Source of the DNA: Corynebacterium crudilactis
GTDB lineage: Bacteria > Actinomycetota > Actinomycetes > Mycobacteriales > Mycobacteriaceae
Length of the DNA: 64,000 nt
Direction: 5' to 3'
NCBI RefSeq assembly: GCF_001643015.1
Contig: NZ_CP015622.1
Location: 695,358 to 759,357 of the forward strand
Shown here: positions 1 to 64,000 of the stretch, one piece after another
Layout: the number at the start of each line of letters is the position of its first letter
How positions within the stretch are numbered: position 1 is the stretch's first letter
Program-made: the position numbers and the translations under genes
The notes under the pieces: generated by a model
The model's input: only the letters and a program-made list of their open reading frames with translations
Told to the model about the DNA's origin: nothing
Database searches by the model: none

Positions 1-234
1 CTGCATGGTGGTTCCAGCAACTGCCAGTGCAGCTCCAATGATCAGCCCCAAGACCGTGCGTGGAATTCTTTTCAACGCAGCAGCTTGTTCCGTTGTATCA
101 GCATGTCCCAGTAGTGCCTGAATCGCATCATGCGTACTGATGGAGCGCACTCCGAATTTCACAGAGCACACGCACACGAGAACCAACAGCATCAGCATGC
201 TGCTGAGAAACACAATTTTTTTAGTCAGTGACAT
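1..234 (-). CDS. Iron/siderophore ABC permease (FecCD family), N-terminal part
   Basis: This is the first 78 codons of an inner-membrane permease that runs off the left edge. The ATG at 234 begins MSLTKKIVFLSSMLMLLVLV, a hydrophobic first helix. It is followed by a KRIPRTVLGLIIGAALAVAG segment ending in TTMQ, the FecCD signature found near the second membrane segment of BtuC and FhuB-type permeases. It lies 18 bp downstream of the lipoprotein gene that starts at 1320, in the same direction, so the two form an iron-uptake operon read leftward. The ATPase is presumably outside the window. The family is clear; the exact siderophore cannot be told. Confidence 0.85.
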   Translation of the reverse strand, partial: MSLTKKIVFLSSMLMLLVLVCVCSVKFGVRSISTHDAIQALLGHADTTEQAAALKRIPRTVLGLIIGAALAVAGTTMQ

Positions 235-252
235 CAAGAACTTATTTCAAAT

Positions 253-1320
253 TTATTTCAACGGCTCGGCAATTTTTGCCACATATTCGTCAATACCCCA
301 AGGAATAGACAGCGGGGACTGATTAGCTGATGCCGCCAATGGGTTTGCACCTAAGAAAACCACCTTGCCATCAGCAATAGCCGGGATACGGGATAACAAC
401 GGATCGGACTGCATTTTAGACAGCAACTGCGCGTTGGCAGCAGCATCGTCCGTGCCATAAGTGATGATGACATCGACATCGCTGAAGGTCTCAGGAGTTT
501 CTGCGGAAACTTGCTCAAAGAAACTTTTCGATCCAGCAAAACCCTTCAACACATCAGCTTCCTGCACGCCTGCATCAAGCAAGAACCTCATTCGAGGGTC
601 AATGCTGGTGTACACACCAATCTGTGAGAAATCGCTTTCATCAAAGAACGCGAATAGTGGTTTAGCCTCCTTTAACTCCGGATTTGCGTCCATTGCAGTA
701 GCAACTTGGGCATCAAGATCTGCACTGAGTTCTTTGCCCTCTTGTTCCAAACCAAGAGCTGTTGAATTCATACGGATCATCTCATCTAAAGAGGTTCCCC
801 ACGCCAGTTCTGGATAGGCCACCACTGGTGCGATACGGGAAAGCTGATCGTAATCTTCCTGAGTAATGCCGGAATAAGACGCTAAAATGATATCTGGCGC
901 AGTGTTTGCGATTTCTTCAAACGGAATGGCATCGGTGGCATCAAAAAGAATCGGAGCATCTCCGCCGAGCTCATGCAAAGACTCTTCAACCCAGGGGAGT
1001 AAACCGTTGTTGTCATCATCGCCCCATGTGACTTTTTCAAAGCCGACTGGTTTTTCTCCCAGGGCCAGTGCCACTTCATGGTTAGACCAGCCGATGGTGG
1101 CGATGCGTTCAGGCTTGGACTCAATGGTGGTTTCACCAAACGCATGCTTGATGGTGACCGGGAACGCCTCGTTGGAGGTCTCAGCATCATGATCGCTAGA
1201 ACTGGACGCGGATGGTGATGATGCTTGCGCCGGGGAGGTGTCCGCACTTGGAGAGCACGCTGCAAGGGAAACCGCGAGAGAGGCTGCCATCAGTCCGGCT
1301 AAAACGCGAGTGGTGCGCAT
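253..1320 (-). CDS. Siderophore/iron ABC transporter substrate-binding lipoprotein
   Basis: This 355-residue exported lipoprotein captures an iron complex outside the membrane and hands it to the FecCD permease encoded just downstream. The start has a typical lipoprotein signal peptide with lipobox SLAAC, so Cys22 would be lipidated. A Ser/Ala/Asp-rich linker follows, then the type III periplasmic-binding fold (FepB/FhuD class) with a typical PERIATIGWSNHEVALALG opening. A good DtxR box lies 25 bp upstream of the start, so iron repression is likely. In C. glutamicum this gene corresponds, from memory, to cg0771. The ligand is not predictable from sequence. Confidence 0.9.
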   Translation of the reverse strand: MRTTRVLAGLMAASLAVSLAACSPSADTSPAQASSPSASSSSDHDAETSNEAFPVTIKHAFGETTIESKPERIATIGWSNHEVALALGEKPVGFEKVTWGDDDNNGLLPWVEESLHELGGDAPILFDATDAIPFEEIANTAPDIILASYSGITQEDYDQLSRIAPVVAYPELAWGTSLDEMIRMNSTALGLEQEGKELSADLDAQVATAMDANPELKEAKPLFAFFDESDFSQIGVYTSIDPRMRFLLDAGVQEADVLKGFAGSKSFFEQVSAETPETFSDVDVIITYGTDDAAANAQLLSKMQSDPLLSRIPAIADGKVVFLGANPLAASANQSPLSIPWGIDEYVAKIAEPLK

Positions 1321-1344
1321 ATAAGATCCACTTTCTCAATATGG

Positions 1345-1363
1345 TTAGGTAAGGCTGGCCAAT
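1345..1363 (-). promoter_or_regulatory. Candidate DtxR (iron repressor) box
   Basis: The 19 bases TTAGGTAAGGCTGGCCAAT match the DtxR consensus TTAGGTTAGGCTAACCTAA at 14 of 19 positions by eye. They sit immediately upstream of the siderophore-binding lipoprotein gene. This is where an iron-loaded repressor would block the leftward promoter. The divergent MFS gene begins 127 bp further on and might share control. Confidence 0.7.
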
Positions 1364-1489
1364 ATGCTAGCACTGGATTTCTAATCTGGAAAATGTCTTA
1401 GGTCACAGTCTTTGATCTGATGGCTAAGTAGGCACATTTATTGTCTGTAATAGTGCTGGTGAGGGGCCTGTCCGATACTGTGGGCTTCC

Positions 1490-2752
1490 ATGCGCGAATC
1501 TGGAAAATCCCCCGTAGAGCTTGTCGAGGCTTCAGCACCCCGAAGCCAAAGCGGACATTTAAAACGCCGTCAAATCCCTCGACAAACGGAAATTTCCGAG
1601 GTTCGTCGATATATCGTCATGACAGCCCTGGCATTAGGTGGCTTTGCCATTGGTGTTACGGAGTTTGTCTCCATGGGTCTGCTCAGTGCAATTGCTTCTG
1701 ATTTTGCGATCTCTGAAGATCAAGCCGGGCTGATCATCACCATCTACGCATTGGGAGTTGTGGTGGGCGCTCCACTCATCACAGCATTCACTGGCAAGAT
1801 TCCTCGTCGCCGATTGCTGCTCATCTTGGTGGCGTTCTTCGTTATCGGTAATGCACTTTCCGCTCTCAATACGTCCTATGAAGTGTTGCTGGCCGCTCGT
1901 TTCATCGCAGGCCTTCCGCACGGTGCGTATTTCTCCGTTGCGGGACTTTCTGCTGCATCCATGGCCCCAACCGGCCAGCGTGGACGCGCAATTGCCTATG
2001 TTGGAATGGGTCTTTCTGTAGGTACCGTTGCTGGTGTTCCAGCAGCCCAAGCACTGGGTGATGCATACGGCTGGTCCACGGCCTATGTCCTGGTTACCGT
2101 ACTTGGCACCATGACTTTGCTCGCCTTGTGGTTCCTCATGCCACACATGACAGAGATGAAACCAACCAGCCCGCTGACTGAATTAAGCGCACTGAAAAAC
2201 TCTCAGGTGTGGTTGACCCTGGGCATCGGTTCCATCGGATTCGGCGGCATGTTCGCTGTATACACCTACATTTCTTGGACCATGACCGAACAAGCTGGCA
2301 TGCCAAGCTCCTTGATCTGGATCGTCCTGATGGCCTACGGCATCGGCATGATCGGTGGAAATTACGCTGGCGGACGCATCGCAGACTGGAACGTAGACCG
2401 AGGAATTCTCCTCGCACTCATCTGCATTGTGTTCACCTTGATCGGTTTCTATTTCACCTCTAACCACGCAATCTTGGGCATCATTAACTTTGGCCTCATC
2501 GGCTTCTTTGGTTCCACTCTGATTCCTTCACTGCAGATCCGACTCATGGACGTTGCTGGACGCGCGCAAACATTGGCCGCATCCCTCAATCAATCTGCAC
2601 TCAACATTGGAAACGCACTGGGCGCTGCAATCGGTGGCGTTGTTATCGGTGCAGGTTATTCCTACAGCACTCCAGCACTAGCCGGTGCAGGTCTGGCATT
2701 CCTTGCCATCTTGGTGTGGTTCCCAATGGTCGGGCTGCGCAAAGAAAAGTAG
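1490..2752 (+). CDS. Major facilitator superfamily transporter (DHA1/AraJ-type)
   Basis: A 420-residue protein with about twelve hydrophobic segments. The first begins near residue 44 (MTALALGGFAIGVTEFVSMG), followed by the MFS loop PRRRLLLILVAFFVIG after segment 2. The family resembles AraJ/chloramphenicol-type drug or sugar exporters using proton antiport; the substrate is unknown. The chosen ATG gives a 43-residue charged N-terminal tail that is unusually long for the family. The next ATG at 1619 would remove the tail but has no visible ribosome site either. The gene is divergent from the iron lipoprotein gene and ends at a clear hairpin terminator. Confidence 0.8.
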   Translation: MRESGKSPVELVEASAPRSQSGHLKRRQIPRQTEISEVRRYIVMTALALGGFAIGVTEFVSMGLLSAIASDFAISEDQAGLIITIYALGVVVGAPLITAFTGKIPRRRLLLILVAFFVIGNALSALNTSYEVLLAARFIAGLPHGAYFSVAGLSAASMAPTGQRGRAIAYVGMGLSVGTVAGVPAAQALGDAYGWSTAYVLVTVLGTMTLLALWFLMPHMTEMKPTSPLTELSALKNSQVWLTLGIGSIGFGGMFAVYTYISWTMTEQAGMPSSLIWIVLMAYGIGMIGGNYAGGRIADWNVDRGILLALICIVFTLIGFYFTSNHAILGIINFGLIGFFGSTLIPSLQIRLMDVAGRAQTLAASLNQSALNIGNALGAAIGGVVIGAGYSYSTPALAGAGLAFLAILVWFPMVGLRKEK

Positions 2753-2769
2753 AAACTTAAAGCCACATT

Positions 2770-2806
2770 GCCAACGAAGTCGGAGTTTCTGGCATCGTTG
2801 GCTTTT
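2770..2806 (+). terminator. Rho-independent terminator after MFS gene
   Basis: GCCAACGA at 2770-2777 pairs perfectly with TCGTTGGC at 2795-2802 and is followed by TTTT. It lies 17 bp after the MFS stop codon and well before xthA. Confidence 0.65.
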
Positions 2807-2895
2807 CGCTGTGCTGCACATGAGCATAAAAATTAGCCCTGTTTGGTGCTGGCTGGAATGGAGGATTACCTCAAAGAAGCACTAGTCTGACAAGC

Positions 2896-3813
2896 ATGAG
2901 TTTTCACATCACAACCGTCAATGTCAATGGCATTAGGGCAGCTGTCAAAGAGCGAAGCGAGGAAAACCGAGGGTTTTTCCCGTGGCTGGAAGAGTCTCGC
3001 CCAGATGTTGTCCTCCTGCAAGAAGTTCGAGCAAGTGAGAAAGATACCGACAAAGCTTTGCAGCCTGCTTTTGATGCAGGATGGCACTATGTGGGAGCTC
3101 CAGCTGTAGCAAAGGGACGGGCAGGTGTGGGCATTTTGTCCCGGCACCCACTAGATGATGTAAAGATTGGTTTTGGTTCCTTCCTGGATTCGGGACGCTA
3201 TATTGAAGCCACCATTAAGGACACCTCATTGGATGTTCCTGTCACTGTTGCTTCCCTCTACCTTCCGTCCGGATCTGCAGATACTGACAAACAAGATGAG
3301 AAGTACCGCTTCCTTGATGAATTTGAAGGGTTCTTAAGCGATAGTGCGAAAGAGCGCTCACACATGGTTATCGGTGGCGATTGGAATATTTGCCACCGCC
3401 GTGAAGATCTCAAAAATTGGAAAACCAACCAGAAGAAATCAGGTTTCTTGCCTGATGAGCGTGCCTTTATGGACGCCGTGTTTGGTACCTTCCCTGAGGA
3501 CATCACTCAGGTTGCCGGCGCCGGTGACTTTATGGGCGCGGTGGACTATGACGGCAAGGGGAAGCGTCGAGAAGCAGCTGCAGATCCAGCGTGGTTTGAC
3601 GTGGCACGTCGCCTACAGCCTGAAGGCGATGGCCCATACACCTGGTGGACCTACCGCGGCCAAGCTTTTGATACCAACGCAGGATGGCGCATCGATTATC
3701 AAGCGGCAACAGCCAGCATGCTCGAACGCGCTGAGCGCTCCTGGGTAGACAAAGACGCTGCCTACAATTTGCGCTGGTCAGACCATGCTCCTTTGAATGT
3801 GGTCTACTCCTAA
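2896..3813 (+). CDS. xthA: Exodeoxyribonuclease III
   Basis: A 305-residue cytoplasmic AP endonuclease/3'-5' exonuclease of the EEP (Mg-dependent) superfamily, acting in base-excision repair. Visible signatures are the N-terminal TVNVNGIRAA (Asn ligand), LLQEVRA with the metal-binding Glu, GGDWNICHRREDL (catalytic Asp/Asn), YTWWTYRGQAFDTNAGWRID with the second DNA-contact loop, and the C-terminal WSDHAPL with the catalytic Asp-His pair. All active-site motifs are intact. No strong ribosome-binding site precedes the ATG. The following TRIC-type gene begins directly after the stop codon, suggesting a two-gene transcript. Confidence 0.93.
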   Translation: MSFHITTVNVNGIRAAVKERSEENRGFFPWLEESRPDVVLLQEVRASEKDTDKALQPAFDAGWHYVGAPAVAKGRAGVGILSRHPLDDVKIGFGSFLDSGRYIEATIKDTSLDVPVTVASLYLPSGSADTDKQDEKYRFLDEFEGFLSDSAKERSHMVIGGDWNICHRREDLKNWKTNQKKSGFLPDERAFMDAVFGTFPEDITQVAGAGDFMGAVDYDGKGKRREAAADPAWFDVARRLQPEGDGPYTWWTYRGQAFDTNAGWRIDYQAATASMLERAERSWVDKDAAYNLRWSDHAPLNVVYS

Positions 3814-3814
3814 G

Positions 3815-4474
3815 ATGCTGCTCACAATTCTATGGGCTATCGGCATTACTGCCGAAGGCATGACAGGTGCGTTGGCGGCCGGCCGACAAAAGATGGACCT
3901 TTTTGGTGTATCCGTCATTGCGTGTGTCACCGCTATTGGTGGTGGCTCGATTCGCGATATGTTGCTTGGACACTATCCGCTGGTCTGGGTAGAAAAGCCA
4001 CAGTTTCTTTTGCTCATCATCGGCGCTGCGATTTTAACCGTATCGATTTCCTTCCTCATGCAGCACTTTCGCGTGTTGTTCCTCGTGCTTGATGCGGTGG
4101 GCTTATCGGCATTTGCGGTGATTGGTACACAGATCGCACTCGAAATGGGCTATGGATTTATCATCGCGGTGGTGGCAGCCGTACTCACTGGTGTCTTCGG
4201 TGGCGTGATGCGTGATCTACTCTGTGACCGGATTCCATTAGTGTTCCAAAAAGAGCTTTATGCATCGATCGCATTCCTCGCGACCTGTGTGTATTTCGTC
4301 ATGATGTACTTGGGAGCATCGGAAAACGTCACAGTCATTGTCTCCGTACTGGTGGCATTTGTCGTGCGACTTCTATCCATTTGGCGAGGTTGGAGTCTTC
4401 CTGTATTCGATTATCAAGAACGCGAATACAAAAGGGATCCAAAGCTACGGTTGTGGAGAATGTTCCGCAAATAG
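3815..4474 (+). CDS. TRIC/YicG-family (UPF0126) membrane protein
   Basis: A 219-residue membrane protein with seven hydrophobic segments arranged as two repeated halves. Each half carries the family signature: AVTAIGGGSIRDMLLG in the first and GVFGGVMRDLLCDR in the second. These glycine-rich kinked helices line the pore of prokaryotic TRIC cation channels, so an ion-channel role, probably potassium or other monovalent cations, is inferred from the family. I placed the start at 3815, one base after the xthA stop. An upstream in-frame ATG at 3797 overlaps xthA and adds six residues (MWSTPK) before the conserved MLLTILWAIGI start. Confidence 0.85.
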   Translation: MLLTILWAIGITAEGMTGALAAGRQKMDLFGVSVIACVTAIGGGSIRDMLLGHYPLVWVEKPQFLLLIIGAAILTVSISFLMQHFRVLFLVLDAVGLSAFAVIGTQIALEMGYGFIIAVVAAVLTGVFGGVMRDLLCDRIPLVFQKELYASIAFLATCVYFVMMYLGASENVTVIVSVLVAFVVRLLSIWRGWSLPVFDYQEREYKRDPKLRLWRMFRK

Positions 4475-4598
4475 TAGGCTTGCCGAATATTTCTCCCCCT
4501 AATTGGGGAAGTTGCTTAAAAAACAGGTAAAGTCATTTCAGAAACTTTAATGAGGATGTATCAACTGTTTTGGTTGATATGAAACGTAAGGATTGCAC

Positions 4599-4790
4599 AT
4601 GGGTAAGGCATTCGCCCTTCTTGTTCTCGGCGCTATCGCCTTGGCTGCTGGTGTCTGGTACACCAATGAGGTTGGGCACTCTGTGATGGCTATTGTTGCT
4701 GGGCTGATCATGGCTGCTGGTGGTGGCATCATCACTTGGGGTCTTGCAGTTGCTGCAGATGTGCACTCTCCAACATCACGTAAGCTTTAA
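4599..4790 (+). CDS. Small two-helix membrane protein
   Basis: A 63-residue hydrophobic protein, MGKAFALLVLGAIALAAGVW at the N-terminus, with two membrane-spanning stretches (about residues 3-20 and 26-50) separated by a short YTNEVGHS loop and ending in a short polar tail. The spaced AAGGA at 4587-4591 favours the ATG at 4599. A strong hairpin terminator follows 10 bp after the stop, which supports a real single-gene transcript. No function can be assigned. It is of the size of small corynebacterial envelope proteins. Confidence 0.7.
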   Translation: MGKAFALLVLGAIALAAGVWYTNEVGHSVMAIVAGLIMAAGGGIITWGLAVAADVHSPTSRKL

Positions 4791-4800
4791 CGCTTAAGAA

Positions 4801-4855
4801 GGCGCGTATCTACTTCATCTGCCATTGTGCAGGGGGAGTAGATACGCGCCTTTTG
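4801..4855 (+). terminator. Strong intrinsic terminator
   Basis: GGCGCGTATCTACT at 4801-4814 pairs perfectly over 14 bases with AGTAGATACGCGCC at 4837-4850, followed by TTTTGTTT. It terminates the small membrane-protein gene. Confidence 0.85.
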
Positions 4856-4882
4856 TTTATTTCGGGTGCTGCATAAGCCACA

Positions 4883-5013
4883 GCCGGACACAGCGACCAA
4901 ACTTTCGAAATGTGGCGGGAACTTTGGTCACCTGGTCTGGTCCCGACTTTGCTTAACCAGACAGCGCGACCAAACGCTGCTCAGAAATCCAGATCTTGGT
5001 CGCTGTGTCCGGC
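4883..5013. repeat. 131-bp palindromic element with perfect 18-bp inverted ends
   Basis: GCCGGACACAGCGACCAA at 4883-4900 is the exact reverse complement of TTGGTCGCTGTGTCCGGC at 4996-5013. Between them lie further GACCAA/TTGGTC copies and an inner GTCTGGT/ACCAGAC pair (4935-4941 and 4956-4962), so the whole could fold as a cruciform or branched hairpin. No reading frame of note is present. A degraded relative lies at 25394-25452, which makes this a dispersed intergenic element and not a one-off. It occupies the gap between the small membrane-protein terminator and the convergent iron lipoprotein gene. Confidence 0.7.
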
Positions 5014-5168
5014 GCAGCTGAAACTGGCTGAAAATCTCACCATAACTGTGGAAAAAGAGGGCCTTCAGAATCGATTTTAAGGGCCTCTCCGCACTCAGGT
5101 CATGCAAACACTCATTCTAAAAATATGCCCTCTTAAATCAGCGCTGAGGGCAGTTGTGCACAATAACT

Positions 5169-6125
5169 TTAGCTGATCATTTCTGCGACTTGCTGCAGGC
5201 CAGTAGTGATATCGGTTCCAGCGGTGACCCCAGTGGTGACAGTGTCTGCATAGAAAACTTTTCCATTAGCAATGGCTGGAACGCTAGCGAGTGCTGGGTT
5301 GGAAAGGAAATCGGCGAAGTCTTCGCGGCCTTTTCCTTGGAAATCTTGAATGATGATAATTTCTGGAGCCATGGCAACTACCTGCTCTGGGTCTGCAGTG
5401 ATGGTGCCGGTTGCGCCGAGGGAATCTACAACTGGGGTGCCGCCGGCTTCGCGGATGAGTCCGTTAATCATTGAGGTTTCAGGCATCACCATTTGGCGTG
5501 GTCCGCGCTGCATCAAGGTCAATACCGTAGGAGATATTGCTGGTTTAGCGATTTCTACGCGGTTGGCATCGATTTCTGCGATGGCTTCAGCTGCTTTGTC
5601 TTCTTCGCCTACAAGCTCGCCGACGATATCTAGGTGTTTGGTGATGGCATCAATATCTGCCCATGCATCAGCATCGAAGTTGACCACAGGGACGTTAAGG
5701 CCTTCGAGAATGTCGATGGTTCCTTGTTCCGTGGCAAAGCGCGCGCTGACAATCACGAGGTCTGGATCAGCTGCGATTACTTGTTCTGGGTCGAGGCTGC
5801 CACCATTTTTGATTTGGTATTCCACTTGGGAAGCCAGCGCCGCAGTTTCTGCATCGGCGGTATCCATCTCAGCGGTCATGATGACACGTTCAGCTCCGGC
5901 GATAGGCAGTACCAGGGAGGCTGCTTCTGGGGTGAGGACTGCGATGCGCTCCGGCTTGGTTTCTAAAGTGATGGAAGAATCTTCCAACTCGATGGTGCGT
6001 GGGTACTCGCCGGTGGCTGGAGTCGCGCTGGTTTCAGTTGTCGGTAGGGCAGTTTCTGAAGTTTCCGAGGAGCAACCGCTCAAGACTAACGCGCAGGCAA
6101 CAACGGCGATGAGAGACTTTTTCAT
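5169..6125 (-). CDS. Iron(III)-siderophore/hemin-type ABC substrate-binding lipoprotein
   Basis: A 318-residue lipoprotein with signal peptide MKKSLIAVVACALVLSGC and lipobox LSGC (Cys18). The mature part is the helical-backbone metal-receptor fold (FecB/HmuT-like), with PERIAVLTPEAASLVL near the N-terminus and EQVIAADPDLVIVSARF in the first lobe. It is the last gene of a leftward permease-ATPase-receptor operon starting at 7965, 32 bp after the ATPase stop. This is a second iron-uptake set distinct from the one at the left edge. The ligand is unknown; hemin or catecholate are both possible for the family. Confidence 0.88.
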   Translation of the reverse strand: MKKSLIAVVACALVLSGCSSETSETALPTTETSATPATGEYPRTIELEDSSITLETKPERIAVLTPEAASLVLPIAGAERVIMTAEMDTADAETAALASQVEYQIKNGGSLDPEQVIAADPDLVIVSARFATEQGTIDILEGLNVPVVNFDADAWADIDAITKHLDIVGELVGEEDKAAEAIAEIDANRVEIAKPAISPTVLTLMQRGPRQMVMPETSMINGLIREAGGTPVVDSLGATGTITADPEQVVAMAPEIIIIQDFQGKGREDFADFLSNPALASVPAIANGKVFYADTVTTGVTAGTDITTGLQQVAEMIS

Positions 6126-6157
6126 GATGTTTCTTTCGTGGAGTTCAATGTGGAATA

Positions 6158-6937
6158 TTAAGAAAGTGGATGCGGAATCACTCGAAGTGATTCAGTATCA
6201 GGATCATCCCGAACCGCAATGGGGAGTCCATAGACCCGTGACAAGGTGGATGGTTCCAAGACATTTGACACAGGTCCTTGGGAGACCACTTCGCCATTGG
6301 CCATCAGTACCGCATGATCGCACCATCTGGCCACATGGTTGAGGTCATGGAGCACCACGATCACGGTGGTGCCGGTATTTGCTCGGTCACGTAACAGCTG
6401 CAGCACGTCGACTTGATGGCGAAGGTCAAGGGCAGAGACGGGTTCGTCGAGAAGCACAACGGCAGTATCTTGGGCAAGTGCTCGGCCGATATGAATAAGC
6501 TGCTGTTGGCCGCCGGAAAGTTCGTTGACTGGTTGCTCTGCGATGTCTTGCGCATTGATGGCGCGCAGCGCGTCATCGGTGGCGCGGCGATCGGCGTCAG
6601 TTTCCACCGCGAAGCGTCCGCGGTGCGGATATCTGCCCATTGCGACGACGTCGCGGGCACTAAAACCAATGCGCAGCTCAGTGTTTTGCGGCACGAGTGA
6701 GAGGAGCTGGGCGCGGTTTTTAGCGCTTATCGACACCACCTCACGTCCGCCCACCACAACCTGGCCTGTGGAGGCCACAAGTCCTGCGATAGCTGAGAGA
6801 GCTGTACTTTTACCTGCGCCATTGGGGCCAATTAGCGCGGTTACTTGTCCAGCCGGTGCGCTAAAAGAGACATCTTTTACTGCATATTTTGTCGGGAATT
6901 CCACGTTGAGATTCCGCACTTCAACACGTTGAGGCAT
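6158..6937 (-). CDS. Iron-siderophore ABC transporter ATPase
   Basis: A 259-residue cytoplasmic ATPase that powers the FecCD permease encoded just upstream. Walker A is GPNGAGKST (about residues 37-45), the ABC signature is ELSGGQQQLIHIGRAL, Walker B is AVVLLDEPVSALD and the switch His is in VLHDLNHVA. The FepC/FhuC class is clear. The frame is open far upstream into the permease gene, but the ATG at 6937, eight bases after the permease stop, gives the normal family length and the typical MPQRVEVRNLNVEF start. Confidence 0.9.
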   Translation of the reverse strand: MPQRVEVRNLNVEFPTKYAVKDVSFSAPAGQVTALIGPNGAGKSTALSAIAGLVASTGQVVVGGREVVSISAKNRAQLLSLVPQNTELRIGFSARDVVAMGRYPHRGRFAVETDADRRATDDALRAINAQDIAEQPVNELSGGQQQLIHIGRALAQDTAVVLLDEPVSALDLRHQVDVLQLLRDRANTGTTVIVVLHDLNHVARWCDHAVLMANGEVVSQGPVSNVLEPSTLSRVYGLPIAVRDDPDTESLRVIPHPLS

Positions 6938-6945
6938 AGCTATTT

Positions 6946-7965
6946 CTACAGCCCCAATCCGCGTCGTTTGCGCATACTGAGCAGCAAATACAAAAAGATT
7001 GGTGAGCCAATAAACGCTACAACCACACCAGTTTGCAACACAATGGGGGAGAAGATCATGCGTGCCACAGTGTCGGCCACGATCACAAAAGTTGCACCCA
7101 AAATCGCAGCAGCAGGCAATAATGCTCGGTGATCTGCGCCCAACACAATGCGCACCAGGTGGGGAACCACCAAACCCACAAAGGAAATCGTGCCCGATAC
7201 CGCAACCGCAGTGGCTGTTAGCAGCGCAGCTAAAGCCAACAAGATGATGCGTGCACGGTTGACATTGAGTCCGGAAGTTTGTGCCGTCGAATCGCCCAAC
7301 AACAGCAAGTTCAGATCGCGGGAGCCACCGATCGCCAGGACCAATCCCACAATGATCGGCACAATTGCCACACCCACATGCTCCCAAGTGCGAGAGACTA
7401 GATCGCCGTTGAGCCAAAAAGTAACTGAACGCAGCTCTGAATCCTGGGGCGCATTGGCCGTTGCGCTGGCAATAATGGCACCCAAAAATGCGGTGATTGC
7501 CATGCCCACCAGGACTAAGGTGGCAGGATCTGCTCCGCGACCATCCATGGCTCGAGAGCTTGCGATCAAATAGACCACGGCAACAGTAACTAATGCGCCA
7601 ACGAATGCAGCAAAAGGAACCGTCCACTGACCAAAGAAGCTCGCACCTGTGACAATCGCCAGTACTGCCGCGACAGCAGCACCCGAAGACACACCCACGA
7701 TGCCTGGATCAGCAAGCGGATTATGGAACACCGTTTGCATGATTGCACCAGCAACCGCTAGTGCAGCTCCCACTAGAGCAGCGATGATGATGCGGGGCGT
7801 ACGAATTTCGGTGACAATAGGATTGCTAGCTAGTTCATTAAAAGGGACTGTAACCGGACCCATCATGAGTGAGGCAATGAACGCAACAATCAACATGATG
7901 AGGGCGCCAATGATGACAACAGGAGCGGTGAGCTGTGGTTTTTTCTGGACACCGGTGCGCGACAA
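6946..7965 (-). CDS. Iron-siderophore ABC permease (FecCD family)
   Basis: A 339-residue inner-membrane permease with about ten hydrophobic helices. Family landmarks are TPRIIIAALVGAALAVAGAI, the NPLADPGIVGVSSGAAVAAV segment typical of BtuC/FhuB/FepD proteins, the SDxxT-like GDSTAQTSGLNV loop contacting the ATPase, and VPHLVRIVLGADHRALLPAA near the C-terminus. It is the first gene of the leftward operon with the ATPase and lipoprotein and is divergent from trpS. A single permease gene suggests that it works as a homodimer. Confidence 0.92.
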   Translation of the reverse strand: MSRTGVQKKPQLTAPVVIIGALIMLIVAFIASLMMGPVTVPFNELASNPIVTEIRTPRIIIAALVGAALAVAGAIMQTVFHNPLADPGIVGVSSGAAVAAVLAIVTGASFFGQWTVPFAAFVGALVTVAVVYLIASSRAMDGRGADPATLVLVGMAITAFLGAIIASATANAPQDSELRSVTFWLNGDLVSRTWEHVGVAIVPIIVGLVLAIGGSRDLNLLLLGDSTAQTSGLNVNRARIILLALAALLTATAVAVSGTISFVGLVVPHLVRIVLGADHRALLPAAAILGATFVIVADTVARMIFSPIVLQTGVVVAFIGSPIFLYLLLSMRKRRGLGL

Positions 7966-7987
7966 AACAACCCTTAATGAAAATTTC

Positions 7988-8006
7988 TATGGCTTAACTT
8001 ACCCGT
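7988..8006 (-). promoter_or_regulatory. Weak DtxR-box candidate
   Basis: The 19 bases TATGGCTTAACTTACCCGT, about 22 bp upstream of the permease start, agree with the DtxR consensus at only about 9 positions. Iron control of this operon is expected from its content, but the site itself is marginal. Confidence 0.25.
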
Positions 8007-8133
8007 GTAATCCTAATCAACAGATTGAACAAAACCCTAAACTTTCGGCCGATAGTAGCCCCATAAGTTTTTGGGCTGTGATTTGATAATCGTTCCCTTA
8101 CAGGAAAAGCTTCTTCTCAGGTGACTACACTGA

Positions 8134-9177
<1,044 letters not shown>

Positions 9178-9198
9178 AAAGCCTGCTCGATTATTACA

Positions 9199-9236
9199 AT
9201 CCGGCTACCAAAGCAACATTGGTGGCCGGATTTTTC
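9199..9236 (+). terminator. Terminator after trpS
   Basis: AATCCGGCTACCAA at 9199-9212 pairs with TTGGTGGCCGGATT at 9219-9232 with one mismatch, followed by a run of T. Confidence 0.8.
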
Positions 9237-9281
9237 TATTCTGGTAGGTATTAATTATTTTCTAGGTTCGGAGGATTGCGC

Positions 9282-10367
9282 ATGTCTACAAGAACGACAC
9301 CCCAAGACCGACATACAGATGAATACGGTATTGAACGTATTAATCAAGACGAACCTGGGATGGTTGAAAAGCTGAGGGAAAAGCATAGCTGGTTTGATCA
9401 CCTCATGCGGATGAACGAACGCTTTGGTGCGAAAGGCGGAAACCAACTCTCCGCCGGAATTACTTATTTTTCCGTGCTGTCTATTTTCCCGCTGGCAATG
9501 CTAGTTTTCGGTATCGCTGGTGTTATCCTCGCTGGAAACCCGGAAATTTTGGCAGATATCCAAGATCGGATTAATGGATCTGTAGACGGCGAAATTGGAA
9601 ATACGATCAACGGAATCATCGATACGGCCATTGCTCAGCGTGGCGCTGTCTTAGGTATTGGTGGTTTAACCGCGCTGTGGTCCGGTTTGGGCTGGATGTC
9701 GAACTTACGTTTCGGTGTTTCTCGGATGTGGGCTATCGATCCGACAGAGGGCAATTTCCTGAAAAATAAGCTCACAGACCTCGTTGCTCTCATCGTGCTG
9801 ATTCTGGCTTTGGGTGTGGCTTTTGGCGTTACTGCCATCGGTGCATCGGGACTTACCCAGAACCTTCTTGAGTTGGTTGGTCTGGGAGATTTCCCAGGCA
9901 TTAGCTACATCACGTGGTTCGTGGCAGTGGTTGTTGGTGTGCTGGCCAACTTCTTAGTGTTTGGGTGGTTAATCTTTTCTCTTCCTCGTACCAAAGTCCC
10001 ACTGCGCCCAGGTTTACAAGCCGCCTTGGTGGGCGCGATCGGTTTCGAAGTAGTAAAACAGGCTGGATCGCAGTTGGCTTCTAATGCGCTCGGAAACCCA
10101 GCCGGTGCTGCGTTCGGTCCGATCATCGGCATCATGGTTGTGCTGTATTTGAGTTGGCGCATCCTCATGTACTGCTCTGCGTGGGCAGCTACTAGTGAAG
10201 AATCATTGCGTTTGGCTGCTGTTCCGGCGCCAGAACCAGCAGTGATCAGAATTCGCCATGAAATTGATCCAAGCGGTGAAGTTTCGCAGTCAGCTCGAAA
10301 AGTAGGCATTGGAGTTGCCGTGGGTGCAGCGGTCGCAGGTGCATTTACTTTGCTGCGGAAAAAATAA
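9282..10367 (+). CDS. YihY/virulence-factor BrkB family membrane protein
   Basis: A 361-residue inner-membrane protein with six hydrophobic segments after a roughly 50-residue charged N-terminus. The YihY/BrkB hallmarks are LSAGITYFSVLSIFPLAMLV in segment 1, the WSGLGWMSNLRFGVSRMW loop, and the C-terminal half with LYLSWRILMYCSAW. Biochemical function is not established for the family. GGAGG at 9270-9274 is properly spaced for the ATG at 9282, so I prefer it to the upstream TTG. The C-terminus has a polar tail and a last hydrophobic stretch before a KK-rich end. Confidence 0.88.
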   Translation: MSTRTTPQDRHTDEYGIERINQDEPGMVEKLREKHSWFDHLMRMNERFGAKGGNQLSAGITYFSVLSIFPLAMLVFGIAGVILAGNPEILADIQDRINGSVDGEIGNTINGIIDTAIAQRGAVLGIGGLTALWSGLGWMSNLRFGVSRMWAIDPTEGNFLKNKLTDLVALIVLILALGVAFGVTAIGASGLTQNLLELVGLGDFPGISYITWFVAVVVGVLANFLVFGWLIFSLPRTKVPLRPGLQAALVGAIGFEVVKQAGSQLASNALGNPAGAAFGPIIGIMVVLYLSWRILMYCSAWAATSEESLRLAAVPAPEPAVIRIRHEIDPSGEVSQSARKVGIGVAVGAAVAGAFTLLRKK

Positions 10368-10437
10368 CGTACCCTGACTGCACTTTTAAGGGCATACCCC
10401 GATTCCATAGTGCCGATGCATTGTTTATGGTGGAGAT

Positions 10438-11340
10438 ATGAACACGAACCTACCCGATCTATACAATGCCTTTGGCCTAGATCGAAGCGAAACTTCTGAA
10501 GCTTTAGGCATTTCCCTTTCTGCGCGCGACCTTCGCCTAGAGCAAATGGGTATTCCGCAAGAAGATCCTCGCAGAGCCCAAACTGTGCAAGCGTTTGCGG
10601 TGCTGGCCGATCCTGCCAAGCGAGCTACCTATGATGCCCAATTGGCAACCGGCGTTCCGTTGACCTGGGCGCAGATCCAGCATTTGGGAAATTTCGGCAC
10701 GCTGCCTAACTCACAGCCGTTTGCCTCACCGCAACCGCCACAACCAGCTGCAGAACCACAGCAACAGTGGAACAGTGGACAAACCTATGCTTACGGTGAT
10801 CCGACCATGGATTACAACGCACAGCACAGCTACAACCCACTGCAGGATCAAACGCAGGCTTCCATGTATGGTCAGCAGCCGTTTTCTAGCGTGCCAGCGC
10901 AGCAGATGTATGGTGCGCAGACTTTTAATCGACCAACAGCAAGCACGCGGTTGTGGATGGCTATCGTGGACGGCATCATCGCTAGTATTGCGGGTTCAAT
11001 TGTCGCGGGTATTTTTGGTTTTGGCTCAGAATTCTTAACAGCCATCATTGTGGCGCTGTTTACCATCTTCTACATTGTGGGTAGTGAATCTCTTCTGGGA
11101 GCCACCCCTGTGAAGAAGATCATGGGCTATGAAACCCGCGATGTGGATACTCATGCACGTTTGTCAGCCGGAGCAGCAGCAAAGCGAAATTGGTGGAAGC
11201 TGATTAGCGTCACTGGTATCGGTACCGTGGTGTCATTCATCATGGCTGCTGTCTATGGTTCTTCAATTAATGAAAACAACCAGATGCGCGGTGCACACGA
11301 CCGTCTGGCAAACGCAGAAGTAGTGAAGAAGAACGCTTAA
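10438..11340 (+). CDS. RDD-family membrane protein with DnaJ-like N-terminus
   Basis: A 300-residue protein in three parts. Residues 1-80 resemble a degenerate J-domain-like helical bundle: DLYNAFGLDRSETSEALG, with VLADPAKRATYDAQL at the end, as in actinobacterial DnaJ-like regions, but without an HPD motif. Residues 90-160 are a Gln/Pro/Tyr-rich flexible linker. The C-terminal part is an RDD domain with about three membrane segments, including RPTASTRLWMAIVDGIIASI, KKIMGYETRD and KRNWWKLISVTGIGTVVSFI. RDD proteins are of uncertain role, with transport or ion exchange suggested. The stop overlaps the convergent D,D-carboxypeptidase stop by four bases. Confidence 0.8.
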   Translation: MNTNLPDLYNAFGLDRSETSEALGISLSARDLRLEQMGIPQEDPRRAQTVQAFAVLADPAKRATYDAQLATGVPLTWAQIQHLGNFGTLPNSQPFASPQPPQPAAEPQQQWNSGQTYAYGDPTMDYNAQHSYNPLQDQTQASMYGQQPFSSVPAQQMYGAQTFNRPTASTRLWMAIVDGIIASIAGSIVAGIFGFGSEFLTAIIVALFTIFYIVGSESLLGATPVKKIMGYETRDVDTHARLSAGAAAKRNWWKLISVTGIGTVVSFIMAAVYGSSINENNQMRGAHDRLANAEVVKKNA

Positions 11341-12632
11341 TTTCGGCGTCTAAATGTCCATGCCAGTGCAGCAATTAAAAGCACTGCGATGACACCGAGC
11401 GCTACAATGATTTTGAGCATGGTGTCCTCAGATCCACCAATATCCTGGGTAGGGGTGTCGGTGGATTCTGGCATTTCTGGGACCGTAGTCGGCAGCTCTG
11501 CTGGCACGTTGCTGCCGAGCTGGCCCACACCGGACCCTGGAGGGGTGCGGAGGGAGGCGTCGATAAGCAAGCGTGCTTGTTCCCACGGACGAATATCTGT
11601 GACCGTGGAATCCAAGATCACGGCGGCCAGGCGCCTGCCACCTCGATCAAGGCCACCCACAAACGTGTGGTTGGCATCGTCGGTATAGCCAGTTTTGCCA
11701 CCGATGCCATCGGGATCATTCATAAACAAAGCATTGTCATTCCAGACCTCAAAACCCTCATTATCGCCCCAACCTGGGAACGCAATGTGATCAGTGCCGA
11801 TGATGGCCTTAAATGTAGGGTTTTGCCAAGCGTGCTGGTAGATCAAGGACATGTCATACGCAGAGGTAGACATACCTGGCGCATCCAAACCGGAATAAGT
11901 AGCAGCAAAGGTGTCTTGAGCACCGAGCTGCTTAGCCAGAGCATTGACCTTTTCCAACGCGATCTGATCCCCGCCAAGTTCTTGAGCCAACAGATACGCC
12001 GCATCATTTCCACTGGCTAACAGCAAACCGTGGAGTAATTGATCAACGGTATATTGTCCACCTTCGCCAACCCCCACGCGGGAACCTTCGATATCGGCAG
12101 CGTCGGCAGTGCCTGTCACGACAGCGAGGGGATCGAGTTCCTCCATGGCAACGAGACTCAACAACACTTTAATGATGGACGCCGGACGGTATCTGCCGTG
12201 AGGATCTTTGGCCGCCAGGATTTCGCCGGAATCGATATCAAACACCATCCACGCAGAAGCCGTGAGTTCTTTATCCGCCTGCGGTGGAAGCTCAAAGACG
12301 TCAGGAGCGATGACACCGCAGGCCGCCATCTGTTCGCCACCTGCCGGGACAGCGGGAACGGGTATTGCAACAGGTGTCTCCATACCCGGCGCGACTACTT
12401 CTGAGGTGGTGCGCGCCGGGGCAGGGGTGTGTTTATTGGGGCAGAGATCGGTGTTGGGTGCTGCTTCGCGCGTGGTGGGAAGGGCGCTGTCCTCGATGAT
12501 GTCTTCGATCGATTCGGCATTATCGGCTGTGACTTCTGCTTCGATTGGCTCTTGTGCCAGGGCTGCTGTGGGTAGTAGTAGCGCCCATGCAGTTAGAAGT
12601 GCGGTGCAGCTGTGGCGAAGCGTTTTCCTCAT
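11337..12632 (-). CDS. D-alanyl-D-alanine carboxypeptidase (S11 family, DacB-type)
   Basis: A 431-residue penicillin-binding protein that trims the terminal D-Ala from peptidoglycan stem peptides outside the membrane. The N-terminal signal segment TALLTAWALLLPTAALAQ is followed by a low-complexity Pro/Ala/Thr region. The catalytic triad is intact: ASIIK (SxxK), LASGNDA (SxN) and GGKTGYTDDA (KTG). The C-terminus has a hydrophobic anchor ending in FRRRN, so it is tethered to the membrane at both or one end. I chose the ATG at 12632 because it begins directly at the signal peptide; a longer frame adds 14 residues. Confidence 0.9.
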   Translation of the reverse strand: MRKTLRHSCTALLTAWALLLPTAALAQEPIEAEVTADNAESIEDIIEDSALPTTREAAPNTDLCPNKHTPAPARTTSEVVAPGMETPVAIPVPAVPAGGEQMAACGVIAPDVFELPPQADKELTASAWMVFDIDSGEILAAKDPHGRYRPASIIKVLLSLVAMEELDPLAVVTGTADAADIEGSRVGVGEGGQYTVDQLLHGLLLASGNDAAYLLAQELGGDQIALEKVNALAKQLGAQDTFAATYSGLDAPGMSTSAYDMSLIYQHAWQNPTFKAIIGTDHIAFPGWGDNEGFEVWNDNALFMNDPDGIGGKTGYTDDANHTFVGGLDRGGRRLAAVILDSTVTDIRPWEQARLLIDASLRTPPGSGVGQLGSNVPAELPTTVPEMPESTDTPTQDIGGSEDTMLKIIVALGVIAVLLIAALAWTFRRRN

Positions 12633-12771
12633 GGGTTGGTCATAGTACCGACTGAAGTATTCTAGGAAAAACATCGGCAGGTGCTTAGAACAGGTTCTAT
12701 TCAGGTTGCATGATGCCTACGGTGCGTTGGGCAGTGCGGTTTTATAGCTTGGGGTTGAATTTTCTCAAATG

Positions 12772-13309
12772 AGTGCCGAAAGTAACACGATTAATGAGGC
12801 GCAAAGATCACTATCTCGCCACATTGATGTGAATTACAGGGAGTAGATTGATCGCAGCTACCCACCTGATACTGAAAAATGAGGACCAACCATGCTCTCA
12901 AGGGGTTTAGCTACTTTTACTGGCTTGAACCGTGCAGGAGTTGGTGACGCATTCGAGCTAAGCCACAGGCGCGCTAAAGATGCAAATTCTCGTTCCAAAT
13001 CGCTATTTTTTGCGAAAATGGGACAGATTTTTGCACCCACAGACCAGTGTTATGCAAATACTCGTTCGATTTACCAAGTTTCCGGCGGGATGGAACGGAT
13101 CCTTGTATCGGAATCTCACAGGATTCCCAATAGTCCCATATGTATCAAAAATAACCTCTCTCAGACGTCCATCTAAGCGCCTGATAAGCACTGTTTGATA
13201 CGAACACCCATTCTGGATATTCAATCCCTTAAATCAGTGCACAGCCACATCGGCAATATAATTACCCCTGACTTGGCTCCCATGAGTGCCGGAAAATTAC
13301 CACTGGTCA
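12772..13309 (+). repeat. Decayed repeat family, copy R1
   Basis: This non-genic stretch is a copy of a dispersed repeat. Bases 12872-13309 align, at roughly 80 percent by eye, with the reverse complement of 30237-30676 (R2). The left 70 bases match 37825-37895 (R3). The left end starts with an ATG-led 24-codon frame containing TINEAQRSLSRHI, then a stop. The right end carries CCTGACTTGGCTCCCATGAGTGCCG, a motif also seen at the edges of R2 and R3. Reading frames are short and broken. The rest of the 12633-13384 gap shows nothing else recognisable. Confidence 0.75.
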
Positions 13310-13384
13310 CACTAGTCAGCAAGTAAACACCGCACTGTCCATGTTTTTTTGGGCAGTGCGGTGTTGTAGTTTGTGCGAGGGAGT

Positions 13385-14614
13385 TTAGAACTTGCTGAAG
13401 CGCTTGGTCAGCATCTCTTCCAATTCACGCCAGCTGTCGGAGTGATCGTTAAATGGTGCGTGGGGGACGTATCCGGAAGTGTCGCCGCCACCGAGCATGT
13501 AGGAGATGTAGTCCTGCATGCGTGGGTTGGCAAGGAAGTAGGAGTTCATGGAGTCATCTCCAGCCCAGTCGGCGGTATCAGCCATGAGTTCGTAGGCGCG
13601 GCCCATTTGCTTGGTGTCTACGGCATCTACGGAGGTGTTGATGTCTTTGACGAGTCCGTTGAAGGAGTAGACGTTGTCGCTGTGGACGAGGAGTTCAGTT
13701 TCGCCAGCGTTGATACCCAGCATGAGATCGCTCCAGGTGGATGCGCGTGCGAGATCGTGGTCGTCGTGTTCAACGAGCCAGCGCAGGAGTGATTTTTGGC
13801 TGTTGAAGGTGAAGATTTCGCCGAATTTTCCAAGGAAGACTGGTTGTCCGCCGAGGTAGGTGCGTAGGGTGTAGACGGTGCGGCCATCGATGGATACCTT
13901 GATCGGATCAATGCCTGCGGCAGCCCATGGGGAGTTGTCATAAGGATCAACCTTGTCGGCTTCTTCCTTGGCAACCTGCTCTTCGGCTTCGCGAGCTGCC
14001 TGTACAGCTGCCTGTGCTTCCTGGATGCGGGTAGCAGCATCCTCGGTGAACAAGGTGTTTACTTCCTTGACTGTGATGACTTCATCAAGGGAGTCAACAA
14101 CACCATTCCAGTTGGTGGCTACTGCGCGTCCAACTGAGGTCCATTCGCCCAGGCCATTAGGTCCGGAGTAGTGCTCAGAACCGCGATCAACATTGCTGAG
14201 AACAGAGTGGGTGGAGAAGAACACAGTTACTGGGGTAGCAGCGGTGACGTTGCCGAGGCTGCGCATGGCAGCGAAAATACGGGAGAGGGTTTTGACGTTG
14301 GCGTAGGAAGGTCGTTCTGCCAATAATGCTGGAGCGCCTACGATATCGAGCTCTGCATTGCTGCTTGGCACTACGCGTGCAGCATCGCCGGAGTTGAATT
14401 TCTTCCACTCTGGGTGGGAGGTGAGATCATGCTTATCCTCGGATTCGAGGAAGACGAGCAGTTCTTCCACAGAGTTGAAGACATAAAGGTCATCGTTCGC
14501 ACCGAGAAACGCTTGCCATTCGTTGCCGCCTTCTCGCCAGCGTGGTGCCCACAGGGTATAGAAGTCACCTTCAGTGAGCGAGAGTTTAACGGGAACAATT
14601 CCTTTTTCAGCCAT
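13385..14614 (-). CDS. Conserved Corynebacteriales protein, function unknown (Rv3311-like)
   Basis: A 409-residue, acidic, soluble-looking protein without signal peptide or membrane helix. It holds two similar segments: KLSLTEGDFYTLWAPRWREG with VFNSVEELLVFLESEDKHDL near the N-terminus, and KVSIDGRTVYTLRTYLGGQP with FTFNSQKSLLRWLVEHDDHD near residue 260. This is an internal duplication of a beta-rich module ending in a DHDL-like motif. A helical Ala/Glu stretch (AATRIQEAQAAVQAAREAEE) lies between them. Size and placement beside upp recall M. tuberculosis Rv3311, from memory. I cannot assign a function. Confidence 0.75.
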   Translation of the reverse strand: MAEKGIVPVKLSLTEGDFYTLWAPRWREGGNEWQAFLGANDDLYVFNSVEELLVFLESEDKHDLTSHPEWKKFNSGDAARVVPSSNAELDIVGAPALLAERPSYANVKTLSRIFAAMRSLGNVTAATPVTVFFSTHSVLSNVDRGSEHYSGPNGLGEWTSVGRAVATNWNGVVDSLDEVITVKEVNTLFTEDAATRIQEAQAAVQAAREAEEQVAKEEADKVDPYDNSPWAAAGIDPIKVSIDGRTVYTLRTYLGGQPVFLGKFGEIFTFNSQKSLLRWLVEHDDHDLARASTWSDLMLGINAGETELLVHSDNVYSFNGLVKDINTSVDAVDTKQMGRAYELMADTADWAGDDSMNSYFLANPRMQDYISYMLGGGDTSGYVPHAPFNDHSDSWRELEEMLTKRFSKF

Positions 14615-14648
14615 GGTGATAAATCCTAGCCGGTAGGGGTTTTCTTCG

Positions 14649-15518
14649 TCAGCCTGTGGGCCGAAAATAGCCGTGAAAAGACATTCCCATATTGGATGTG
14701 CGCACCGGATTCAGCTGGACGGGATCGCCGGCTTCGATAATTTGCCCGCTACCGGCATACATTGCGACATGTCCATCCCAGACCAAAAGATCACCTTCTT
14801 GCAGCTCATCATAGGTAACTTGCCTGCCTACTGCTTGCTGGTCGGCAATGCGTGGGATCTCCACACCGGCTTGTCTCCAGGCCCATTGGGTAAGGCCACT
14901 GCAATCAAAGCCCGATAACGTGGTGCCACCCCAAGAATAGGGCGTACCCAGGGCACCTTTTGCTGAGGCAACAGCTTGTTTGCCCACCTCGGCGCTGGCA
15001 CTTGGCGGTTCAGCCACAGCCATATAGGCAGGTGTCGGCGTAGCTTCTGGGGTAGGGACAGAGGCAGAAGCAGGGCTGAGTTCTTCCACCTGAGCTAGCT
15101 TGTCGACGATCGGTTGTACCTGGCGCGCCATCTCTTCCAAACGTTGGGCAGCTTCGGCAAACAACATTCCAGGAAGAGACAGTAATTGTGTACGGGCGGA
15201 AAATGCTTCCGCAGGATTCACTGAGAAACTGCGGATGGCTAAGCCTGCGGCCTGGTGGAGATACTGCTGCGCAGTGGTGGCGATATCGTTCCGAGCTGAA
15301 TTGATGATCGGTGCCGCTTCATTGAGGGAAGTGATCAGGAGGTGATGTTGATGTGAGGTGGCGTCGAAAAGCGATAACAGGGTGGTGGGATTGGTGCTGA
15401 GCTCGCGCCCGAGCGCGATGGCTGCGGAAATATCAGGCGCTGCAGGAATAGCTAAGTGCGGCAGTTGTGCAGGCTCTTGCGTGGCAAGGCGGGTGAGCGC
15501 GTTGAGTAATCCGATCAC
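14649..15518 (-). CDS. NlpC/P60 peptidoglycan endopeptidase-like protein
   Basis: A 289-residue protein with an N-terminal helical region (about residues 1-150), a Pro/Ala linker, and a C-terminal NlpC/P60 domain. That domain has catalytic Cys in GGTTLSGFDCSGLTQWAW and His in DGHVAMYAGSG, and should cut D-iGlu-DAP bonds in cell-wall peptides. No signal peptide is visible at the start ([16 protein letters not shown]), unlike RipA-type proteins, so export would need another route or a helical-partner signal. The GTG start overlaps the stop of the upstream 96-residue gene (GTGA), so the two are translationally coupled. Catalytic residues are intact. Confidence 0.85.
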   Translation of the reverse strand: MIGLLNALTRLATQEPAQLPHLAIPAAPDISAAIALGRELSTNPTTLLSLFDATSHQHHLLITSLNEAAPIINSARNDIATTAQQYLHQAAGLAIRSFSVNPAEAFSARTQLLSLPGMLFAEAAQRLEEMARQVQPIVDKLAQVEELSPASASVPTPEATPTPAYMAVAEPPSASAEVGKQAVASAKGALGTPYSWGGTTLSGFDCSGLTQWAWRQAGVEIPRIADQQAVGRQVTYDELQEGDLLVWDGHVAMYAGSGQIIEAGDPVQLNPVRTSNMGMSFHGYFRPTG

Positions 15519-15805
15519 GTCAATTGCTCCAATGAACGTGCCAGTTGCGCATCGGTGTCCTCGATATCACTAAGGCTGTTCAATGTGCTGTGCCCTAAGG
15601 TTTCGGCTGTGTTTGCGAGCGCGGTGAGATTACGCCCATAGGTGGATAATGCGGTGGAAATAGCGTGGTGAATATCGAAATTAGTGCCATCTGGCATGGA
15701 CAACGATGGGACGTCAGGCGTAGGCAGGTTGCAGAGCTCATGAGCGAGCTCTTTGGCATGGGGGAGATTTATCCTCATAACTGGTTGGACTGTAAAAGTG
15801 GCCAT
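15515..15805 (-). CDS. Small helical protein coupled to NlpC/P60 gene (possible ESX/T7SS-type partner)
   Basis: A 96-residue protein, predicted mostly helical with a central break ([17 protein letters not shown]), no signal peptide and no membrane helix. Its length and helix-break-helix look, plus tight coupling to a leaderless NlpC/P60 gene, resemble WXG100/EspC-type type VII secretion substrates, but there is no WXG motif. The start at 15805 ([10 protein letters not shown]) is chosen over a longer frame reaching 15868 because the longer N-terminus overlaps the divergent upp promoter. The assignment to type VII secretion is inference. Confidence 0.55.
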
Positions 15806-15876
15806 TTGGTTCCCACAATGCGCAAAATAGCTGGCGTGAATTTCTTTCAGGCCGGAATGATTTAACATGTGATGCT

Positions 15877-16512
15877 ATGGACATCACCATCGTCAACCAC
15901 CCACTCGTTGCTAGCCGCCTAACCTTGTTGCGTGACGAGCGCAGCGACAACGCTGCTTTCCGCGCAGCAGCCAATGACCTCGGCGCCATGCTGATCTATG
16001 AAGCATCCCGCGACCTTGAGATCGAACACTTCGACACCAAAACCCCCGTGGCCATCGCTGAAGGAACTCGCCTGAAGCAACCACCAATCATCGTTCCTAT
16101 CATCCGTGCAGGTCTTGGCATGATTGACCCAGCTCTTTCCATGATTCCGGATGCTCAGGTTGGTTTCATCGGCCTTGCCCGCGATGAGGAAACCCACGAG
16201 CCTGTGCCATACCTGGAAGCACTGCCAAATGATCTGAGCAACCAGCCAGTATTCCTGGTTGATCCAATGCTGGCCACCGGCGGATCCCTGCTGCACGCCA
16301 TCCGTTTGCTTGCTGCGCGCGGAGCTACCGATATCACCGCAATCTGCATGGTTTCTGCACAGCCTGGCGTAGACGCTTTGGAGCGCTCCGGTCTGCCAGT
16401 ACGCCTGGTTACAGCAACAATTGATCCAGAGCTCAACGAAGACGCCTACATCGTTCCAGGTCTTGGAGATGCCGGCGATCGCCTCTACGGTCCACGTAAC
16501 ATCGACCTCTAA
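15877..16512 (+). CDS. upp: Uracil phosphoribosyltransferase
   Basis: A 211-residue cytoplasmic enzyme that converts uracil and PRPP to UMP in pyrimidine salvage. The type I PRTase PRPP loop is [18 protein letters not shown] around residue 125. The UPRT-specific C-terminal uracil loop [15 protein letters not shown] is intact. [11 protein letters not shown] near residue 72 is the typical hood/flexible loop. The length is standard. The gene is divergent from the NlpC/P60 pair and is followed by a perfect palindrome and the XRE regulator. Confidence 0.96.
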
Positions 16513-16524
16513 GGTAAAATTCTT

Positions 16525-16540
16525 GCCCACTATAGTGGGC
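16525..16540. promoter_or_regulatory. Perfect 16-bp palindrome, candidate operator
   Basis: GCCCACTATAGTGGGC is a perfect palindrome located between upp and the XRE-type regulator gene. The TATAGT core also resembles a -10 element. No T-run follows, so an intrinsic terminator is less likely than a repressor operator overlapping the regulator's promoter. Confidence 0.45.
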
Positions 16541-16587
16541 GGTGGTTGGGCAAATTCATCGGCACAGTTGTCTGTGTGTCGAAGAGA

Positions 16588-16962
16588 ATGTCGGATAAGC
16601 GCTGGTCAAGTTTCGGCCACGCTTTTTCGACCCGCCTGAAAAAACTCCGCACCCTGCGTGGTTTAAGCCAAGAAGAACTTTCCGATATCTCAGGCATCTC
16701 TCGAAACACCATCTCAAATTACGAACGCAACGAGAACAACAGCGGAAAATCAGTAGATCCAAAGCTCTCCAATATCTACAGGCTCGCGCAGGCGCTCGAC
16801 GTGCCACCCATGGCGTTGCTGCCCGCCGGATCTGAGTCAGTCGCTGAAATCTGCGTTGATAAAACCGTTGCGATCGACGTCCGTTGGCCGTCCGAAAAAG
16901 ATCCATTGCTTTTCGACGCTGACCTCCGGCTCACCCGCCACCGCGAGGAGCCGGGCAACTAG
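16588..16962 (+). CDS. XRE-family helix-turn-helix regulator
   Basis: A 124-residue DNA-binding protein. The Cro/C1-type HTH spans about residues 10-70: RLKKLRTLRGLSQEELSDIS, then GISRNTISNYERN and KLSNIYRLAQALDVPP. The last 45 residues form a short acidic C-terminal extension with no recognised ligand domain. In-frame alternatives at TTG 16546 and GTG 16576 exist; I chose ATG 16588, giving MSDKRWSSFGHAF. The gene lies just downstream of a perfect 16-bp palindrome, a plausible autoregulatory site, and ends five bases from the convergent phosphohexomutase gene. Confidence 0.82.
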   Translation: MSDKRWSSFGHAFSTRLKKLRTLRGLSQEELSDISGISRNTISNYERNENNSGKSVDPKLSNIYRLAQALDVPPMALLPAGSESVAEICVDKTVAIDVRWPSEKDPLLFDADLRLTRHREEPGN

Positions 16963-16967
16963 GCCTT

Positions 16968-18560
16968 TTACAGTCTTCCTAACCAGCCCTGGACTTCCTC
17001 TTCCAACTGGCTCAACAACTGCGCTGCCTCATCATGAGAGCTCGCCTGGCCTACCTCCAAATACAGTTTGGCTTTAGCCTCAGTGCCGGACACACGCGCA
17101 ATCGCACGAATATGCACAGGACCCACCTGACCATGCAACGCAATACCCTGATTTTCAGGAAGCGTAAGGGGCAAGACAGCCACACCAATCAGCTCACTCG
17201 GAGGATGCGCAATCCAATTACCCACCAACTCCCGTGGATTAGTCGTGCGTACTGCAATCTGCGAAGACGCAAAATAGCCATAACGGCGATACAGCTCATG
17301 AAGTTTGTCCTGCAGGCTAGTGCCTTGAGATTTCAGCTCTGCCGCCCAAGCTGCCATGAAAAGAGCAGTAGCAATACCATCTTTGTCCGGCACCATATCA
17401 GGAGCAGGACACGTACCCACTGCTTCCTCATAAGCAAAACTTAACGGCCCGACATGCTCATCAGCAGCACGTGATAAGTTCTTAAACCCCGTGAGCGTCT
17501 CAGAATAATCCCAGCCCTTATCCTCCGCAATGATGCTGAGCAGCTGCGAAGACACCACAGTGGTGGCTACCACCGGACGCGGACCCACACCGGAGTATTC
17601 CGACACCAAACGCGTAGCCAACAATGTGCCCACCTCATCACCCGATAACATACGGTGACCACCATCGGCAGTGCGGATACCCACAGCACAACGATCAGCA
17701 TCAGGATCAAGCGCAAATAAAATATCCGCGTTCTTTTCCCTAGCCCGCTCCAACAACAACTTAATAGCAGAAGGCTCTTCAGGATTCGGAAAAGGCACCG
17801 TAGGAAACGTCGGATCCGGATGCTGCTGAGCTTTCACCGAATGCGTATGTGGGAAACCCGCAAATTGGAAAGCATTCGACATCGCACGACCACCAACACC
17901 ATGCATAGCGGTATAGACCACTCGCAAATTCCCACGCTCAGAATTCACCCGCAACAAATCAGCCTGATCCGGAGTCACCAACGACACCAACTCATCAACA
18001 TAACGACGCAATTGATCCGCAGTTGGACGCACCGTCACCCGAGGCACTCGAATCGGATCTTCCACCGCATCGATATGTGCCTCAAGACCTTCCTCCAACT
18101 CGGAATACAACTGACGACCATTCGACAAAAACACCTTGTAGCCATTATCCGCAGCACCATTATGCGAAGCCGTAATCTGCACCCCCGCATCCAAACCATG
18201 CTTGTTCACCAACCATGGAATAAGCGGCGTCGGACTTGGCGTAGGCAACAACGTGACCTCAAACCCGGCCCCCGCAAAAACCTCCGCAGTAGTAGCCGCA
18301 AAAGTATGCGAACCATAACGAGCGTCATAGCCCACCACAACCCGCAACGGGCCATCCTGGGGGTACAAAGTCCTGCCGATTCCAGTCTCATCCTCAGGGA
18401 CCAAATGCGGCACCGGATTAAGCGCAGCACGCTCCGCTAACCAACTAGCAAGACCTGCCGTAGTCCGAGTTACCTGCAAAACATTCATCTGATGGCGTGC
18501 TGGGCCAACAGGTGCACGCAAACCTGCAGTGCCAAAACTAAGCTGACGAGACTCGTCCAT
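16968..18560 (-). CDS. Phosphomannomutase/phosphoglucomutase (PmmB type)
   Basis: A 530-residue alpha-D-phosphohexomutase interconverting hexose 1- and 6-phosphates. The four family motifs are all present: the phosphoserine loop ITASHNGAADNGYK, the metal-binding LDPDADRCAV, the sugar-binding YEEAVGTCP and the phosphate-binding VSGTEAKAKLYL. The long form with the extended C-terminus matches the PgmA2/PmmB group, active on mannose, glucose or deoxyribose phosphates; sequence alone does not settle the substrate. I use the ATG at 18560, which begins MDESRQLSFGTAGLR. Its position beside upp parallels mycobacterial pmmB and suggests a nucleoside/pentose-salvage role. Confidence 0.88.
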   Translation of the reverse strand: MDESRQLSFGTAGLRAPVGPARHQMNVLQVTRTTAGLASWLAERAALNPVPHLVPEDETGIGRTLYPQDGPLRVVVGYDARYGSHTFAATTAEVFAGAGFEVTLLPTPSPTPLIPWLVNKHGLDAGVQITASHNGAADNGYKVFLSNGRQLYSELEEGLEAHIDAVEDPIRVPRVTVRPTADQLRRYVDELVSLVTPDQADLLRVNSERGNLRVVYTAMHGVGGRAMSNAFQFAGFPHTHSVKAQQHPDPTFPTVPFPNPEEPSAIKLLLERAREKNADILFALDPDADRCAVGIRTADGGHRMLSGDEVGTLLATRLVSEYSGVGPRPVVATTVVSSQLLSIIAEDKGWDYSETLTGFKNLSRAADEHVGPLSFAYEEAVGTCPAPDMVPDKDGIATALFMAAWAAELKSQGTSLQDKLHELYRRYGYFASSQIAVRTTNPRELVGNWIAHPPSELIGVAVLPLTLPENQGIALHGQVGPVHIRAIARVSGTEAKAKLYLEVGQASSHDEAAQLLSQLEEEVQGWLGRL

Positions 18561-18663
18561 GAACACCCCGATCCTTTGTTTTTGTGGGATCACTATTAGA
18601 CTTGACTCTACCGCGCTGTAGGTATTCCTGATATGCCTGCGGAAAAACAGAAAGGTATTTCAC

Positions 18664-19851
18664 GTGATGGAAATTGGTGAGCAGGTTGTCGCATGGATGG
18701 ACCGCCACCATGACGAGGTCATAGAGTGGCGTAGACATCTACACAGTCACCCTGAGCTTTCTCATATGGAATACCGCACCACTGAGTATTTGGCTTCAGT
18801 ACTTAAAGCACATGGCCTCGATCCACACTTGTTCCCAGGCACCGGCCTGATGGTCGATATTGGGCCAGAGGGGGATTCCCGCCTGGCTTTCCGCGCAGAT
18901 ATTGATGCGTTGCCATTGGTTGAATCAACAGAGCTTCCCTTTGCCTCTCAAACCACCGGAGTAGCGCACGCCTGCGGACATGATGTGCATACCGTGATTG
19001 CGTTGGCACTTGCGTGTGCGCTCAGCACCATCGAGTTGCCCATTGGTATTCGCGTGATTTTCCAGCCTGCCGAAGAAGTAATGACCGGTGGTGCCACCGA
19101 CGTTATTGCTCATGGAGGTTTGGATGGCGTCGACGCCATTTATGCCATCCATGTGGAACCTAAATTGAAGGTTGGACGCGTCGGAATTCGCGCCGGAGCG
19201 ATCACTTCTGCCTCCGATGTGATTGAAATCAGAGTCAAGGGTGAAGGGGGACACAGCGCACGTCCTCACTTATCCGCTGATGTGGTCTACGCATTGAGCA
19301 AATTGGTAGTGGATCTTCCCGGACTTTTATCTAGGCGAATCGATCCGCGTACCGGAACTGTCTTGGTTTTCGGCACCATCAATGCGGGCTATGCGCCAAA
19401 CGCAATTCCTGATTCCGGCAGTGTGTCCGGAACCTTGCGCACCGCCGATATTTCCACCTGGCGAGATATGCGTCCACTAGTCGCTGAGCTGGTAGAACAG
19501 GTGTTAGCACCCACTGGAGTTAACCATGAACTGATCTATAATCCAGGTGTTCCACCAGTGCTTAATGATGATGTAGCCACCGCTTTATTGGCCAGTGCCG
19601 CCCGCGATATGGACACCCAATCAGTGGTTCAAGCCCCTCAATCATCAGGTGGCGAAGACTTCTCTTGGTACCTCGAACACGTGCCTGGATCGATGGCTCG
19701 ACTGGGGTGCTGGCCCGGATATGGACCACGCCAAGACCTGCATCAGAGTGATCTTGTGGTGGATGAACGGGCCATCGGGGTGGGTGTCAGACTGTTTGGA
19801 TCACTGGTGCAGCAGTACAGCAGTCGGTCCGAAGCTTTCTTAAAGCCTTAA
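18664..19851 (+). CDS. M20-family amidohydrolase
   Basis: A 395-residue zinc metallopeptidase of the M20D (hippurate hydrolase/IAA-amino acid hydrolase) group. Key features are RHLHSHPELSHMEYRTTEYL at the N-terminus, HACGHDVHTVIALALA with metal-binding residues, QPAEEVMTGGATDVIAHGGL with the catalytic Glu, the dimerisation domain with GEGGHSARPHLSADVVYALS, and SSGGEDFSWYLEHVPG near the C-terminus. It probably removes an acyl or amino acid group from a small amide. The GTG at 18664 is eight bases after GAAAGG; the next codon is ATG, so the start differs by one residue at most. Confidence 0.88.
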   Translation: MMEIGEQVVAWMDRHHDEVIEWRRHLHSHPELSHMEYRTTEYLASVLKAHGLDPHLFPGTGLMVDIGPEGDSRLAFRADIDALPLVESTELPFASQTTGVAHACGHDVHTVIALALACALSTIELPIGIRVIFQPAEEVMTGGATDVIAHGGLDGVDAIYAIHVEPKLKVGRVGIRAGAITSASDVIEIRVKGEGGHSARPHLSADVVYALSKLVVDLPGLLSRRIDPRTGTVLVFGTINAGYAPNAIPDSGSVSGTLRTADISTWRDMRPLVAELVEQVLAPTGVNHELIYNPGVPPVLNDDVATALLASAARDMDTQSVVQAPQSSGGEDFSWYLEHVPGSMARLGCWPGYGPRQDLHQSDLVVDERAIGVGVRLFGSLVQQYSSRSEAFLKP

Positions 19852-19989
19852 TGGGGGTAGTGTGTAGGGCTGGCTCTAAAACGCTGACATGTCACCCAGG
19901 CCAAGTCAGTACTAATCATTTAGACTTGAAACCGCGCATCAGAGGTTTCAACTAGCATTCGCCCAGCTCACACGTGTGGAGGTGCCTTA

Positions 19990-21399
19990 ATGGCAAAGAG
20001 GATCGTAATTATCGGCGGTGGACCTGCAGGCTATGAAGCCGCACTCGCAGGCGCTAAGTATGGTGCGGAAGTTACCGTTATTGAAGATATTGGAGTAGGC
20101 GGCTCTGCCGTCACCATGGACTGCGTGCCATCCAAATCCTTCATTGCGGGTACCGGAATCAAAACCGACCTCCGCCGTGCCGATGACATGGGACTAAACC
20201 GTGGTCTTGGCAAAGCTCACCTTGAGATCGATGCACTGAATTACCGCGTGAAGGCTCTGGCAAAGGCGCAGTCTGAGGATATTCTGGGACAGTTGCAGCG
20301 CTCAGATGTCCGCATGATTAATGGTGTTGGACGCTTCGACGATTACAACGTCAAGCAGACCACCCACTACATCAAGGTCACCCACAACGATGGCAGCGAA
20401 GAAACCATTGAGTGCGACCTTGTTCTGGTAGCAACCGGTGCAACACCTCGCATCCTGAAGGGCGCAGAGCCTGATGGAGAGCGTATCCTCACCTGGCGTC
20501 AGGTCTATGACATTGATGAACTTCCAACCCACCTCATCGTGGTTGGCTCCGGTGTGACCGGTGCTGAGTTTGTCTCTGCTTTTGCTGAGCTCGGCGTCAA
20601 GGTCACCATGGTTGCTTCCCGTGACCGCATTTTGCCTCACGATGATGCTGATGCAGCAGACGTGTTGGAAACTGTTCTGGCTGAGCGTGGTGTTTCTTTG
20701 GAAAAGCACGCTCGCGTTGAATCTGTCACCCGCACCGAAGATGGTGGTGTGTGTGTGCGCACCTCTGACGGCCGTGAAATCTTTGGCTCTCACGCACTGA
20801 TGACCGTTGGTTCCATCCCTAATACCGCCGATCTGGGCATGGATAATATCGGTGTTGAGCTGGCACCATCCGGCCATATCAAGGTGGATCGTGTTTCTCG
20901 CACGAACATCCCTGGCGTTTATGCTGCAGGCGACTGCACAGATTTGTTCCCACTCGCTTCTGTTGCTGCAATGCAGGGCCGTATCGCCATGTACCACGCA
21001 CTCGGTGAAGGCGTAAGCCCCATCCGTTTGAAGACTGTGGCAACGGCTGTGTTTACCCGCCCAGAAATTGCTGCTGTGGGTATTACTCATGCTCAGGTTG
21101 ATTCTGGTGAAGTATCAGCTCGCGTGGTTGTACTGCCATTGGCTACTAACCCACGTGCCAAGATGCGTTCCTTGCGCCACGGTTTCGTGAAGCTATTCTG
21201 CCGTCGCAACTCTGGTTTGATCGTGGGCGGCGTGGTTGTGGCTCCAACTGCATCTGAATTGATTCTTCCGATTGCCGTCGCGGTTACCAACCAATTGACG
21301 GTCGCTGATCTGGCAGAAACTTTCGCAGTGTACCCATCCCTCTCTGGTTCTATTACAGAAGCAGCCCGCCAGCTGGTTCAGCACGACGATTTGGGATAA
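19990..21399 (+). CDS. lpdA: LpdA-type flavoprotein disulfide reductase homologue (quinone reductase class)
   Basis: A 469-residue FAD/NAD(P)H two-dinucleotide-fold protein. FAD-binding GGGPAGYEAA begins at residue 8, the NAD(P)H motif is VGSGVTGAEFVSAFAELG, and the FAD-ribityl motif is PGVYAAGDCTDL. The redox-disulfide region reads GGSAVTMDCVPSKSFI: only one Cys remains and the usual CxxxxC pair is absent. This matches M. tuberculosis LpdA (Rv3303c), described as an NAD(P)H:quinone reductase rather than a lipoamide dehydrogenase. The C-terminal dimerisation domain is complete. It ends at a strong terminator. Confidence 0.88.
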   Translation: MAKRIVIIGGGPAGYEAALAGAKYGAEVTVIEDIGVGGSAVTMDCVPSKSFIAGTGIKTDLRRADDMGLNRGLGKAHLEIDALNYRVKALAKAQSEDILGQLQRSDVRMINGVGRFDDYNVKQTTHYIKVTHNDGSEETIECDLVLVATGATPRILKGAEPDGERILTWRQVYDIDELPTHLIVVGSGVTGAEFVSAFAELGVKVTMVASRDRILPHDDADAADVLETVLAERGVSLEKHARVESVTRTEDGGVCVRTSDGREIFGSHALMTVGSIPNTADLGMDNIGVELAPSGHIKVDRVSRTNIPGVYAAGDCTDLFPLASVAAMQGRIAMYHALGEGVSPIRLKTVATAVFTRPEIAAVGITHAQVDSGEVSARVVVLPLATNPRAKMRSLRHGFVKLFCRRNSGLIVGGVVVAPTASELILPIAVAVTNQLTVADLAETFAVYPSLSGSITEAARQLVQHDDLG

Positions 21400-21424
21400 G
21401 TTCTGCCCTATTTATCGGACATTA

Positions 21425-21458
21425 ACCCCGGGAACGCTTCATGCGTTCCCGGGGTTTT
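21425..21458 (+). terminator. Terminator after lpdA
   Basis: ACCCCGGGAACGC (21425-21437) pairs perfectly with GCGTTCCCGGGGT (21443-21455), closing a short loop, followed by further T residues. Confidence 0.85.
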
Positions 21459-21790
21459 CTTGTGAAGACAGCCCCGAGGGAGTGAAATCTTGCAAAGTTT
21501 GCAAATGACTTCGGATGTCAGATGTCTGCAGGTGGGGTGTGTGAACGTGTCAAAGTTGGCCAAGTTTTAAGGTATTGCACGGGTCCAAAAGTGTAACGGG
21601 GCTAACTGTTGGGGGGTTTTATTTCACGCGTTACATTAAGCCCTTTCGCAGGTCAGCGGATTCTTGGTGGGAAACCTGAATTGGAAAGCAAAATGCGATG
21701 TCTGATTGAGTGGATTGGGGGTTACGATACTTGAATGAAGTGACTGCCATCACCCTTGGTGGTCTCTTGTTGAAAGGAACAATAACTCTC
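21459..21790. other. pyc upstream regulatory gap
   Basis: This 332-bp stretch holds no convincing gene; an open frame from 21710 is only the in-frame extension of pyc. It carries a RamB-like site (21489-21501) and a loose GlxR-like half pattern, TGTGAACGTGTCA, near 21540. The length suggests a long leader or several regulatory inputs for pyc. Confidence 0.5.
21489..21501 (-). promoter_or_regulatory. Candidate RamB-binding motif upstream of pyc
   Basis: Read on the minus strand the 13 bases are CAAACTTTGCAAG, matching the RamB motif A-A/G-AACTTTGCAAA at 11 of 13 positions. RamB is the corynebacterial regulator of acetate metabolism. A site in front of pyruvate carboxylase is consistent with carbon-source control of anaplerosis. 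Confidence 0.5.
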
Positions 21791-24700
21791 GTGTCGACTA
21801 ACACATCCTCCACGCTTCCAGCATTCAAAAAGATCTTGGTTGCTAACCGCGGTGAAATCGCGGTTCGTGCATTCCGTGCAGCACTTGAAACTGGTGCAGC
21901 CACCGTCTCAATTTATCCTCGTGAAGATCGTGGATCATTCCACCGTTCTTTCGCTTCTGAAGCTGTTCTCATTGGTAAAGAAGGTTCGCCAGTTAAGGCG
22001 TACCTGGACATCGATGAAATTATCGGTGCAGCTAAAAAAGTTAAAGCAGATGCCATCTACCCGGGCTATGGCTTCTTGTCTGAAAATGCCCAGCTTGCGC
22101 GTGAATGTGCCGAAAATGGCATTACTTTTATCGGCCCCACTCCAGAAGTTCTAGATCTCACGGGAGATAAGTCCCGAGCGGTTACTGCTGCAAAAAAAGC
22201 GGGACTGCCTGTGTTGGCAGAGTCCACTCCGAGCAAAAATATTGACGACATTGTCAAGAGTGCGGAGGGGCAGACTTACCCGATTTTCGTGAAGGCAGTT
22301 GCTGGCGGCGGCGGACGTGGCATGCGTTTTGTTCCTAGCCCGGAAGAATTGCGTAAATTAGCTACCGAAGCGTCCCGTGAAGCTGAAGCTGCATTTGGCG
22401 ATGGTGCTGTGTACGTTGAGCGAGCTGTGTTAAACCCGCAGCACATTGAAGTGCAGATCCTGGGCGATCACACTGGCGATGTCGTGCACCTTTATGAACG
22501 TGACTGCTCTGTGCAGCGCCGACACCAAAAAGTTGTAGAAATTGCACCAGCACAGCACCTGGATCCAGCGTTACGCGAGCGCATCTGTGCTGATGCGGTG
22601 AAGTTTTGCCGTTCGATTGGCTACCAAGGCGCAGGCACTGTGGAATTCTTGGTTGATGAACAGGGAAACCATGTGTTCATTGAGATGAACCCACGTATTC
22701 AGGTTGAGCACACTGTCACTGAGGAAGTGACCGAAGTCGACCTGGTGAAGGCTCAGATGCGTTTGGCAGCTGGCGCTACCTTGAAGGAATTGGGACTTAC
22801 CCAAGACAAGATTCATACCCATGGTGCCGCACTGCAATGCCGTATCACCACTGAGGATCCTAACAATGGATTCCGCCCAGATACCGGAACTATCACCTCT
22901 TACCGATCCCCAGGCGGAGCTGGCGTTCGTCTTGATGGTGCAGCTCAGTTGGGTGGAGAAATCACCGCGCACTTTGATTCCATGCTGGTGAAGATGACCT
23001 GTCGTGGCTCCGATTTTGCAACTGCAGTAGCTCGCGCACAGCGTGCCTTAGCTGAATTCAATGTTTCTGGTGTGGCTACCAATATTGGCTTCTTGCGTGC
23101 ACTTCTTCGTGAAGAAGACTTTACTTCCAAGCGCATTGCTACTGGTTTCATTGCTGATCACCCACATCTTTTGCAGGCGCCACCTGCTGATGATGAGCAG
23201 GGAAGGATCCTTGATTACCTGGCGGATATCACCGTGAATAAGCCTCATGGTGTGAGGCCAGTTGATGTGGCAGCGCCTATCGATAAGCTGCCAAATATCA
23301 AGGACCTGGCACTGCCACGCGGTTCCCGTGACCGTCTCAAGCAGCTTGGACCTGCAGCGTTTGCCCGCGATCTGCGCGAGCAAGATGCACTAGCAGTTAC
23401 CGATACTACGTTCCGTGATGCCCATCAGTCGTTGCTGGCAACTCGTGTCCGCGCGTTTGCATTGATCCCTGCGGCAGAGGCCGTCGCAAAGCTGACTCCT
23501 GAGCTGTTATCCGTGGAAGCTTGGGGCGGTGCCACCTACGATGTGGCCATGCGTTTCCTCTTTGAGGATCCATGGGCAAGGCTCGACGAGCTGCGCGAGG
23601 CGATGCCGAATGTCAATATTCAGATGTTGCTTCGCGGACGCAACACTGTTGGCTACACTCCGTACCCAGATTCCGTTTGCCGTGCATTTGTGAAGGAAGC
23701 CGCCAACTCTGGTGTGGATATTTTCCGTATCTTCGATGCGCTCAACGATGTTTCTCAGATGCGCCCAGCAATCGACGCGGTGCTAGAAACCAACACGGCT
23801 GTGGCAGAAGTTGCGATGGCTTATTCTGGTGATCTTTCCGATCCAAATGAAAAGCTGTACACGCTGGATTACTACCTGAAGATGGCAGAAGAGATCGTCA
23901 AGTCTGGCGCTCATATTCTTGCGATTAAGGATATGGCCGGATTGCTCCGCCCAGCTGCGGCAACCAAGTTGGTCACTGCGCTGCGCCGTGAATTTGAGCT
24001 ACCAGTGCACGTGCACACCCATGACACTGCCGGCGGACAGCTAGCCACCTACTTCGCTGCAGCTCAAGCCGGTGCAGATGCTGTGGATGGTGCTTCCGCG
24101 CCACTGTCTGGCACCACCTCACAGCCTTCACTATCTGCAATTGTGGCAGCCTTCGCACACACCCGTCGCGATACCGGACTGAGCCTTGATGCGGTGTCTG
24201 ACCTTGAGCCATACTGGGAAGCTGTTCGTGGCCTCTACCTGCCATTTGAATCCGGTACCCCAGGTCCAACCGGGCGCGTTTACCGCCATGAAATCCCAGG
24301 TGGACAGCTCTCCAACTTGCGTGCACAGGCCACTGCGCTGGGACTTGCAGATCGTTTTGAACTGATCGAAGACAACTACTCAGCCGTGAATGAGATGCTG
24401 GGACGACCAACCAAGGTCACTCCATCATCTAAGGTCGTTGGCGATCTTGCGCTCCATCTTGTGGGCGCAGGTGTTGATCCAGCAGACTTTGCTGCCGATC
24501 CACAAAAGTACGATATTCCAGATTCTGTCATCGCATTCTTGCGTGGTGAACTTGGCAACCCTCCAGGAGGCTGGCCAGAGCCGCTGCGTACCCGCGCTCT
24601 GGAAGGTCGCTCTGAAGGCAAGGCACCGTTGACTGAGGTTCCTGCTGAGGAACAAAAACACCTTGATTCCGATGATTCTGCGGAGCGACGCAGCAGCCTC

Positions 24701-25213
24701 AACCGACTGCTCTTCCCGAAGCCAACTGAAGAATTCCTCGAGCACCGCCGACGCTTTGGCAACACCTCAGCGCTGGATGATCGTGAATTCTTCTACGGAT
24801 TAGTAGAGGGCCGAGAGACTATTATTCGCTTGCCAGAAGTAAGCACCCCATTGCTGGTTCGTCTCGATGCGATTTCCGAGCCTGATGATAAGGGCATGCG
24901 CAACGTGGTCACCAACGTCAATGGCCAGATCCGCCCAATGCGTGTGCGTGATCATTCCGTTGAATCTGTCACTGCAACCGCAGAAAAGGCTGATACCTCC
25001 AATATGGGTCATGTTGCCGCACCATTTGCTGGCGTTGTCACCGTGACTGTCGCAGAAGGCGATGAGGTTAAGGCTGGAGATGCAGTTGCAATCATCGAAG
25101 CTATGAAGATGGAAGCAACGATCACAGCTTCCAGCGATGGCACGATCGAGCGCGTTGTTGTTCCTGCTGCAACAAAGGTGGAAGGCGGCGATTTGATCGT
25201 CGTAGTTTCTTAA
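21791..25213 (+). CDS. pyc: Pyruvate carboxylase
   Basis: A 1140-residue biotin enzyme converting pyruvate, bicarbonate and ATP to oxaloacetate, the main anaplerotic route on sugars in this genus. The order is: biotin carboxylase (about 1-460; [39 protein letters not shown]); carboxyltransferase (about 530-830; DTTFRDAHQSLLATR, AIKDMAGLL, HVHTHDTAGGQ metal and substrate sites); linker/allosteric region; and BCCP domain with biotinyl Lys in IEAMKMEAT. The GTG start begins MSTNTSSTLPAFKKIL, as in known corynebacterial Pyc; an open frame extends 27 codons further up but is unlikely to be used. BirA, encoded 17.5 kb downstream, should biotinylate it. Confidence 0.98.
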   Translation: MSTNTSSTLPAFKKILVANRGEIAVRAFRAALETGAATVSIYPREDRGSFHRSFASEAVLIGKEGSPVKAYLDIDEIIGAAKKVKADAIYPGYGFLSENAQLARECAENGITFIGPTPEVLDLTGDKSRAVTAAKKAGLPVLAESTPSKNIDDIVKSAEGQTYPIFVKAVAGGGGRGMRFVPSPEELRKLATEASREAEAAFGDGAVYVERAVLNPQHIEVQILGDHTGDVVHLYERDCSVQRRHQKVVEIAPAQHLDPALRERICADAVKFCRSIGYQGAGTVEFLVDEQGNHVFIEMNPRIQVEHTVTEEVTEVDLVKAQMRLAAGATLKELGLTQDKIHTHGAALQCRITTEDPNNGFRPDTGTITSYRSPGGAGVRLDGAAQLGGEITAHFDSMLVKMTCRGSDFATAVARAQRALAEFNVSGVATNIGFLRALLREEDFTSKRIATGFIADHPHLLQAPPADDEQGRILDYLADITVNKPHGVRPVDVAAPIDKLPNIKDLALPRGSRDRLKQLGPAAFARDLREQDALAVTDTTFRDAHQSLLATRVRAFALIPAAEAVAKLTPELLSVEAWGGATYDVAMRFLFEDPWARLDELREAMPNVNIQMLLRGRNTVGYTPYPDSVCRAFVKEAANSGVDIFRIFDALNDVSQMRPAIDAVLETNTAVAEVAMAYSGDLSDPNEKLYTLDYYLKMAEEIVKSGAHILAIKDMAGLLRPAAATKLVTALRREFELPVHVHTHDTAGGQLATYFAAAQAGADAVDGASAPLSGTTSQPSLSAIVAAFAHTRRDTGLSLDAVSDLEPYWEAVRGLYLPFESGTPGPTGRVYRHEIPGGQLSNLRAQATALGLADRFELIEDNYSAVNEMLGRPTKVTPSSKVVGDLALHLVGAGVDPADFAADPQKYDIPDSVIAFLRGELGNPPGGWPEPLRTRALEGRSEGKAPLTEVPAEEQKHLDSDDSAERRSSLNRLLFPKPTEEFLEHRRRFGNTSALDDREFFYGLVEGRETIIRLPEVSTPLLVRLDAISEPDDKGMRNVVTNVNGQIRPMRVRDHSVESVTATAEKADTSNMGHVAAPFAGVVTVTVAEGDEVKAGDAVAIIEAMKMEATITASSDGTIERVVVPAATKVEGGDLIVVVS

Positions 25214-25227
25214 GCGCCTGTTCTTAA

Positions 25228-25271
25228 AAGCTCCCGCTCTTCTTATGTGGAAAGAGAGCGGGAGCTTTTTC
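25228..25271 (+). terminator. Terminator after pyc
   Basis: AGCTCCCGCTCT (25229-25240) pairs with AGAGCGGGAGCT (25255-25266) over a 14-base loop and is followed by TTTTT. Confidence 0.85.
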
Positions 25272-25393
25272 GTCTGTTTAAGGGGATGAAATTTTAGAAT
25301 GAGTAAATTTGTGTGGGCGTGGCCTTATGAAGCGCTGAGGATCGATTCTGGGAAGGCGCTTTTTCAGGGACTCAAATGCAGTTTTTTGGCGGG

Positions 25394-25452
25394 CCTGGAC
25401 AGGACGACCAAGGTCTGAGCAGGCATCATAAATCTTGGTCGCTTTGTCTGGT
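25394..25452. repeat. Degraded copy of the GACCAA palindromic element
   Basis: CCTGGACAGGACGACCAAG and CTTGGTCGCTTTGTCTGG face each other across about 22 bases. The arms clearly resemble the perfect 18-bp arms of the element at 4883-5013 but are diverged and closer together. The remainder of the 25272-25605 gap shows no gene. Confidence 0.5.
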
Positions 25453-25605
25453 TTTGTTGTTGGAAGGCTATGGTGGCCTGTGTATATGACGAGATGGGCA
25501 CGCAAAGTGGACCAATTAATGAAAAAGACTTTCAATAAAGCGTTGATCGGTGTATTCTCGTGATTCCCATCAAGTAGTTTTCGACTTTTAAGAGGAGTCC
25601 CTCGC

Positions 25606-26553
25606 ATGTCACCCCTGCCAACTTCATCCAAATCCTCAGATCACATCATCGATGTAGCCATTGTCGGTGCTGGCCCGGCTGGGCTTGCTGCAGCAGTTGC
25701 TCTCGGCCGTTCTTTGCGCAGTGTAACCATCATCGACGCAGGTCAACCGCGAAACCGCTATGCTCATGCAGCGCACAATACGCTCGGCCAAGAGGGAATT
25801 TCCCCTGCTGAACTCCTCGAAAAGGGCCGCGCCGAAGCGCGTTCCTATGGCGTGAACATTAACTCCGGGCGTGTGGAAAAGGTGCAGCGTGGCAGCGACT
25901 CCTTCGCCATAACGCTTGACGACGCCTCCCTCCTTCACGCCCGGCGCATCATCTTGGCACACGGTGCCGTTGATGAATTACCAGAGATTGACGGTCTGAT
26001 GGAGCTGTGGGGAACCAAGGTTTTGCACTGCCCTTATTGCCACGGATTTGAGGCTCGTGGCGCGGAGATCGTGGTGTTGAATACTTCGTCGATGTCTGGA
26101 CATCAGGCTTTGATGTTTTCGCAGCTGTCACAGAAAGTGACGTTGGTGGGCATCATAGATCTTGAGGAGCACACCAGGGCGCTGCTTGAAAAAGCTGGTG
26201 TCAAGGTGGTTCGGGATGATGTTGTCAGCGTTGCTGCGGTAGGAGACGGCGTGGATATGACGCTCGCATCCGGTGACAGTATGCAGAGCGATTTCATTGT
26301 GGTTGCCACCCGTCCGATGGCAGATGACAGCTTGTATTCCCAATTGGGTGGAGAGATGGAAGAGGGGCCAATGGGGCGCTCGATTCCATCGTCACCAAGC
26401 GGTCGCACTCCAATTGAAGGAGTGTGGGCAGCTGGAAATGCTCAGGCAGCCAACTCGATGGTTTATGCTTCTGCGGCTCAAGGTGTGATGGCTGGTGCTG
26501 AGATTAACTTTGATCTGATTTTGGCAGATATCGCCGATGCGGATTCTCAGTAA
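25606..26553 (+). CDS. Thioredoxin-reductase-like FAD/NAD(P)H oxidoreductase
   Basis: A 315-residue flavoprotein with the FAD motif VGAGPAGLAAAVALGRS at residues 20-36 and a C-terminal FAD loop GVWAAGNAQAANSMVYASAA. The place of the redox CATC of thioredoxin reductase reads VLHCPYCHGFEARG, a CPYCHG form seen in a separate group of TrxR-like proteins. These may use another partner than classical thioredoxin. The NADPH-motif region VVLNTSSMSGHQALMFSQL lacks a clean GxGxxA/G, so cofactor use is uncertain. AAGAGGAG upstream supports the ATG. It stands alone, 79 bp before prpD. Confidence 0.82.
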   Translation: MSPLPTSSKSSDHIIDVAIVGAGPAGLAAAVALGRSLRSVTIIDAGQPRNRYAHAAHNTLGQEGISPAELLEKGRAEARSYGVNINSGRVEKVQRGSDSFAITLDDASLLHARRIILAHGAVDELPEIDGLMELWGTKVLHCPYCHGFEARGAEIVVLNTSSMSGHQALMFSQLSQKVTLVGIIDLEEHTRALLEKAGVKVVRDDVVSVAAVGDGVDMTLASGDSMQSDFIVVATRPMADDSLYSQLGGEMEEGPMGRSIPSSPSGRTPIEGVWAAGNAQAANSMVYASAAQGVMAGAEINFDLILADIADADSQ

Positions 26554-26632
26554 GAAAATTGTGGCTTGGGGCACACAATCGGCCTAGGGTGGAGGTATCG
26601 AAGAATTATCGAGCAACCTGAGGAGCCCCTCG

Positions 26633-28129
26633 ATGCGTATTCATGATGTTCGTAGTTATTTATCGGCGGAGAATTTTCCCAAATCAGAGCATCTTGCGTG
26701 GAAATTTGCGGAACTTGCCACTGATCCAGTGGAGGTAACGCCGGAAGTTTCGGAGATGATCATCAATCGGATCATCGACAACGCGGCAGTGTCTGCAGCC
26801 TCGGTGTTACGCAGACCTGTGAGCGTGGCAAGGCAACAAGCGCAAGCTCATCCCCGAGATAAAGGCGGGCAAGTTTTTGGAATTAAAGGCAGCTACTCAG
26901 CAGAGTGGGCTGCCTTTGCTAATGGGACGGCTGTGCGGGAACTTGATTTCCATGACACGTTCCTCGCTGCAGACTATTCGCATCCTGGCGATAATATTCC
27001 TCCCCTGGTGGCCGTTGCCCAGGCACAAAAAAGTTCAGGCCGTGATTTACTCCGAGGCATTGCCACGGCTTATGAAGTGCAGGTGGATTTAGTGAAGGGG
27101 ATATGCCTGCATGAGCACAAAATTGATCATGTAGCGCACCTTGGTCCAAGTGTTGCTGCAGGTTTGGGCACGTTGTTGCGTGTGGACGAGGAGACCATCT
27201 ATCAGGCAATTGGCCAGGCTTTGCACACCACGACGGCCACGAGGCAATCGCGAAAAGGTGAGATTTCCAGCTGGAAGGCGTTCGCACCAGCATTTGCCGG
27301 AAAGATGGCTATTGAGGCGATGGATCGAGCGATGCGTGGGGAAGGATCGCCAGCTCCGATCTGGGAGGGCGAAGATGGTGTTATCGCGTGGCTGCTATCG
27401 GGTAAAGATCATGTTTATCATGTGCCATTGCCGGAACGTGGTGAGCCCAAGCTGGCGATTTTAGAGACCTACACCAAGCAACATTCAGCGGAATATCAAT
27501 CACAAGCACCGATTGATCTGGCGCGAAGGATGAAGCCTGCCGTTGATGCTGCAGGTGGAACGGAACACATCGCTGAGATCGTGCTGCACACCAGCCACCA
27601 CACCCACTTCGTGATTGGTACTGGGGCGAACGATCCACAAAAGATGGATCCGCAAGCATCGCGCGAAACGCTGGATCATTCCATCATGTATATTTTCGCC
27701 GTTGCGCTGCAAGATGGCATGTGGCACCACGAATATTCCTATACGCGCAAACGTTCCACCCGCCCAGAGACCGTGGCATTGTGGCAGAAGGTGCGCACCG
27801 TAGAAGATCCAGAATGGACTCGTCGATATCATGCGCAAGATCCAGCAGAAAAGGCCTTCGGGGCAAAAGCTGTGATCACTATGGTAGACGGCACCGTCAT
27901 CGAAGATGAATTAGCCGTTGCAGATGCGCACCCTCTAGGAAGCCAGCCTTTTGAGCGGGAAAATTATATCGGTAAGTTTCGTACGCTTGCGAAAAATACC
28001 GTGGCAGAAGCAGAACAGGAACGCTTCTTAAATGCTGTGCAAAGTTTGCCTGAGCTGGATGATTTGAGCGAACTGAACATTGAAGTGGACTTAAGCAAGC
28101 AAGCAGAGACAAAGGTAGGGTTGCTATGA
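26633..28129 (+). CDS. prpD1: 2-methylcitrate dehydratase
   Basis: A 498-residue MmgE/PrpD-family enzyme that dehydrates 2-methylcitrate to cis-2-methylaconitate in the cytoplasm, for propionyl-CoA oxidation. Conserved stretches include [20 protein letters not shown] with the active-site Asp/His region, [40 protein letters not shown] and [15 protein letters not shown]. The start has a good GAGGAG. Its stop overlaps the prpB ATG (ATGA), and prpC follows, so the three are one operon. C. glutamicum has two such clusters; the naming as set 1 follows its position near pyc and accBC, from memory. Confidence 0.93.
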
Positions 28130-29043
28130 ATCTGTTCTCGAATGGCCAAGATGTGGGGAAGCGTCGAGAAGCGTTTAAAGTGGCACTGGCCGCACCTGAA
28201 ATCGCACGCCTGCCCGGCGCATTCTCCCCGTTGATTGCGCGCTCCATCGAAGAAGCCGGCTTCGAAGGAGTCTACGTCTCCGGCGCCGTTGTCGCCGCTG
28301 ATCTGGCACTTCCAGATATCGGCTTAACGACGCTGACCGAAGTCGCCTACCGCGCGCGGCAGATTGCGCGCGTCACGGAACTAGGCGTGCTTGTCGACGC
28401 CGACACCGGCTTTGGCGAACCCATGTCAGCAGCGCGAACAGTCTCCGAATTAGAAGACGCCGGTGTGGCAGGCTGCCATCTAGAAGACCAAGTAAACCCC
28501 AAACGCTGCGGACATTTGGACGGCAAAGAAGTAGTACCCACTGAGCTGATGGTGCGCAGAATCCGTGCCGCAGTCTCCGCACGACGCGACCCCAACTTTG
28601 TCATCTGTGCGCGCACAGATGCCGCAGGAATCGAAGGCATCGACGCCGCCATCGAGCGCGCACGCGCCTATCTTCATGCTGGCGCCGACATGATTTTCCC
28701 CGAAGCCCTGCACACAGAGGAAGATTTCCGTTATTTCCGCGCAGCCCTGCCCGAAGCCTGGCTACTGGCAAATATGACGGAATTCGGAAAAACCACGCTG
28801 CTCTCCGCCGAGCTTCTAGAAGACATTGGATACAACGCCGTGATCTATCCCGTAACCACACTGCGCATCGCGATGGGACAAGTGGAACAAGCACTTGCCG
28901 AAATCAAAGAACACGGCACCCAGGAAGGATGGCTCGACCGCATGCAACACCGCAGCAGGCTCTATGAACTCCTGCGATACGAAGACTACAACGTCTTTGA
29001 CCAGAACATCTTCACCTACAAGAAAGGAGCAGACGATGCCTAA
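28126..29043 (+). CDS. prpB1: 2-methylisocitrate lyase
   Basis: A 305-residue isocitrate-lyase-superfamily enzyme that splits 2-methylisocitrate into pyruvate and succinate. The signature [10 protein letters not shown] holds the catalytic Cys, and [10 protein letters not shown] carries the Mg-binding Asp. [20 protein letters not shown] and [16 protein letters not shown] are typical. It is coupled at the start to prpD (ATGA) and overlaps prpC by eight bases. All active-site residues are present. Confidence 0.95.
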
Positions 29044-30181
29044 AAGGGAAGTCCACAAGGGCTTAAATGGTGTCATATCCGATTACACAAGCATCTCCAA
29101 AGTAATGCCAGAAAGTAACTCGTTGACCTACCGAGGCTACCGCGTCCAAGACTTGGTAGATACCTGCAGCTTTGAGGAAGTGATCTACCTATTGTGGTTT
29201 GGAGAGTTGCCCACTGTGGAGCAACTGCGCTCATTTAATAAATGCGGCCGCAGCTACCGATCCCTCGATGCTGGGCTGATTTCTTTGATCCACTCCCTGC
29301 CCACTGATTGTCACCCCATGGATGTGCTGCGCACCGCGGTGTCTTATATGGGAACGTTTGACCCTGATCCATTCACTCGCGATGCCGATCATATCCGCAA
29401 CATCGGCCATAACCTGATGGCGCAACTTCCCATGGTGGTGGCCATGGATATCCGCCGGCGCAGTGGGGAAGAGATCCTTGCACCAGATCACAACAAAGGG
29501 ATCGCCGAGAATTTTCTGTCCATGGTATTTGGCACCTCCGATGGTGGATCAGTGGCCAATTCAGCTGAAGACATTCGAGATTTTGAACGCTCCCTGATTT
29601 TGTACGCAGAACACTCTTTCAACGCCTCCACATTTTCTGCCCGCGTGATTTCATCGACAAGATCGGATGCGTACTCGGCGATCACGGGTGCGATCGGTGC
29701 TCTCAAAGGCCCACTTCATGGTGGCGCTAATGAATTTGTCATGCACACCATGCTTGAGATCGACGATCCTGCCCAAGCCGCAGACTGGATGGGTCGAGCG
29801 CTAGATCGTAAAGAACGCATCATGGGGTTTGGCCACCGCGTATACAAAAATGGTGATTCTCGAGTGCCATCAATGGAGAAATCTATGCGAGCACTTGCGA
29901 TTAGACACAGAGGTCAAAAATGGGTGCACATGTATGAATCCATGCAAGAGGTGATGGATACCCGCACCGGCATCAAACCAAACCTTGATTTTCCTGCCGG
30001 ACCTGCGTATTACATGCTCGGATTCCCCGTAGATTTCTTTACCCCACTATTTGTATTGGCACGGTTATCTGGTTGGACGGCGCACATCGTGGAGCAATTT
30101 GAAAACAACGCCTTGATTCGCCCACTATCTGCTTATTCTGGCGTGGAGGAAAGGGAAATCGTGCCAATTGAGCAGCGCTGA
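29036..30181 (+). CDS. prpC1: 2-methylcitrate synthase (citrate synthase family)
   Basis: A 381-residue enzyme condensing propionyl-CoA with oxaloacetate to 2-methylcitrate, the first step of the methylcitrate cycle. Active-site features are GPLHGGANEFVMHTMLEI with the first catalytic His, GFGHRVYKNGDSR with the second His, and FPAGPAYYMLGFPVDFFTPLF with the catalytic Asp/Phe region. GAAAGGAG precedes the ATG at 29036, which lies inside the end of prpB. An in-frame extension upstream is only a shadow of prpB. No regulator gene follows before accBC, only a decayed repeat. Confidence 0.95.
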   Translation: MPKREVHKGLNGVISDYTSISKVMPESNSLTYRGYRVQDLVDTCSFEEVIYLLWFGELPTVEQLRSFNKCGRSYRSLDAGLISLIHSLPTDCHPMDVLRTAVSYMGTFDPDPFTRDADHIRNIGHNLMAQLPMVVAMDIRRRSGEEILAPDHNKGIAENFLSMVFGTSDGGSVANSAEDIRDFERSLILYAEHSFNASTFSARVISSTRSDAYSAITGAIGALKGPLHGGANEFVMHTMLEIDDPAQAADWMGRALDRKERIMGFGHRVYKNGDSRVPSMEKSMRALAIRHRGQKWVHMYESMQEVMDTRTGIKPNLDFPAGPAYYMLGFPVDFFTPLFVLARLSGWTAHIVEQFENNALIRPLSAYSGVEEREIVPIEQR

Positions 30182-30236
30182 TGGTTGTTGTGGCGCGAAA
30201 AACCTGACTTGGTTCTTTTGGTTTTTTGAGCAGCAT

Positions 30237-30676
30237 GATCAGTGGTAATTTTTCGGCACTCATGGGAGCCAAGTCAGGAGTAATTATATTGCTGATGTGG
30301 CTGTGTGCTGATTTAAGGGATTGAATATCTGGAACAGGCTTTCGTGTCAACCAGCACCCATCAAGCGCTTAGATCGGCACCTGGGAGAGGTGATTTTCGG
30401 GACAGGTGAGGCTATTGGGAATCCTGTGAGATTCCAGTGCAAGGATCCGTCCCACCTCGCTGGAAACTTAGTAAATCGAACGAATACTTGCATAACATTG
30501 CCCTGTGGGTGCAAAAATCTGTTCCATTTTCGAAAAAATTAGCGATTTAGAACGAGAATTTGCATCTTCAGTGAGCCTGGGGCTTAGCTCGAGCGTGTAA
30601 CCAACTTCTGCACGATTCAAGCCAGCAAAAGTAGCTAACCCCTTGATGGCATGGTTGATCCTCATTTTTCAGCACT
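30237..30676 (-). repeat. Decayed repeat family, copy R2 (inverted relative to R1)
   Basis: Read on the minus strand this aligns across its length with 12872-13309. The shared run includes GATGCAAATTCTCGTTC and the edge motif CCTGACTTGGCTCCCATGAG. A second, outward CCTGACTTGG lies at 30203-30212, so the left border also forms an inverted pair with CCAAGTCAGG at 30270-30279. No intact gene is present. The rest of the 30182-30818 gap holds only the accBC terminator. Confidence 0.75.
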
Positions 30677-30752
30677 AAGTGAGTAATTGCCGGTGATAAA
30701 TTCCGCAGTCCCCTCGATTCGGAGGGAACTGTTCCGGCTCAGTTCTAAAAGT

Positions 30753-30797
30753 GAAAAACCCTCGGGCCGCCGCCTGAAAATCAGACAGTGCCCGAGG
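30753..30797 (-). terminator. Terminator of accBC
   Basis: CCCTCGGGC at 30758-30766 pairs with GCCCGAGGG at 30789-30797. Read leftward it is followed by TTTTT, as expected for the minus-strand accBC transcript. Confidence 0.8.
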
Positions 30798-30818
30798 GAA
30801 TTTTAGTGAAGTCAGAGA

Positions 30819-32594
30819 CTACTTAATCTCGAGGAGAACAACGCCCTTGTTCACGCCTTCGCCTGCAGTGACAGCAAGACCAGTGACGGTACCGGACTTG
30901 TGAGCCTTTACAGGATTTTCCATCTTCATAGCTTCGAGGACAACGACGGTATCGCCTTCGTTGACTTCTGCGCCTTCTTCGACGTTGACCTTGATGACAG
31001 TGCCCTGCATTGGAGCTGCAACTGCATCGCCGGAAACGCCAGACTTAGCGCCACCTGCACGACGCTTCTTAGCCTTCTTCTTAGGGCCAGCGGAGCCACC
31101 CAGTGCAAGATCGCCTGGGAGTGCAACCTCAACACGACGGCCGTTGATCTCAACGATGACCTTCTGTGCTGGGGTGTTGTCTTCTTCATCGTCGAGCTCA
31201 GTGGTATCGAGATAAGGAGCGATTGGGTTATCCCATACTTCTTCGATCCACTTGGTGTAGATTTCGAAGCTTTCGCCGTTGCCAACGAATGATGGGTTTT
31301 CCACGATATGCTGGTGGAAAGGGATAACGGTTGGCATGCCCTCAACGATGTATTCGGAAAGTGCACGGCGGGAGCGCTGGAGAGCCTGCTCGCGAGTGTC
31401 GCCCCAAACGATCAGCTTAGCCAGCATGGAGTCGAACTGTCCGGAGATTTCGGATCCTTCAACAACACCGGAGTCCATGCGGACGCCTGGGCCCTGTGGC
31501 TCGCGGTAGCTGGTGATCTTGCCTGGTGCAGGCATGAAGTTGGATCCTGCATCTTCGCCGTTGATACGGAACTCGAATGCGTGGCCGCGTGGGGTTGGGT
31601 CTTCCTTGATGGAAAGCTCGTGGCCCTCAGCAATGCGGAACATTTCGCGGACCAGGTCGAGGCCGGTGGTCTCTTCGGTGACTGGGTGTTCCACCTGGAG
31701 ACGGGTGTTGACCTCGAGGAAGGAGATTAGTCCGTCAGAGCCAACGAGATACTCCACGGTGCCTGCACCGTAGTAGCCAGCTTCCTTACAGATGGCCTTT
31801 GCGGAGGAGTGTAGACGCTCGCGCTGGTCATCGGTGAGGAATGGTGCTGGTGCTTCTTCAACAAGCTTCTGGAAACGACGCTGCAGGGAACAGTCACGAG
31901 TACCAGCGACAACAACGTTGCCGTGCTTATCGGCGATGACCTGGCACTCTACGTGGCGTGCCTTGTCTAGGTAGCGCTCAACGAAGCACTCGCCGCGACC
32001 GAAAGCAGAGGTTGCTTCACGGGTTGCAGACTCGAAGAGGTCAGCGACTTCTTCCATCTTGTAGGCAACCTTCATGCCGCGTCCGCCGCCACCGAATGCT
32101 GCCTTGATGGCGATTGGGAGACCGAATTCTTCAGCGAAAGCCACAACTTCTGCTGCGTCCTTCACTGGCTCCTTGGTGCCAGGTGTCATTGGCGCATTTG
32201 CAGTGTCTGCAATGTGGCGTGCGGTGACCTTGTCACCAAGGGAACGGATGGATTCAGGTGATGGTCCAATCCAGATGAGGCCTTCGTTGATTACTGCTTC
32301 TGCGAAGTCAGCGTTTTCAGCGAGGAAGCCGTAGCCTGGGTGAATGGCGTCTGCACCGGACTTGCGGGCAGCATCGAGGATCTTGTCAATGACGAGGTAA
32401 GACTCGGCGGATGTGTTGCCACCGAGAGCAAAAGCCTCATCAGCGTAGGTAACGAAAGGCGCGTCTGCATCTGGCTCTGCGTAGACAGCGACAGATCCGA
32501 TGCCTTCATCCCGAGCTGCACGGAACACGCGAATTGCAATCTCACCGCGGTTAGCAACAAGAACCTTGGTGATCTTCCTAGTCTCGACTGACAC
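30819..32594 (-). CDS. accBC: Acyl-CoA carboxylase alpha subunit (biotin carboxylase + BCCP)
   Basis: A 591-residue protein that carboxylates its own biotin and passes CO2 to the DtsR/AccD subunits to make malonyl-CoA and longer-chain analogues. The biotin carboxylase domain spans about 1-450 ([49 protein letters not shown]). A Lys/Arg-rich linker near residue 500 precedes the BCCP domain with [11 protein letters not shown], where Lys is biotinylated. The GTG start after GGAGTATTTA fits. Its partners dtsR1, dtsR2 and accE lie 6.5-10 kb downstream on the same strand. Confidence 0.97.
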
Positions 32595-32799
32595 TAAATA
32601 CTCCTGATTTGAATTGATGGCTCAGTGGGTAGGCACATACTTGCCTGACCAATACTGATTATTCTTGCACACTCACCCGCGAAGAACTCAACCAGATATG
32701 AGGATTTACTCATATTCTGCAGATTTTCTTCTCGTTTAAGCAGCTAATCAAGTAATTGATCAGGCAAAAGAGGATATGCACATTCTAGGCACCGAATTG

Positions 32800-33690
32800 T
32801 TATTTTTTGGTGTTTTCGCCAGTTTTGATCGGCATGCGAACCATATTTCCCCATTCGGCCCAAGATCCGTCGTAATTTCGGACGTTTTCGAATCCGAGCA
32901 AGTACTTCATGACGAACCAAGTGTGGGCTGCACGATCGCCAACTTGGCAGTAGACAACAGTGTCGTCCTTTGGATTGAGCTCGGCGTAGATCTTGTCGAG
33001 CTCTGCTCGGGTGCGGAAATTGCCATTTGGTAGAACTGCTGCAGACCAATCCAAGTTGACGGCGCCTGGGATGTGGCCGCCGCGAAGCACACCGTTTCCG
33101 GCAGCTGGGATACCGTATTCATTGAGGCCGGAGAACTCCGCAGGGGTGCGGACGTCGACAAGCTTCATGCTACCGGCTGGGGTGAGCGAGCTGAGGACCT
33201 CAGCGACGAAGGCGCGCTGGCCTTCGTCGACACGCTCGACAACAGGGTAGTTGGCGGAAGGGTACTCAGGAACGACATAAGAAGTATCGCGTTCCTCAGC
33301 CATCCACGCATCGCGGCCGCCGTTGAGGAGGCGCACATCGGAGTGGCCGAAAAGTTCAAACACCCAAAGGGTGAACGCAGCCCACCAGTTGGACTTATCT
33401 CCATAAATAACGACGGTGTCATCGCGTGCAATGCCCTTGCGGTTCATTAATTCGGCGAAAGCTTCGCCGTCGATGAAATCACGAGTGAACGGATCGTTGA
33501 GGTCTTTTGACCAGTCAATACGGACTGCGCCCGGGAGGTGTCCGATGTCGTAGAGGAGGGAGTCTTCATTGGACTCGACGACCTTGAGGCCTGGGGAGCC
33601 TAGACGTGCGGAAAGCCAGGATGCAGAGACGATCCTTTCAGGGTGTGCGTATTCCTCAAAGGCGGGAAATGGGTCGAATGGTGCTGCCAT
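32800..33690 (-). CDS. thtR: Thiosulfate sulfurtransferase (two-domain rhodanese)
   Basis: A 296-residue cytoplasmic enzyme with two rhodanese domains. The first (to about residue 130) lacks the Cys; the second carries the active Cys in [18 protein letters not shown]. It transfers sulfane sulfur from thiosulfate or a related donor to cyanide or a thiol; the CQVGDRA loop differs from the CRKGVT of classical rhodanese. I start at [11 protein letters not shown] (33690); an ATG at 33711 would add seven residues. The gene is commonly placed next to accBC in corynebacteria, but the link is not explained. Confidence 0.9.
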
Positions 33691-33951
33691 GTGGGGGTCG
33701 CTGCCTTCCATAAATGTGTGAAAATCTAATACTGTATCCCAGCATATTGGTTTAAGGCCTTTGTGTCCTTAATTACTACTGGCTGGGTTGATCAGCATAG
33801 AACATGAATTGTGCTTTATTGTCTATCTTGTCAACGTGAAAATGCCCAATGTTTAAGTTCACTTTTTGGTGTTTTGAGATTAAAGGGTTTCCCACGTTGT
33901 ACTTGTAAAAACGTGTTGAAAAGTTCAGTTTTTTAACGCTGCTGATCACCT

Positions 33952-33981
33952 CTTGAAGCGATCCACCTAACACGCTTCAAG
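33952..33981. promoter_or_regulatory. 9-bp perfect inverted repeat, candidate operator
   Basis: CTTGAAGCG (33952-33960) and CGCTTCAAG (33973-33981) face each other across 12 bases, 26 bp upstream of the ATP-grasp gene start. No T-run follows, so an operator or leader hairpin is more likely than a terminator. The rest of the 33691-34007 gap shows no gene. Confidence 0.45.
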
Positions 33982-34007
33982 TTATGAGAAAGTGAAATCC
34001 ACCACCC

Positions 34008-35057
34008 ATGAACAAAAGCATTGTTGTTTTTGAAGTCGAAGGCGGCTCTGACAAGCATTTCGATGGTCACCGTAAAGACACCATGCCCATCGTAAACTCA
34101 ATTAAAGATGCCGGTTGGCACGCCGAGGTTGTGTACTACCGCCCCGAGTGGACCGAAAATCTTTTTGAGTATATTTCTGAAAAATTCGACGGATATATCT
34201 CACGCGTAAATCCTGGAAATATTCCTGGCGGCGAGCGCGGCTATTTCGATTTGCTCACGCGGTTGTCTGAAGCCGGCCTGGTCGGCATGTCCACACCAGA
34301 GGAAATGATGGCTTATGGCGCGAAAGATGCGCTGGTTAAGCTCTCAACAACTGATCTGGTGCCAACTGATACTCAGGCGTATTACGATGTGGAGACTTTC
34401 CACGAGGTATTCCCAGCTTCTTTGTCTTATGGTGAGCGCGTGCTTAAGCAAAATCGCGGTTCTACCGGTTCCGGTATTTGGCGCGTGCAGCTTGTTGATA
34501 AAGAGCTAGCTGCATCCATTGAGCCTGGCACCACATTGCCTTTGGATACTGAAATCAAATGTACTGAAGCCGTAGATAACCACACGGAGATTCGTCAGCT
34601 CGGCGAGTTCATGGATTTCTGCGATCAATACATCATCGGCGATAACGGCATGTTGGTTGATATGCGTTTCATGCCACGTATCATCGAAGGCGAAATCCGT
34701 ATTTTGTTGGTTGGTCCGCATCCTGTATTTGTGGTGCATAAGAAGCCAGCCGAAGGCGGCGACAATTTCTCCGCCACCCTGTTTTCTGGTGCGAAGTACA
34801 CCTATGACAAGCCAGAGCAGTGGCAGGAATTGGTTGACCTGTTTGCGAACGCGCGTCCGGTCATCGCAGAAAAACTTGGCGGCGATAATATCCCACTGAT
34901 CTGGACTGCCGATTTCATGCTCGGCGATGTCGTTGACGGCCAGGACACCTACGTGTTGGGCGAGATTAACTGCTCCTGTGTTGGCTTCACTTCGGAGCTG
35001 GATATGGGTATCCAGCAGCTCGTCGCGTCCGAGGCGATCAAGCGCATTACTGCATAA
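34008..35057 (+). CDS. ATP-grasp-like protein of unknown function (Cj0069 family)
   Basis: A 349-residue soluble protein. KQNRGSTGSGIWRVQL resembles the ATP-grasp Gly-rich loop, and YVLGEINCSCVGFTSELDMG carries a Glu-x-Asn metal pair of the kind that closes the ATP site. DMRFMPRIIEGEIRILLVG lies between. The N-terminal SIVVFEVEGGSDKHFDGHRK region suggests a pre-ATP-grasp substrate domain. Such enzymes join a carboxylate to an amine or thiol; the substrate is unknown. The gene is monocistronic, with its own inverted repeat upstream and a terminator downstream. Confidence 0.7.
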   Translation: MNKSIVVFEVEGGSDKHFDGHRKDTMPIVNSIKDAGWHAEVVYYRPEWTENLFEYISEKFDGYISRVNPGNIPGGERGYFDLLTRLSEAGLVGMSTPEEMMAYGAKDALVKLSTTDLVPTDTQAYYDVETFHEVFPASLSYGERVLKQNRGSTGSGIWRVQLVDKELAASIEPGTTLPLDTEIKCTEAVDNHTEIRQLGEFMDFCDQYIIGDNGMLVDMRFMPRIIEGEIRILLVGPHPVFVVHKKPAEGGDNFSATLFSGAKYTYDKPEQWQELVDLFANARPVIAEKLGGDNIPLIWTADFMLGDVVDGQDTYVLGEINCSCVGFTSELDMGIQQLVASEAIKRITA

Positions 35058-35078
35058 AAAAATTCTGCTTATCGACGT

Positions 35079-35127
35079 CTCCCTCCCACACCTTGCTTGG
35101 CAAGGCGCGGGAGGGAGCTCGTTTTTT
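35079..35127 (+). terminator. Terminator after ATP-grasp gene
   Basis: CTCCCTCCC (35079-35087) pairs with GGGAGGGAG (35109-35117), with an inner CCTTG/CAAGG pair, followed by CTCGTTTTTT. It could also serve the convergent gene that ends at 35128. Confidence 0.75.
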
Positions 35128-35544
35128 CTACTTGTCTAACAAAATTGCTACAGATGCTGGATCAGCATCCGAGAGCATCTGACGGCAACGATCGTACTCA
35201 TTGTTCTCGCCGATCAGTTTCGCTGCGAGAGCCAGCGAAGCAATGGCTCTTAGAACACCTTGATTAGGTTCATGGGAGTAAGGGACTGGGCCCCAACCCT
35301 TCCAACCATTTGCACGCAAACGGTCAAGGCTACGATGATATCCCGTACGTGCAAATGCGTAGGCTTGGATTTTTTCTTCATCAGTTGATGCGGAATTAAG
35401 GAGATCCTCTGCACGGCATACCCACACCAAAGGGCTATCGGGATGAGCAATCGCTGTAGAGGTCAACGTTGGATCTGCGCCCTGTGCAGGATCCTCTGGA
35501 AGCTTCACTGGGGGAGGGGCAAGCATGTCATTGATTTGTACCAT
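35128..35544 (-). CDS. DUF3151-family protein
   Basis: A 138-residue soluble protein matching the actinobacterial DUF3151 pattern: an N-terminal Pro-rich lead (LAPPPVKLPEDPA), then AFARTGYHRSLDRLRANGWKGWGPVPYSHEPNQGVLRAIASLALAAKLIGE broken here as AFARTGYHRSLDRLRANGWK and GWGPVPYSHEPNQGVLRA. The C-terminus has EYDRCRQMLSDADP. No function is known for the family. It is convergent with the ATP-grasp gene and divergent from the acyltransferase gene, so its promoter lies in the short 35545-35616 gap. Confidence 0.8.
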   Translation of the reverse strand: MVQINDMLAPPPVKLPEDPAQGADPTLTSTAIAHPDSPLVWVCRAEDLLNSASTDEEKIQAYAFARTGYHRSLDRLRANGWKGWGPVPYSHEPNQGVLRAIASLALAAKLIGENNEYDRCRQMLSDADPASVAILLDK

Positions 35545-35616
35545 GCCCCAATCCTAACTTTAATGATCCATGTGAGAAGATCATTAGGCTATACAGGAAA
35601 TTGAAAGAGGTTTTTA

Positions 35617-37767
35617 GTGGTATCGGCGAGGGGACTTTCTGAAGTTCTAAAAGAAGGACTTCAACGTGGCAAAGCCACTTCGCCTACCCAAAAAGTTCCG
35701 AGGTCTGGCTATCGCTATGACCTCGATGGACTCCGAGGAATCGCGATTGCTTTCGTGGTGCTCTTCCATGTTTTTGTTGGAAAAGTATCCGGTGGCGTCG
35801 ATGTTTTCCTCCTCCTTTCTGGCTATTTTTTCCTTGGGTCGCAGCTGCGCTATGCAGACCGCCCCGACTCTTCTATTAACCCGTGGTGGCCTTTTTGGCG
35901 CACACTGCGGCGGTTGCTTCCCGCATTGGTGGTCGTCCTTGGCGTATCCATGGCCATCATTATGGCCTGGATACCACGCTTGCAAAGAATAGAAATAGCC
36001 AACCAAGCAGTAGCCAGCCTGTTTTATACCCAGAACTGGGAACTAGCAGCTCAGGGCGCCTCCTATGAGGCCGCATCCGCAGAAGTTAGTCCTTTCCAAC
36101 ATCTGTGGTCTATGGCTGTACAAGGACAGTTTTATCTGTTCGCCATTGCCTTGAGCATGGTGATCATCCTGATCCGCCGCTATCGCCCAGAATATGCGGC
36201 TCTCCAACTAGCCACACCTGTGCTGGCAGTACTCACCTCAGTGTCATTTTTCAGCGCAGTGGTTTGGCACTTTGTGGACCAATCCGTGAACTATTATTCC
36301 ACGTTCACGAGGTTCTGGGAGCTGGGATTAGGCGCACTACTAGCTCTACATGCACCTCGGATTTTGCTGTCTGAAAAGACCAAATCAATCCTTGCAGCCG
36401 TGGGCTTATTCATGGTGCTATCCACTGGTTTCATCATGGATGGTGCGCAGACTTTCCCTGGAGCTCCAGCGCTGTATCCAATTCTGGGTGCCTGCCTGAT
36501 CATTCTTGGCGACGGTAAAGTATCTGTATTCCTGTCCCGAAAGTGGATGCGCTGGCTTGGCGATATCGCTTATCCGTTGTATCTCTGGCACTGGCCTTTG
36601 CTGATCATGCTGACCGCTTATTTCAATCAAACTGAGCCCTCGATATGGCTAGGCATTGCAGTTATCGTGCTGTCTGTTGGCCTTGCACAGTTGACTAATA
36701 AATACATCGAAAAGCCCATGCAACAGCAAGGCAAGCGTCCCGTTTTTAGGGAATCACGCAGCGCGGAAGCTTTAAAGAAACTACGTTCTTCACGTCCCGC
36801 TCAATTGCGTGCTGTCGCAGGCATCGCTGTGGTTGTAGTCGGCATGTCAGTGAGTTCTTCTCCACAGGTGCTGTACCAACGCGTAGTGGATGCCCAAGCC
36901 ACTAGTTTAGATCCTTCAATCTACCCTGGTGCACTGTCCTTGGCAGGTATGAGCTTCCCAGAAGCCGATCCCGAACCAAATCCTTATGTCCTTGCAGATA
37001 CCGTCTCACCTGCGTGGGCGAAGGGCTGCATGTCAGTATTTGGCGATGATCCTTCTGAATTGGCGCCAGATAGATACGACCCAGAATTTTGTACCTTCGG
37101 AAATCCTGAATCTTCTGTAGAGGTATACCTGGTAGGCGGATCACACGCCGAGCAGTGGATCTCCCCACTAGATACCTTGGGGCAGCAGAACAATTTCAAA
37201 GTGATCCCACTGGTTCGCCAATCGTGCCCCACCTTTGTGGAAGATTTAGATGGTATCTTCAGCGAAGATTGCGCAGAGTTCAATGAGTATGTGATTGAAC
37301 GTCTCGCAGAGGTCAAACCAGATCTAGTTGTGTCTAATTCCACGCGCCCGCTCTTAGAAAAGGGCCGTGGCATCGACGAGGTCCCAGAATCATATATCAC
37401 GCTGTGGGACTTCCTTGAAGCAGAAAACATTCCGTTCCTGGGTCTGCGTGACAACCCATGGTTCATTCAGCCCAGCGGCGAAGGCTGGTTGGTATCACAA
37501 TGCTATGAGGAAGAACGTTCCTTGGAGGATTGCTCAATCACCAGAGATAACTTCTATGCACTTGTTGATCCAGCAGCTGAAGAACTAGCAAGCCGACCTA
37601 ATATGCTTGCCGTTGATACTTCCGCGTGGTTCTGCCCAGACGACATCTGCGTTCCAGTGATCGGAAATGTCTACGTCTACCGCGATGGCAACCATATGTC
37701 GGATGAATATGCGCAGTCTCTGACTCCACTGGTGTGGGGGAGCATGCGCAAGCTGCTGGGGCGCTAA
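35617..37767 (+). CDS. Membrane acyltransferase with SGNH domain (OafA/YrhL type)
   Basis: A 716-residue protein. Residues 30-370 form an acyltransferase-3 domain with about ten membrane helices; YDLDGLRGIAIAFVVLFHVF carries the start signature and HLWSMAVQGQFYLF the catalytic-region motif. An extra hydrophobic segment (LRAVAGIAVVVVGMSVSSS) leads into an extracytoplasmic SGNH-hydrolase-like C-terminal domain, with GGSHAEQWISPL as block I and DGNHMSDEYA as the Asp-x-x-His block. Such proteins O-acetylate or otherwise acylate cell-wall sugars or lipids. GTG is the start, with GAAAGAGG six bases upstream. Confidence 0.87.
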   Translation: MVSARGLSEVLKEGLQRGKATSPTQKVPRSGYRYDLDGLRGIAIAFVVLFHVFVGKVSGGVDVFLLLSGYFFLGSQLRYADRPDSSINPWWPFWRTLRRLLPALVVVLGVSMAIIMAWIPRLQRIEIANQAVASLFYTQNWELAAQGASYEAASAEVSPFQHLWSMAVQGQFYLFAIALSMVIILIRRYRPEYAALQLATPVLAVLTSVSFFSAVVWHFVDQSVNYYSTFTRFWELGLGALLALHAPRILLSEKTKSILAAVGLFMVLSTGFIMDGAQTFPGAPALYPILGACLIILGDGKVSVFLSRKWMRWLGDIAYPLYLWHWPLLIMLTAYFNQTEPSIWLGIAVIVLSVGLAQLTNKYIEKPMQQQGKRPVFRESRSAEALKKLRSSRPAQLRAVAGIAVVVVGMSVSSSPQVLYQRVVDAQATSLDPSIYPGALSLAGMSFPEADPEPNPYVLADTVSPAWAKGCMSVFGDDPSELAPDRYDPEFCTFGNPESSVEVYLVGGSHAEQWISPLDTLGQQNNFKVIPLVRQSCPTFVEDLDGIFSEDCAEFNEYVIERLAEVKPDLVVSNSTRPLLEKGRGIDEVPESYITLWDFLEAENIPFLGLRDNPWFIQPSGEGWLVSQCYEEERSLEDCSITRDNFYALVDPAAEELASRPNMLAVDTSAWFCPDDICVPVIGNVYVYRDGNHMSDEYAQSLTPLVWGSMRKLLGR

Positions 37768-37810
37768 CCAATCCGATAGGGCTGCCAAGATTTAAAGAGA
37801 AACTACAACC

Positions 37811-38131
37811 TGACTTGGCTCAAGTTAGCGCCGAAATTAGCACGATTAATGAGGCTCAAAGATCTCTATCTCGCCACATTAACGTGAATTACATCGAGTC
37901 ATTTGGCCCTAAATCTCCACCTTTATAATTGGGGTAGAAGTTATTTCGGAATACTCTCTCCGAACCTACCCACTTGATACCGAAAAACTACAACCAATCA
38001 CTGATGATCAATATGCCATCAAAGACTTAGCTACTTTAGGGATTTCTAACTGGTTTGAAGAGCGCGATGGTTGGTTTAGGGGTGTGAGCTATGCGTCCGG
38101 CTTAAGGTGCAAATATCCACCACAACTCTGA
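37811..38131 (+). repeat. Decayed repeat family, copy R3 with coding fossil
   Basis: The left part (37811-37895) matches the left part of R1, with the edge motif CCTGACTTGGCTC and the shared peptide TINEAQRSLSRHI. The right part matches loosely the R1 segment around 12855-12920. A 73-codon frame, open from 37913 to the stop at 38131, reads YPLDTEKLQPITDDQYAIKD and then LATLGISNWFEERDG, in a different frame from the left part. It looks like a frameshifted gene remnant. The 37768-38216 gap otherwise shows nothing. Confidence 0.6.
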
Positions 38132-38216
38132 ACTCGCCATCCCGATCAAGTCGGTCAACAAGCCAAAATAGGCCAGGTTAGGTACTGAGGCGCTAGTAAA
38201 CTAGCAGAGTGCGGGA

Positions 38217-38807
38217 TTAGCTCCAAAAATCGCTGGCGTTAAAGCCCAGTTGATAAAGCGCGCGTCGTACAACAGGTAGCGACAACCCGATCACCGAAGA
38301 AGGATCGCCTTCGATAGAATCAATGAACCACCCACCGAGCGCTTCCAGAGTGAAAGCACCAGCGCATTCTAAAGGCTCGCCAGTAGCGGCGTATCGCTCG
38401 ATGTCGATATCACTTGCTTCGGCGAAATGAATGGTAGTGGAGGAAGCCTCAACAATCACTTTGTCGCCGAAGATGATGGCGTGTCCAGTGATCAGTTTGG
38501 CCTGTTTGCCACGCTGTTGTTTCCATCTTTCGATGGTGGCTTCGCGGGTATGCGGCTTGCCCTGGAGGGTGGCGTCGATAAGCAGCATGGAATCGCCACC
38601 AATGATTACGTCGTCTGGGTAAGACGGCGCAATCACTTGTGCTTTAGCCAGCGCAAGCTGGCATACGATTTCCTCCGGCGCAGCTCCGTCAAGAGCGCGG
38701 ATGAGTGCATCCTCATCGACATCAGCTGGACAAATGATGGGCTCAACGCCCGCCGAATTCAAAATTTGTCGGCGGGACGGAGACTGCGAAGCGAGAACGA
38801 TGTGCAT
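38217..38807 (-). CDS. maf: Maf-family nucleotide pyrophosphatase
   Basis: A 196-residue cytoplasmic house-cleaning enzyme hydrolysing non-canonical nucleoside triphosphates. The N-terminal LASQSPSRRQIL is the Maf signature, VIIGGDSMLLID has the catalytic Asp region, and DSIEGDPSSVIGLSLPVV is the C-terminal family motif. The canonical catalytic context usually reads GADT, so GGDS is a mild variant. The start at 38807 gives the normal length; a longer frame overlaps accE. It follows accE by five bases on the same strand and is part of the dtsR2-accE-maf transcript. Confidence 0.93.
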   Translation of the reverse strand: MHIVLASQSPSRRQILNSAGVEPIICPADVDEDALIRALDGAAPEEIVCQLALAKAQVIAPSYPDDVIIGGDSMLLIDATLQGKPHTREATIERWKQQRGKQAKLITGHAIIFGDKVIVEASSTTIHFAEASDIDIERYAATGEPLECAGAFTLEALGGWFIDSIEGDPSSVIGLSLPVVRRALYQLGFNASDFWS

Positions 38808-38812
38808 AGATT

Positions 38813-39058
38813 TTAAAAGAAATTCACATTCTGAAATGCACTGGGGTTGAACGTGGTGGGGCGACTCAGACGCTCCGTCAGGTTGCCCCATTGGTTGCGG
38901 TCATAGCTTGTCGACGCCTGCTGTGCTGCAGCAGACTTGGCCAAACCTGCAAACACCATGGTCAGGGCCGCAACCTCTTGATCAGATGGGTTGCCAGACA
39001 CGATTTGCAGAAATGGCTTCGCTGCGGCCTTGGTGCCCTGGTTGGTCTCTTCAGACAT
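38813..39058 (-). CDS. accE: Acyl-CoA carboxylase epsilon subunit
   Basis: An 81-residue small subunit of the actinobacterial acyl-CoA carboxylase complex that helps AccBC and DtsR/AccD assemble. The N-terminus is polar (MSEETNQGTKAAAKP), then FLQIVSGNPSDQEVAALTMV is the AccE/PccE core motif, followed by NQWGNLTERLSRP. It is encoded 23 bp after dtsR2 and five bp before maf, all leftward. The match with known corynebacterial AccE (about 80 residues) is good. Confidence 0.92.
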   Translation of the reverse strand: MSEETNQGTKAAAKPFLQIVSGNPSDQEVAALTMVFAGLAKSAAAQQASTSYDRNQWGNLTERLSRPTTFNPSAFQNVNFF

Positions 39059-39081
39059 GGTTCTCCTTGAAAAATCAGTGT

Positions 39082-40695
39082 TTATAGTGGAATGTTGCCG
39101 TGCTTTTTAGCAGGAACATTAACAACCTTGCGATCCAGCAGGCGCAGACCCTCAATGATCTGGCCACGGGTTTCAGAAGGTGGAATAACAGCGTCAACGA
39201 GGCCACGCTCTGCAGCGACATAAGGATTGACCAGAGTCTCTTCGTACTCGCGCTCGTAATCCTTCGCCACCTCAGCAACGTTCTTGCCTTCGGTAGCAGC
39301 CTGCTTGAGTTCCTTGCGGTAAATAAATCCAACAGCACCTGATGCACCCATGACGGCGATCTGCGCGGTAGGCCATGCGAATACGAGGTCAGCGCCCATA
39401 TCCTTAGAGCCCATAACGCAGTATGCTCCGCCGTAAGACTTACGGGTGATCACAGTGATCTTGCCGACGGTTGCTTCAGCGTATGCATAGAGTAACTTAG
39501 CGCCACGACGGATGATGCCATCGAATTCCTGGTTGGTGCCAGGCAAGAAGCCAGGAACGTCCACGAACTCAACGATTGGGACGTTGAACGCATCGCATGT
39601 ACGGATGAAGCGTGCTGCCTTCTCGGAAGCCTTGATATCCAAGCAACCTGCGTACTGAGTTGGCTGGTTGGCCACGATGCCGACGGAACGTCCCTCAACG
39701 CGGGCGAAACCACAGAGAATGTTCTCTGCGAAGCCTTCCTGGATTTCGAAGAACTCGCCCTCATCGACAATGCGGGAAATAACTTCCTTCATGTCATAAG
39801 GCTGGTTCGGGGAATCAGGAATGATGGTGTCCAATTCCAGATCCGTCGCATTGACGTTTTCCTTGATGGAACCGACCATGATGTCAGCTTCCTGGCGTGG
39901 AGCTTCCGCACGGTTGTTGGAAGGAAGGAACGTGGTAAGTTCGCGAACCCAATCCAGTGCATCTGCATCATCAGATGCGGTGTAGTGAGAAGTACCAGAA
40001 GTAGCCATGTGGGTGTGTGCACCGCCAAGCTCTTCCTGTGTGACATCTTCACCGGTGACGGTCTTGATGACATCAGGGCCGGTGATAAACATCTTGGAGG
40101 ACTGATCCACCATGACGATGAAGTCGGTCAGAGCAGGGGAGTACACGTGTCCACCAGCACAAGCGCCCATGATCAGGGAGATCTGTGGGATCACGCCGGA
40201 AGCCTGGGTGTTGCGGTAGAAGATCTGTGAGTACAGACCCAAGGAGACAACGCCTTCTTGGATACGAGCGCCTGCGCCCTCGTTAATACCGATCAAAGGA
40301 ACACCAGTCTTGATGGCAAGATCCATGACCTTGACGATCTTCTCACCATAAACTTCGCCCAAAGCGCCACCGAAAACAGCGCCATCCTGAGAAAAGACAC
40401 AGACCTTGCGGCCATCGATGGTGCCGTAACCGGTGACAACGCCATCGGTGACAGGACGCTTAGCATCCAAACCAAAGTTCTTGGAACGGTGACGAGCGAG
40501 GGCATCGATCTCTACGAAAGAGCCTTCGTCGAGCAAGTACTCGATGCGTTCACGGGCAGTCTTCTTGCCAGCTTTGTGAGCTTTTTCTACATAAGCCTCG
40601 CCCATTGGAGCTTGAGCTTCTGCAAGACGGGAGCGAAGATCGGAGAGCTTGCCGGCCGTCGTGGTGAGGTCAGGTGTGGTCTGTGCTGCAGTCAT
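39082..40695 (-). CDS. dtsR2: Acyl-CoA carboxylase beta subunit (carboxyltransferase), DtsR2
   Basis: A 537-residue carboxyltransferase of the crotonase-type fold (AccD/PccB class). It moves CO2 from biotin on AccBC to an acyl-CoA. The N-terminal half has the CoA/acyl site with [14 protein letters not shown] and [17 protein letters not shown]; the C-terminal half binds biotin with [20 protein letters not shown] and [20 protein letters not shown]. It is a close paralogue of the product at 40967-42598, and the two genes lie in tandem. Its preferred acyl-CoA is not decided by sequence. It heads an operon with accE and maf. Confidence 0.95.
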
Positions 40696-40896
40696 AGTTT
40701 CTTAGTCTAAATCCTGAGGGGTGTGAGTGGATAATACGCATGGTCATGGCCAGTGAGCTTTCAAACATTAAACGAAGTCCGGAATGAACTTGTCTATGAA
40801 GAAAATCGACGCACTAAATGATTTAATCCCCTGGATGGGGATTAATTGATCTACTAACCGGTCATGTTAGTCGAGGGCCACCCTCATGTCTCAAAG

Positions 40897-40947
40897 TTTG
40901 GGTGTAAAGAGCTGCCAATTTATTTTGGAACCTCTTTACACCCAAAT
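40897..40947 (-). terminator. Long hairpin between dtsR1 and dtsR2
   Basis: TTTGGGTGTAAAGAG (40897-40911) pairs perfectly with CTCTTTACACCCAAA (40932-40946). It lies 20 bp downstream of the dtsR1 stop. The T-run is modest on either strand, but the 15-base stem probably separates the dtsR1 and dtsR2 transcripts. Confidence 0.65.
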
Positions 40948-40966
40948 CTTTTACTGCTGACTGTTT

Positions 40967-42598
40967 TTACAGTGGCATGTTGCCATGCTTGCGGGCAGGG
41001 CGAGTGACATTCTTGTGCTTGAGGAGACGCAGGTTACGGGCAACCTGTCCGCGAGTTTCGCTTGGCAGGATCACAGCGTCAATCAGACCGCGCTCTGCAG
41101 CGAGATAAGGATTGAGCATCTGGTCTTCGTATTCGCGCTCGAAGGACTTAGCCAATGCGACAGTATCCAAGCCCTTGGCTCCAGCGGCCATGAGCTCCTT
41201 GCGGTAGATGAATCCGACTGCACCAGCAGCGCCCATGACGGCGATCTGAGCGGTTGGCCATGCAAGGTTCACGTCTGAGCCCAAGCCCTTGGAACCCATC
41301 ACGCAATATGCTCCGCCGTAAGCCTTACGCATGGTGACGGTGATCTTTGGAACAGTTGCTTCGCCGTATGCATAAAGCAGCTTTGCGCCGCGACGTAGGA
41401 TGCCACCGTATTCCTGGCCTGCACCTGGGAGGAAGCCGGGGACGTCGACAAGCATGACGATTGGGATGTTGAATGCATCGCAGGTGCGGACGAAGCGCGC
41501 AGCCTTCTCAGAGGAATCGATGTCGAGGCAGCCAGCAAACTGGGTTGGCTGGTTAGCAACGAAGCCCACAGACTGGCCCTCAATGCGACCGAATGCGATA
41601 ACGACGTTTTCTGCGCGGTCTGCCTGGATTTCCAGGTATTCGCCATCGTCGGTGAGGCATTCGATGACGCTGCGGACATCATAAGGAACCGTTGCAGAAT
41701 CAGGGATGATCTCATCGAGCTTGAGGTCATCAGCGGTGAGGTTTGCCTCAACGCCGCCCTCTTCTTCGTCGAAATCTTCTGCTGGCGCATAAGAGCGGTT
41801 GTTGGATGGGAGGAAAGAAACTAGATCCTGAACCCAATCAAGGGCTTCCTCATCGTTGGCAGCGGTGTAGTGGGAGTTACCAGCGGTAACCATGTGAGTG
41901 GTTGCGCCGCCGAGCTCTTCCTGGGTAATTTCCTCGCCGGTGACGGTCTTGATCACGTCTGGGCCGGTAACGAACATCTTGGAAGTCTTATCAACCATGA
42001 CCACAAAGTCAGTCAGGGCAGGGCCGTAAGCATTGCCACCGGCACAAGCGCCCATGATGACAGAGATCTGAGGGATAACACCAGATGCCTGAATGTTTTG
42101 GTAGAAGGTCTGGGAAATGAAGTCCAGGGAGACCGCACCGTCTTGGATACGAGCGCCAGCACCTTCATAAAGACCGATCAATGGGCGACCGGTGTCGATT
42201 GCCAGTTCCATGATCTTGATCATTTTTTCGCCATAAACCTCACCAAGCGCACCACCGAATACGGTGCCGTCCTGGGAGAAGATACACACTTCGCGTCCAT
42301 CAATGGTGCCCCAGCCGGTAACGATACCGTCTGTTGCAGGACGCTTGGCTCCGAGTCCGAACGCGGTGGTGCGGTGGCGTGCTAGTTGATCGGTTTCGAT
42401 GAAGGAGCCTTCATCGAGGAGGTAATCGAGGCGCTCACGGGCAGTGAGGCGGCCAGCTGCGTGGACTTTCTCTACTGCCTTTTCACCCATCGGAAAGTGG
42501 GCTTCCGCGCGGCGAGCCTTTAGGTCGGCGATTTTGCCAGCAGTGGTGTTGATGTCTGGAAGGTTGGCGACGTCAATCAAAGGTGAGGAAATGGTCAT
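40967..42598 (-). CDS. dtsR1: Acetyl-CoA carboxylase beta subunit (carboxyltransferase), DtsR1/AccD1
   Basis: A 543-residue carboxyltransferase that with AccBC forms acetyl-CoA carboxylase, the source of malonyl-CoA for fatty acid synthesis. It is known in C. glutamicum for the detergent-sensitive phenotype that gave the dtsR name. Motifs mirror DtsR2: [56 protein letters not shown] and [20 protein letters not shown]. An acidic insert, [17 protein letters not shown], near residue 280 distinguishes it from DtsR2. The gene is divergent from birA; the 168-bp gap should hold its promoter. Confidence 0.96.
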
Positions 42599-42766
42599 GT
42601 TTTGGAATCGTAGCCGTAGGCGGGGGTAACGTCCACAATCTTTTCCCGGTGATTTACATCACTAAAAGGGTTTGTGCTGCTTGGGGGTGGTTTTGAAAGG
42701 TAAAACTTTTTGGGCGTGTCGCGCCGAAGGCACGCTTTTCGACGCGACCCCACTACATTGGCTTCC

Positions 42767-43576
42767 ATGAACGTTGACATTTCACGATCCAGAGAGCCGC
42801 TAAACGTTGAGCTCCTGAGGGAAAAATTGCTCCAAAACGGTGACTTTGGCCAGGTCATTTACGAAAAAGTGACAGGCTCCACTAATGCTGACTTGCTGGC
42901 ACTTGCAGGTTCTGGCGCTCCAAACTGGACGGTGAAAACTGTCGAGTTTCAAGATCATGCGCGTGGGCGACTCGGCCGCCCGTGGTCTGCCCCTGAAGGT
43001 TCCCAAACAATCGTGTCTGTGCTCGTTCAAATATCTACTGATCAATTGGATCGTATTGGCACCATTCCACTCGCGGCAGGTCTTGCTGTCATGGACGCAT
43101 TGAATGACCTAGGTGTGGAAGGTGCCGGATTGAAATGGCCCAACGACGTTCAAATCCACGGCAAGAAACTCTGCGGCATCCTGGTGGAAGCCACCGGCTT
43201 TGATTCCACCCCAACAGTTGTCATCGGTTGGGGCACTAATATCAGCCTGACTAAAGAGGAGCTTCCTGTTCCTCATGCAACTTCCCTCGCATTGGAAGGT
43301 GTTGAAGTCGACAGAACCACATTCCTTATTAATATGCTCACACATCTGCATACTCGACTGGACCAGTGGCAGGGTCCAAGTGTGGATTGGCTCGATGATT
43401 ACCGTGCGGTATGTTCCAGTATTGGCCAAGATGTTCGAGTGCTTCTACCTGGGGATAAAGAACTCTTAGGGGAAGCGATCGGTGTCGCGACTGGCGGAGA
43501 AATCCGCGTTCGTGATGCTTTGGACACTGTTCATACCCTGAATGCCGGTGAAATTACGCACCTTCGCCTGCAGTAA
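42767..43576 (+). CDS. birA: Biotin-protein ligase
   Basis: A 269-residue enzyme that activates biotin with ATP and attaches it to BCCP lysines, here of Pyc and AccBC. Its catalytic domain has EKVTGSTNADLLALAGSG, the biotinyl-AMP loop DHARGRLGRPWSAPEGSQ, LKWPNDVQIHGKKLCGILVE and a C-terminal SH3-like domain with GGEIRVRDALDTVHTLNAGE. There is no N-terminal DNA-binding domain, so this is a ligase only and cannot repress biotin genes. The start at MNVDISRSREP (42767) is taken over an in-frame extension. It is divergent from dtsR1 and nine bases from the next gene. Confidence 0.95.
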   Translation: MNVDISRSREPLNVELLREKLLQNGDFGQVIYEKVTGSTNADLLALAGSGAPNWTVKTVEFQDHARGRLGRPWSAPEGSQTIVSVLVQISTDQLDRIGTIPLAAGLAVMDALNDLGVEGAGLKWPNDVQIHGKKLCGILVEATGFDSTPTVVIGWGTNISLTKEELPVPHATSLALEGVEVDRTTFLINMLTHLHTRLDQWQGPSVDWLDDYRAVCSSIGQDVRVLLPGDKELLGEAIGVATGGEIRVRDALDTVHTLNAGEITHLRLQ

Positions 43577-43585
43577 GGTGACCGT

Positions 43586-44074
43586 ATGGGGAATTCACTT
43601 GAGAAACATATTGCAGAGGGAGACCGGATCCACGTCGATCTGACATCTCCTCTATCCGCAATGTTGTTCCCCATTTTTGAACTCATTGTGATTACTGGAA
43701 TCTGTTGGATGGGCATCGGCTTTTTGGATCAGCTTCCAGGAATCGATGGCACCAACCCCGCCGATAGCTTCCCCGAAGGCACCCGCAACTTTCTCGTAGG
43801 TGTGTGGGCAGTACTTGCTGCATGGCGTTTCGGTCTGCCTTTAATAAGGCAACGTCGTTTCCGCGTGATCTTGAGCGACCGCAAACTGCTGGTCCGACGC
43901 GCGGGACTGCGCACCGGGTTTGATTCCATTCCACTGAGCTACATTCAGCGAGTCCAACGCCGGCGAAACACCCTGGTCTTAGGTGTTGGTGGACACCACA
44001 GACCCTACGTAATCAACCAGGTTCCCAAGGCTCGAAAAGTGGAAGCGCTGCTCAAAGATCTTACATTTTGGTGA
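43586..44074 (+). CDS. PH-domain (YdbT-like) membrane protein
   Basis: A 162-residue protein with two N-terminal membrane helices (about residues 22-42 and 68-88). A cytoplasmic bacterial PH-like domain follows: RRFRVILSDRKLLVRRAGLR and then SIPLSYIQRVQRRRNTLVLG. This is the YdbS/YdbT (DUF304) pattern. Function is unknown; these proteins are thought to act at the envelope. It follows birA by nine bases and is followed within 20 bp by purK, so birA and this gene share a transcript. Confidence 0.8.
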   Translation: MGNSLEKHIAEGDRIHVDLTSPLSAMLFPIFELIVITGICWMGIGFLDQLPGIDGTNPADSFPEGTRNFLVGVWAVLAAWRFGLPLIRQRRFRVILSDRKLLVRRAGLRTGFDSIPLSYIQRVQRRRNTLVLGVGGHHRPYVINQVPKARKVEALLKDLTFW

Positions 44075-44094
44075 AGGCGTTATAGTTAGGACTT

Positions 44095-45294
44095 GTGACT
44101 TCTACAGGAAACCAAGCCCACGCTCCAGGAATGCCCATCGTCGCAGTAATTGGTGACGGCCAATTAGCCCGCATGATGCAGACCTCCGCCATCGAACTCG
44201 GACAATCACTGCGAGTTCTAGCTGGAGCGCCGGATTCCTCCGCAGCTCAAGTAGCTGCTGATGTTGTTCTCGGCGATTACACCAACATTGATGATCTGCG
44301 CGTCGCCATCGAAGGCGCCGATGTGATGACCTTCGACCACGAGCACGTCCCCAACGAACACCTGCACCAGCTCATCGCAGAAGGCGTCAACGTGCAGCCA
44401 CGCCCAGAAGCACTGGTCAACGCCCAAGACAAACTTGTCATGCGCAAGCGTCTACGTGAACTCGGCGCACCAGTCCCACCATTTGCTGCCATTGAATCAG
44501 TCGAAGATGCAGTGGGATTCTTCGAAGCAGTCGATGGCCAGGTTTGCCTCAAAGCACGCCGTGGCGGATACGACGGCAAGGGCGTATGGTTCCCGGCCGA
44601 TGTAGCAGAACTTCAATCGCTTGTGGCAGAGCTTCTCGACGGCGGCACCCCACTCATGGCAGAAAAGAAAGTTGCCCTCAACAGGGAACTGTCCGCCATG
44701 GTTGCCCGCACCCCAAGTGGAGAAACCAAAGCGTGGCCAGTCGTAGAATCCGTGCAGAAGAACGGTGTGTGTGCAGAAGCAATCGCTCCCGCACCTGAAC
44801 TATCCGCAGAACTGCAGGAATCCACCAGAGGATTGGCCCAGAAGATCGCCACGGAACTCGGCGTCACTGGTGTCTTGGCAGTCGAGCTTTTTGAAACCCT
44901 CGACCAAAACGGCCAGCCAGAGATCTTTGTCAACGAGCTCGCCATGCGTCCACACAACACCGGCCACTGGACTCAAGATGGCTGCGTGACCAGCCAATTC
45001 GAGCAGCACCTCCGCGCAGTCCTCGACTACCCACTGGGTGCCACCGACACTTTGGCTGATTACACCGTGATGGCCAACGTGCTCGGTGCCGACACCGACC
45101 CAGAGATGCCCATGGCAACCCGCATGGTGGAAGTATGGCGCAAATACCCAGATGCCAAGATCCACCTTTACGGCAAGGGACATCGACCGGGACGAAAGAT
45201 CGGCCACGTCAACATGGTCGGATCCGACCTTGAAAAGACCCGAACCGAAGCCCTGGCCTGCGCATACTTCCTTGTCAACGCTCGCTGGGATTAG
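44095..45294 (+). CDS. purK: N5-carboxyaminoimidazole ribonucleotide synthase
   Basis: A 399-residue ATP-grasp enzyme making N5-CAIR from AIR, bicarbonate and ATP in purine synthesis. The N-terminal fold starts VAVIGDGQLARMMQTSAIEL; the ATP-grasp core has KARRGGYDGKGVWFP and the metal-site Glu/Asn in VNELAMRPHNTGHWTQDG. Its product goes to PurE, encoded 2.4 kb downstream. The GTG start lies eight bases after TATAGT with no ribosome-binding site, so this is probably a leaderless mRNA. The gene is followed by kup, with 39 bp between stop and first ATG. Confidence 0.95.
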   Translation: MTSTGNQAHAPGMPIVAVIGDGQLARMMQTSAIELGQSLRVLAGAPDSSAAQVAADVVLGDYTNIDDLRVAIEGADVMTFDHEHVPNEHLHQLIAEGVNVQPRPEALVNAQDKLVMRKRLRELGAPVPPFAAIESVEDAVGFFEAVDGQVCLKARRGGYDGKGVWFPADVAELQSLVAELLDGGTPLMAEKKVALNRELSAMVARTPSGETKAWPVVESVQKNGVCAEAIAPAPELSAELQESTRGLAQKIATELGVTGVLAVELFETLDQNGQPEIFVNELAMRPHNTGHWTQDGCVTSQFEQHLRAVLDYPLGATDTLADYTVMANVLGADTDPEMPMATRMVEVWRKYPDAKIHLYGKGHRPGRKIGHVNMVGSDLEKTRTEALACAYFLVNARWD

Positions 45295-45345
45295 GTCTTT
45301 TCTGAGCGCTAGCATTTCTCCACTCAAAGGAGCATGCTTAACCGC

Positions 45346-47220
45346 ATGAAAAGTGCGCGGCCAAAATCAGTCGCTCCAAAATCCGGACAAGCTTTACTCA
45401 CTCTCGGTGCCCTAGGTGTTGTGTTCGGCGACATCGGCACCAGCCCCCTGTACTCACTTCACACTGCATTCAGCATGCAGCACAACAAAGTCGAAGTCAC
45501 CCCGGAAAATGTGTACGGGATCATCTCCATGGTGCTGTGGACAATCACCTTGATCGTCACCGTCAAATACGTCATGCTGGTCACTCGAGCTGACAACCAA
45601 GGGCAAGGCGGCATTCTGGCGCTCGTTGCTTTGCTGAAAAACCGTGGGCACTGGGGAAAATTCGTAGCAGTAGCCGGCATGTTGGGTGCCGCATTGTTTT
45701 ATGGCGATGTGGTGATCACCCCGGCGATCTCTGTTCTCAGCGCAACAGAAGGCTTGACGGTTATCTCCCCAAGCTTTGAGCGCTTCATTCTGCCCGTATC
45801 TCTCGCAGTTCTGATCGCTATTTTTGCAATCCAACCGCTCGGTACAGAAAAAGTCGGTAAAGCCTTCGGCCCCATCATGTTGCTGTGGTTTGTCACCCTT
45901 GCAGGATTGGGAATTCCGCAAATCATCGTACATCCAGAAATCTTGCAGAGCTTGTCTCCACATTGGGCACTGGGGTTGATTGTGGCTGAGCCTTTCCAAG
46001 CATTTGTGCTGCTTGGTGCCGTTGTCCTGACAGTAACGGGTGCGGAAGCGCTCTACGCTGATATGGGCCATTTTGGGGCGAGGCCAATTAGAGTGGCGTG
46101 GTTTTGCGTCGTCATGCCTGCTTTAATCTTGACGTATTTGGGGCAGGGCGCCTTGGTGATTAACCAGCCTGAAGCGGTGCGCAACCCCATGTTTTATCTC
46201 GCGCCGGAAGGTCTACGGATTCCGTTGGTTATTTTGGCGACCATCGCCACGGTGATCGCATCGCAGGCCGTGATTTCCGGAGCGTATTCATTGACCAAAC
46301 AGGCCGTGAATTTGAAACTGCTGCCACGCATGGTGATCCGGCATACTTCCCGAAAAGAGGAAGGCCAGATCTATATGCCACTGGTAAATGGTTTGCTGTT
46401 TGTATCCGTGATGGTTGTGGTGCTGGTATTCCGATCCTCTGAAAGCCTCGCCAGCGCGTATGGACTTGCCGTGACCGGAACCTTGGTGTTAGTCAGCGTC
46501 TTGTATCTGATCTATGTTCACACCACCTGGTGGAAAACAGCGTTGTTCATTGTGTTCATCGGTATTCCAGAAGTACTTCTATTCGCCTCGAACACCACGA
46601 AAATTCACGACGGTGGCTGGCTTCCACTACTTATTGCGGCCGTGCTCATCGTGGTGATGAGGACCTGGGAGTGGGGAAGTGACCGCGTCAATCAGGAACG
46701 CGCAGAGCTGGAACTTCCCATGGATAAGTTCTTGGAGAAACTTGATCAGCCACACAATATTGGTCTGCGTAAAGTCGCCGAAGTGGCAGTTTTTCCACAT
46801 GGCACCAGCGATACTGTGCCGTTGTCCTTGGTTCGGTGTGTGAAAGACCTTAAGCTTTTATACCGAGAGATCGTGATCGTTCAAATCGTCCAAGAACACG
46901 TTCCGCACGTGCCGCCAGCGGAACGCGCAGAAATGGAAGTGCTCCACCACGCCCCGATCAGGGTGGTTCGAGTAGATCTGCACCTTGGTTATTTTGATGA
47001 ACAGAATCTGCCCGAAAATCTCCACGCCATTGACCCAACATGGGATAACGCCACCTACTTCCTGTCTGCACTGACTCTTCGGAGCAGGTTGCCTGGAAAG
47101 ATCGCTGGATGGCGCGATCGTTTGTATCTTTCGATGGAACGTAATCAGGCATCTCGAACTGAGTCTTTCAAACTGCAACCAAGCAAAACCATCACGGTTG
47201 GAACAGAGCTGCACCTTTAA
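45346..47220 (+). CDS. kup: Kup potassium uptake protein
   Basis: A 624-residue low-affinity K+/H+ symporter with twelve N-terminal membrane helices (to about residue 440) and a long cytoplasmic C-terminus. Family landmarks are LGALGVVFGDIGTSPLYSLH, YVMLVTRADNQGQGGILALV and FYGDVVITPAISVLSATEGL. Two close starts exist: ATG 45334 is only one base from AAGGAG, so the ATG at 45346, 13 bases away, is preferred, giving the recalled length of the C. glutamicum protein. It sits between purK and purE without obvious functional link. Confidence 0.94.
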   Translation: MKSARPKSVAPKSGQALLTLGALGVVFGDIGTSPLYSLHTAFSMQHNKVEVTPENVYGIISMVLWTITLIVTVKYVMLVTRADNQGQGGILALVALLKNRGHWGKFVAVAGMLGAALFYGDVVITPAISVLSATEGLTVISPSFERFILPVSLAVLIAIFAIQPLGTEKVGKAFGPIMLLWFVTLAGLGIPQIIVHPEILQSLSPHWALGLIVAEPFQAFVLLGAVVLTVTGAEALYADMGHFGARPIRVAWFCVVMPALILTYLGQGALVINQPEAVRNPMFYLAPEGLRIPLVILATIATVIASQAVISGAYSLTKQAVNLKLLPRMVIRHTSRKEEGQIYMPLVNGLLFVSVMVVVLVFRSSESLASAYGLAVTGTLVLVSVLYLIYVHTTWWKTALFIVFIGIPEVLLFASNTTKIHDGGWLPLLIAAVLIVVMRTWEWGSDRVNQERAELELPMDKFLEKLDQPHNIGLRKVAEVAVFPHGTSDTVPLSLVRCVKDLKLLYREIVIVQIVQEHVPHVPPAERAEMEVLHHAPIRVVRVDLHLGYFDEQNLPENLHAIDPTWDNATYFLSALTLRSRLPGKIAGWRDRLYLSMERNQASRTESFKLQPSKTITVGTELHL

Positions 47221-47257
47221 TCAGGCAGTTGCTGGCCAACTGAGTTAGCCTAAAACG

Positions 47258-47617
47258 ATGAAGAAAAATCCTTTGGTTGAATGGGTCTGGGTTATGGATG
47301 AACTCGGAGTTGGCTGGTGCCAATGCGAGAAAGATCCCATTACCGGAAAAGCACCACATCCCGTGAACAAACCACTGGTCACCAAATCAATCATCAGCGC
47401 TCTTGGTGATATCCCAGATGTAATGAGCAACCAGGACATCAGCCTTGTGGTGGTGGATTTGTGGAAATTCGATACCATTACTCCTCCAATCGCAGAATCT
47501 CTCATGCGTTCCGTAAAAGCTGTCAACGGCGAGATGCACCCGCAGTATCCCACCGCGACAGCAATGGCTGCGATCAAGCATTTCTCCAACACTTTTGATG
47601 GACAGATTAACGCTTAA
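47258..47617 (+). CDS. Conserved hypothetical protein
   Basis: A 119-residue soluble protein without signal peptide or recognised domain. Visible features are an aromatic N-terminus (PLVEWVWVMDELGVGWCQCE) with a CQC pair, a Pro-rich turn (GKAPHPVNKP) and a helical C-terminus. It lies 38 bp after kup and 58 bp before purE in the same direction. Complete and well framed, but I cannot assign a role. Confidence 0.65.
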   Translation: MKKNPLVEWVWVMDELGVGWCQCEKDPITGKAPHPVNKPLVTKSIISALGDIPDVMSNQDISLVVVDLWKFDTITPPIAESLMRSVKAVNGEMHPQYPTATAMAAIKHFSNTFDGQINA

Positions 47618-47674
47618 AAGGCCTGTTATAGACTAATAAACCGATACGTAACTTTTAAGCTAAGGAGAATTTCA

Positions 47675-48172
47675 GTGGGTCCTCTAGTTGGTTTGATCAT
47701 GGGTTCGGATTCGGATTGGGATACTGTAGCGCCAGCTGCAGAGGTACTCGCTGAGTTTGGCATTCCTTTTGAGGTCGGCGTTGTCTCTGCACACCGCACC
47801 CCAGAGAAGATGCTCAACTACGCAAAGACTGCGCATGAGCGCGGCATCAAGACGATCATCGCGTGTGCTGGCGGCGCTGCACACCTGCCAGGCATGGTCG
47901 CTGCAGCAACTCCACTTCCAGTCATCGGTGTTCCACGCGCATTGAAGGATCTTGATGGCTTGGATTCTTTGCTGTCGATCGTCCAGATGCCAGGAGGCGT
48001 TCCAGTTGCCACTGTCTCCATCGGTGGCGCGAAGAATGCAGGCCTCCTTGCCGTTCGTATTCTCGGTGCTGGTGATCCTTCTTTGGTCACGAAGATGGCT
48101 GATTACCAAGAGAATATGGCGAAGGAAGTTGAAGCCAAGGACGAAGCATTGAAGAAGCGCTTGCTCGGCTAA
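47675..48172 (+). CDS. purE: N5-CAIR mutase (class I PurE)
   Basis: A 165-residue enzyme converting N5-CAIR to CAIR, the step after PurK. The N-terminal [20 protein letters not shown] contains the class I PurE GSxSDW phosphate loop, [15 protein letters not shown] has the catalytic His, and [20 protein letters not shown] and [18 protein letters not shown] are typical. GTG is the start after TAAGGAGAA. The stop codon overlaps the ATG of the next gene (TAATG). Confidence 0.96.
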
Positions 48173-48627
48173 TGAATCCGATTGTGGTGCTGGGATCCAA
48201 AGTTGTTGATGGTCAAGTCACTGACCTGTTGGCTTCAAGGCTGGAAAAGGCCATTGAGGTCTCATCTTTGACCCCAGAAGCACCCGTTGTGGTCAGCGGT
48301 TTCGGTGAAGCCACGGCCATGGCAGATTATTTACGCGCCCGTGGAGTAACCAACATTGTGGAAGAACCATGGGCCACCAGCACCAATGAGAATTTAGAAA
48401 ACGCCCACGCATTATTTCCGGACACACTACAGTGGACTGTTGTGACCAGTGGCTTTCATGCCTGGCGCACCTATTTATGGGCTTGGCATTTGGGGATTCC
48501 CATCAAGGTGGTCACTGCTCGTACACCTTCAGCCGAGCGCCTAGGTATGGCTATTAGAGAGTGTTTTGCTCTGCCGCATTCCACACTTCGAGTGCTGTGG
48601 CGAAAACTCCGAGCCCCCAAGAACTAG
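48172..48627 (+). CDS. DUF218/YdcF-like protein
   Basis: A 151-residue protein with the ElyC/SanA/YdcF Rossmann-like fold: PIVVLGSKVVDGQVTDLLAS, then VVVSGFGEATAMADYLRARG, ATSTNENLENAHALFPD and VVTSGFHAWRTYLWAWHLGI. There is no membrane anchor, unlike many relatives. Start and purE stop overlap by one base, so translation is coupled. The family is tied to envelope processes, but the biochemical activity is unknown. Confidence 0.82.
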   Translation: MNPIVVLGSKVVDGQVTDLLASRLEKAIEVSSLTPEAPVVVSGFGEATAMADYLRARGVTNIVEEPWATSTNENLENAHALFPDTLQWTVVTSGFHAWRTYLWAWHLGIPIKVVTARTPSAERLGMAIRECFALPHSTLRVLWRKLRAPKN

Positions 48628-48672
48628 TCCCAAGAACTAGCCTCCCAAAATTACTGATAGTAAGGTTTTCGC

Positions 48673-49467
48673 ATGTCAACTGCATATTTTATTGCGTACG
48701 GAAATGATACGTACCGCCCAACGGAGCATTCCAGTGGTGCGTGGCGCGATGATGAACTCCACCTTGCACCGGTTGCCGGTTTGGTGATTCACCATATGGA
48801 ACGCTGGCGCAGGGAAGTCGTCGGCGATGCTTTTGTGTTTAGCCGTTTCAGTTTGGAGGTCTTGGGCCAGATCGCTCGGGATGATGTCACCTTGAGAACA
48901 GAGATCGTTCGTCCCGGGCGCACCATTGAACTTATTGAGACGGTCGCTGAGATCAACGGCAGAGTGACGATTCGTGCACGCGCCTGGTTGCTGAAGACCT
49001 CTGATCTTGCCCATATTTCTGGCGATACTTTTGAAGCGTTGCCGTCAATGACTGAACTGGCAGATGTTCAGTCAGCTTTCCAGTGGTCTGGTGGCTTTAT
49101 GGACAGCATTGTCTTTGTCGAGGATGCAGAGAAAATTCCGGGCAAAAACCGTGCGTGGATTACCGGCGATGTGCAGTTGGTCGAGGGCGAAGATTCTGAG
49201 CCCTTGGCAGAGTTTTCCAAATTCTTGGATGTGGCCAATGGCGTGGCGGTTCGAGAAGATCCAAAGACGTGGATGTTCCCGAATGTGGATCTTACTTTCC
49301 ATCTGTTCCGCCAGCCGGTGGGCACCAAGGTGGGTTTTGATACCCGCGCGGCGTTCGGACCCAACGGCATCGGTTTGACCACTTCGGTGATTCACGATGC
49401 CGAAGGTCCTGTGGGCACGCTTAATCAATCATTGACAGTGCGCCCAATTGCTGAGTTAAACAAGTGA
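48673..49467 (+). CDS. Acyl-CoA thioesterase-like double-hotdog protein
   Basis: A 264-residue protein with two hotdog domains in one chain (thioesterase superfamily, 4HBT_3 type). The first half has HSSGAWRDDELHLAPVAGLV and LRTEIVRPGRTIELIETVAE; the second has DPKTWMFPNVDLTFHLFRQP and FGPNGIGLTTSVIHDAEGPV. It should act on acyl-CoA esters in the cytoplasm, but no specific substrate follows from sequence. It begins 45 bp after the DUF218 gene and ends one base before the convergent monooxygenase gene. Confidence 0.78.
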   Translation: MSTAYFIAYGNDTYRPTEHSSGAWRDDELHLAPVAGLVIHHMERWRREVVGDAFVFSRFSLEVLGQIARDDVTLRTEIVRPGRTIELIETVAEINGRVTIRARAWLLKTSDLAHISGDTFEALPSMTELADVQSAFQWSGGFMDSIVFVEDAEKIPGKNRAWITGDVQLVEGEDSEPLAEFSKFLDVANGVAVREDPKTWMFPNVDLTFHLFRQPVGTKVGFDTRAAFGPNGIGLTTSVIHDAEGPVGTLNQSLTVRPIAELNK

Positions 49468-49468
49468 C

Positions 49469-50755
49469 CTAGTTAAACAAGTGACCGCGCAGCGTAGTGT
49501 GGCTGTATTCTGTGCGGAATCGACCACGTCGCTGCAGCTCAGGGACTACTAAGTCAACAAAGTCGTCCAAACTGTGGGGGAGCATCGGTGGCATGAGGTT
49601 GAAGCCATCGGCACCGCCCTCGTCGATCCAGCGCTCGATTTCATCAGCGATGCTTTCCGGTGTGCCGATGAATGTGGCGTGCCCACCACCTGCTGCGAGG
49701 TAGCCCAGAAGTTCACGGACGGTTGGTGATTTAGATTCGATGATCCGCAGCACCGTTTCGTACCTGCCTTTAGGACCGGAAAACTCTTCTAGCGGTGGCA
49801 GTGGTGGGGGAGGTGCATCCAAATCCCACGTCGAGCAATCTTGCCCCACAAAGAAACTCAACTGATTTAGTGAGTCTTTGACCGGCAACAACGCGTTGAG
49901 AGCCTGCTGTTTTGCACGCGCTTCTTCCACGGTCGTGCCAACAAAGGTCACCAAACCAGGCAGCACCGGCATGGGTTCGCGACCCTGGGCAGTGGCACGA
50001 GCATGAATATCAGAGCGATAATCTTGTGCTTGCTCCAAATCCCAGGCCACGGAGTAAATCGCCTCGGCATACCGTGCAGCGATCTCCCGTCCCTGCGGTG
50101 AGGATCCCGCTTGGAAAATAACTGGCCTGCCCTGCGGAGTAGTGGGAATATTCAGCGGACCAGCGACTTGGAAGAACTCACCATCATGATGGATAGATTC
50201 AATGAGTGAGGAGTCCGCAAATTTTCCAGCACGATCCATCACCAAACTTTCCGCGGGCCACGAATTCCACAGCGCAGTGATGGTTTCAATAAATTCCGCA
50301 GCGCGCGCATAGCGAACATCATGACCCGGCAACGCATCCATCCCGTGGTTACGCGCCTCCGCATCAGTCATCGAAGTCACCACATTGATTCCAGCACGCC
50401 CACCTGAAATATGATCCAAGCTGGCGATCATCCGCGCTGCATGAAACGGCTGCCAAAACGTACTGGAAATCGTGCTGATCAACCCAATATTGTTCGTCGC
50501 CCGCGCCATCGCAGTCAACGCGGTCACCGGCTCCAAAAACCAGCCCGGCCCATTCTCCAGACCGACGGGATTAATCGCCTGCCCATCCGCCAAAAAGACC
50601 GCATCCAGCTTGCCCCGCTCAGCGGTGCGCGCGAGTTCCTCCCACCAGGAAATTAAACCCAGCTTTTCGACGCTTCCCTCCACCGCTCGCCACGCCGCCG
50701 CGTGGTGCCCGGCACCGAAAGCAAAAAGGTTGAGGTGTATTTCTTTCGGTGTCAT
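49469..50755 (-). CDS. FMN-dependent monooxygenase (NtaA/SnaA/DszA family)
   Basis: A 428-residue TIM-barrel flavin monooxygenase of the bacterial-luciferase superfamily, using reduced FMN from a separate reductase. The start KEIHLNLFAFGAGHHAAAWR, SGGRAGINVVTSMTDAEARN, GRPVIFQAGSSPQGREIAAR and the C-terminal FIGTPESIADEIERWIDEGG are hallmarks of the NtaA/DszA group acting on amines or sulfur heterocycles. It is the second gene of an operon with the SDR gene (overlap of one base) behind a TPP riboswitch. A role in salvage or breakdown of a thiamine-related heterocycle is a reasonable inference; the substrate is not known. Confidence 0.88.
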   Translation of the reverse strand: MTPKEIHLNLFAFGAGHHAAAWRAVEGSVEKLGLISWWEELARTAERGKLDAVFLADGQAINPVGLENGPGWFLEPVTALTAMARATNNIGLISTISSTFWQPFHAARMIASLDHISGGRAGINVVTSMTDAEARNHGMDALPGHDVRYARAAEFIETITALWNSWPAESLVMDRAGKFADSSLIESIHHDGEFFQVAGPLNIPTTPQGRPVIFQAGSSPQGREIAARYAEAIYSVAWDLEQAQDYRSDIHARATAQGREPMPVLPGLVTFVGTTVEEARAKQQALNALLPVKDSLNQLSFFVGQDCSTWDLDAPPPPLPPLEEFSGPKGRYETVLRIIESKSPTVRELLGYLAAGGGHATFIGTPESIADEIERWIDEGGADGFNLMPPMLPHSLDDFVDLVVPELQRRGRFRTEYSHTTLRGHLFN

Positions 50756-51510
50756 TAGTTGAAAACCAGTCCTCCGTCGACGACCAAGTTTTGGCCTGTA
50801 ACCGCGCGCGACCAGGGGGATGCGAAGAAGAGGGAGGCGTCGGCAAGCTCTTGCGGCGTGGTGACGGACCCCAGTGGGGTGCCGGCGGCGATGAAATCAA
50901 AGACTTCCTCGGGCGTGGCGGCGCTGGCGCCGGTGGTGCGCAGCAGGCCGCCGCTGACCATGTTGACCGTGATGTGGCGTGGGCCCAAATCCTTGGCAAA
51001 CGTGCGAGTCAAGGACAGCAGCGCAGCCTTCGCAGCGGTGTAATCGTGGTAGGGGACCGTCGGATTCTGGAAAAGATTCGTGCCGATGTTAATCACACGA
51101 CCACTTCCCACCTCCTCAAAACCAGGTAAAGCCTCCTGGATGGTGTTTAGCGCGCCCGCGATTGCGCTGGTGTACTGCTGGTTAAATCGCTCAATGGTGA
51201 TGTCCTCCGCCTTGGGACGCGCATCGCCATCAAAGCTGAAATCCGCCAAAGCGCTGTTGACCACAGTGGTGATCGGGCTGCCGAAATGTTCCTTGGCCTG
51301 CGCAAACATGCTTTTCACCTGTTCGCGATCACGAACATCAGCCTGAATCGCCACCGCCTTTTCACCAGCCAACTCTGCGGCAGCATCAGCCGAACGGTGA
51401 TAGTTCACCACAACACGAGCGCCCTCGCGCAAAAATGATTCAGACAATGCGCGACCAAGTCCGCGTGCACCGCCGGTGACCAAAACAATTTGCTCAGAAA
51501 TATCAAGCAT
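50755..51510 (-). CDS. Short-chain dehydrogenase/reductase under TPP riboswitch
   Basis: A 251-residue SDR enzyme. The cofactor motif is TGGARGLGRALSESFL at residue 12 and the catalytic Tyr/Lys are in PYHDYTAAKAAL; NVVSGGLLRTTGAS is the usual substrate-loop start. The annotation 3-oxoacyl-ACP reductase (FabG) is a generic guess. It is the first gene after the TPP riboswitch, and its ATG is immediately downstream of a hairpin whose 3' arm contains the only good ribosome-binding site. Control by thiamine pyrophosphate suggests a role in thiamine metabolism or precursor salvage. Confidence 0.88.
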   Translation of the reverse strand: MLDISEQIVLVTGGARGLGRALSESFLREGARVVVNYHRSADAAAELAGEKAVAIQADVRDREQVKSMFAQAKEHFGSPITTVVNSALADFSFDGDARPKAEDITIERFNQQYTSAIAGALNTIQEALPGFEEVGSGRVINIGTNLFQNPTVPYHDYTAAKAALLSLTRTFAKDLGPRHITVNMVSGGLLRTTGASAATPEEVFDFIAAGTPLGSVTTPQELADASLFFASPWSRAVTGQNLVVDGGLVFN

Positions 51511-51544
51511 GAAAAAACGCCCTTCTTGGGTTGGGGCGAAGGGC
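51511..51544 (-). terminator. Riboswitch expression platform: terminator/SD-sequestering hairpin
   Basis: Read on the minus strand, GCCCTTC pairs with GAAGGGC and is followed by GTTTTTTC and then directly the SDR ATG. The AGAAGGG of the 3' arm is also the Shine-Dalgarno sequence. The same stem could stop transcription or hide the ribosome site when TPP is bound. Confidence 0.7.
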
Positions 51545-51582
51545 AGAGGGACCTATCCCTTGGGAGGATGGGTCCAATGCGA

Positions 51583-51675
51583 CAGTCCCTTCGCCAGTAC
51601 TAACTGGATCAGGTTCGACGGGTGTAATCTCAGCGAAAGCTTTGTGAAAGTGCTTTTGCACCCCGTGTCACTAGT
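51583..51675 (-). promoter_or_regulatory. TPP riboswitch (THI element)
   Basis: On the minus strand the conserved thi-box parts appear in order: GGGGTGC, a variable stem (GCACTTTCACAAAGC), GCTGAGA, ACCCG, GAACCTGATC and AGTTAGTACTGGCGAAGGGA. These form the TPP-binding three-way junction. It lies in the leader of the SDR-monooxygenase operon. Confidence 0.92.
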
Positions 51676-51847
51676 AGCCGAGGGTATCAGTTTGTGAGCG
51701 CGTGTGGGGCGAGTTGGTACAGAAGAGCAATTCAGGCCGACACCACAAACTTCGATCTAACAAAGTTTTGCGCTGCCGACTCTGGAGTTTGTCTCCTAGA
51801 TAGACCGCTTGTAAAAGTATTACAGGTGGATACTGGTCTGCAGAAAC

Positions 51848-51861
51848 GTTATACATATAAC
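51848..51861. promoter_or_regulatory. AT-rich near-palindrome upstream of small membrane-protein gene
   Basis: GTTATACATATAAC has GTTATA and TATAAC arms around a two-base centre, 26 bp upstream of the ATG at 51888. It overlaps a likely -10 region and could be an operator. Nothing else is seen in 51676-51847. Confidence 0.35.
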
Positions 51862-51887
51862 AAATCTGTAATCCCCTAAGGAGCACG

Positions 51888-52292
51888 ATGAAAGATTGGT
51901 CTAGGCTTGCGGCCAAAAAGAATTATCCTGCTCGAGTATTTGTTTTACTTTTTCTCTTGTCTCTCGTAGTCGGGTGGATATTTGCTCTTGGGACTCCCTA
52001 TCTAGGAGTAACTGCTCTAGGACTAACCGCTGGTTCAATTTTTGTTGGAGTTAGTTTTGCTGTAGCTGCAGTGGCTTGTGCCCTAACAAGAAGAGCTCCC
52101 TTGTGGCTTTTGGGGGTTTTAGGTGGTGTAGGAATCGTTCTTGTCTTGATGGGAATCTATTTCAGGGTAACTCAGCCTGATGGAATCCTAACTGGATATT
52201 TAATACCGATTGGTTTTGGATTTTTTCTCGCAGAAGCAGCTGTGGCAATAGAGCGTTATTGGCATCGTCGTCACTACGCACTGCGTTCTTAA
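51888..52292 (+). CDS. Small four-helix membrane protein, unknown
   Basis: A 134-residue hydrophobic protein with about four membrane segments: FVLLFLLSLVVGWIFALGTP, then LGLTAGSIFVGVSFAVAAVA, LLGVLGGVGIVLVLMGIYF and TGYLIPIGFGFFLAEAAVAI. It ends in a basic tail (RYWHRRHYALRS). TAAGGAG at 51877-51883 is well placed for the ATG. Codon use looks more AT-rich and less polished than its neighbours, hinting at recent acquisition or low expression. No domain recognised. Confidence 0.65.
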   Translation: MKDWSRLAAKKNYPARVFVLLFLLSLVVGWIFALGTPYLGVTALGLTAGSIFVGVSFAVAAVACALTRRAPLWLLGVLGGVGIVLVLMGIYFRVTQPDGILTGYLIPIGFGFFLAEAAVAIERYWHRRHYALRS

Positions 52293-52332
52293 AGGAAGAG
52301 CTTTCTGTCCAAAAAGCCGCAAATTAAACCCC

Positions 52333-52890
52333 TTAAATCGTCTCCAGAGTGATCTCGGTGAACTGCCCAACTTCGCGGACATTTACGGTGCGGAGCCGAT
52401 CACTTTCGATCCGGCGAGGCATCGCTGGCTGCCCTTCATCGAGAAACACTGGCGCCATGGTCAAGATGATCCTATCGAGTGCACCCGCGTCAAAGAATTG
52501 ACCCGCCAAATCGCCACCACCGACGATCCAAATATCAGTGTTCTCTGGATTCACTTCCAGTATGGCGGGGAGAACATCAGAGACATCTCCATTTACTACT
52601 TTGACGGGTTTTCCTTCTGGGGTTTCCAAGTTTCTGCTGCTGAATACCCATGTGGGGCGATCGCCATACACATCAGTCCACTTCTGGGGATCGCTGATGA
52701 AATCCAGATCCTTGAGCAGCCATTCATAGGTGGTGGATCCCATTACGATGGTGCCGACTTTTGAAAGGAAAGTACCAAAATCTTCAGAGGCACTGTCGCT
52801 GCCGGGGACATCGAAAAGCCATTGCAGGGAAGTGTCTTTGTCTGCGATGAATCCGTTGAGCGTGCTGGATGTGTTGTAGATGATCGCCAT
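52333..52890 (-). CDS. Dihydrofolate reductase-like protein (RibD C-terminal family)
   Basis: A 185-residue protein of the DHFR/RibD-reductase fold (YyaP/YwjB type). The start AIIYNTSSTLNGFIADKDTS, GTIVMGSTTYEWLLKDLDFI, WIVGGGDLAGQFFDAGALDR and IILTMAPVFLDEGQPAMPRR follow the family pattern. An NADPH-dependent reductase activity is likely, but these stand-alone proteins lack the deaminase partner of riboflavin synthesis. It is divergent from the glyoxalase-like gene by about 18 bp. The ATG at 52890 is used. Confidence 0.85.
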   Translation of the reverse strand: MAIIYNTSSTLNGFIADKDTSLQWLFDVPGSDSASEDFGTFLSKVGTIVMGSTTYEWLLKDLDFISDPQKWTDVYGDRPTWVFSSRNLETPEGKPVKVVNGDVSDVLPAILEVNPENTDIWIVGGGDLAGQFFDAGALDRIILTMAPVFLDEGQPAMPRRIESDRLRTVNVREVGQFTEITLETI

Positions 52891-52908
52891 CACACGATGC
52901 TACCTACG

Positions 52909-53340
52909 ATGGGGATCATGGGAATTAAACGTTTGGACAACGTGGCGATTGTGGTGGAATCGTTGGATGAAGCAGTCGGTTTCTTTGAGAAATTAGGGAT
53001 GTCTCTAGATGGTCGAACACTGGTCCAAGGGGATTTTGCTGATCGGACCGTTGGTCTCAGCGGGATCAGATCAGAGATCGCGGTGCTGAACACTCCCGAT
53101 GGGCATTCTCGGGTGGAGCTTACTCAATATCTACAACCGGAACCGATTGCAACCGCTCCATCTGCACCTAACCAGATTGGGATGCACCGGTTGATGTTTG
53201 CGGTGGATGATATTGAGGAAACGATCGCACATATCGGTGCGGAACCACTAGATGGGATCGCAAACTATGAGGACGTATTTCTGCTGTGTTATCTGCGCGG
53301 GCCGTCTGGAATTATCGTGGCGTTGGCGCAGGAACTTTAA
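52909..53340 (+). CDS. VOC/glyoxalase-family protein
   Basis: A 143-residue metal-binding fold of the vicinal-oxygen-chelate superfamily: IKRLDNVAIVVESLDEAVGF with the family opening, then RVELTQYLQP and MHRLMFAVDDIEETIAHIGA and a C-terminal YLRGPSGIIVALAQEL. The likely metal ligands are Glu in VELTQ, His in GMHRLMF and Glu near the C-terminus. Substrate is unknown. ATGs at 52909 and 52918 are both plausible; there is no strong ribosome site. The stop overlaps the convergent small gene by four bases. Confidence 0.8.
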   Translation: MGIMGIKRLDNVAIVVESLDEAVGFFEKLGMSLDGRTLVQGDFADRTVGLSGIRSEIAVLNTPDGHSRVELTQYLQPEPIATAPSAPNQIGMHRLMFAVDDIEETIAHIGAEPLDGIANYEDVFLLCYLRGPSGIIVALAQEL

Positions 53341-53561
53341 TTAAGGCGGCGCTTCCGCCAAGCCCGCCATACTGAGACGGTGGCGATTACCAAAACGAGC
53401 GCGAGAAGTGCTGGCCACACGGCAGGTTCGGGGCGTAACACGTTGATGATTGCCTGGATGACGGCGAGGAATGAGAAAAATCCCAGGAATCCGAGCAGCG
53501 CTTCGAGCTGAAGCCCTTTGCGTTGCGATTCGGATTGATCCTGGGATTTATCGGCACTCAT
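53337..53561 (-). CDS. Small two-helix membrane protein downstream of tusG
   Basis: A 74-residue protein with a polar Gln/Ser/Lys-rich N-terminus (MSADKSQDQSESQRKG), two membrane helices (about 20-42 and 49-68) and a basic tail RAWRKRRLN. It starts 11 bp after the tusG stop in the same direction, so it is the last gene of that operon. No known family. It may be an accessory of the importer, but that is inference. Confidence 0.65.
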   Translation of the reverse strand: MSADKSQDQSESQRKGLQLEALLGFLGFFSFLAVIQAIINVLRPEPAVWPALLALVLVIATVSVWRAWRKRRLN

Positions 53562-53572
53562 GATTATCTAGT

Positions 53573-54409
53573 CTAGGCTTTCACGCCACCTGCGGTGAGT
53601 CCGGAGACGATGCGGCGTTGGAAGATGAGAACCATGATGATCAGTGGGATGGTCACCAATGCGCCGGCCGCCATGACCGAGGCGTAGGGGTATTCGAAGG
53701 AGCTTGGTCCGGTAAACCTGGCGATCGCAACGGTTACTGGCTCTGTGGAGGTGTTGGATAGTTGGCGGGCCAGCATGAATTCGTTCCACGTTGCGATGAA
53801 TGCGAGGATCGCGGTGGTAAATAGTGCAGGCGCTGCTAGAGGAAGCAGGATCATCCGGAAGGCTTGGCCACGGGTGGCGCCGTCGACGCGTGCTGATTCT
53901 TCGAGTTCCCAGGGCAGTTGTCTGAAGAAGGACACGAGTGTGTAGATCGTCAGAGGTAGTGCGAAGGAAATGTTCGGGATAATCAGCGCTTGGTAGGTGC
54001 CGATCCAATTGAGGTCACCGAAGAGCTGGAACAAAGGCGTGACCAGGGCGATGCCGGGGAACATGGAGGCTGCCAAGATGATGCCGGTGACAATGCCTTT
54101 GCCGGGGAATTCCAGTCGGGCTAGAGCGTAGGCGGTGAACACTCCCACGAGAACAGCGATCGCTGTTGTCGTGACACTGATGATCAGCGAGTTGCCAATG
54201 GCTGCGAGGAAGTTATTGCCTTTGTCGGTGGCCAGCGCGTCACGGAAGTTATCCAAAGTGACGTGCGTTGGCCAAGGAGTGGTGTCAAAGGTGTGCTTGG
54301 AATCGCGTAGTGCGGTGATCACCATCCAGTAGAAGGGGGCTAGACCCCAGAACAGGATGAATACCACTCCGGCGTAGTTGAGGATAAGTCCTTTTGTTCG
54401 TTTAGTCAT
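53573..54409 (-). CDS. tusG: Trehalose ABC importer permease
   Basis: A 278-residue MalG-type permease with six membrane helices. The cytoplasmic EAA loop reads EESARVDGATRGQAFRMILL, with the conserved G facing the ATPase. It forms a heterodimer with the product of 54406-55440 and imports trehalose, as known for C. glutamicum TusFGK-E; substrate assignment relies on synteny. ATG and the upstream stop overlap (ATGA), so the two permeases are co-translated. Confidence 0.88.
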   Translation of the reverse strand: MTKRTKGLILNYAGVVFILFWGLAPFYWMVITALRDSKHTFDTTPWPTHVTLDNFRDALATDKGNNFLAAIGNSLIISVTTTAIAVLVGVFTAYALARLEFPGKGIVTGIILAASMFPGIALVTPLFQLFGDLNWIGTYQALIIPNISFALPLTIYTLVSFFRQLPWELEESARVDGATRGQAFRMILLPLAAPALFTTAILAFIATWNEFMLARQLSNTSTEPVTVAIARFTGPSSFEYPYASVMAAGALVTIPLIIMVLIFQRRIVSGLTAGGVKA

Positions 54410-55440
54410 GGCTTAGCCACTTCCTTCACAGCAGAATCGGCCTTTACAACAGCATCCTTAGCGGTGGGTTTCTCATACTTGGTTCCGCCCAGTTTCTTTT
54501 TCTTCATCCCTCGTTGGCCCGAAACGTCTGCTCCGAGGAACCGGATCATGATGAACGCCACGAAGAAGATCAGTAGGAAGATCAGCGTAGAGAGTGCGGA
54601 TGCGGAGTTGAAGTTGTTTTGGCGCATGTCTTCCACAACCAGCTGGGAGATAACAGCGGTGGGGGAGTTGGAGGAACTGGAGATCATGATGACGGGGAGG
54701 TCGTACATGCGTAGTGCATCGAGGGTACGGAAGAGTACTGCCACCATCAAAGCTGGGCGCACCAGCGGGAGGGTGATCTTGGTGAATTGCTGCCACGCGG
54801 TTGCGCCATCGACGCGGGCTGCTTCGTAGGTTTCCTTCGGGATCATTTGCAGACCGGCGAGGATAAGTAGCGCCATGAATGGTGTGGTTTTCCAGACGTC
54901 GGCCAAAATGACGGCGGCTCTGGCGGCCCACGGATCGGTTGTCCAACTGATACTAAGCCCAAACATGGAGTTGATGATGCCTTGTGGCGCGAAGATGAAC
55001 TGCCACAGTTTTGCGGTGACTGCGGTGGGGATTGCCCAAGGGATAAGAATCGCTGCGCGAACAAGTGCGCGGCCGCGGAATTCTTTGTTCATGATCAGTG
55101 CCATGGCGGTGCCGAGGATGGTTTCCAAGCCGACGGTGACCACGGTGAAGAACAACGTGATGCGTAGTGCTGGCCAGAAGTCGGTGGCGAGTGTGCCGGG
55201 TGGGCAGGTACGGATGGTGCCGTCTGAACCCATGCATCGTTGGGTGAGCCAGTAAAGGTAGTTGTCTAGTCCTGCGAAGCCACCGTCGGTGAAGAGTCCT
55301 GTGGTGGGGTCGAGGCCTTTGTCGGCCTGGAAGGATAGCCAAATTGCTCGGACGATGGGATATCCGATCACCACTGCAAGGACCACCAGCGCAGGTGCGA
55401 TCAGCCAGGCAGCGCTTCTGGCCTGTTTGAATGTGGCCAT
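54406..55440 (-). CDS. tusF: Trehalose ABC importer permease
   Basis: A 344-residue MalF-type permease with a long N-terminal periplasmic loop and about six to seven membrane helices. The EAA loop is EAARVDGATAWQQFTKITLP. The C-terminal extension is Lys-rich (KKKKLGGTKYEKPTAKDA) and longer than usual. It precedes tusG with a four-base overlap. From gene order it is the TusF permease. The clean start is MATFKQARSAAW at 55440. Confidence 0.88.
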   Translation of the reverse strand: MATFKQARSAAWLIAPALVVLAVVIGYPIVRAIWLSFQADKGLDPTTGLFTDGGFAGLDNYLYWLTQRCMGSDGTIRTCPPGTLATDFWPALRITLFFTVVTVGLETILGTAMALIMNKEFRGRALVRAAILIPWAIPTAVTAKLWQFIFAPQGIINSMFGLSISWTTDPWAARAAVILADVWKTTPFMALLILAGLQMIPKETYEAARVDGATAWQQFTKITLPLVRPALMVAVLFRTLDALRMYDLPVIMISSSSNSPTAVISQLVVEDMRQNNFNSASALSTLIFLLIFFVAFIMIRFLGADVSGQRGMKKKKLGGTKYEKPTAKDAVVKADSAVKEVAKP

Positions 55441-55551
55441 GTGTCGTCGCTCCTTTTGTCAGGTCAAAATAAGTTGATTGTCAGTTCTGTGAAACTGCAC
55501 AGTCTTGTTACATGGATCATAATCCGCCGCGGAGAGTGATGGATACATTGG

Positions 55552-56007
55552 CTATTGCTTATAAAACCCGTCGCGGAGGTTCACTCCGTATTCCAGCCAC
55601 GCTTTTAATGCAGAGAGCATGCCGGTCCATCCCATTTGGCTGCCTAGGGCCTCTTGGGCTCCCGCGGGGGTGAGTGGCCAGCTACCTTCGGTGATGGTGA
55701 GTTTTGTGCGGGTGAAATCTCTAAAAGGTTCGAATTCGAAATTGACGGAACGCAGCTCATTTGCTTGTCCCCAGCGGATTTCAATTTGTTTGGCTTGGGT
55801 AGCGGAGACAACTTGGACGGGAAACGCGCCGGGAAAATCAGCGAAGTCCCAATAGACAGTCGATCCGGTTTCGAGTCGGCCAGATACCCCGCCGGTGGCG
55901 AAGTAGCGTTCTAGTTGTCGGGGATCTGCGATTGCTTCGTAGACCTGCACGGGGCAGCGGGAAATGTAGCCAAATGTGGAAACTTGAAGATCTTTGCTGG
56001 AAGCCAT
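55552..56007 (-). CDS. SRPBCC/AHSA1-like protein
   Basis: A 151-residue protein of the START/Bet v1-like fold: VSTFGYISRCPVQVYEAIAD, DPRQLERYFATGGVSGRLET with the AHSA1-like start, VYWDFADFPGAFPV, and the C-terminal GWTGMLSALKAWLEYG. These proteins bind small hydrophobic ligands; the function here is unknown. It lies between tusE and tusF, 111 bp upstream of tusF in the same direction, and is separated from tusE by a terminator. AAAGGAG supports the start at 56007. Confidence 0.82.
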   Translation of the reverse strand: MASSKDLQVSTFGYISRCPVQVYEAIADPRQLERYFATGGVSGRLETGSTVYWDFADFPGAFPVQVVSATQAKQIEIRWGQANELRSVNFEFEPFRDFTRTKLTITEGSWPLTPAGAQEALGSQMGWTGMLSALKAWLEYGVNLRDGFYKQ

Positions 56008-56055
56008 CCGGACTCCTTTCACACAAGTTCAATTACACCCAACAATAGGACAAAA

Positions 56056-56106
56056 CTCCGGCCACCTCGCGGGAATCCGAACAGGATTTCAAGAAGGTGG
56101 CCGGAG
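56056..56106 (-). terminator. Terminator of tusE
   Basis: CTCCGGCCACCT (56056-56067) pairs perfectly with AGGTGGCCGGAG (56095-56106). Read leftward a TTTT run follows. It ends the tusE transcript before the SRPBCC gene. Confidence 0.8.
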
Positions 56107-56138
56107 CGCAAACCTAAAGCATAAACCTTAAAGCCGAA

Positions 56139-57413
56139 CTAGCTGGAAGCGTTTTCGATCGCTGCCTTCATGTCGGTGGTTGCCTGGTCAACATCGACGT
56201 TGCCGTTAAGGGCTGCGTAAGCGTTGTCCTGGATTGCCTTGGAGATGGCTGGATAGAAAGGAGACACTGGGCGTGGTGCTGCGTTTTCCAGGGATTCCTT
56301 CAGTGCTGGCAGGTATGGGTACTGCTCAACCAGTGATGCGTCATCGTAGATGGATGCGAGCACTGGTGGGAAGGAGTTGTCTGCGAACCAGGTCTGGTTT
56401 TCTTCGTTGATGATGAATTCAATGAAGTCGCGGGCGGTTGCCTTGTTTTCGGAGTTGACGTTGATGCCGTTGTTGTAGCCACCGAGGGTGGATACGCCGA
56501 CGCCGTCTTTACCTACGAGTGGCTGTACTTCGAATTTGCCTGCGGTTGCTTCGGCTTCTTCGGAGTTGGTGTACATGTATGGCCAGTTGATGGCGTAGGC
56601 GGTTTGGCCTTCGGTGAAGGCGAGGTTGGTTTCTTCCTCGGTCGCTGCAAGCGATGCCTGGGAGATGGTGCCGTCGTCGAAGCCGTCGACCATTGCCTGG
56701 ATGCCGGCCTTGGAATCGTCGCTGTCGACGGTGACGTTGCCGGAATCGTCTAGGACGCTGCCGCCCCAGCCTTCGATGAAGCCAATGGTGTTAACGGAAA
56801 GGCCTTCGTACTGCTTGAGCTGCGTAGTCAGGCAGTCAACGCCGGCTTCCTCAGCAAGCGTGCAGGAATCAACGAGGTCAGCCCAGTTTGCGGGTGCTTC
56901 TGGGATGATTTCGGTGTTGCGGAACAGCAGCTGGCCGTTGGTGTTCTGAGGCAGTGCGTAGAGGGTGCCGTTGTAAGTTGCGGAATCCACGGTGGATTGC
57001 AGCAGTCCGGAGGTGTCTACCTCGAGGTCGCCTTCAAGTGGTGCGAGCCATTGGTTTGCCGCGAAGTCTGCGGTCCAGATGACGTCGAGCGCCATGACGT
57101 CGTAGTCAGAGTTGCCGGCCTGCAGGGATTGCACGAGGGTTTCGCGCTGTGCGTCGGCTTCACCGGCGAGTTCGTTGAGCGTGACCTGCTCATCGGGGTG
57201 GGCTTCGTTCCAGCGGTCGATGATCGGAATGACTTTGTCGGTGTCGTTTTTGCCCATCGCAAAAGTGATGGGGCCGCGGCTGTCTGCGCCTTCGCTGGCG
57301 GTGGAATCTGTGGAGTCGGAGCTTGAGTCTGAACTACAACCGGCCAGTGCGATCGCTGCCAACAGTGTGGTGGCTGCAAGCGACGCGCCGGTCTTGCGGG
57401 AAATCGAGGACAT
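56139..57413 (-). CDS. tusE: Trehalose ABC importer substrate-binding lipoprotein
   Basis: A 424-residue lipoprotein of the MalE-like cluster. The signal peptide ends at ALAGC, with the Cys lipidated, followed by a Ser/Asp-rich linker. VIPIIDRWNEAHPDEQVTLN starts the binding domain, with MALDVIWTADFAANQWLAPL and AYAINWPYMYTNSEEAEATA further on. It delivers trehalose to TusFG; the assignment comes from gene order and family. It has its own terminator and follows tusK on the same strand. Confidence 0.88.
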   Translation of the reverse strand: MSSISRKTGASLAATTLLAAIALAGCSSDSSSDSTDSTASEGADSRGPITFAMGKNDTDKVIPIIDRWNEAHPDEQVTLNELAGEADAQRETLVQSLQAGNSDYDVMALDVIWTADFAANQWLAPLEGDLEVDTSGLLQSTVDSATYNGTLYALPQNTNGQLLFRNTEIIPEAPANWADLVDSCTLAEEAGVDCLTTQLKQYEGLSVNTIGFIEGWGGSVLDDSGNVTVDSDDSKAGIQAMVDGFDDGTISQASLAATEEETNLAFTEGQTAYAINWPYMYTNSEEAEATAGKFEVQPLVGKDGVGVSTLGGYNNGINVNSENKATARDFIEFIINEENQTWFADNSFPPVLASIYDDASLVEQYPYLPALKESLENAAPRPVSPFYPAISKAIQDNAYAALNGNVDVDQATTDMKAAIENASS

Positions 57414-57549
57414 AGGAAGTCACCTTTCTTAACAACAGATGACTCTTAATCTAATGACTTTGCCCACTTTTGTGCATAATTTTGCCTTAAATCACCCCCG
57501 TTAAGCGTCGAAAAGCATGCTTCTCGACGCCTCCCTCCACAACTCGGGG

Positions 57550-58548
57550 CTAAGCGATGCGGTTGCCGGTGTTTAGATCAAAGCGATGTGCTTGCGCAGG
57601 ATCGTAGGAAAAGACCACCGGGGTGCCAGGAGAAGGCACCGGGCCTTCGATCCAACGAGCCACCAGGCGATGGCCTTCCCAAGTGGCATAAACATAGGAC
57701 TCAGAGCCGAGCTCCTCGACGATATCCACCACAGCATCAATGGTCGCGAAACCTTCAGGGGTTTCATTGACCAGCATCTTCTCCGGGCGTATACCCATGG
57801 TGTAGCCATCGGTGGGGAAGAGATTCATGGACGGTGAACCAATGAAACCGGCAACGAAATCGTTGACGGGGGCGTCGTAAAGCTCCCTGGGCGGTGCTAC
57901 CTGCTGCAGCAACCCGTCCTTTAATACTGCAACCCGATCGCCCATGGTCATCGCTTCGACCTGGTCGTGGGTGACATACACCGTCGTGGTGCCCAGGCGG
58001 CGCTGCAAAGCAGCGACCTCAGCACGAGTTTGCACGCGCAATTTCGCATCCAGGTTGGACAAAGGCTCATCCATGAGGAACACCTTCGGATCGCGCACCA
58101 GCGCACGCCCCATCGCCACGCGCTGACGCTGACCACCGGACAAATCCTTCGGCTTGCGATCCAAAAACTCCGTGAGCCCCAGGATCTCCGCAGCCTGATT
58201 CACCTTGGCATCAATTTCTGCCTGCGGCAGCTTCGCCAACTTTAACGCGAAGCCCATATTCTTCGCCACCGTCATATGCGGATACAACGCGTAGTTCTGG
58301 AACACCATTGCAATATCGCGATCCGCCGGCTCCTGACCAGTGACATCTTTGCCATCAATTTTGATCGACCCAGATTCCACACCCTCCAGGCCTGCCAAAG
58401 CGCGCAGCGTGGTGGATTTACCGCAGCCCGAAGGGCCGACGAGTACCAAGAACTCGCCATCTGCGATATCTAAATCAAGCTCATGAACTGTTGCACGTTC
58501 CGCGCCGGGGTATCGGATTGTGACCTTGTCGAATGTGACCGTTGCCAT
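57550..58548 (-). CDS. tusK: Sugar ABC importer ATPase (MsmK/UgpC type)
   Basis: A 332-residue ATPase energising the trehalose importer. Walker A is GPSGCGKST, signature LSGGQRQRVAMGRALVRDP, Walker B VFLMDEPLSNLD, and the switch His is in YVTHDQVEAMTMGD. The C-terminal OB-fold regulatory domain (MGIRPEKMLV onward) is typical of MalK-like proteins, though shorter than usual. It is the first gene of the set on the minus strand; the 136-bp gap to tusE carries a self-complementary copy pair of the 20-bp motif. Confidence 0.9.
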   Translation of the reverse strand: MATVTFDKVTIRYPGAERATVHELDLDIADGEFLVLVGPSGCGKSTTLRALAGLEGVESGSIKIDGKDVTGQEPADRDIAMVFQNYALYPHMTVAKNMGFALKLAKLPQAEIDAKVNQAAEILGLTEFLDRKPKDLSGGQRQRVAMGRALVRDPKVFLMDEPLSNLDAKLRVQTRAEVAALQRRLGTTTVYVTHDQVEAMTMGDRVAVLKDGLLQQVAPPRELYDAPVNDFVAGFIGSPSMNLFPTDGYTMGIRPEKMLVNETPEGFATIDAVVDIVEELGSESYVYATWEGHRLVARWIEGPVPSPGTPVVFSYDPAQAHRFDLNTGNRIA

Positions 58549-58645
58549 GTTTTATTAAATTACCAGCAGGCGTGCACAAAGTGGATTTAATGGGGCTAGA
58601 TTGGGCTATCTATTACAGAGGTGATTTGAGGAAAGAAGCATCATC

Positions 58646-59119
58646 ATGGCAGTCATTAAAGTGCATGATCGGTGGGAACAGCTCTTTTGGATTGGCATTA
58701 TTCTAAAAGGGCTCAACGGTTTATTAGAACTAATCGGCGGAGGGCTGTTACTGCTTGTCAATCCTGAGCACCTACATCGGTGGGTGGTGGCACTTACCCA
58801 AAGCGAACTCAATGAGGATCCCAACGATGTCATCGCGAGTTTTTTGGTGCACAGCAGCGATTCAATAACCGGCCATGCCATGCTGTTTAGCGCTATATAT
58901 CTCTTGGCACACGGCATTGTGAAAGTCGTGTTGGTTGGGGCAGTGCTCAAAAATAAGCTGTGGGCTTATCCTTGGATGATCGTGGTGCTCCTGGTATTCA
59001 TCGGATATCAGCTCTACCAAATCGCACTTCAAGCCAGTGTTGGAATGATTGCGCTAACAATCTTTGACGCCTTCATCGTGGCGTTGACCTGGCGTGAGTA
59101 CAGGATGAAGAAGGGTTAG
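58646..59119 (+). CDS. DUF2127-family membrane protein
   Basis: A 157-residue membrane protein with about four helices. The start WEQLFWIGIILKGLNGLLEL has the DUF2127 opening, HGIVKVVLVGAVLKNKLWAY the central signature, and LLVFIGYQLYQIALQASVGM the last helices. Function is unknown. GAGGAAAG precedes the ATG. It is divergent from tusK and its stop overlaps the convergent SUKH gene by four bases. Confidence 0.82.
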   Translation: MAVIKVHDRWEQLFWIGIILKGLNGLLELIGGGLLLLVNPEHLHRWVVALTQSELNEDPNDVIASFLVHSSDSITGHAMLFSAIYLLAHGIVKVVLVGAVLKNKLWAYPWMIVVLLVFIGYQLYQIALQASVGMIALTIFDAFIVALTWREYRMKKG

Positions 59120-60501
59120 AAGTCACTTATGTTTCCAGAGGAGAAAGTGATCTCCAATGATGATTGCCGACACACCCGATTAATAAGATCTACTGCCTGC
59201 ACCAATCGCAAGCCTTTCGGAAGCTTCAGCACATGAATGTCGCCCAGAGCATCAAGTGCTTGCGTGCTGTCCATCTCAACGGTTTCCAAAGCTGCTAGGG
59301 CGCCCAATGCCTCCACGTTATAAAGCTTTTCGACGTTTTCCACCGTGATCATTCTCAATGTAGGATGCCCTGCAAGCGGTGCCAAATCAGCTTCTTTGAG
59401 ATCAAGAAGTCGAAGCGATTGCAATGGAAGAAATTCGATTCCACTGAGATCGACAGCAGCAATATTGCGAAGGATCAGTGCTTTAAGTGGAAGATCATGC
59501 ACCGCGGAAATCGCAAAATACTCTAGATTAAACAATCTTAAAGATTCAGTTTCTTCAGGAACTTCTGCGCGAATAAAAGGTTGTGGCGTCCCCGGGGGAA
59601 TCACGTGATCAAGATAGGGAGCAGGCCAGTCATAGCGACGCTGCGCAAGATAATCAACTAAAGAATCCGCATGCCTAACTGGACCATCAACGAGATCGCG
59701 TCCATATTCAATGATCTGACCCGCGATACCGTGTGGTCCGGGTACCAGATCAATCCCCAAACAATTTCCTCCATGATCATGCGCGAAAGGGATCCATCCA
59801 GGATGCAGAAGACGTAGTTGGACCACACCAGGGATTCCTTGGTCAAAAGCTTCGCCAGTATAAGGACCATTAGCTGCAAGTTCTGCCCACTGTTTATGCC
59901 TTTGCATAATCTCTGCAGAGGAGAGAAAGGACCACCCTGCTGTGAGAGTTCCTTCTTCCACCTCAGCATCAAATTTCGCACCGTCGCTTAGCCTTAACAG
60001 TGCTTTCAATTGGGGAGGAATGGGAATCCCTAAATAAACAGCTAGTTTCTCCGCAGCATCAGCTGTCATTGGTGCTTGAACAGCGTAGCCACCAGATCCT
60101 TGCGCCCACAGCTGTGCTATTTCAGCTTCTTCTGCTGGCGTGATCGGAGGAAGCTGTATCCAAGGAGCATCGAATACTAGAGGATGTACAACTATCTGAT
60201 CAAGGGTTGAAGTAACCTCCCTAGCCTCCCAAGTACCGGCAGGATTAAGAGAAATTTCGATGCTCAGTACCGGATCAATTTGCTCAGACTGCAAGGCATT
60301 GACTGCGTCATCAACAAGATCGAATGCCTCAAATCCAGTATCAACTCTTTCGCCATCTTTATCGAAACAATTGACCTGCATTGAACTAGATCCAGGTTCA
60401 AACGTGCAGCTTAAAATGGCGATTTGGGTTTCAGGAAATTCTTTTAAAACAGTTGCCAGAGAGTCGACTGCAAAGTGGATGGACGCCTGTGAAGAAGTCA
60501 T
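59116..60501 (-). CDS. SMI1/KNR4 (SUKH)-like protein with leucine-rich C-terminus
   Basis: A 461-residue soluble protein in three parts. Residues 1-110 are of unknown fold. The middle (about 115-285) matches the SMI1/KNR4 pattern with IPPQLKALLRLSDGAKFD, WIPFAHDHGGNCLGIDLVPG and QIIEYGRDLVDGP. The C-terminal 140 residues form irregular leucine-rich repeats (LPLKALILRNIAAVDLSG, LRLLDLKEADLAPLAGHP). SUKH proteins often give immunity to polymorphic toxins, but no toxin gene is seen nearby. The ATG at 60501 follows AGGGG. The slot may be variable between strains. Confidence 0.7.
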   Translation of the reverse strand: MTSSQASIHFAVDSLATVLKEFPETQIAILSCTFEPGSSSMQVNCFDKDGERVDTGFEAFDLVDDAVNALQSEQIDPVLSIEISLNPAGTWEAREVTSTLDQIVVHPLVFDAPWIQLPPITPAEEAEIAQLWAQGSGGYAVQAPMTADAAEKLAVYLGIPIPPQLKALLRLSDGAKFDAEVEEGTLTAGWSFLSSAEIMQRHKQWAELAANGPYTGEAFDQGIPGVVQLRLLHPGWIPFAHDHGGNCLGIDLVPGPHGIAGQIIEYGRDLVDGPVRHADSLVDYLAQRRYDWPAPYLDHVIPPGTPQPFIRAEVPEETESLRLFNLEYFAISAVHDLPLKALILRNIAAVDLSGIEFLPLQSLRLLDLKEADLAPLAGHPTLRMITVENVEKLYNVEALGALAALETVEMDSTQALDALGDIHVLKLPKGLRLVQAVDLINRVCRQSSLEITFSSGNISDF

Positions 60502-60544
60502 ACCCCTAATTATTACGATCAACACTCATATGTGCAGCAAAAAC

Positions 60545-61207
60545 TTAGATCCGGTGAGTCACCTTTTCATTAGCAGCGATGTGCTCCAGGCGCTCTTGAT
60601 CGGTGAGACCTGCAACGATCACAGCCGAACCACCAACGGAAAGTGGCTCCAACACTTGTTGTTTAAAGCCTTCAAAATCTGACCAGCCAGTGGCAAGGAT
60701 GCGTGCTCCAGCAGGAATGGCTGAAGAAGTAACAATCTCTGGAAGGGCACGGGTGGGGTTGAAGAATTGATCTCCGTAGAAACGCACCGTGGGACCAAAA
60801 TCGATCGCGCCTTGAGGTAAATCACCACCGCTTTCCACGATGCCACGACCAAAAGGATCTTCGCTGACAAGCAACACATCGCTATGTTCCTCATAAGACT
60901 TATAACGATCCAGGGAAGTAAACACCGCATCTGCTTCCGTGGTAATTCCGTTGGTAAATTCCACCTCAACTCCAGCAGCCAATGCGCCAAGCACAATGAC
61001 TGAAGCTTGCCAGCTCACAGGAAGATCAACCGCGATGGTGGAGCCTTCTTCTAGATCGAGCTCATCAAGCAACATATTGCCTACTTTGGAGGCCCAATTG
61101 TCCAAAGTAATTGCCGAGAAATCTAAACGAGCACCCGTAGTTTCGTTATAGACAGTGAGTCGGGGAGTAGCTGGATCTAGCGCGAACAAATGAGAAAGAA
61201 GTTCCAT
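60545..61207 (-). CDS. TIGR03089-family AMP-ligase-like protein
   Basis: A 220-residue protein resembling the N-terminal half of acyl-CoA/AMP-forming ligases: LTVYNETTGARLDFSAITLD, WASKVGNMLLDELDLEEGST, WQASVIVLGALAAGVEVEF and the end DQERLEHIAANEKVTHRI. The AMP-binding P-loop and C-terminal domain are missing, as in the actinobacterial TIGR03089 family, so catalytic activity is doubtful. The start at 61207 has GGGAG close by. It lies 43 bp before the SUKH-like gene and on the same strand as the LCP gene. Confidence 0.8.
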   Translation of the reverse strand: MELLSHLFALDPATPRLTVYNETTGARLDFSAITLDNWASKVGNMLLDELDLEEGSTIAVDLPVSWQASVIVLGALAAGVEVEFTNGITTEADAVFTSLDRYKSYEEHSDVLLVSEDPFGRGIVESGGDLPQGAIDFGPTVRFYGDQFFNPTRALPEIVTSSAIPAGARILATGWSDFEGFKQQVLEPLSVGGSAVIVAGLTDQERLEHIAANEKVTHRI

Positions 61208-61264
61208 AGCTCCCAAGAGTAATAAAACTGAAAGTTTTAGGTTTTTTTCTTATAAAACCAGCAA

Positions 61265-61295
61265 CCCTCCGCGTACCTGAAAGGAATGCGGAGGG
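61265..61295 (-). terminator. Terminator of lcp gene
   Basis: CCCTCCGC (61265-61272) pairs with GCGGAGGG (61288-61295). Read leftward it is followed by TTGCTGGTTTT. It overlaps the GGAGGGAG part of the 20-bp repeated motif. Confidence 0.55.
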
Positions 61296-61318
61296 AGGCG
61301 TCGAAAAGCGAAAATCTT

Positions 61319-62881
61319 TTAGTTCACGCAGCGCGGACCGTCGCCGCCGGCATCGAACTCTGGGCTCTCGATCGGTGCGCCGATATCAGCGCCCGGCTGG
61401 CCAACAGTGCTAGACGTTACCGCATTGGACTCGGCGGTTGGGCCAGCGTAATCGCCGGAGGATACAACGATGACAGTATTAGCATCCAGGGAAGAATTCA
61501 CCATGATCGGCAATCCGCCCAGCGCTTCAGAGATCGCTTCTGCCTGCTTGCTGTTGGCATCGCCAGCAAGGACCTGGGACTCGTAGTAGAGGCCTTCGGC
61601 TGCATTGCCGGTCTCCGCAATGGTGTAACCCATTTCCTGGAGGTGTGCTGCAATGCCGTTGGCTAGACCTTCTGTATAAGAAGCGTTGAGGACATGGACC
61701 TCAACCTCGCTGAGATCAGGACCTTGATCCTCGGCTGGTTGCTCATCGGAACCCGCTTCCACGGCAGGCTCAGATCCACCGAGGGCGTCATTGAAAAAGG
61801 TATGTACCTGGTTGACATCGACGGTGACCACGGACTCGCCATAATCGCCGGTGCCGTCGATAGAAGTAACTGGAATGGTGCCGAAAGTAACGTTGCCACC
61901 AGCGAGATTCTGCAGCTGGGTGGCAAAGCCCATGACATCCCAACCTTCATCGATAATGACAGAGCGAGTGACAGCATCAGCAAGTGCGCTGAGCTTTGAA
62001 GGATTAGTCAGTGTGCCAGAAGAAAGCACCTGGTTGACCAAAGAAGCCATGAAAGATTGCTGGCGAACGATACGGTCAAGATCGCCACGGGGGAGATCAT
62101 GGCGCTGACGCACATAAGACAACGCATCCGGGCCACCCAAGAATTGGCGACCAGCCGGGAAGTTTGCACCAGACAGCGGCTCATCCACTGCATTATTAAG
62201 GCAGACCTCAACGCCACCGACAGCATCCGTGAGTAACACGAACCCTAAAAGACCAATTTCTGCATAGTGATCAACAGTGACACCAGTGAGATCAGAAACA
62301 GCACCAATCAGGCCCTCACGGCCAGATTCCTTGGCACGCTTTTCCAATTCAGATTCATTGGTGAAGCCCTGATTCATGAGCTCCCCGCGTCGGGCATCCT
62401 TGTGCGCGCCGTAGACACCGTTGATTTTCATATTTCCGTAGTCGGAATCATGAACATAAGTATCACGCGGAATAGACACCGCAGTGGCAGAAGAACCATC
62501 GTTCGGAATTCGAATCACCATGATGGTATCGGTGTTATCGTTTTCCTCATCGCCTGCGCGGAGCAGCGCCAACTCTTCCTCAGTCAGGGAATTACCCTGC
62601 GCATCGGAACGGGAATCAGAACCCACCAACAAAATATCGGTAGCACCGTCTTCCGCCTGGCCATCCAAAACACCCTTGCCACCACCGAGCGTGAGGTTAC
62701 CGGCGTTTGCTACATCGCCGACCTTTCCCACGGCGAAATAACCGAGCCCGGAAACCAACAGCACCAACACCGAAACAAAAGCAATAACGCTTCGAAATAT
62801 TGGGTGGCCTGCTTGTTTAATTGATTGCATTGCTGCCGGAGCAGGCTTAATGTCACGGACGGGGCGATACTTTTCAGTCAC
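61319..62881 (-). CDS. lcpA: LytR-CpsA-Psr (LCP) family protein
   Basis: A 520-residue enzyme that transfers arabinogalactan (or a related polymer) from its lipid carrier onto peptidoglycan, outside the membrane. One membrane helix (FRSVIAFVSVLVLLVSGLGY) follows a cytoplasmic tail. The LCP domain has DILLVGSDSRSD, IPRDTYVHDSDYGNMKING with the conserved Arg/Asp, and SYVRQRHDLPRGDLDRIVRQ. A LytR_C domain ends the protein (VEVHVLNASYTEGLANGIAA). The GTG start is taken. C. glutamicum LcpA is the essential ligase of this type, from memory. Confidence 0.93.
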   Translation of the reverse strand: MTEKYRPVRDIKPAPAAMQSIKQAGHPIFRSVIAFVSVLVLLVSGLGYFAVGKVGDVANAGNLTLGGGKGVLDGQAEDGATDILLVGSDSRSDAQGNSLTEEELALLRAGDEENDNTDTIMVIRIPNDGSSATAVSIPRDTYVHDSDYGNMKINGVYGAHKDARRGELMNQGFTNESELEKRAKESGREGLIGAVSDLTGVTVDHYAEIGLLGFVLLTDAVGGVEVCLNNAVDEPLSGANFPAGRQFLGGPDALSYVRQRHDLPRGDLDRIVRQQSFMASLVNQVLSSGTLTNPSKLSALADAVTRSVIIDEGWDVMGFATQLQNLAGGNVTFGTIPVTSIDGTGDYGESVVTVDVNQVHTFFNDALGGSEPAVEAGSDEQPAEDQGPDLSEVEVHVLNASYTEGLANGIAAHLQEMGYTIAETGNAAEGLYYESQVLAGDANSKQAEAISEALGGLPIMVNSSLDANTVIVVSSGDYAGPTAESNAVTSSTVGQPGADIGAPIESPEFDAGGDGPRCVN

Positions 62882-63122
62882 GTGCTGTTAACCCTTCGCG
62901 GATTGTGGTGGGTAATAATGGACAAGGAATGTGAAGCGAGCCGGGAACACACTTTAAAGAAGATTTAAAGAAAATACTGCTTCAAGTTTTATTTCTACTT
63001 CCTTGAAATTATGGAAAACCATACGTCCTGGACAATTCTAAGCCATGCATTGGAGTTTTCCTCAACGCTTGTCGGGAGTGGCGGATTCTTCTTGCAAACT
63101 TAAACCACTAAGCTTTCGCATC

Positions 63123-64000
63123 GTGAGTACTTTGAATTTCCCCATCGCTGTGATTACGGTGACCTATTCGCCAGGCAAGTACTTGGCGTCGTTCCTGGAT
63201 TCGTTGCCAGGTGCGACTTCACAGGGCACCCACGTTGTGATGGCAGACAATGGATCTGTAGATGGCGTTCCTGAGCAGGCAACGAAGGAACGAAGCAATG
63301 TGGAGTTCTTATCCACAGGCGGCAACTTAGGTTATGGCACCGCAATTAATATTGCAGCAAAGTCTTTGCGTGCGCGCCGGGATGCAGGGGAGATCGACGG
63401 AGAGTTTTTCCTCGTCTCTAATCCTGATGTTGTGTTTGATGAAGATTCCATCGATCAATTAGTGGAATGTGCGAAACGTCACCCAAATGCTGGTGCTGTT
63501 GGGCCGCTGATTCGGGAAGCTGATGGTTCGGCGTATCCATCGGCTCGTGCAGTTCCCACATTGGCAAACGGCATCGGACACGCTTTGCTTGGCTCCGTGT
63601 GGAAATCCAATCCATGGTCTGCTGCATATCGTGATGATGATGACATGGAAACTGAACGCACCGCAGGTTGGCTGTCTGGATCGTGCCTTCTACTCCGATG
63701 GTCTGCTTTTGAGCAGATTGGTGGTTTTGATGAGCGCTACTTCATGTATATGGAAGACGTTGATCTTGGCGATCGTCTCACACGCGCAGGCTTTGACAAT
63801 GTTTTTTGCCCAAGCGCGCAGATCACGCATGCAAAGGGACACGTTGCAGGTAAAAATCCAGAACATATGTTGCCCGCACATCATGAAAGTGCCTACCGTT
63901 TCCAAGCGGACCGATTGGCAAAACCATGGCAGGCACCTCTGCGTTTAGCCCTGCGCATCGGCTTGAAAGTACGCGCTGGAGTAGCAGTGGCGCTGTCAAA
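63123..64000 (+). CDS. wbbL: Rhamnosyltransferase (GT2), truncated by window end
   Basis: A 292-residue-plus part of a glycosyltransferase family 2 enzyme running off the right edge. The GTG start gives MSTLNFPIAVITVTYSPGKY, then VVMADNGSVDGV, GGNLGYGTAINIAAKSL, FFLVSNPDVVFDEDSI with the DxD-like metal site, GWLSGSCLLLRWSAF and YFMYMEDVDLGDRL. This matches WbbL, which adds rhamnose to the decaprenyl-linker that joins arabinogalactan to peptidoglycan. It is divergent from the LCP gene, with a 241-bp gap. The C-terminus is not in the window. Confidence 0.88.
   Translation, partial: MSTLNFPIAVITVTYSPGKYLASFLDSLPGATSQGTHVVMADNGSVDGVPEQATKERSNVEFLSTGGNLGYGTAINIAAKSLRARRDAGEIDGEFFLVSNPDVVFDEDSIDQLVECAKRHPNAGAVGPLIREADGSAYPSARAVPTLANGIGHALLGSVWKSNPWSAAYRDDDDMETERTAGWLSGSCLLLRWSAFEQIGGFDERYFMYMEDVDLGDRLTRAGFDNVFCPSAQITHAKGHVAGKNPEHMLPAHHESAYRFQADRLAKPWQAPLRLALRIGLKVRAGVAVALS

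Follow-up and report, generated by a model that had tools for sequence, protein, structure and literature searches.

A TPP riboswitch upstream of an SDR and FMN-dependent monooxygenase gene pair with a probable role in thiamine-precursor salvage

What does a pair of redox genes do behind a TPP riboswitch? The window, by which we mean the whole 64-kb stretch of Corynebacterium crudilactis DNA analysed here, holds a single Rfam match above the gathering score (cmscan, 4227 families), to the TPP family RF00059, and this match stands before an SDR gene and a monooxygenase gene. The original prediction had read a thi-box here from its motifs, and all five of them (GGGGTGC, GCTGAGA, ACCCG, GAACCTGATC and GCGAAGGGA) do follow one another in this order on the minus strand. 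The covariance model that it had proposed as a check also matches, over its full length:

51568-51675, minus strand: TPP riboswitch aptamer (RF00059), cmscan 67.3 bits against a cut-off of 54.3, E 4.8e-11, full model 1-105
50755-51510, minus strand: SDR oxidoreductase, 251 aa, NF006393/PRK08642 at 444.6 bits against a cut-off of 292
49469-50755, minus strand: NtaA/DmoA-family FMN-dependent monooxygenase (LLM), 428 aa, TIGR03860 at 503.8 bits against a cut-off of 279.7

The SDR and LLM genes share one base (TAATG), which bears out the overlap claimed for them, and the TIGR03860 score agrees with the predicted NtaA/DszA-type monooxygenase; the two are presumably read as one transcript. The gene downstream of the pair is convergent and thioesterase-like. 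Elsewhere in the window, 53573-57413 is occupied by sugar-type ABC transporter genes (two permeases and a solute-binding protein) with an AHSA1-family gene in between.

That the riboswitch at such an SDR gene is undescribed is not supported: a TPP riboswitch element before an SDR gene is of an already known kind. For C. glutamicum cg0825, the part of PMC3890552 that deals with this gene lists an RF00059 element at 742,654-742,547 with a short-chain oxidoreductase downstream, gives a 5' UTR by RNA-seq of 162 nt (742,651-742,490), and already suggests a role in thiamine-dependent processes; a second 2013 paper on C. glutamicum, in its part on the gene, also reports the cg0825 TPP riboswitch (PMC4046766). 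The 162-nt length of that leader equals 51672-51511 in the window if the two are aligned on the aptamer start, and we took the SDR as the counterpart of cg0825 from its riboswitch, leader length and annotation.

Classical SDR enzymes carry the motifs TGxxxGxG and YxxxK and a catalytic Ser. In the SDR of the window, T12-G13...G17-L18-G19 and the YxxxK residues Tyr157 and Lys161 are present, and the usual place of the Ser is taken by Thr144, which is invariant in an 18-row alignment. Its predicted structure, with a mean pLDDT of 77.5 and stretches around the active site below 50, was too weak to build on. The NCBIfam entry NF006393 calls it a 3-oxoacyl-ACP reductase, which appears to be a name only. 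The LLM scores above the TIGR03860 subfamily cut-off and has the family fold, and an FMNH2/O2-dependent oxidation is predicted for it at the family level; its relatives NtaA, EmoA, DszA and CmoJ carry out oxidative cleavage of C-N or C-S bonds. No thi family is found among the listed Pfam and NCBIfam matches of either protein, the NCBIfam list of the SDR covering its 25 best matches out of 226.

The connection between riboswitch and gene pair is tight across the genus. In the set of 201 Corynebacterium genomes, LLM relatives at E <=1e-90 turn up at 26 loci, spread over 22 genomes, and at 19 of these loci an SDR gene (69-100% identity) lies directly upstream. A TPP element above the gathering score accompanies every one of the 19, as against none of the seven LLM loci of the genus that lack an adjacent SDR. 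This conservation across the 201 genomes, together with the covariance E-value, rules out a chance match to the aptamer. The LLM by itself was likewise rejected as the partner of the riboswitch, as a TPP element is carried by none of the seven SDR-less paralogues of the genus and none of eight more distant loci (L031-L038, from the 28 in the set L031-L058). The TPP scan, which did not extend to L027 and in which L005 and L077 are one locus, as are L006 and L187, gave no element at L009, L010, L012, L014, L016, L017 or L020.

In a tree of 73 LLM sequences (32 SDR-linked and two linked to an alcohol dehydrogenase, ADH), the label linked or unlinked changes twice, against 24.6 times in shuffles. 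The linked clade also encloses, as nested members, five Corynebacterium paralogues that are unlinked (L093-L097). Three residues set the linked enzymes apart: M129 (34/34 linked LLMs, 0/5 nested paralogues, 0/34 others), Y234 (34/34, 0/5 and 1/34) and F325 (34/34, 0/5 and 1/34), and these are candidate substrate-pocket residues. The nested paralogues, with no adjacent SDR or TPP element and with altered residues at 129, 234 and 325, have likely undergone a change of function.

The arrangement is not confined to Corynebacterium. TPP element, SDR and LLM occur together in Kocuria, Brachybacterium and genome G160, and plasmid-borne copies are found in Rhodococcus, Pseudochrobactrum (Alphaproteobacteria) and Mesobacillus (Bacillota). 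A further plasmid copy, in Exiguobacterium acetylicum (L062:6803-7877), has its TPP element and SDR intact and its LLM in two frames, and is apparently a decaying one. In the order of Kocuria, LLM genes at E <=1e-140 are present in 10 of 297 genomes, eight with an SDR and two with a zinc alcohol dehydrogenase; the TPP element is directly upstream in seven of the eight SDR-LLM genomes, Kocuria among them, and in the eighth, G1050, it stands before thiM, farther upstream in the same gene row. A zinc alcohol dehydrogenase replaces the SDR beside the LLM at L008:4979-7278 and L197:6531-8842, and this exchange argues for alcohol or aldehyde chemistry. Exceptions exist: the SDR has neither a TPP element nor an adjacent LLM in Caballeronia (L059) and in G074 (L067), and in G067 (L068) it has the TPP element and no adjacent LLM. 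On the Pseudochrobactrum plasmid, L026:3861-3996 matches the model of the Brucella sRNA CI153 at 76.3 bits, under its gathering score of 137.

Several of these loci are embedded among thiamine genes. In G1050 the order is TPP element (66.7 bits), thiM, thiE, SDR, LLM, and thiD faces this operon behind a second TPP match, which at 53.8 bits is just below the cut-off. On plasmids of three Alphaproteobacteria (Neorhizobium, Gemmobacter and Rhizobium) the TPP element is followed by thiM, thiE, thiD and, as the last gene, the SDR. In Kineococcus, a TPP match of 53.3 bits, also just below the cut-off, precedes thiO, thiG, thiF, the zinc ADH and the LLM; the palindrome between thiF and the ADH contains one N, so that a join error is possible there. 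Genome G935, however, shows the ADH-LLM arrangement a second time; the TPP match there, at the start of the ADH, is weak (33.5 bits, E 0.005). The link to thiamine metabolism that had been predicted is strengthened by these independent neighbourhoods in other phyla. A pair found behind TPP elements and inside thi clusters of distant bacteria likely recovers a building block of vitamin B1; membership in thiamine metabolism, with precursor salvage as the task, is the most likely reading of the gene contexts, and we hold it very probable that SDR and LLM form a thiamine-precursor salvage module.

Two other readings bear on the same distribution. The enzymes could be common redox enzymes with no part in thiamine metabolism, whose place behind a TPP riboswitch is a coincidence; their generic family names and the SDR genes without TPP at L059 and L067 would suit this. 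Set against the 19/19 versus 0/7 TPP linkage in the genus and the thi operons in unrelated bacteria, this is very unlikely. Alternatively, they could remove a toxic or damaged thiamine analogue, such as an antivitamin or oxidised thiamine, and be expressed at low TPP. Several members of the family degrade xenobiotics, and the distribution of the pair is patchy and partly plasmid-borne, but a place inside thiM-thiE and thiM-thiE-thiD operons fits supply better, and we regard analogue removal as quite unlikely.

How would the riboswitch act on the pair? The leader of the SDR gene contains the following elements:

51587-51595, minus strand: aptamer 3' arm GGCGAAGGG, upstream strand of an antiterminator and exact 9-nt complement of 51535-51543
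51550-51575, minus strand: linker hairpin in the interval from aptamer to switch, from the MFE fold
51535-51543, minus strand: switching strand CCCTTCGCC, complementary to the aptamer arm and, as GCCCTTC (51538-51544), to the Shine-Dalgarno arm
51519-51544, minus strand: terminator-like hairpin GCCCTTC/GAAGGGC, arms 51544-51538 and 51525-51519
51512-51517, minus strand: run of six T 3' of the hairpin, read from the sequence

The pairing of GGCGAAGGG with CCCTTCGCC (51595-51587 with 51543-51535) and that of GCCCTTC with GAAGGGC are mutually exclusive, and sequence and fold together give an expression platform, in 5' UTR position, that excludes and is excluded by the aptamer. In the free fold the bases of the terminator-like hairpin are paired at 0.96-1.00, and the hairpin fold has an energy of -55.2 kcal/mol against -52.9 kcal/mol for the forced antiterminated fold. 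Shuffled controls put the whole leader at z -2.4 (6 of 200 fold equally well); a match to the aptamer as good as the 9-nt one arises in 0.3% of shuffled linkers, and a match to the linker as good as the 7-nt one in 0.4% of shuffled Shine-Dalgarno regions. The 3' arm GAAGGGC (51519-51525) doubles as the likely Shine-Dalgarno site, 8 bases before the ATG, and T's follow it, which supports the earlier idea of one stem acting on both transcription and translation. The hairpin, the G and the six T (51517-51512) are as had been described; they do not lie directly before the ATG at 51510, one C intervening. A pattern-based terminator scan does not list the hairpin, because the scanner accepts loops of up to 8 and this one has 12, and a promoter scan lists nothing just upstream of the leader.

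It is plausible that this leader is a TPP-off switch, the direction being read from the competing pairings. In the TPP-bound state the 3' arm would stay within the aptamer, and the linker strand would be available for closing the hairpin; the closed hairpin would then stop transcription, block translation, or both. The SDR-LLM operon is thus likely switched off by TPP. Of the two roles originally offered, a salvage or a degradation step, the latter is the less likely, because with a switch of this type expression would be expected at low TPP.

Comparison of leaders suggests that the switch is not uniform. Of 32 leaders, three without a start codon and L026, with a wrong start, were left out. 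In ten of the 28 scored, all from Corynebacterium, the aptamer-arm match has p<0.02, and a CCTTCGCC-type strand is found 28-33 bases before the ATG; the other 18 miss this threshold, some having shorter matches at a similar place. The ribosome site is mostly GAAAGG without a T-run, except in the nearest relatives of the window (L075 and L076), and in the Mesobacillus and Exiguobacterium leaders a stem with a T-run lies farther upstream of the start. Given such varied ribosome sites, T-runs and stems, differing expression platforms seem to serve one gene pair. In G067 (L068:7123-7215) the SDR start falls inside the 3' end of the aptamer match, and the aptamer's own GGAGGGA may serve as ribosome site there.

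Which thiamine precursor might be salvaged? The genome of the window has four TPP elements above threshold, placed before the SDR-LLM pair, before thiM and a ThiE-ThiD fusion gene, before thiE-thiO-thiG, and before an ABC transporter made up of a PF09819 component (which we take to be YkoE-type), an ATPase and a CbiQ-type permease. The end of the ThiE-ThiD fusion resembles TenA (98.6 bits, the TenA cut-off being 130). The genome encodes ThiG, ThiO, ThiE, ThiM and the ThiE-ThiD fusion, and no ThiC match was found in it, whereas the C. glutamicum control gives one (thiC there is cg1476, in the part of PMC3890552 that names it). With ThiG and ThiO and without ThiC it should need pyrimidine from outside, and it is predicted to be a pyrimidine (HMP) auxotroph.

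The same combination is frequent among carriers of the pair. We counted ThiG as present at E 7.5e-37 or better and as absent at E 1.8e-8 or weaker, or with no match. Of the thiG-positive Corynebacterium genomes, 11 of the 18 with the pair lack thiC, against 18 of the 142 without it (Fisher p 1.5e-5); across all 201 genomes the figures are 12 of 19 against 51 of 182 (p 0.003). Of the 19 carriers, seven have thiC and 18 have ThiG; 11 have ThiG without full-length ThiC. Raw counts this strong might be taken as proof of a pyrimidine role; we rejected them as such and let them count for a lean at most, since they fail the tree control and the association is absent in a second order. A ThiG tree was built from 87 of the 160 thiG-positive genomes (all 18 carriers, 17 of 18 thiC-less genomes without the pair, G781 being left out, and 52 hand-picked from 124 with thiC and without the pair; the G704 row is partial), and it yielded only four independent pairs on well-supported branches, with no direction and a median p of 1. 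In the order of Kocuria, 46 of 297 genomes have a thiC match, one of which is a 45-residue fragment in G1136, and two of the ten genomes with the LLM have full-length thiC, as do 43 of the remaining 287, which shows no association (p 0.65); counting the fragment as thiC gives 3 of 10 carriers and p 0.19. Of the 13 carriers outside Corynebacterium, which include G067 with TPP and SDR only and the ADH-LLM genomes G876 and G935, eight are thiG-positive without full-length thiC, two have both genes and three neither. By the chosen cut, 7 of 201 Corynebacterium genomes have thiC and no ThiG, and G686, G736, G751 and G763 give two thiC matches each, the second partial in G686 and G736.

These counts bear on whether the pair might make the pyrimidine in place of ThiC. 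If the thiamine pyrimidine were made without ThiC, in an oxygen-dependent way, from a precursor that is imported or already in the cell, this would accord with the carriers that have ThiG without full-length ThiC (11/19 in Corynebacterium, 8/13 elsewhere) and with a repressing switch like those before biosynthetic genes. Yet thiC is also present in seven Corynebacterium carriers, in Kocuria and in G1115, the thiC association goes under phylogenetic control and is absent in the second order, and building a ring with only two enzymes would be a short route, so we find such synthesis rather unlikely. With thiC in 7 of 19 Corynebacterium carriers, the pair does not just stand in for ThiC. In the related form in which a TPP-controlled LLM, together with either SDR or zinc ADH as an exchangeable dehydrogenase, provides an O2- and flavin-dependent route from an imported or cellular precursor to HMP without ThiC, the idea is unlikely; if it were true, thiazole-making bacteria that lost ThiC could complete vitamin B1.

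For salvage of an existing precursor, we lean towards the pyrimidine side of thiamine, favouring an HMP-type compound since the genome of the window keeps thiazole synthesis and is without thiC. A pyrimidine-aldehyde chemistry, to which we give somewhat less than an even chance, would have the LLM oxidise a thiamine-related pyrimidine compound at the bridging carbon to an aldehyde, and the SDR reduce this aldehyde to the alcohol HMP, for ThiD. In this scheme it is conjectural that the two enzymes act one after the other, that the SDR works in the reducing direction and that the substrate is a pyrimidine. We count against it the Kineococcus LLM in a thiazole operon, the SDR genes lacking TPP and adjacent LLM (L059 and L067) or lacking the adjacent LLM only (L068), the 18 of 28 scored leaders that miss the threshold for the aptamer-arm match, and the 3-oxoacyl-ACP reductase name that NCBIfam gives the SDR.

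The Kineococcus locus, with LLM and ADH behind thiO-thiG-thiF, points instead to the thiazole side, where the substrate of the LLM would be a modified thiazole or thiazolium, and hydroxyethylthiazole would be restored by the dehydrogenase for ThiM. The position of the SDR after thiM in the thiM-containing operons agrees with this, as do the relatives DszA, DmoA and CmoJ, which act on organosulfur compounds. However, most carriers can probably make thiazole themselves, since ThiG is kept by 18 of the 19 in Corynebacterium and by 10 of the 13 elsewhere, and in the three Alphaproteobacteria the gene immediately before the SDR is thiD, which encodes HMP kinase. Thiazole-side salvage is therefore doubtful in our view, and pyrimidine salvage is the reading that we carry forward.

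As far as our literature searches reach, the SDR-LLM enzyme module is an undescribed variant of the TPP regulon. At title and abstract level, the matches listed contain no SDR-LLM pair in thiamine metabolism. The work of Rodionov (JBC, 2002) reportedly names THI-regulated oxidoreductase genes, possibly including an SDR of the cg0825 type. The words "monooxygenase", "oxidoreductase", "short-chain" and "dehydrogenase" do not occur in the main text of the TPP-regulon paper PMC3766115. A module under TPP riboswitches in three phyla, and within thi operons, points to a missing salvage step of vitamin B1. If this is true, many database entries named "3-oxoacyl-ACP reductase" or "LLM class oxidoreductase" would have to be corrected, and so would predictions about the dependence of bacteria on one another for B1 precursors.

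Four known systems place the locus. In the cg0825 system of C. glutamicum, element and downstream gene are of the kinds seen in the window, but the cg0825 parts of its accounts (PMC3890552 and PMC4046766) are without the monooxygenase, the switch strands, the other phyla and the thi-operon neighbourhoods. The SDR resembles PRK08642 (NF006393) well above the cut-off of that model, whereas its gene neighbourhood speaks for thiamine metabolism, unlike the acyl-ACP name. Members of the NtaA/DmoA family, namely NtaA, EmoA, DszA/BdsA, CmoJ/YtnJ, DmoA and the riboflavin lyase RcaE (TIGR03860), share about 30-40% identity with the LLM of the window, and the linked clade differs from them by its own residues M129, Y234 and F325. 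The thiMED operon of rhizobia, a salvage operon, has an orthologue of the SDR as its fourth gene in Neorhizobium, Gemmobacter and Rhizobium; no LLM adjoins the SDR there, whereas the pair in the window has a riboswitch of its own.
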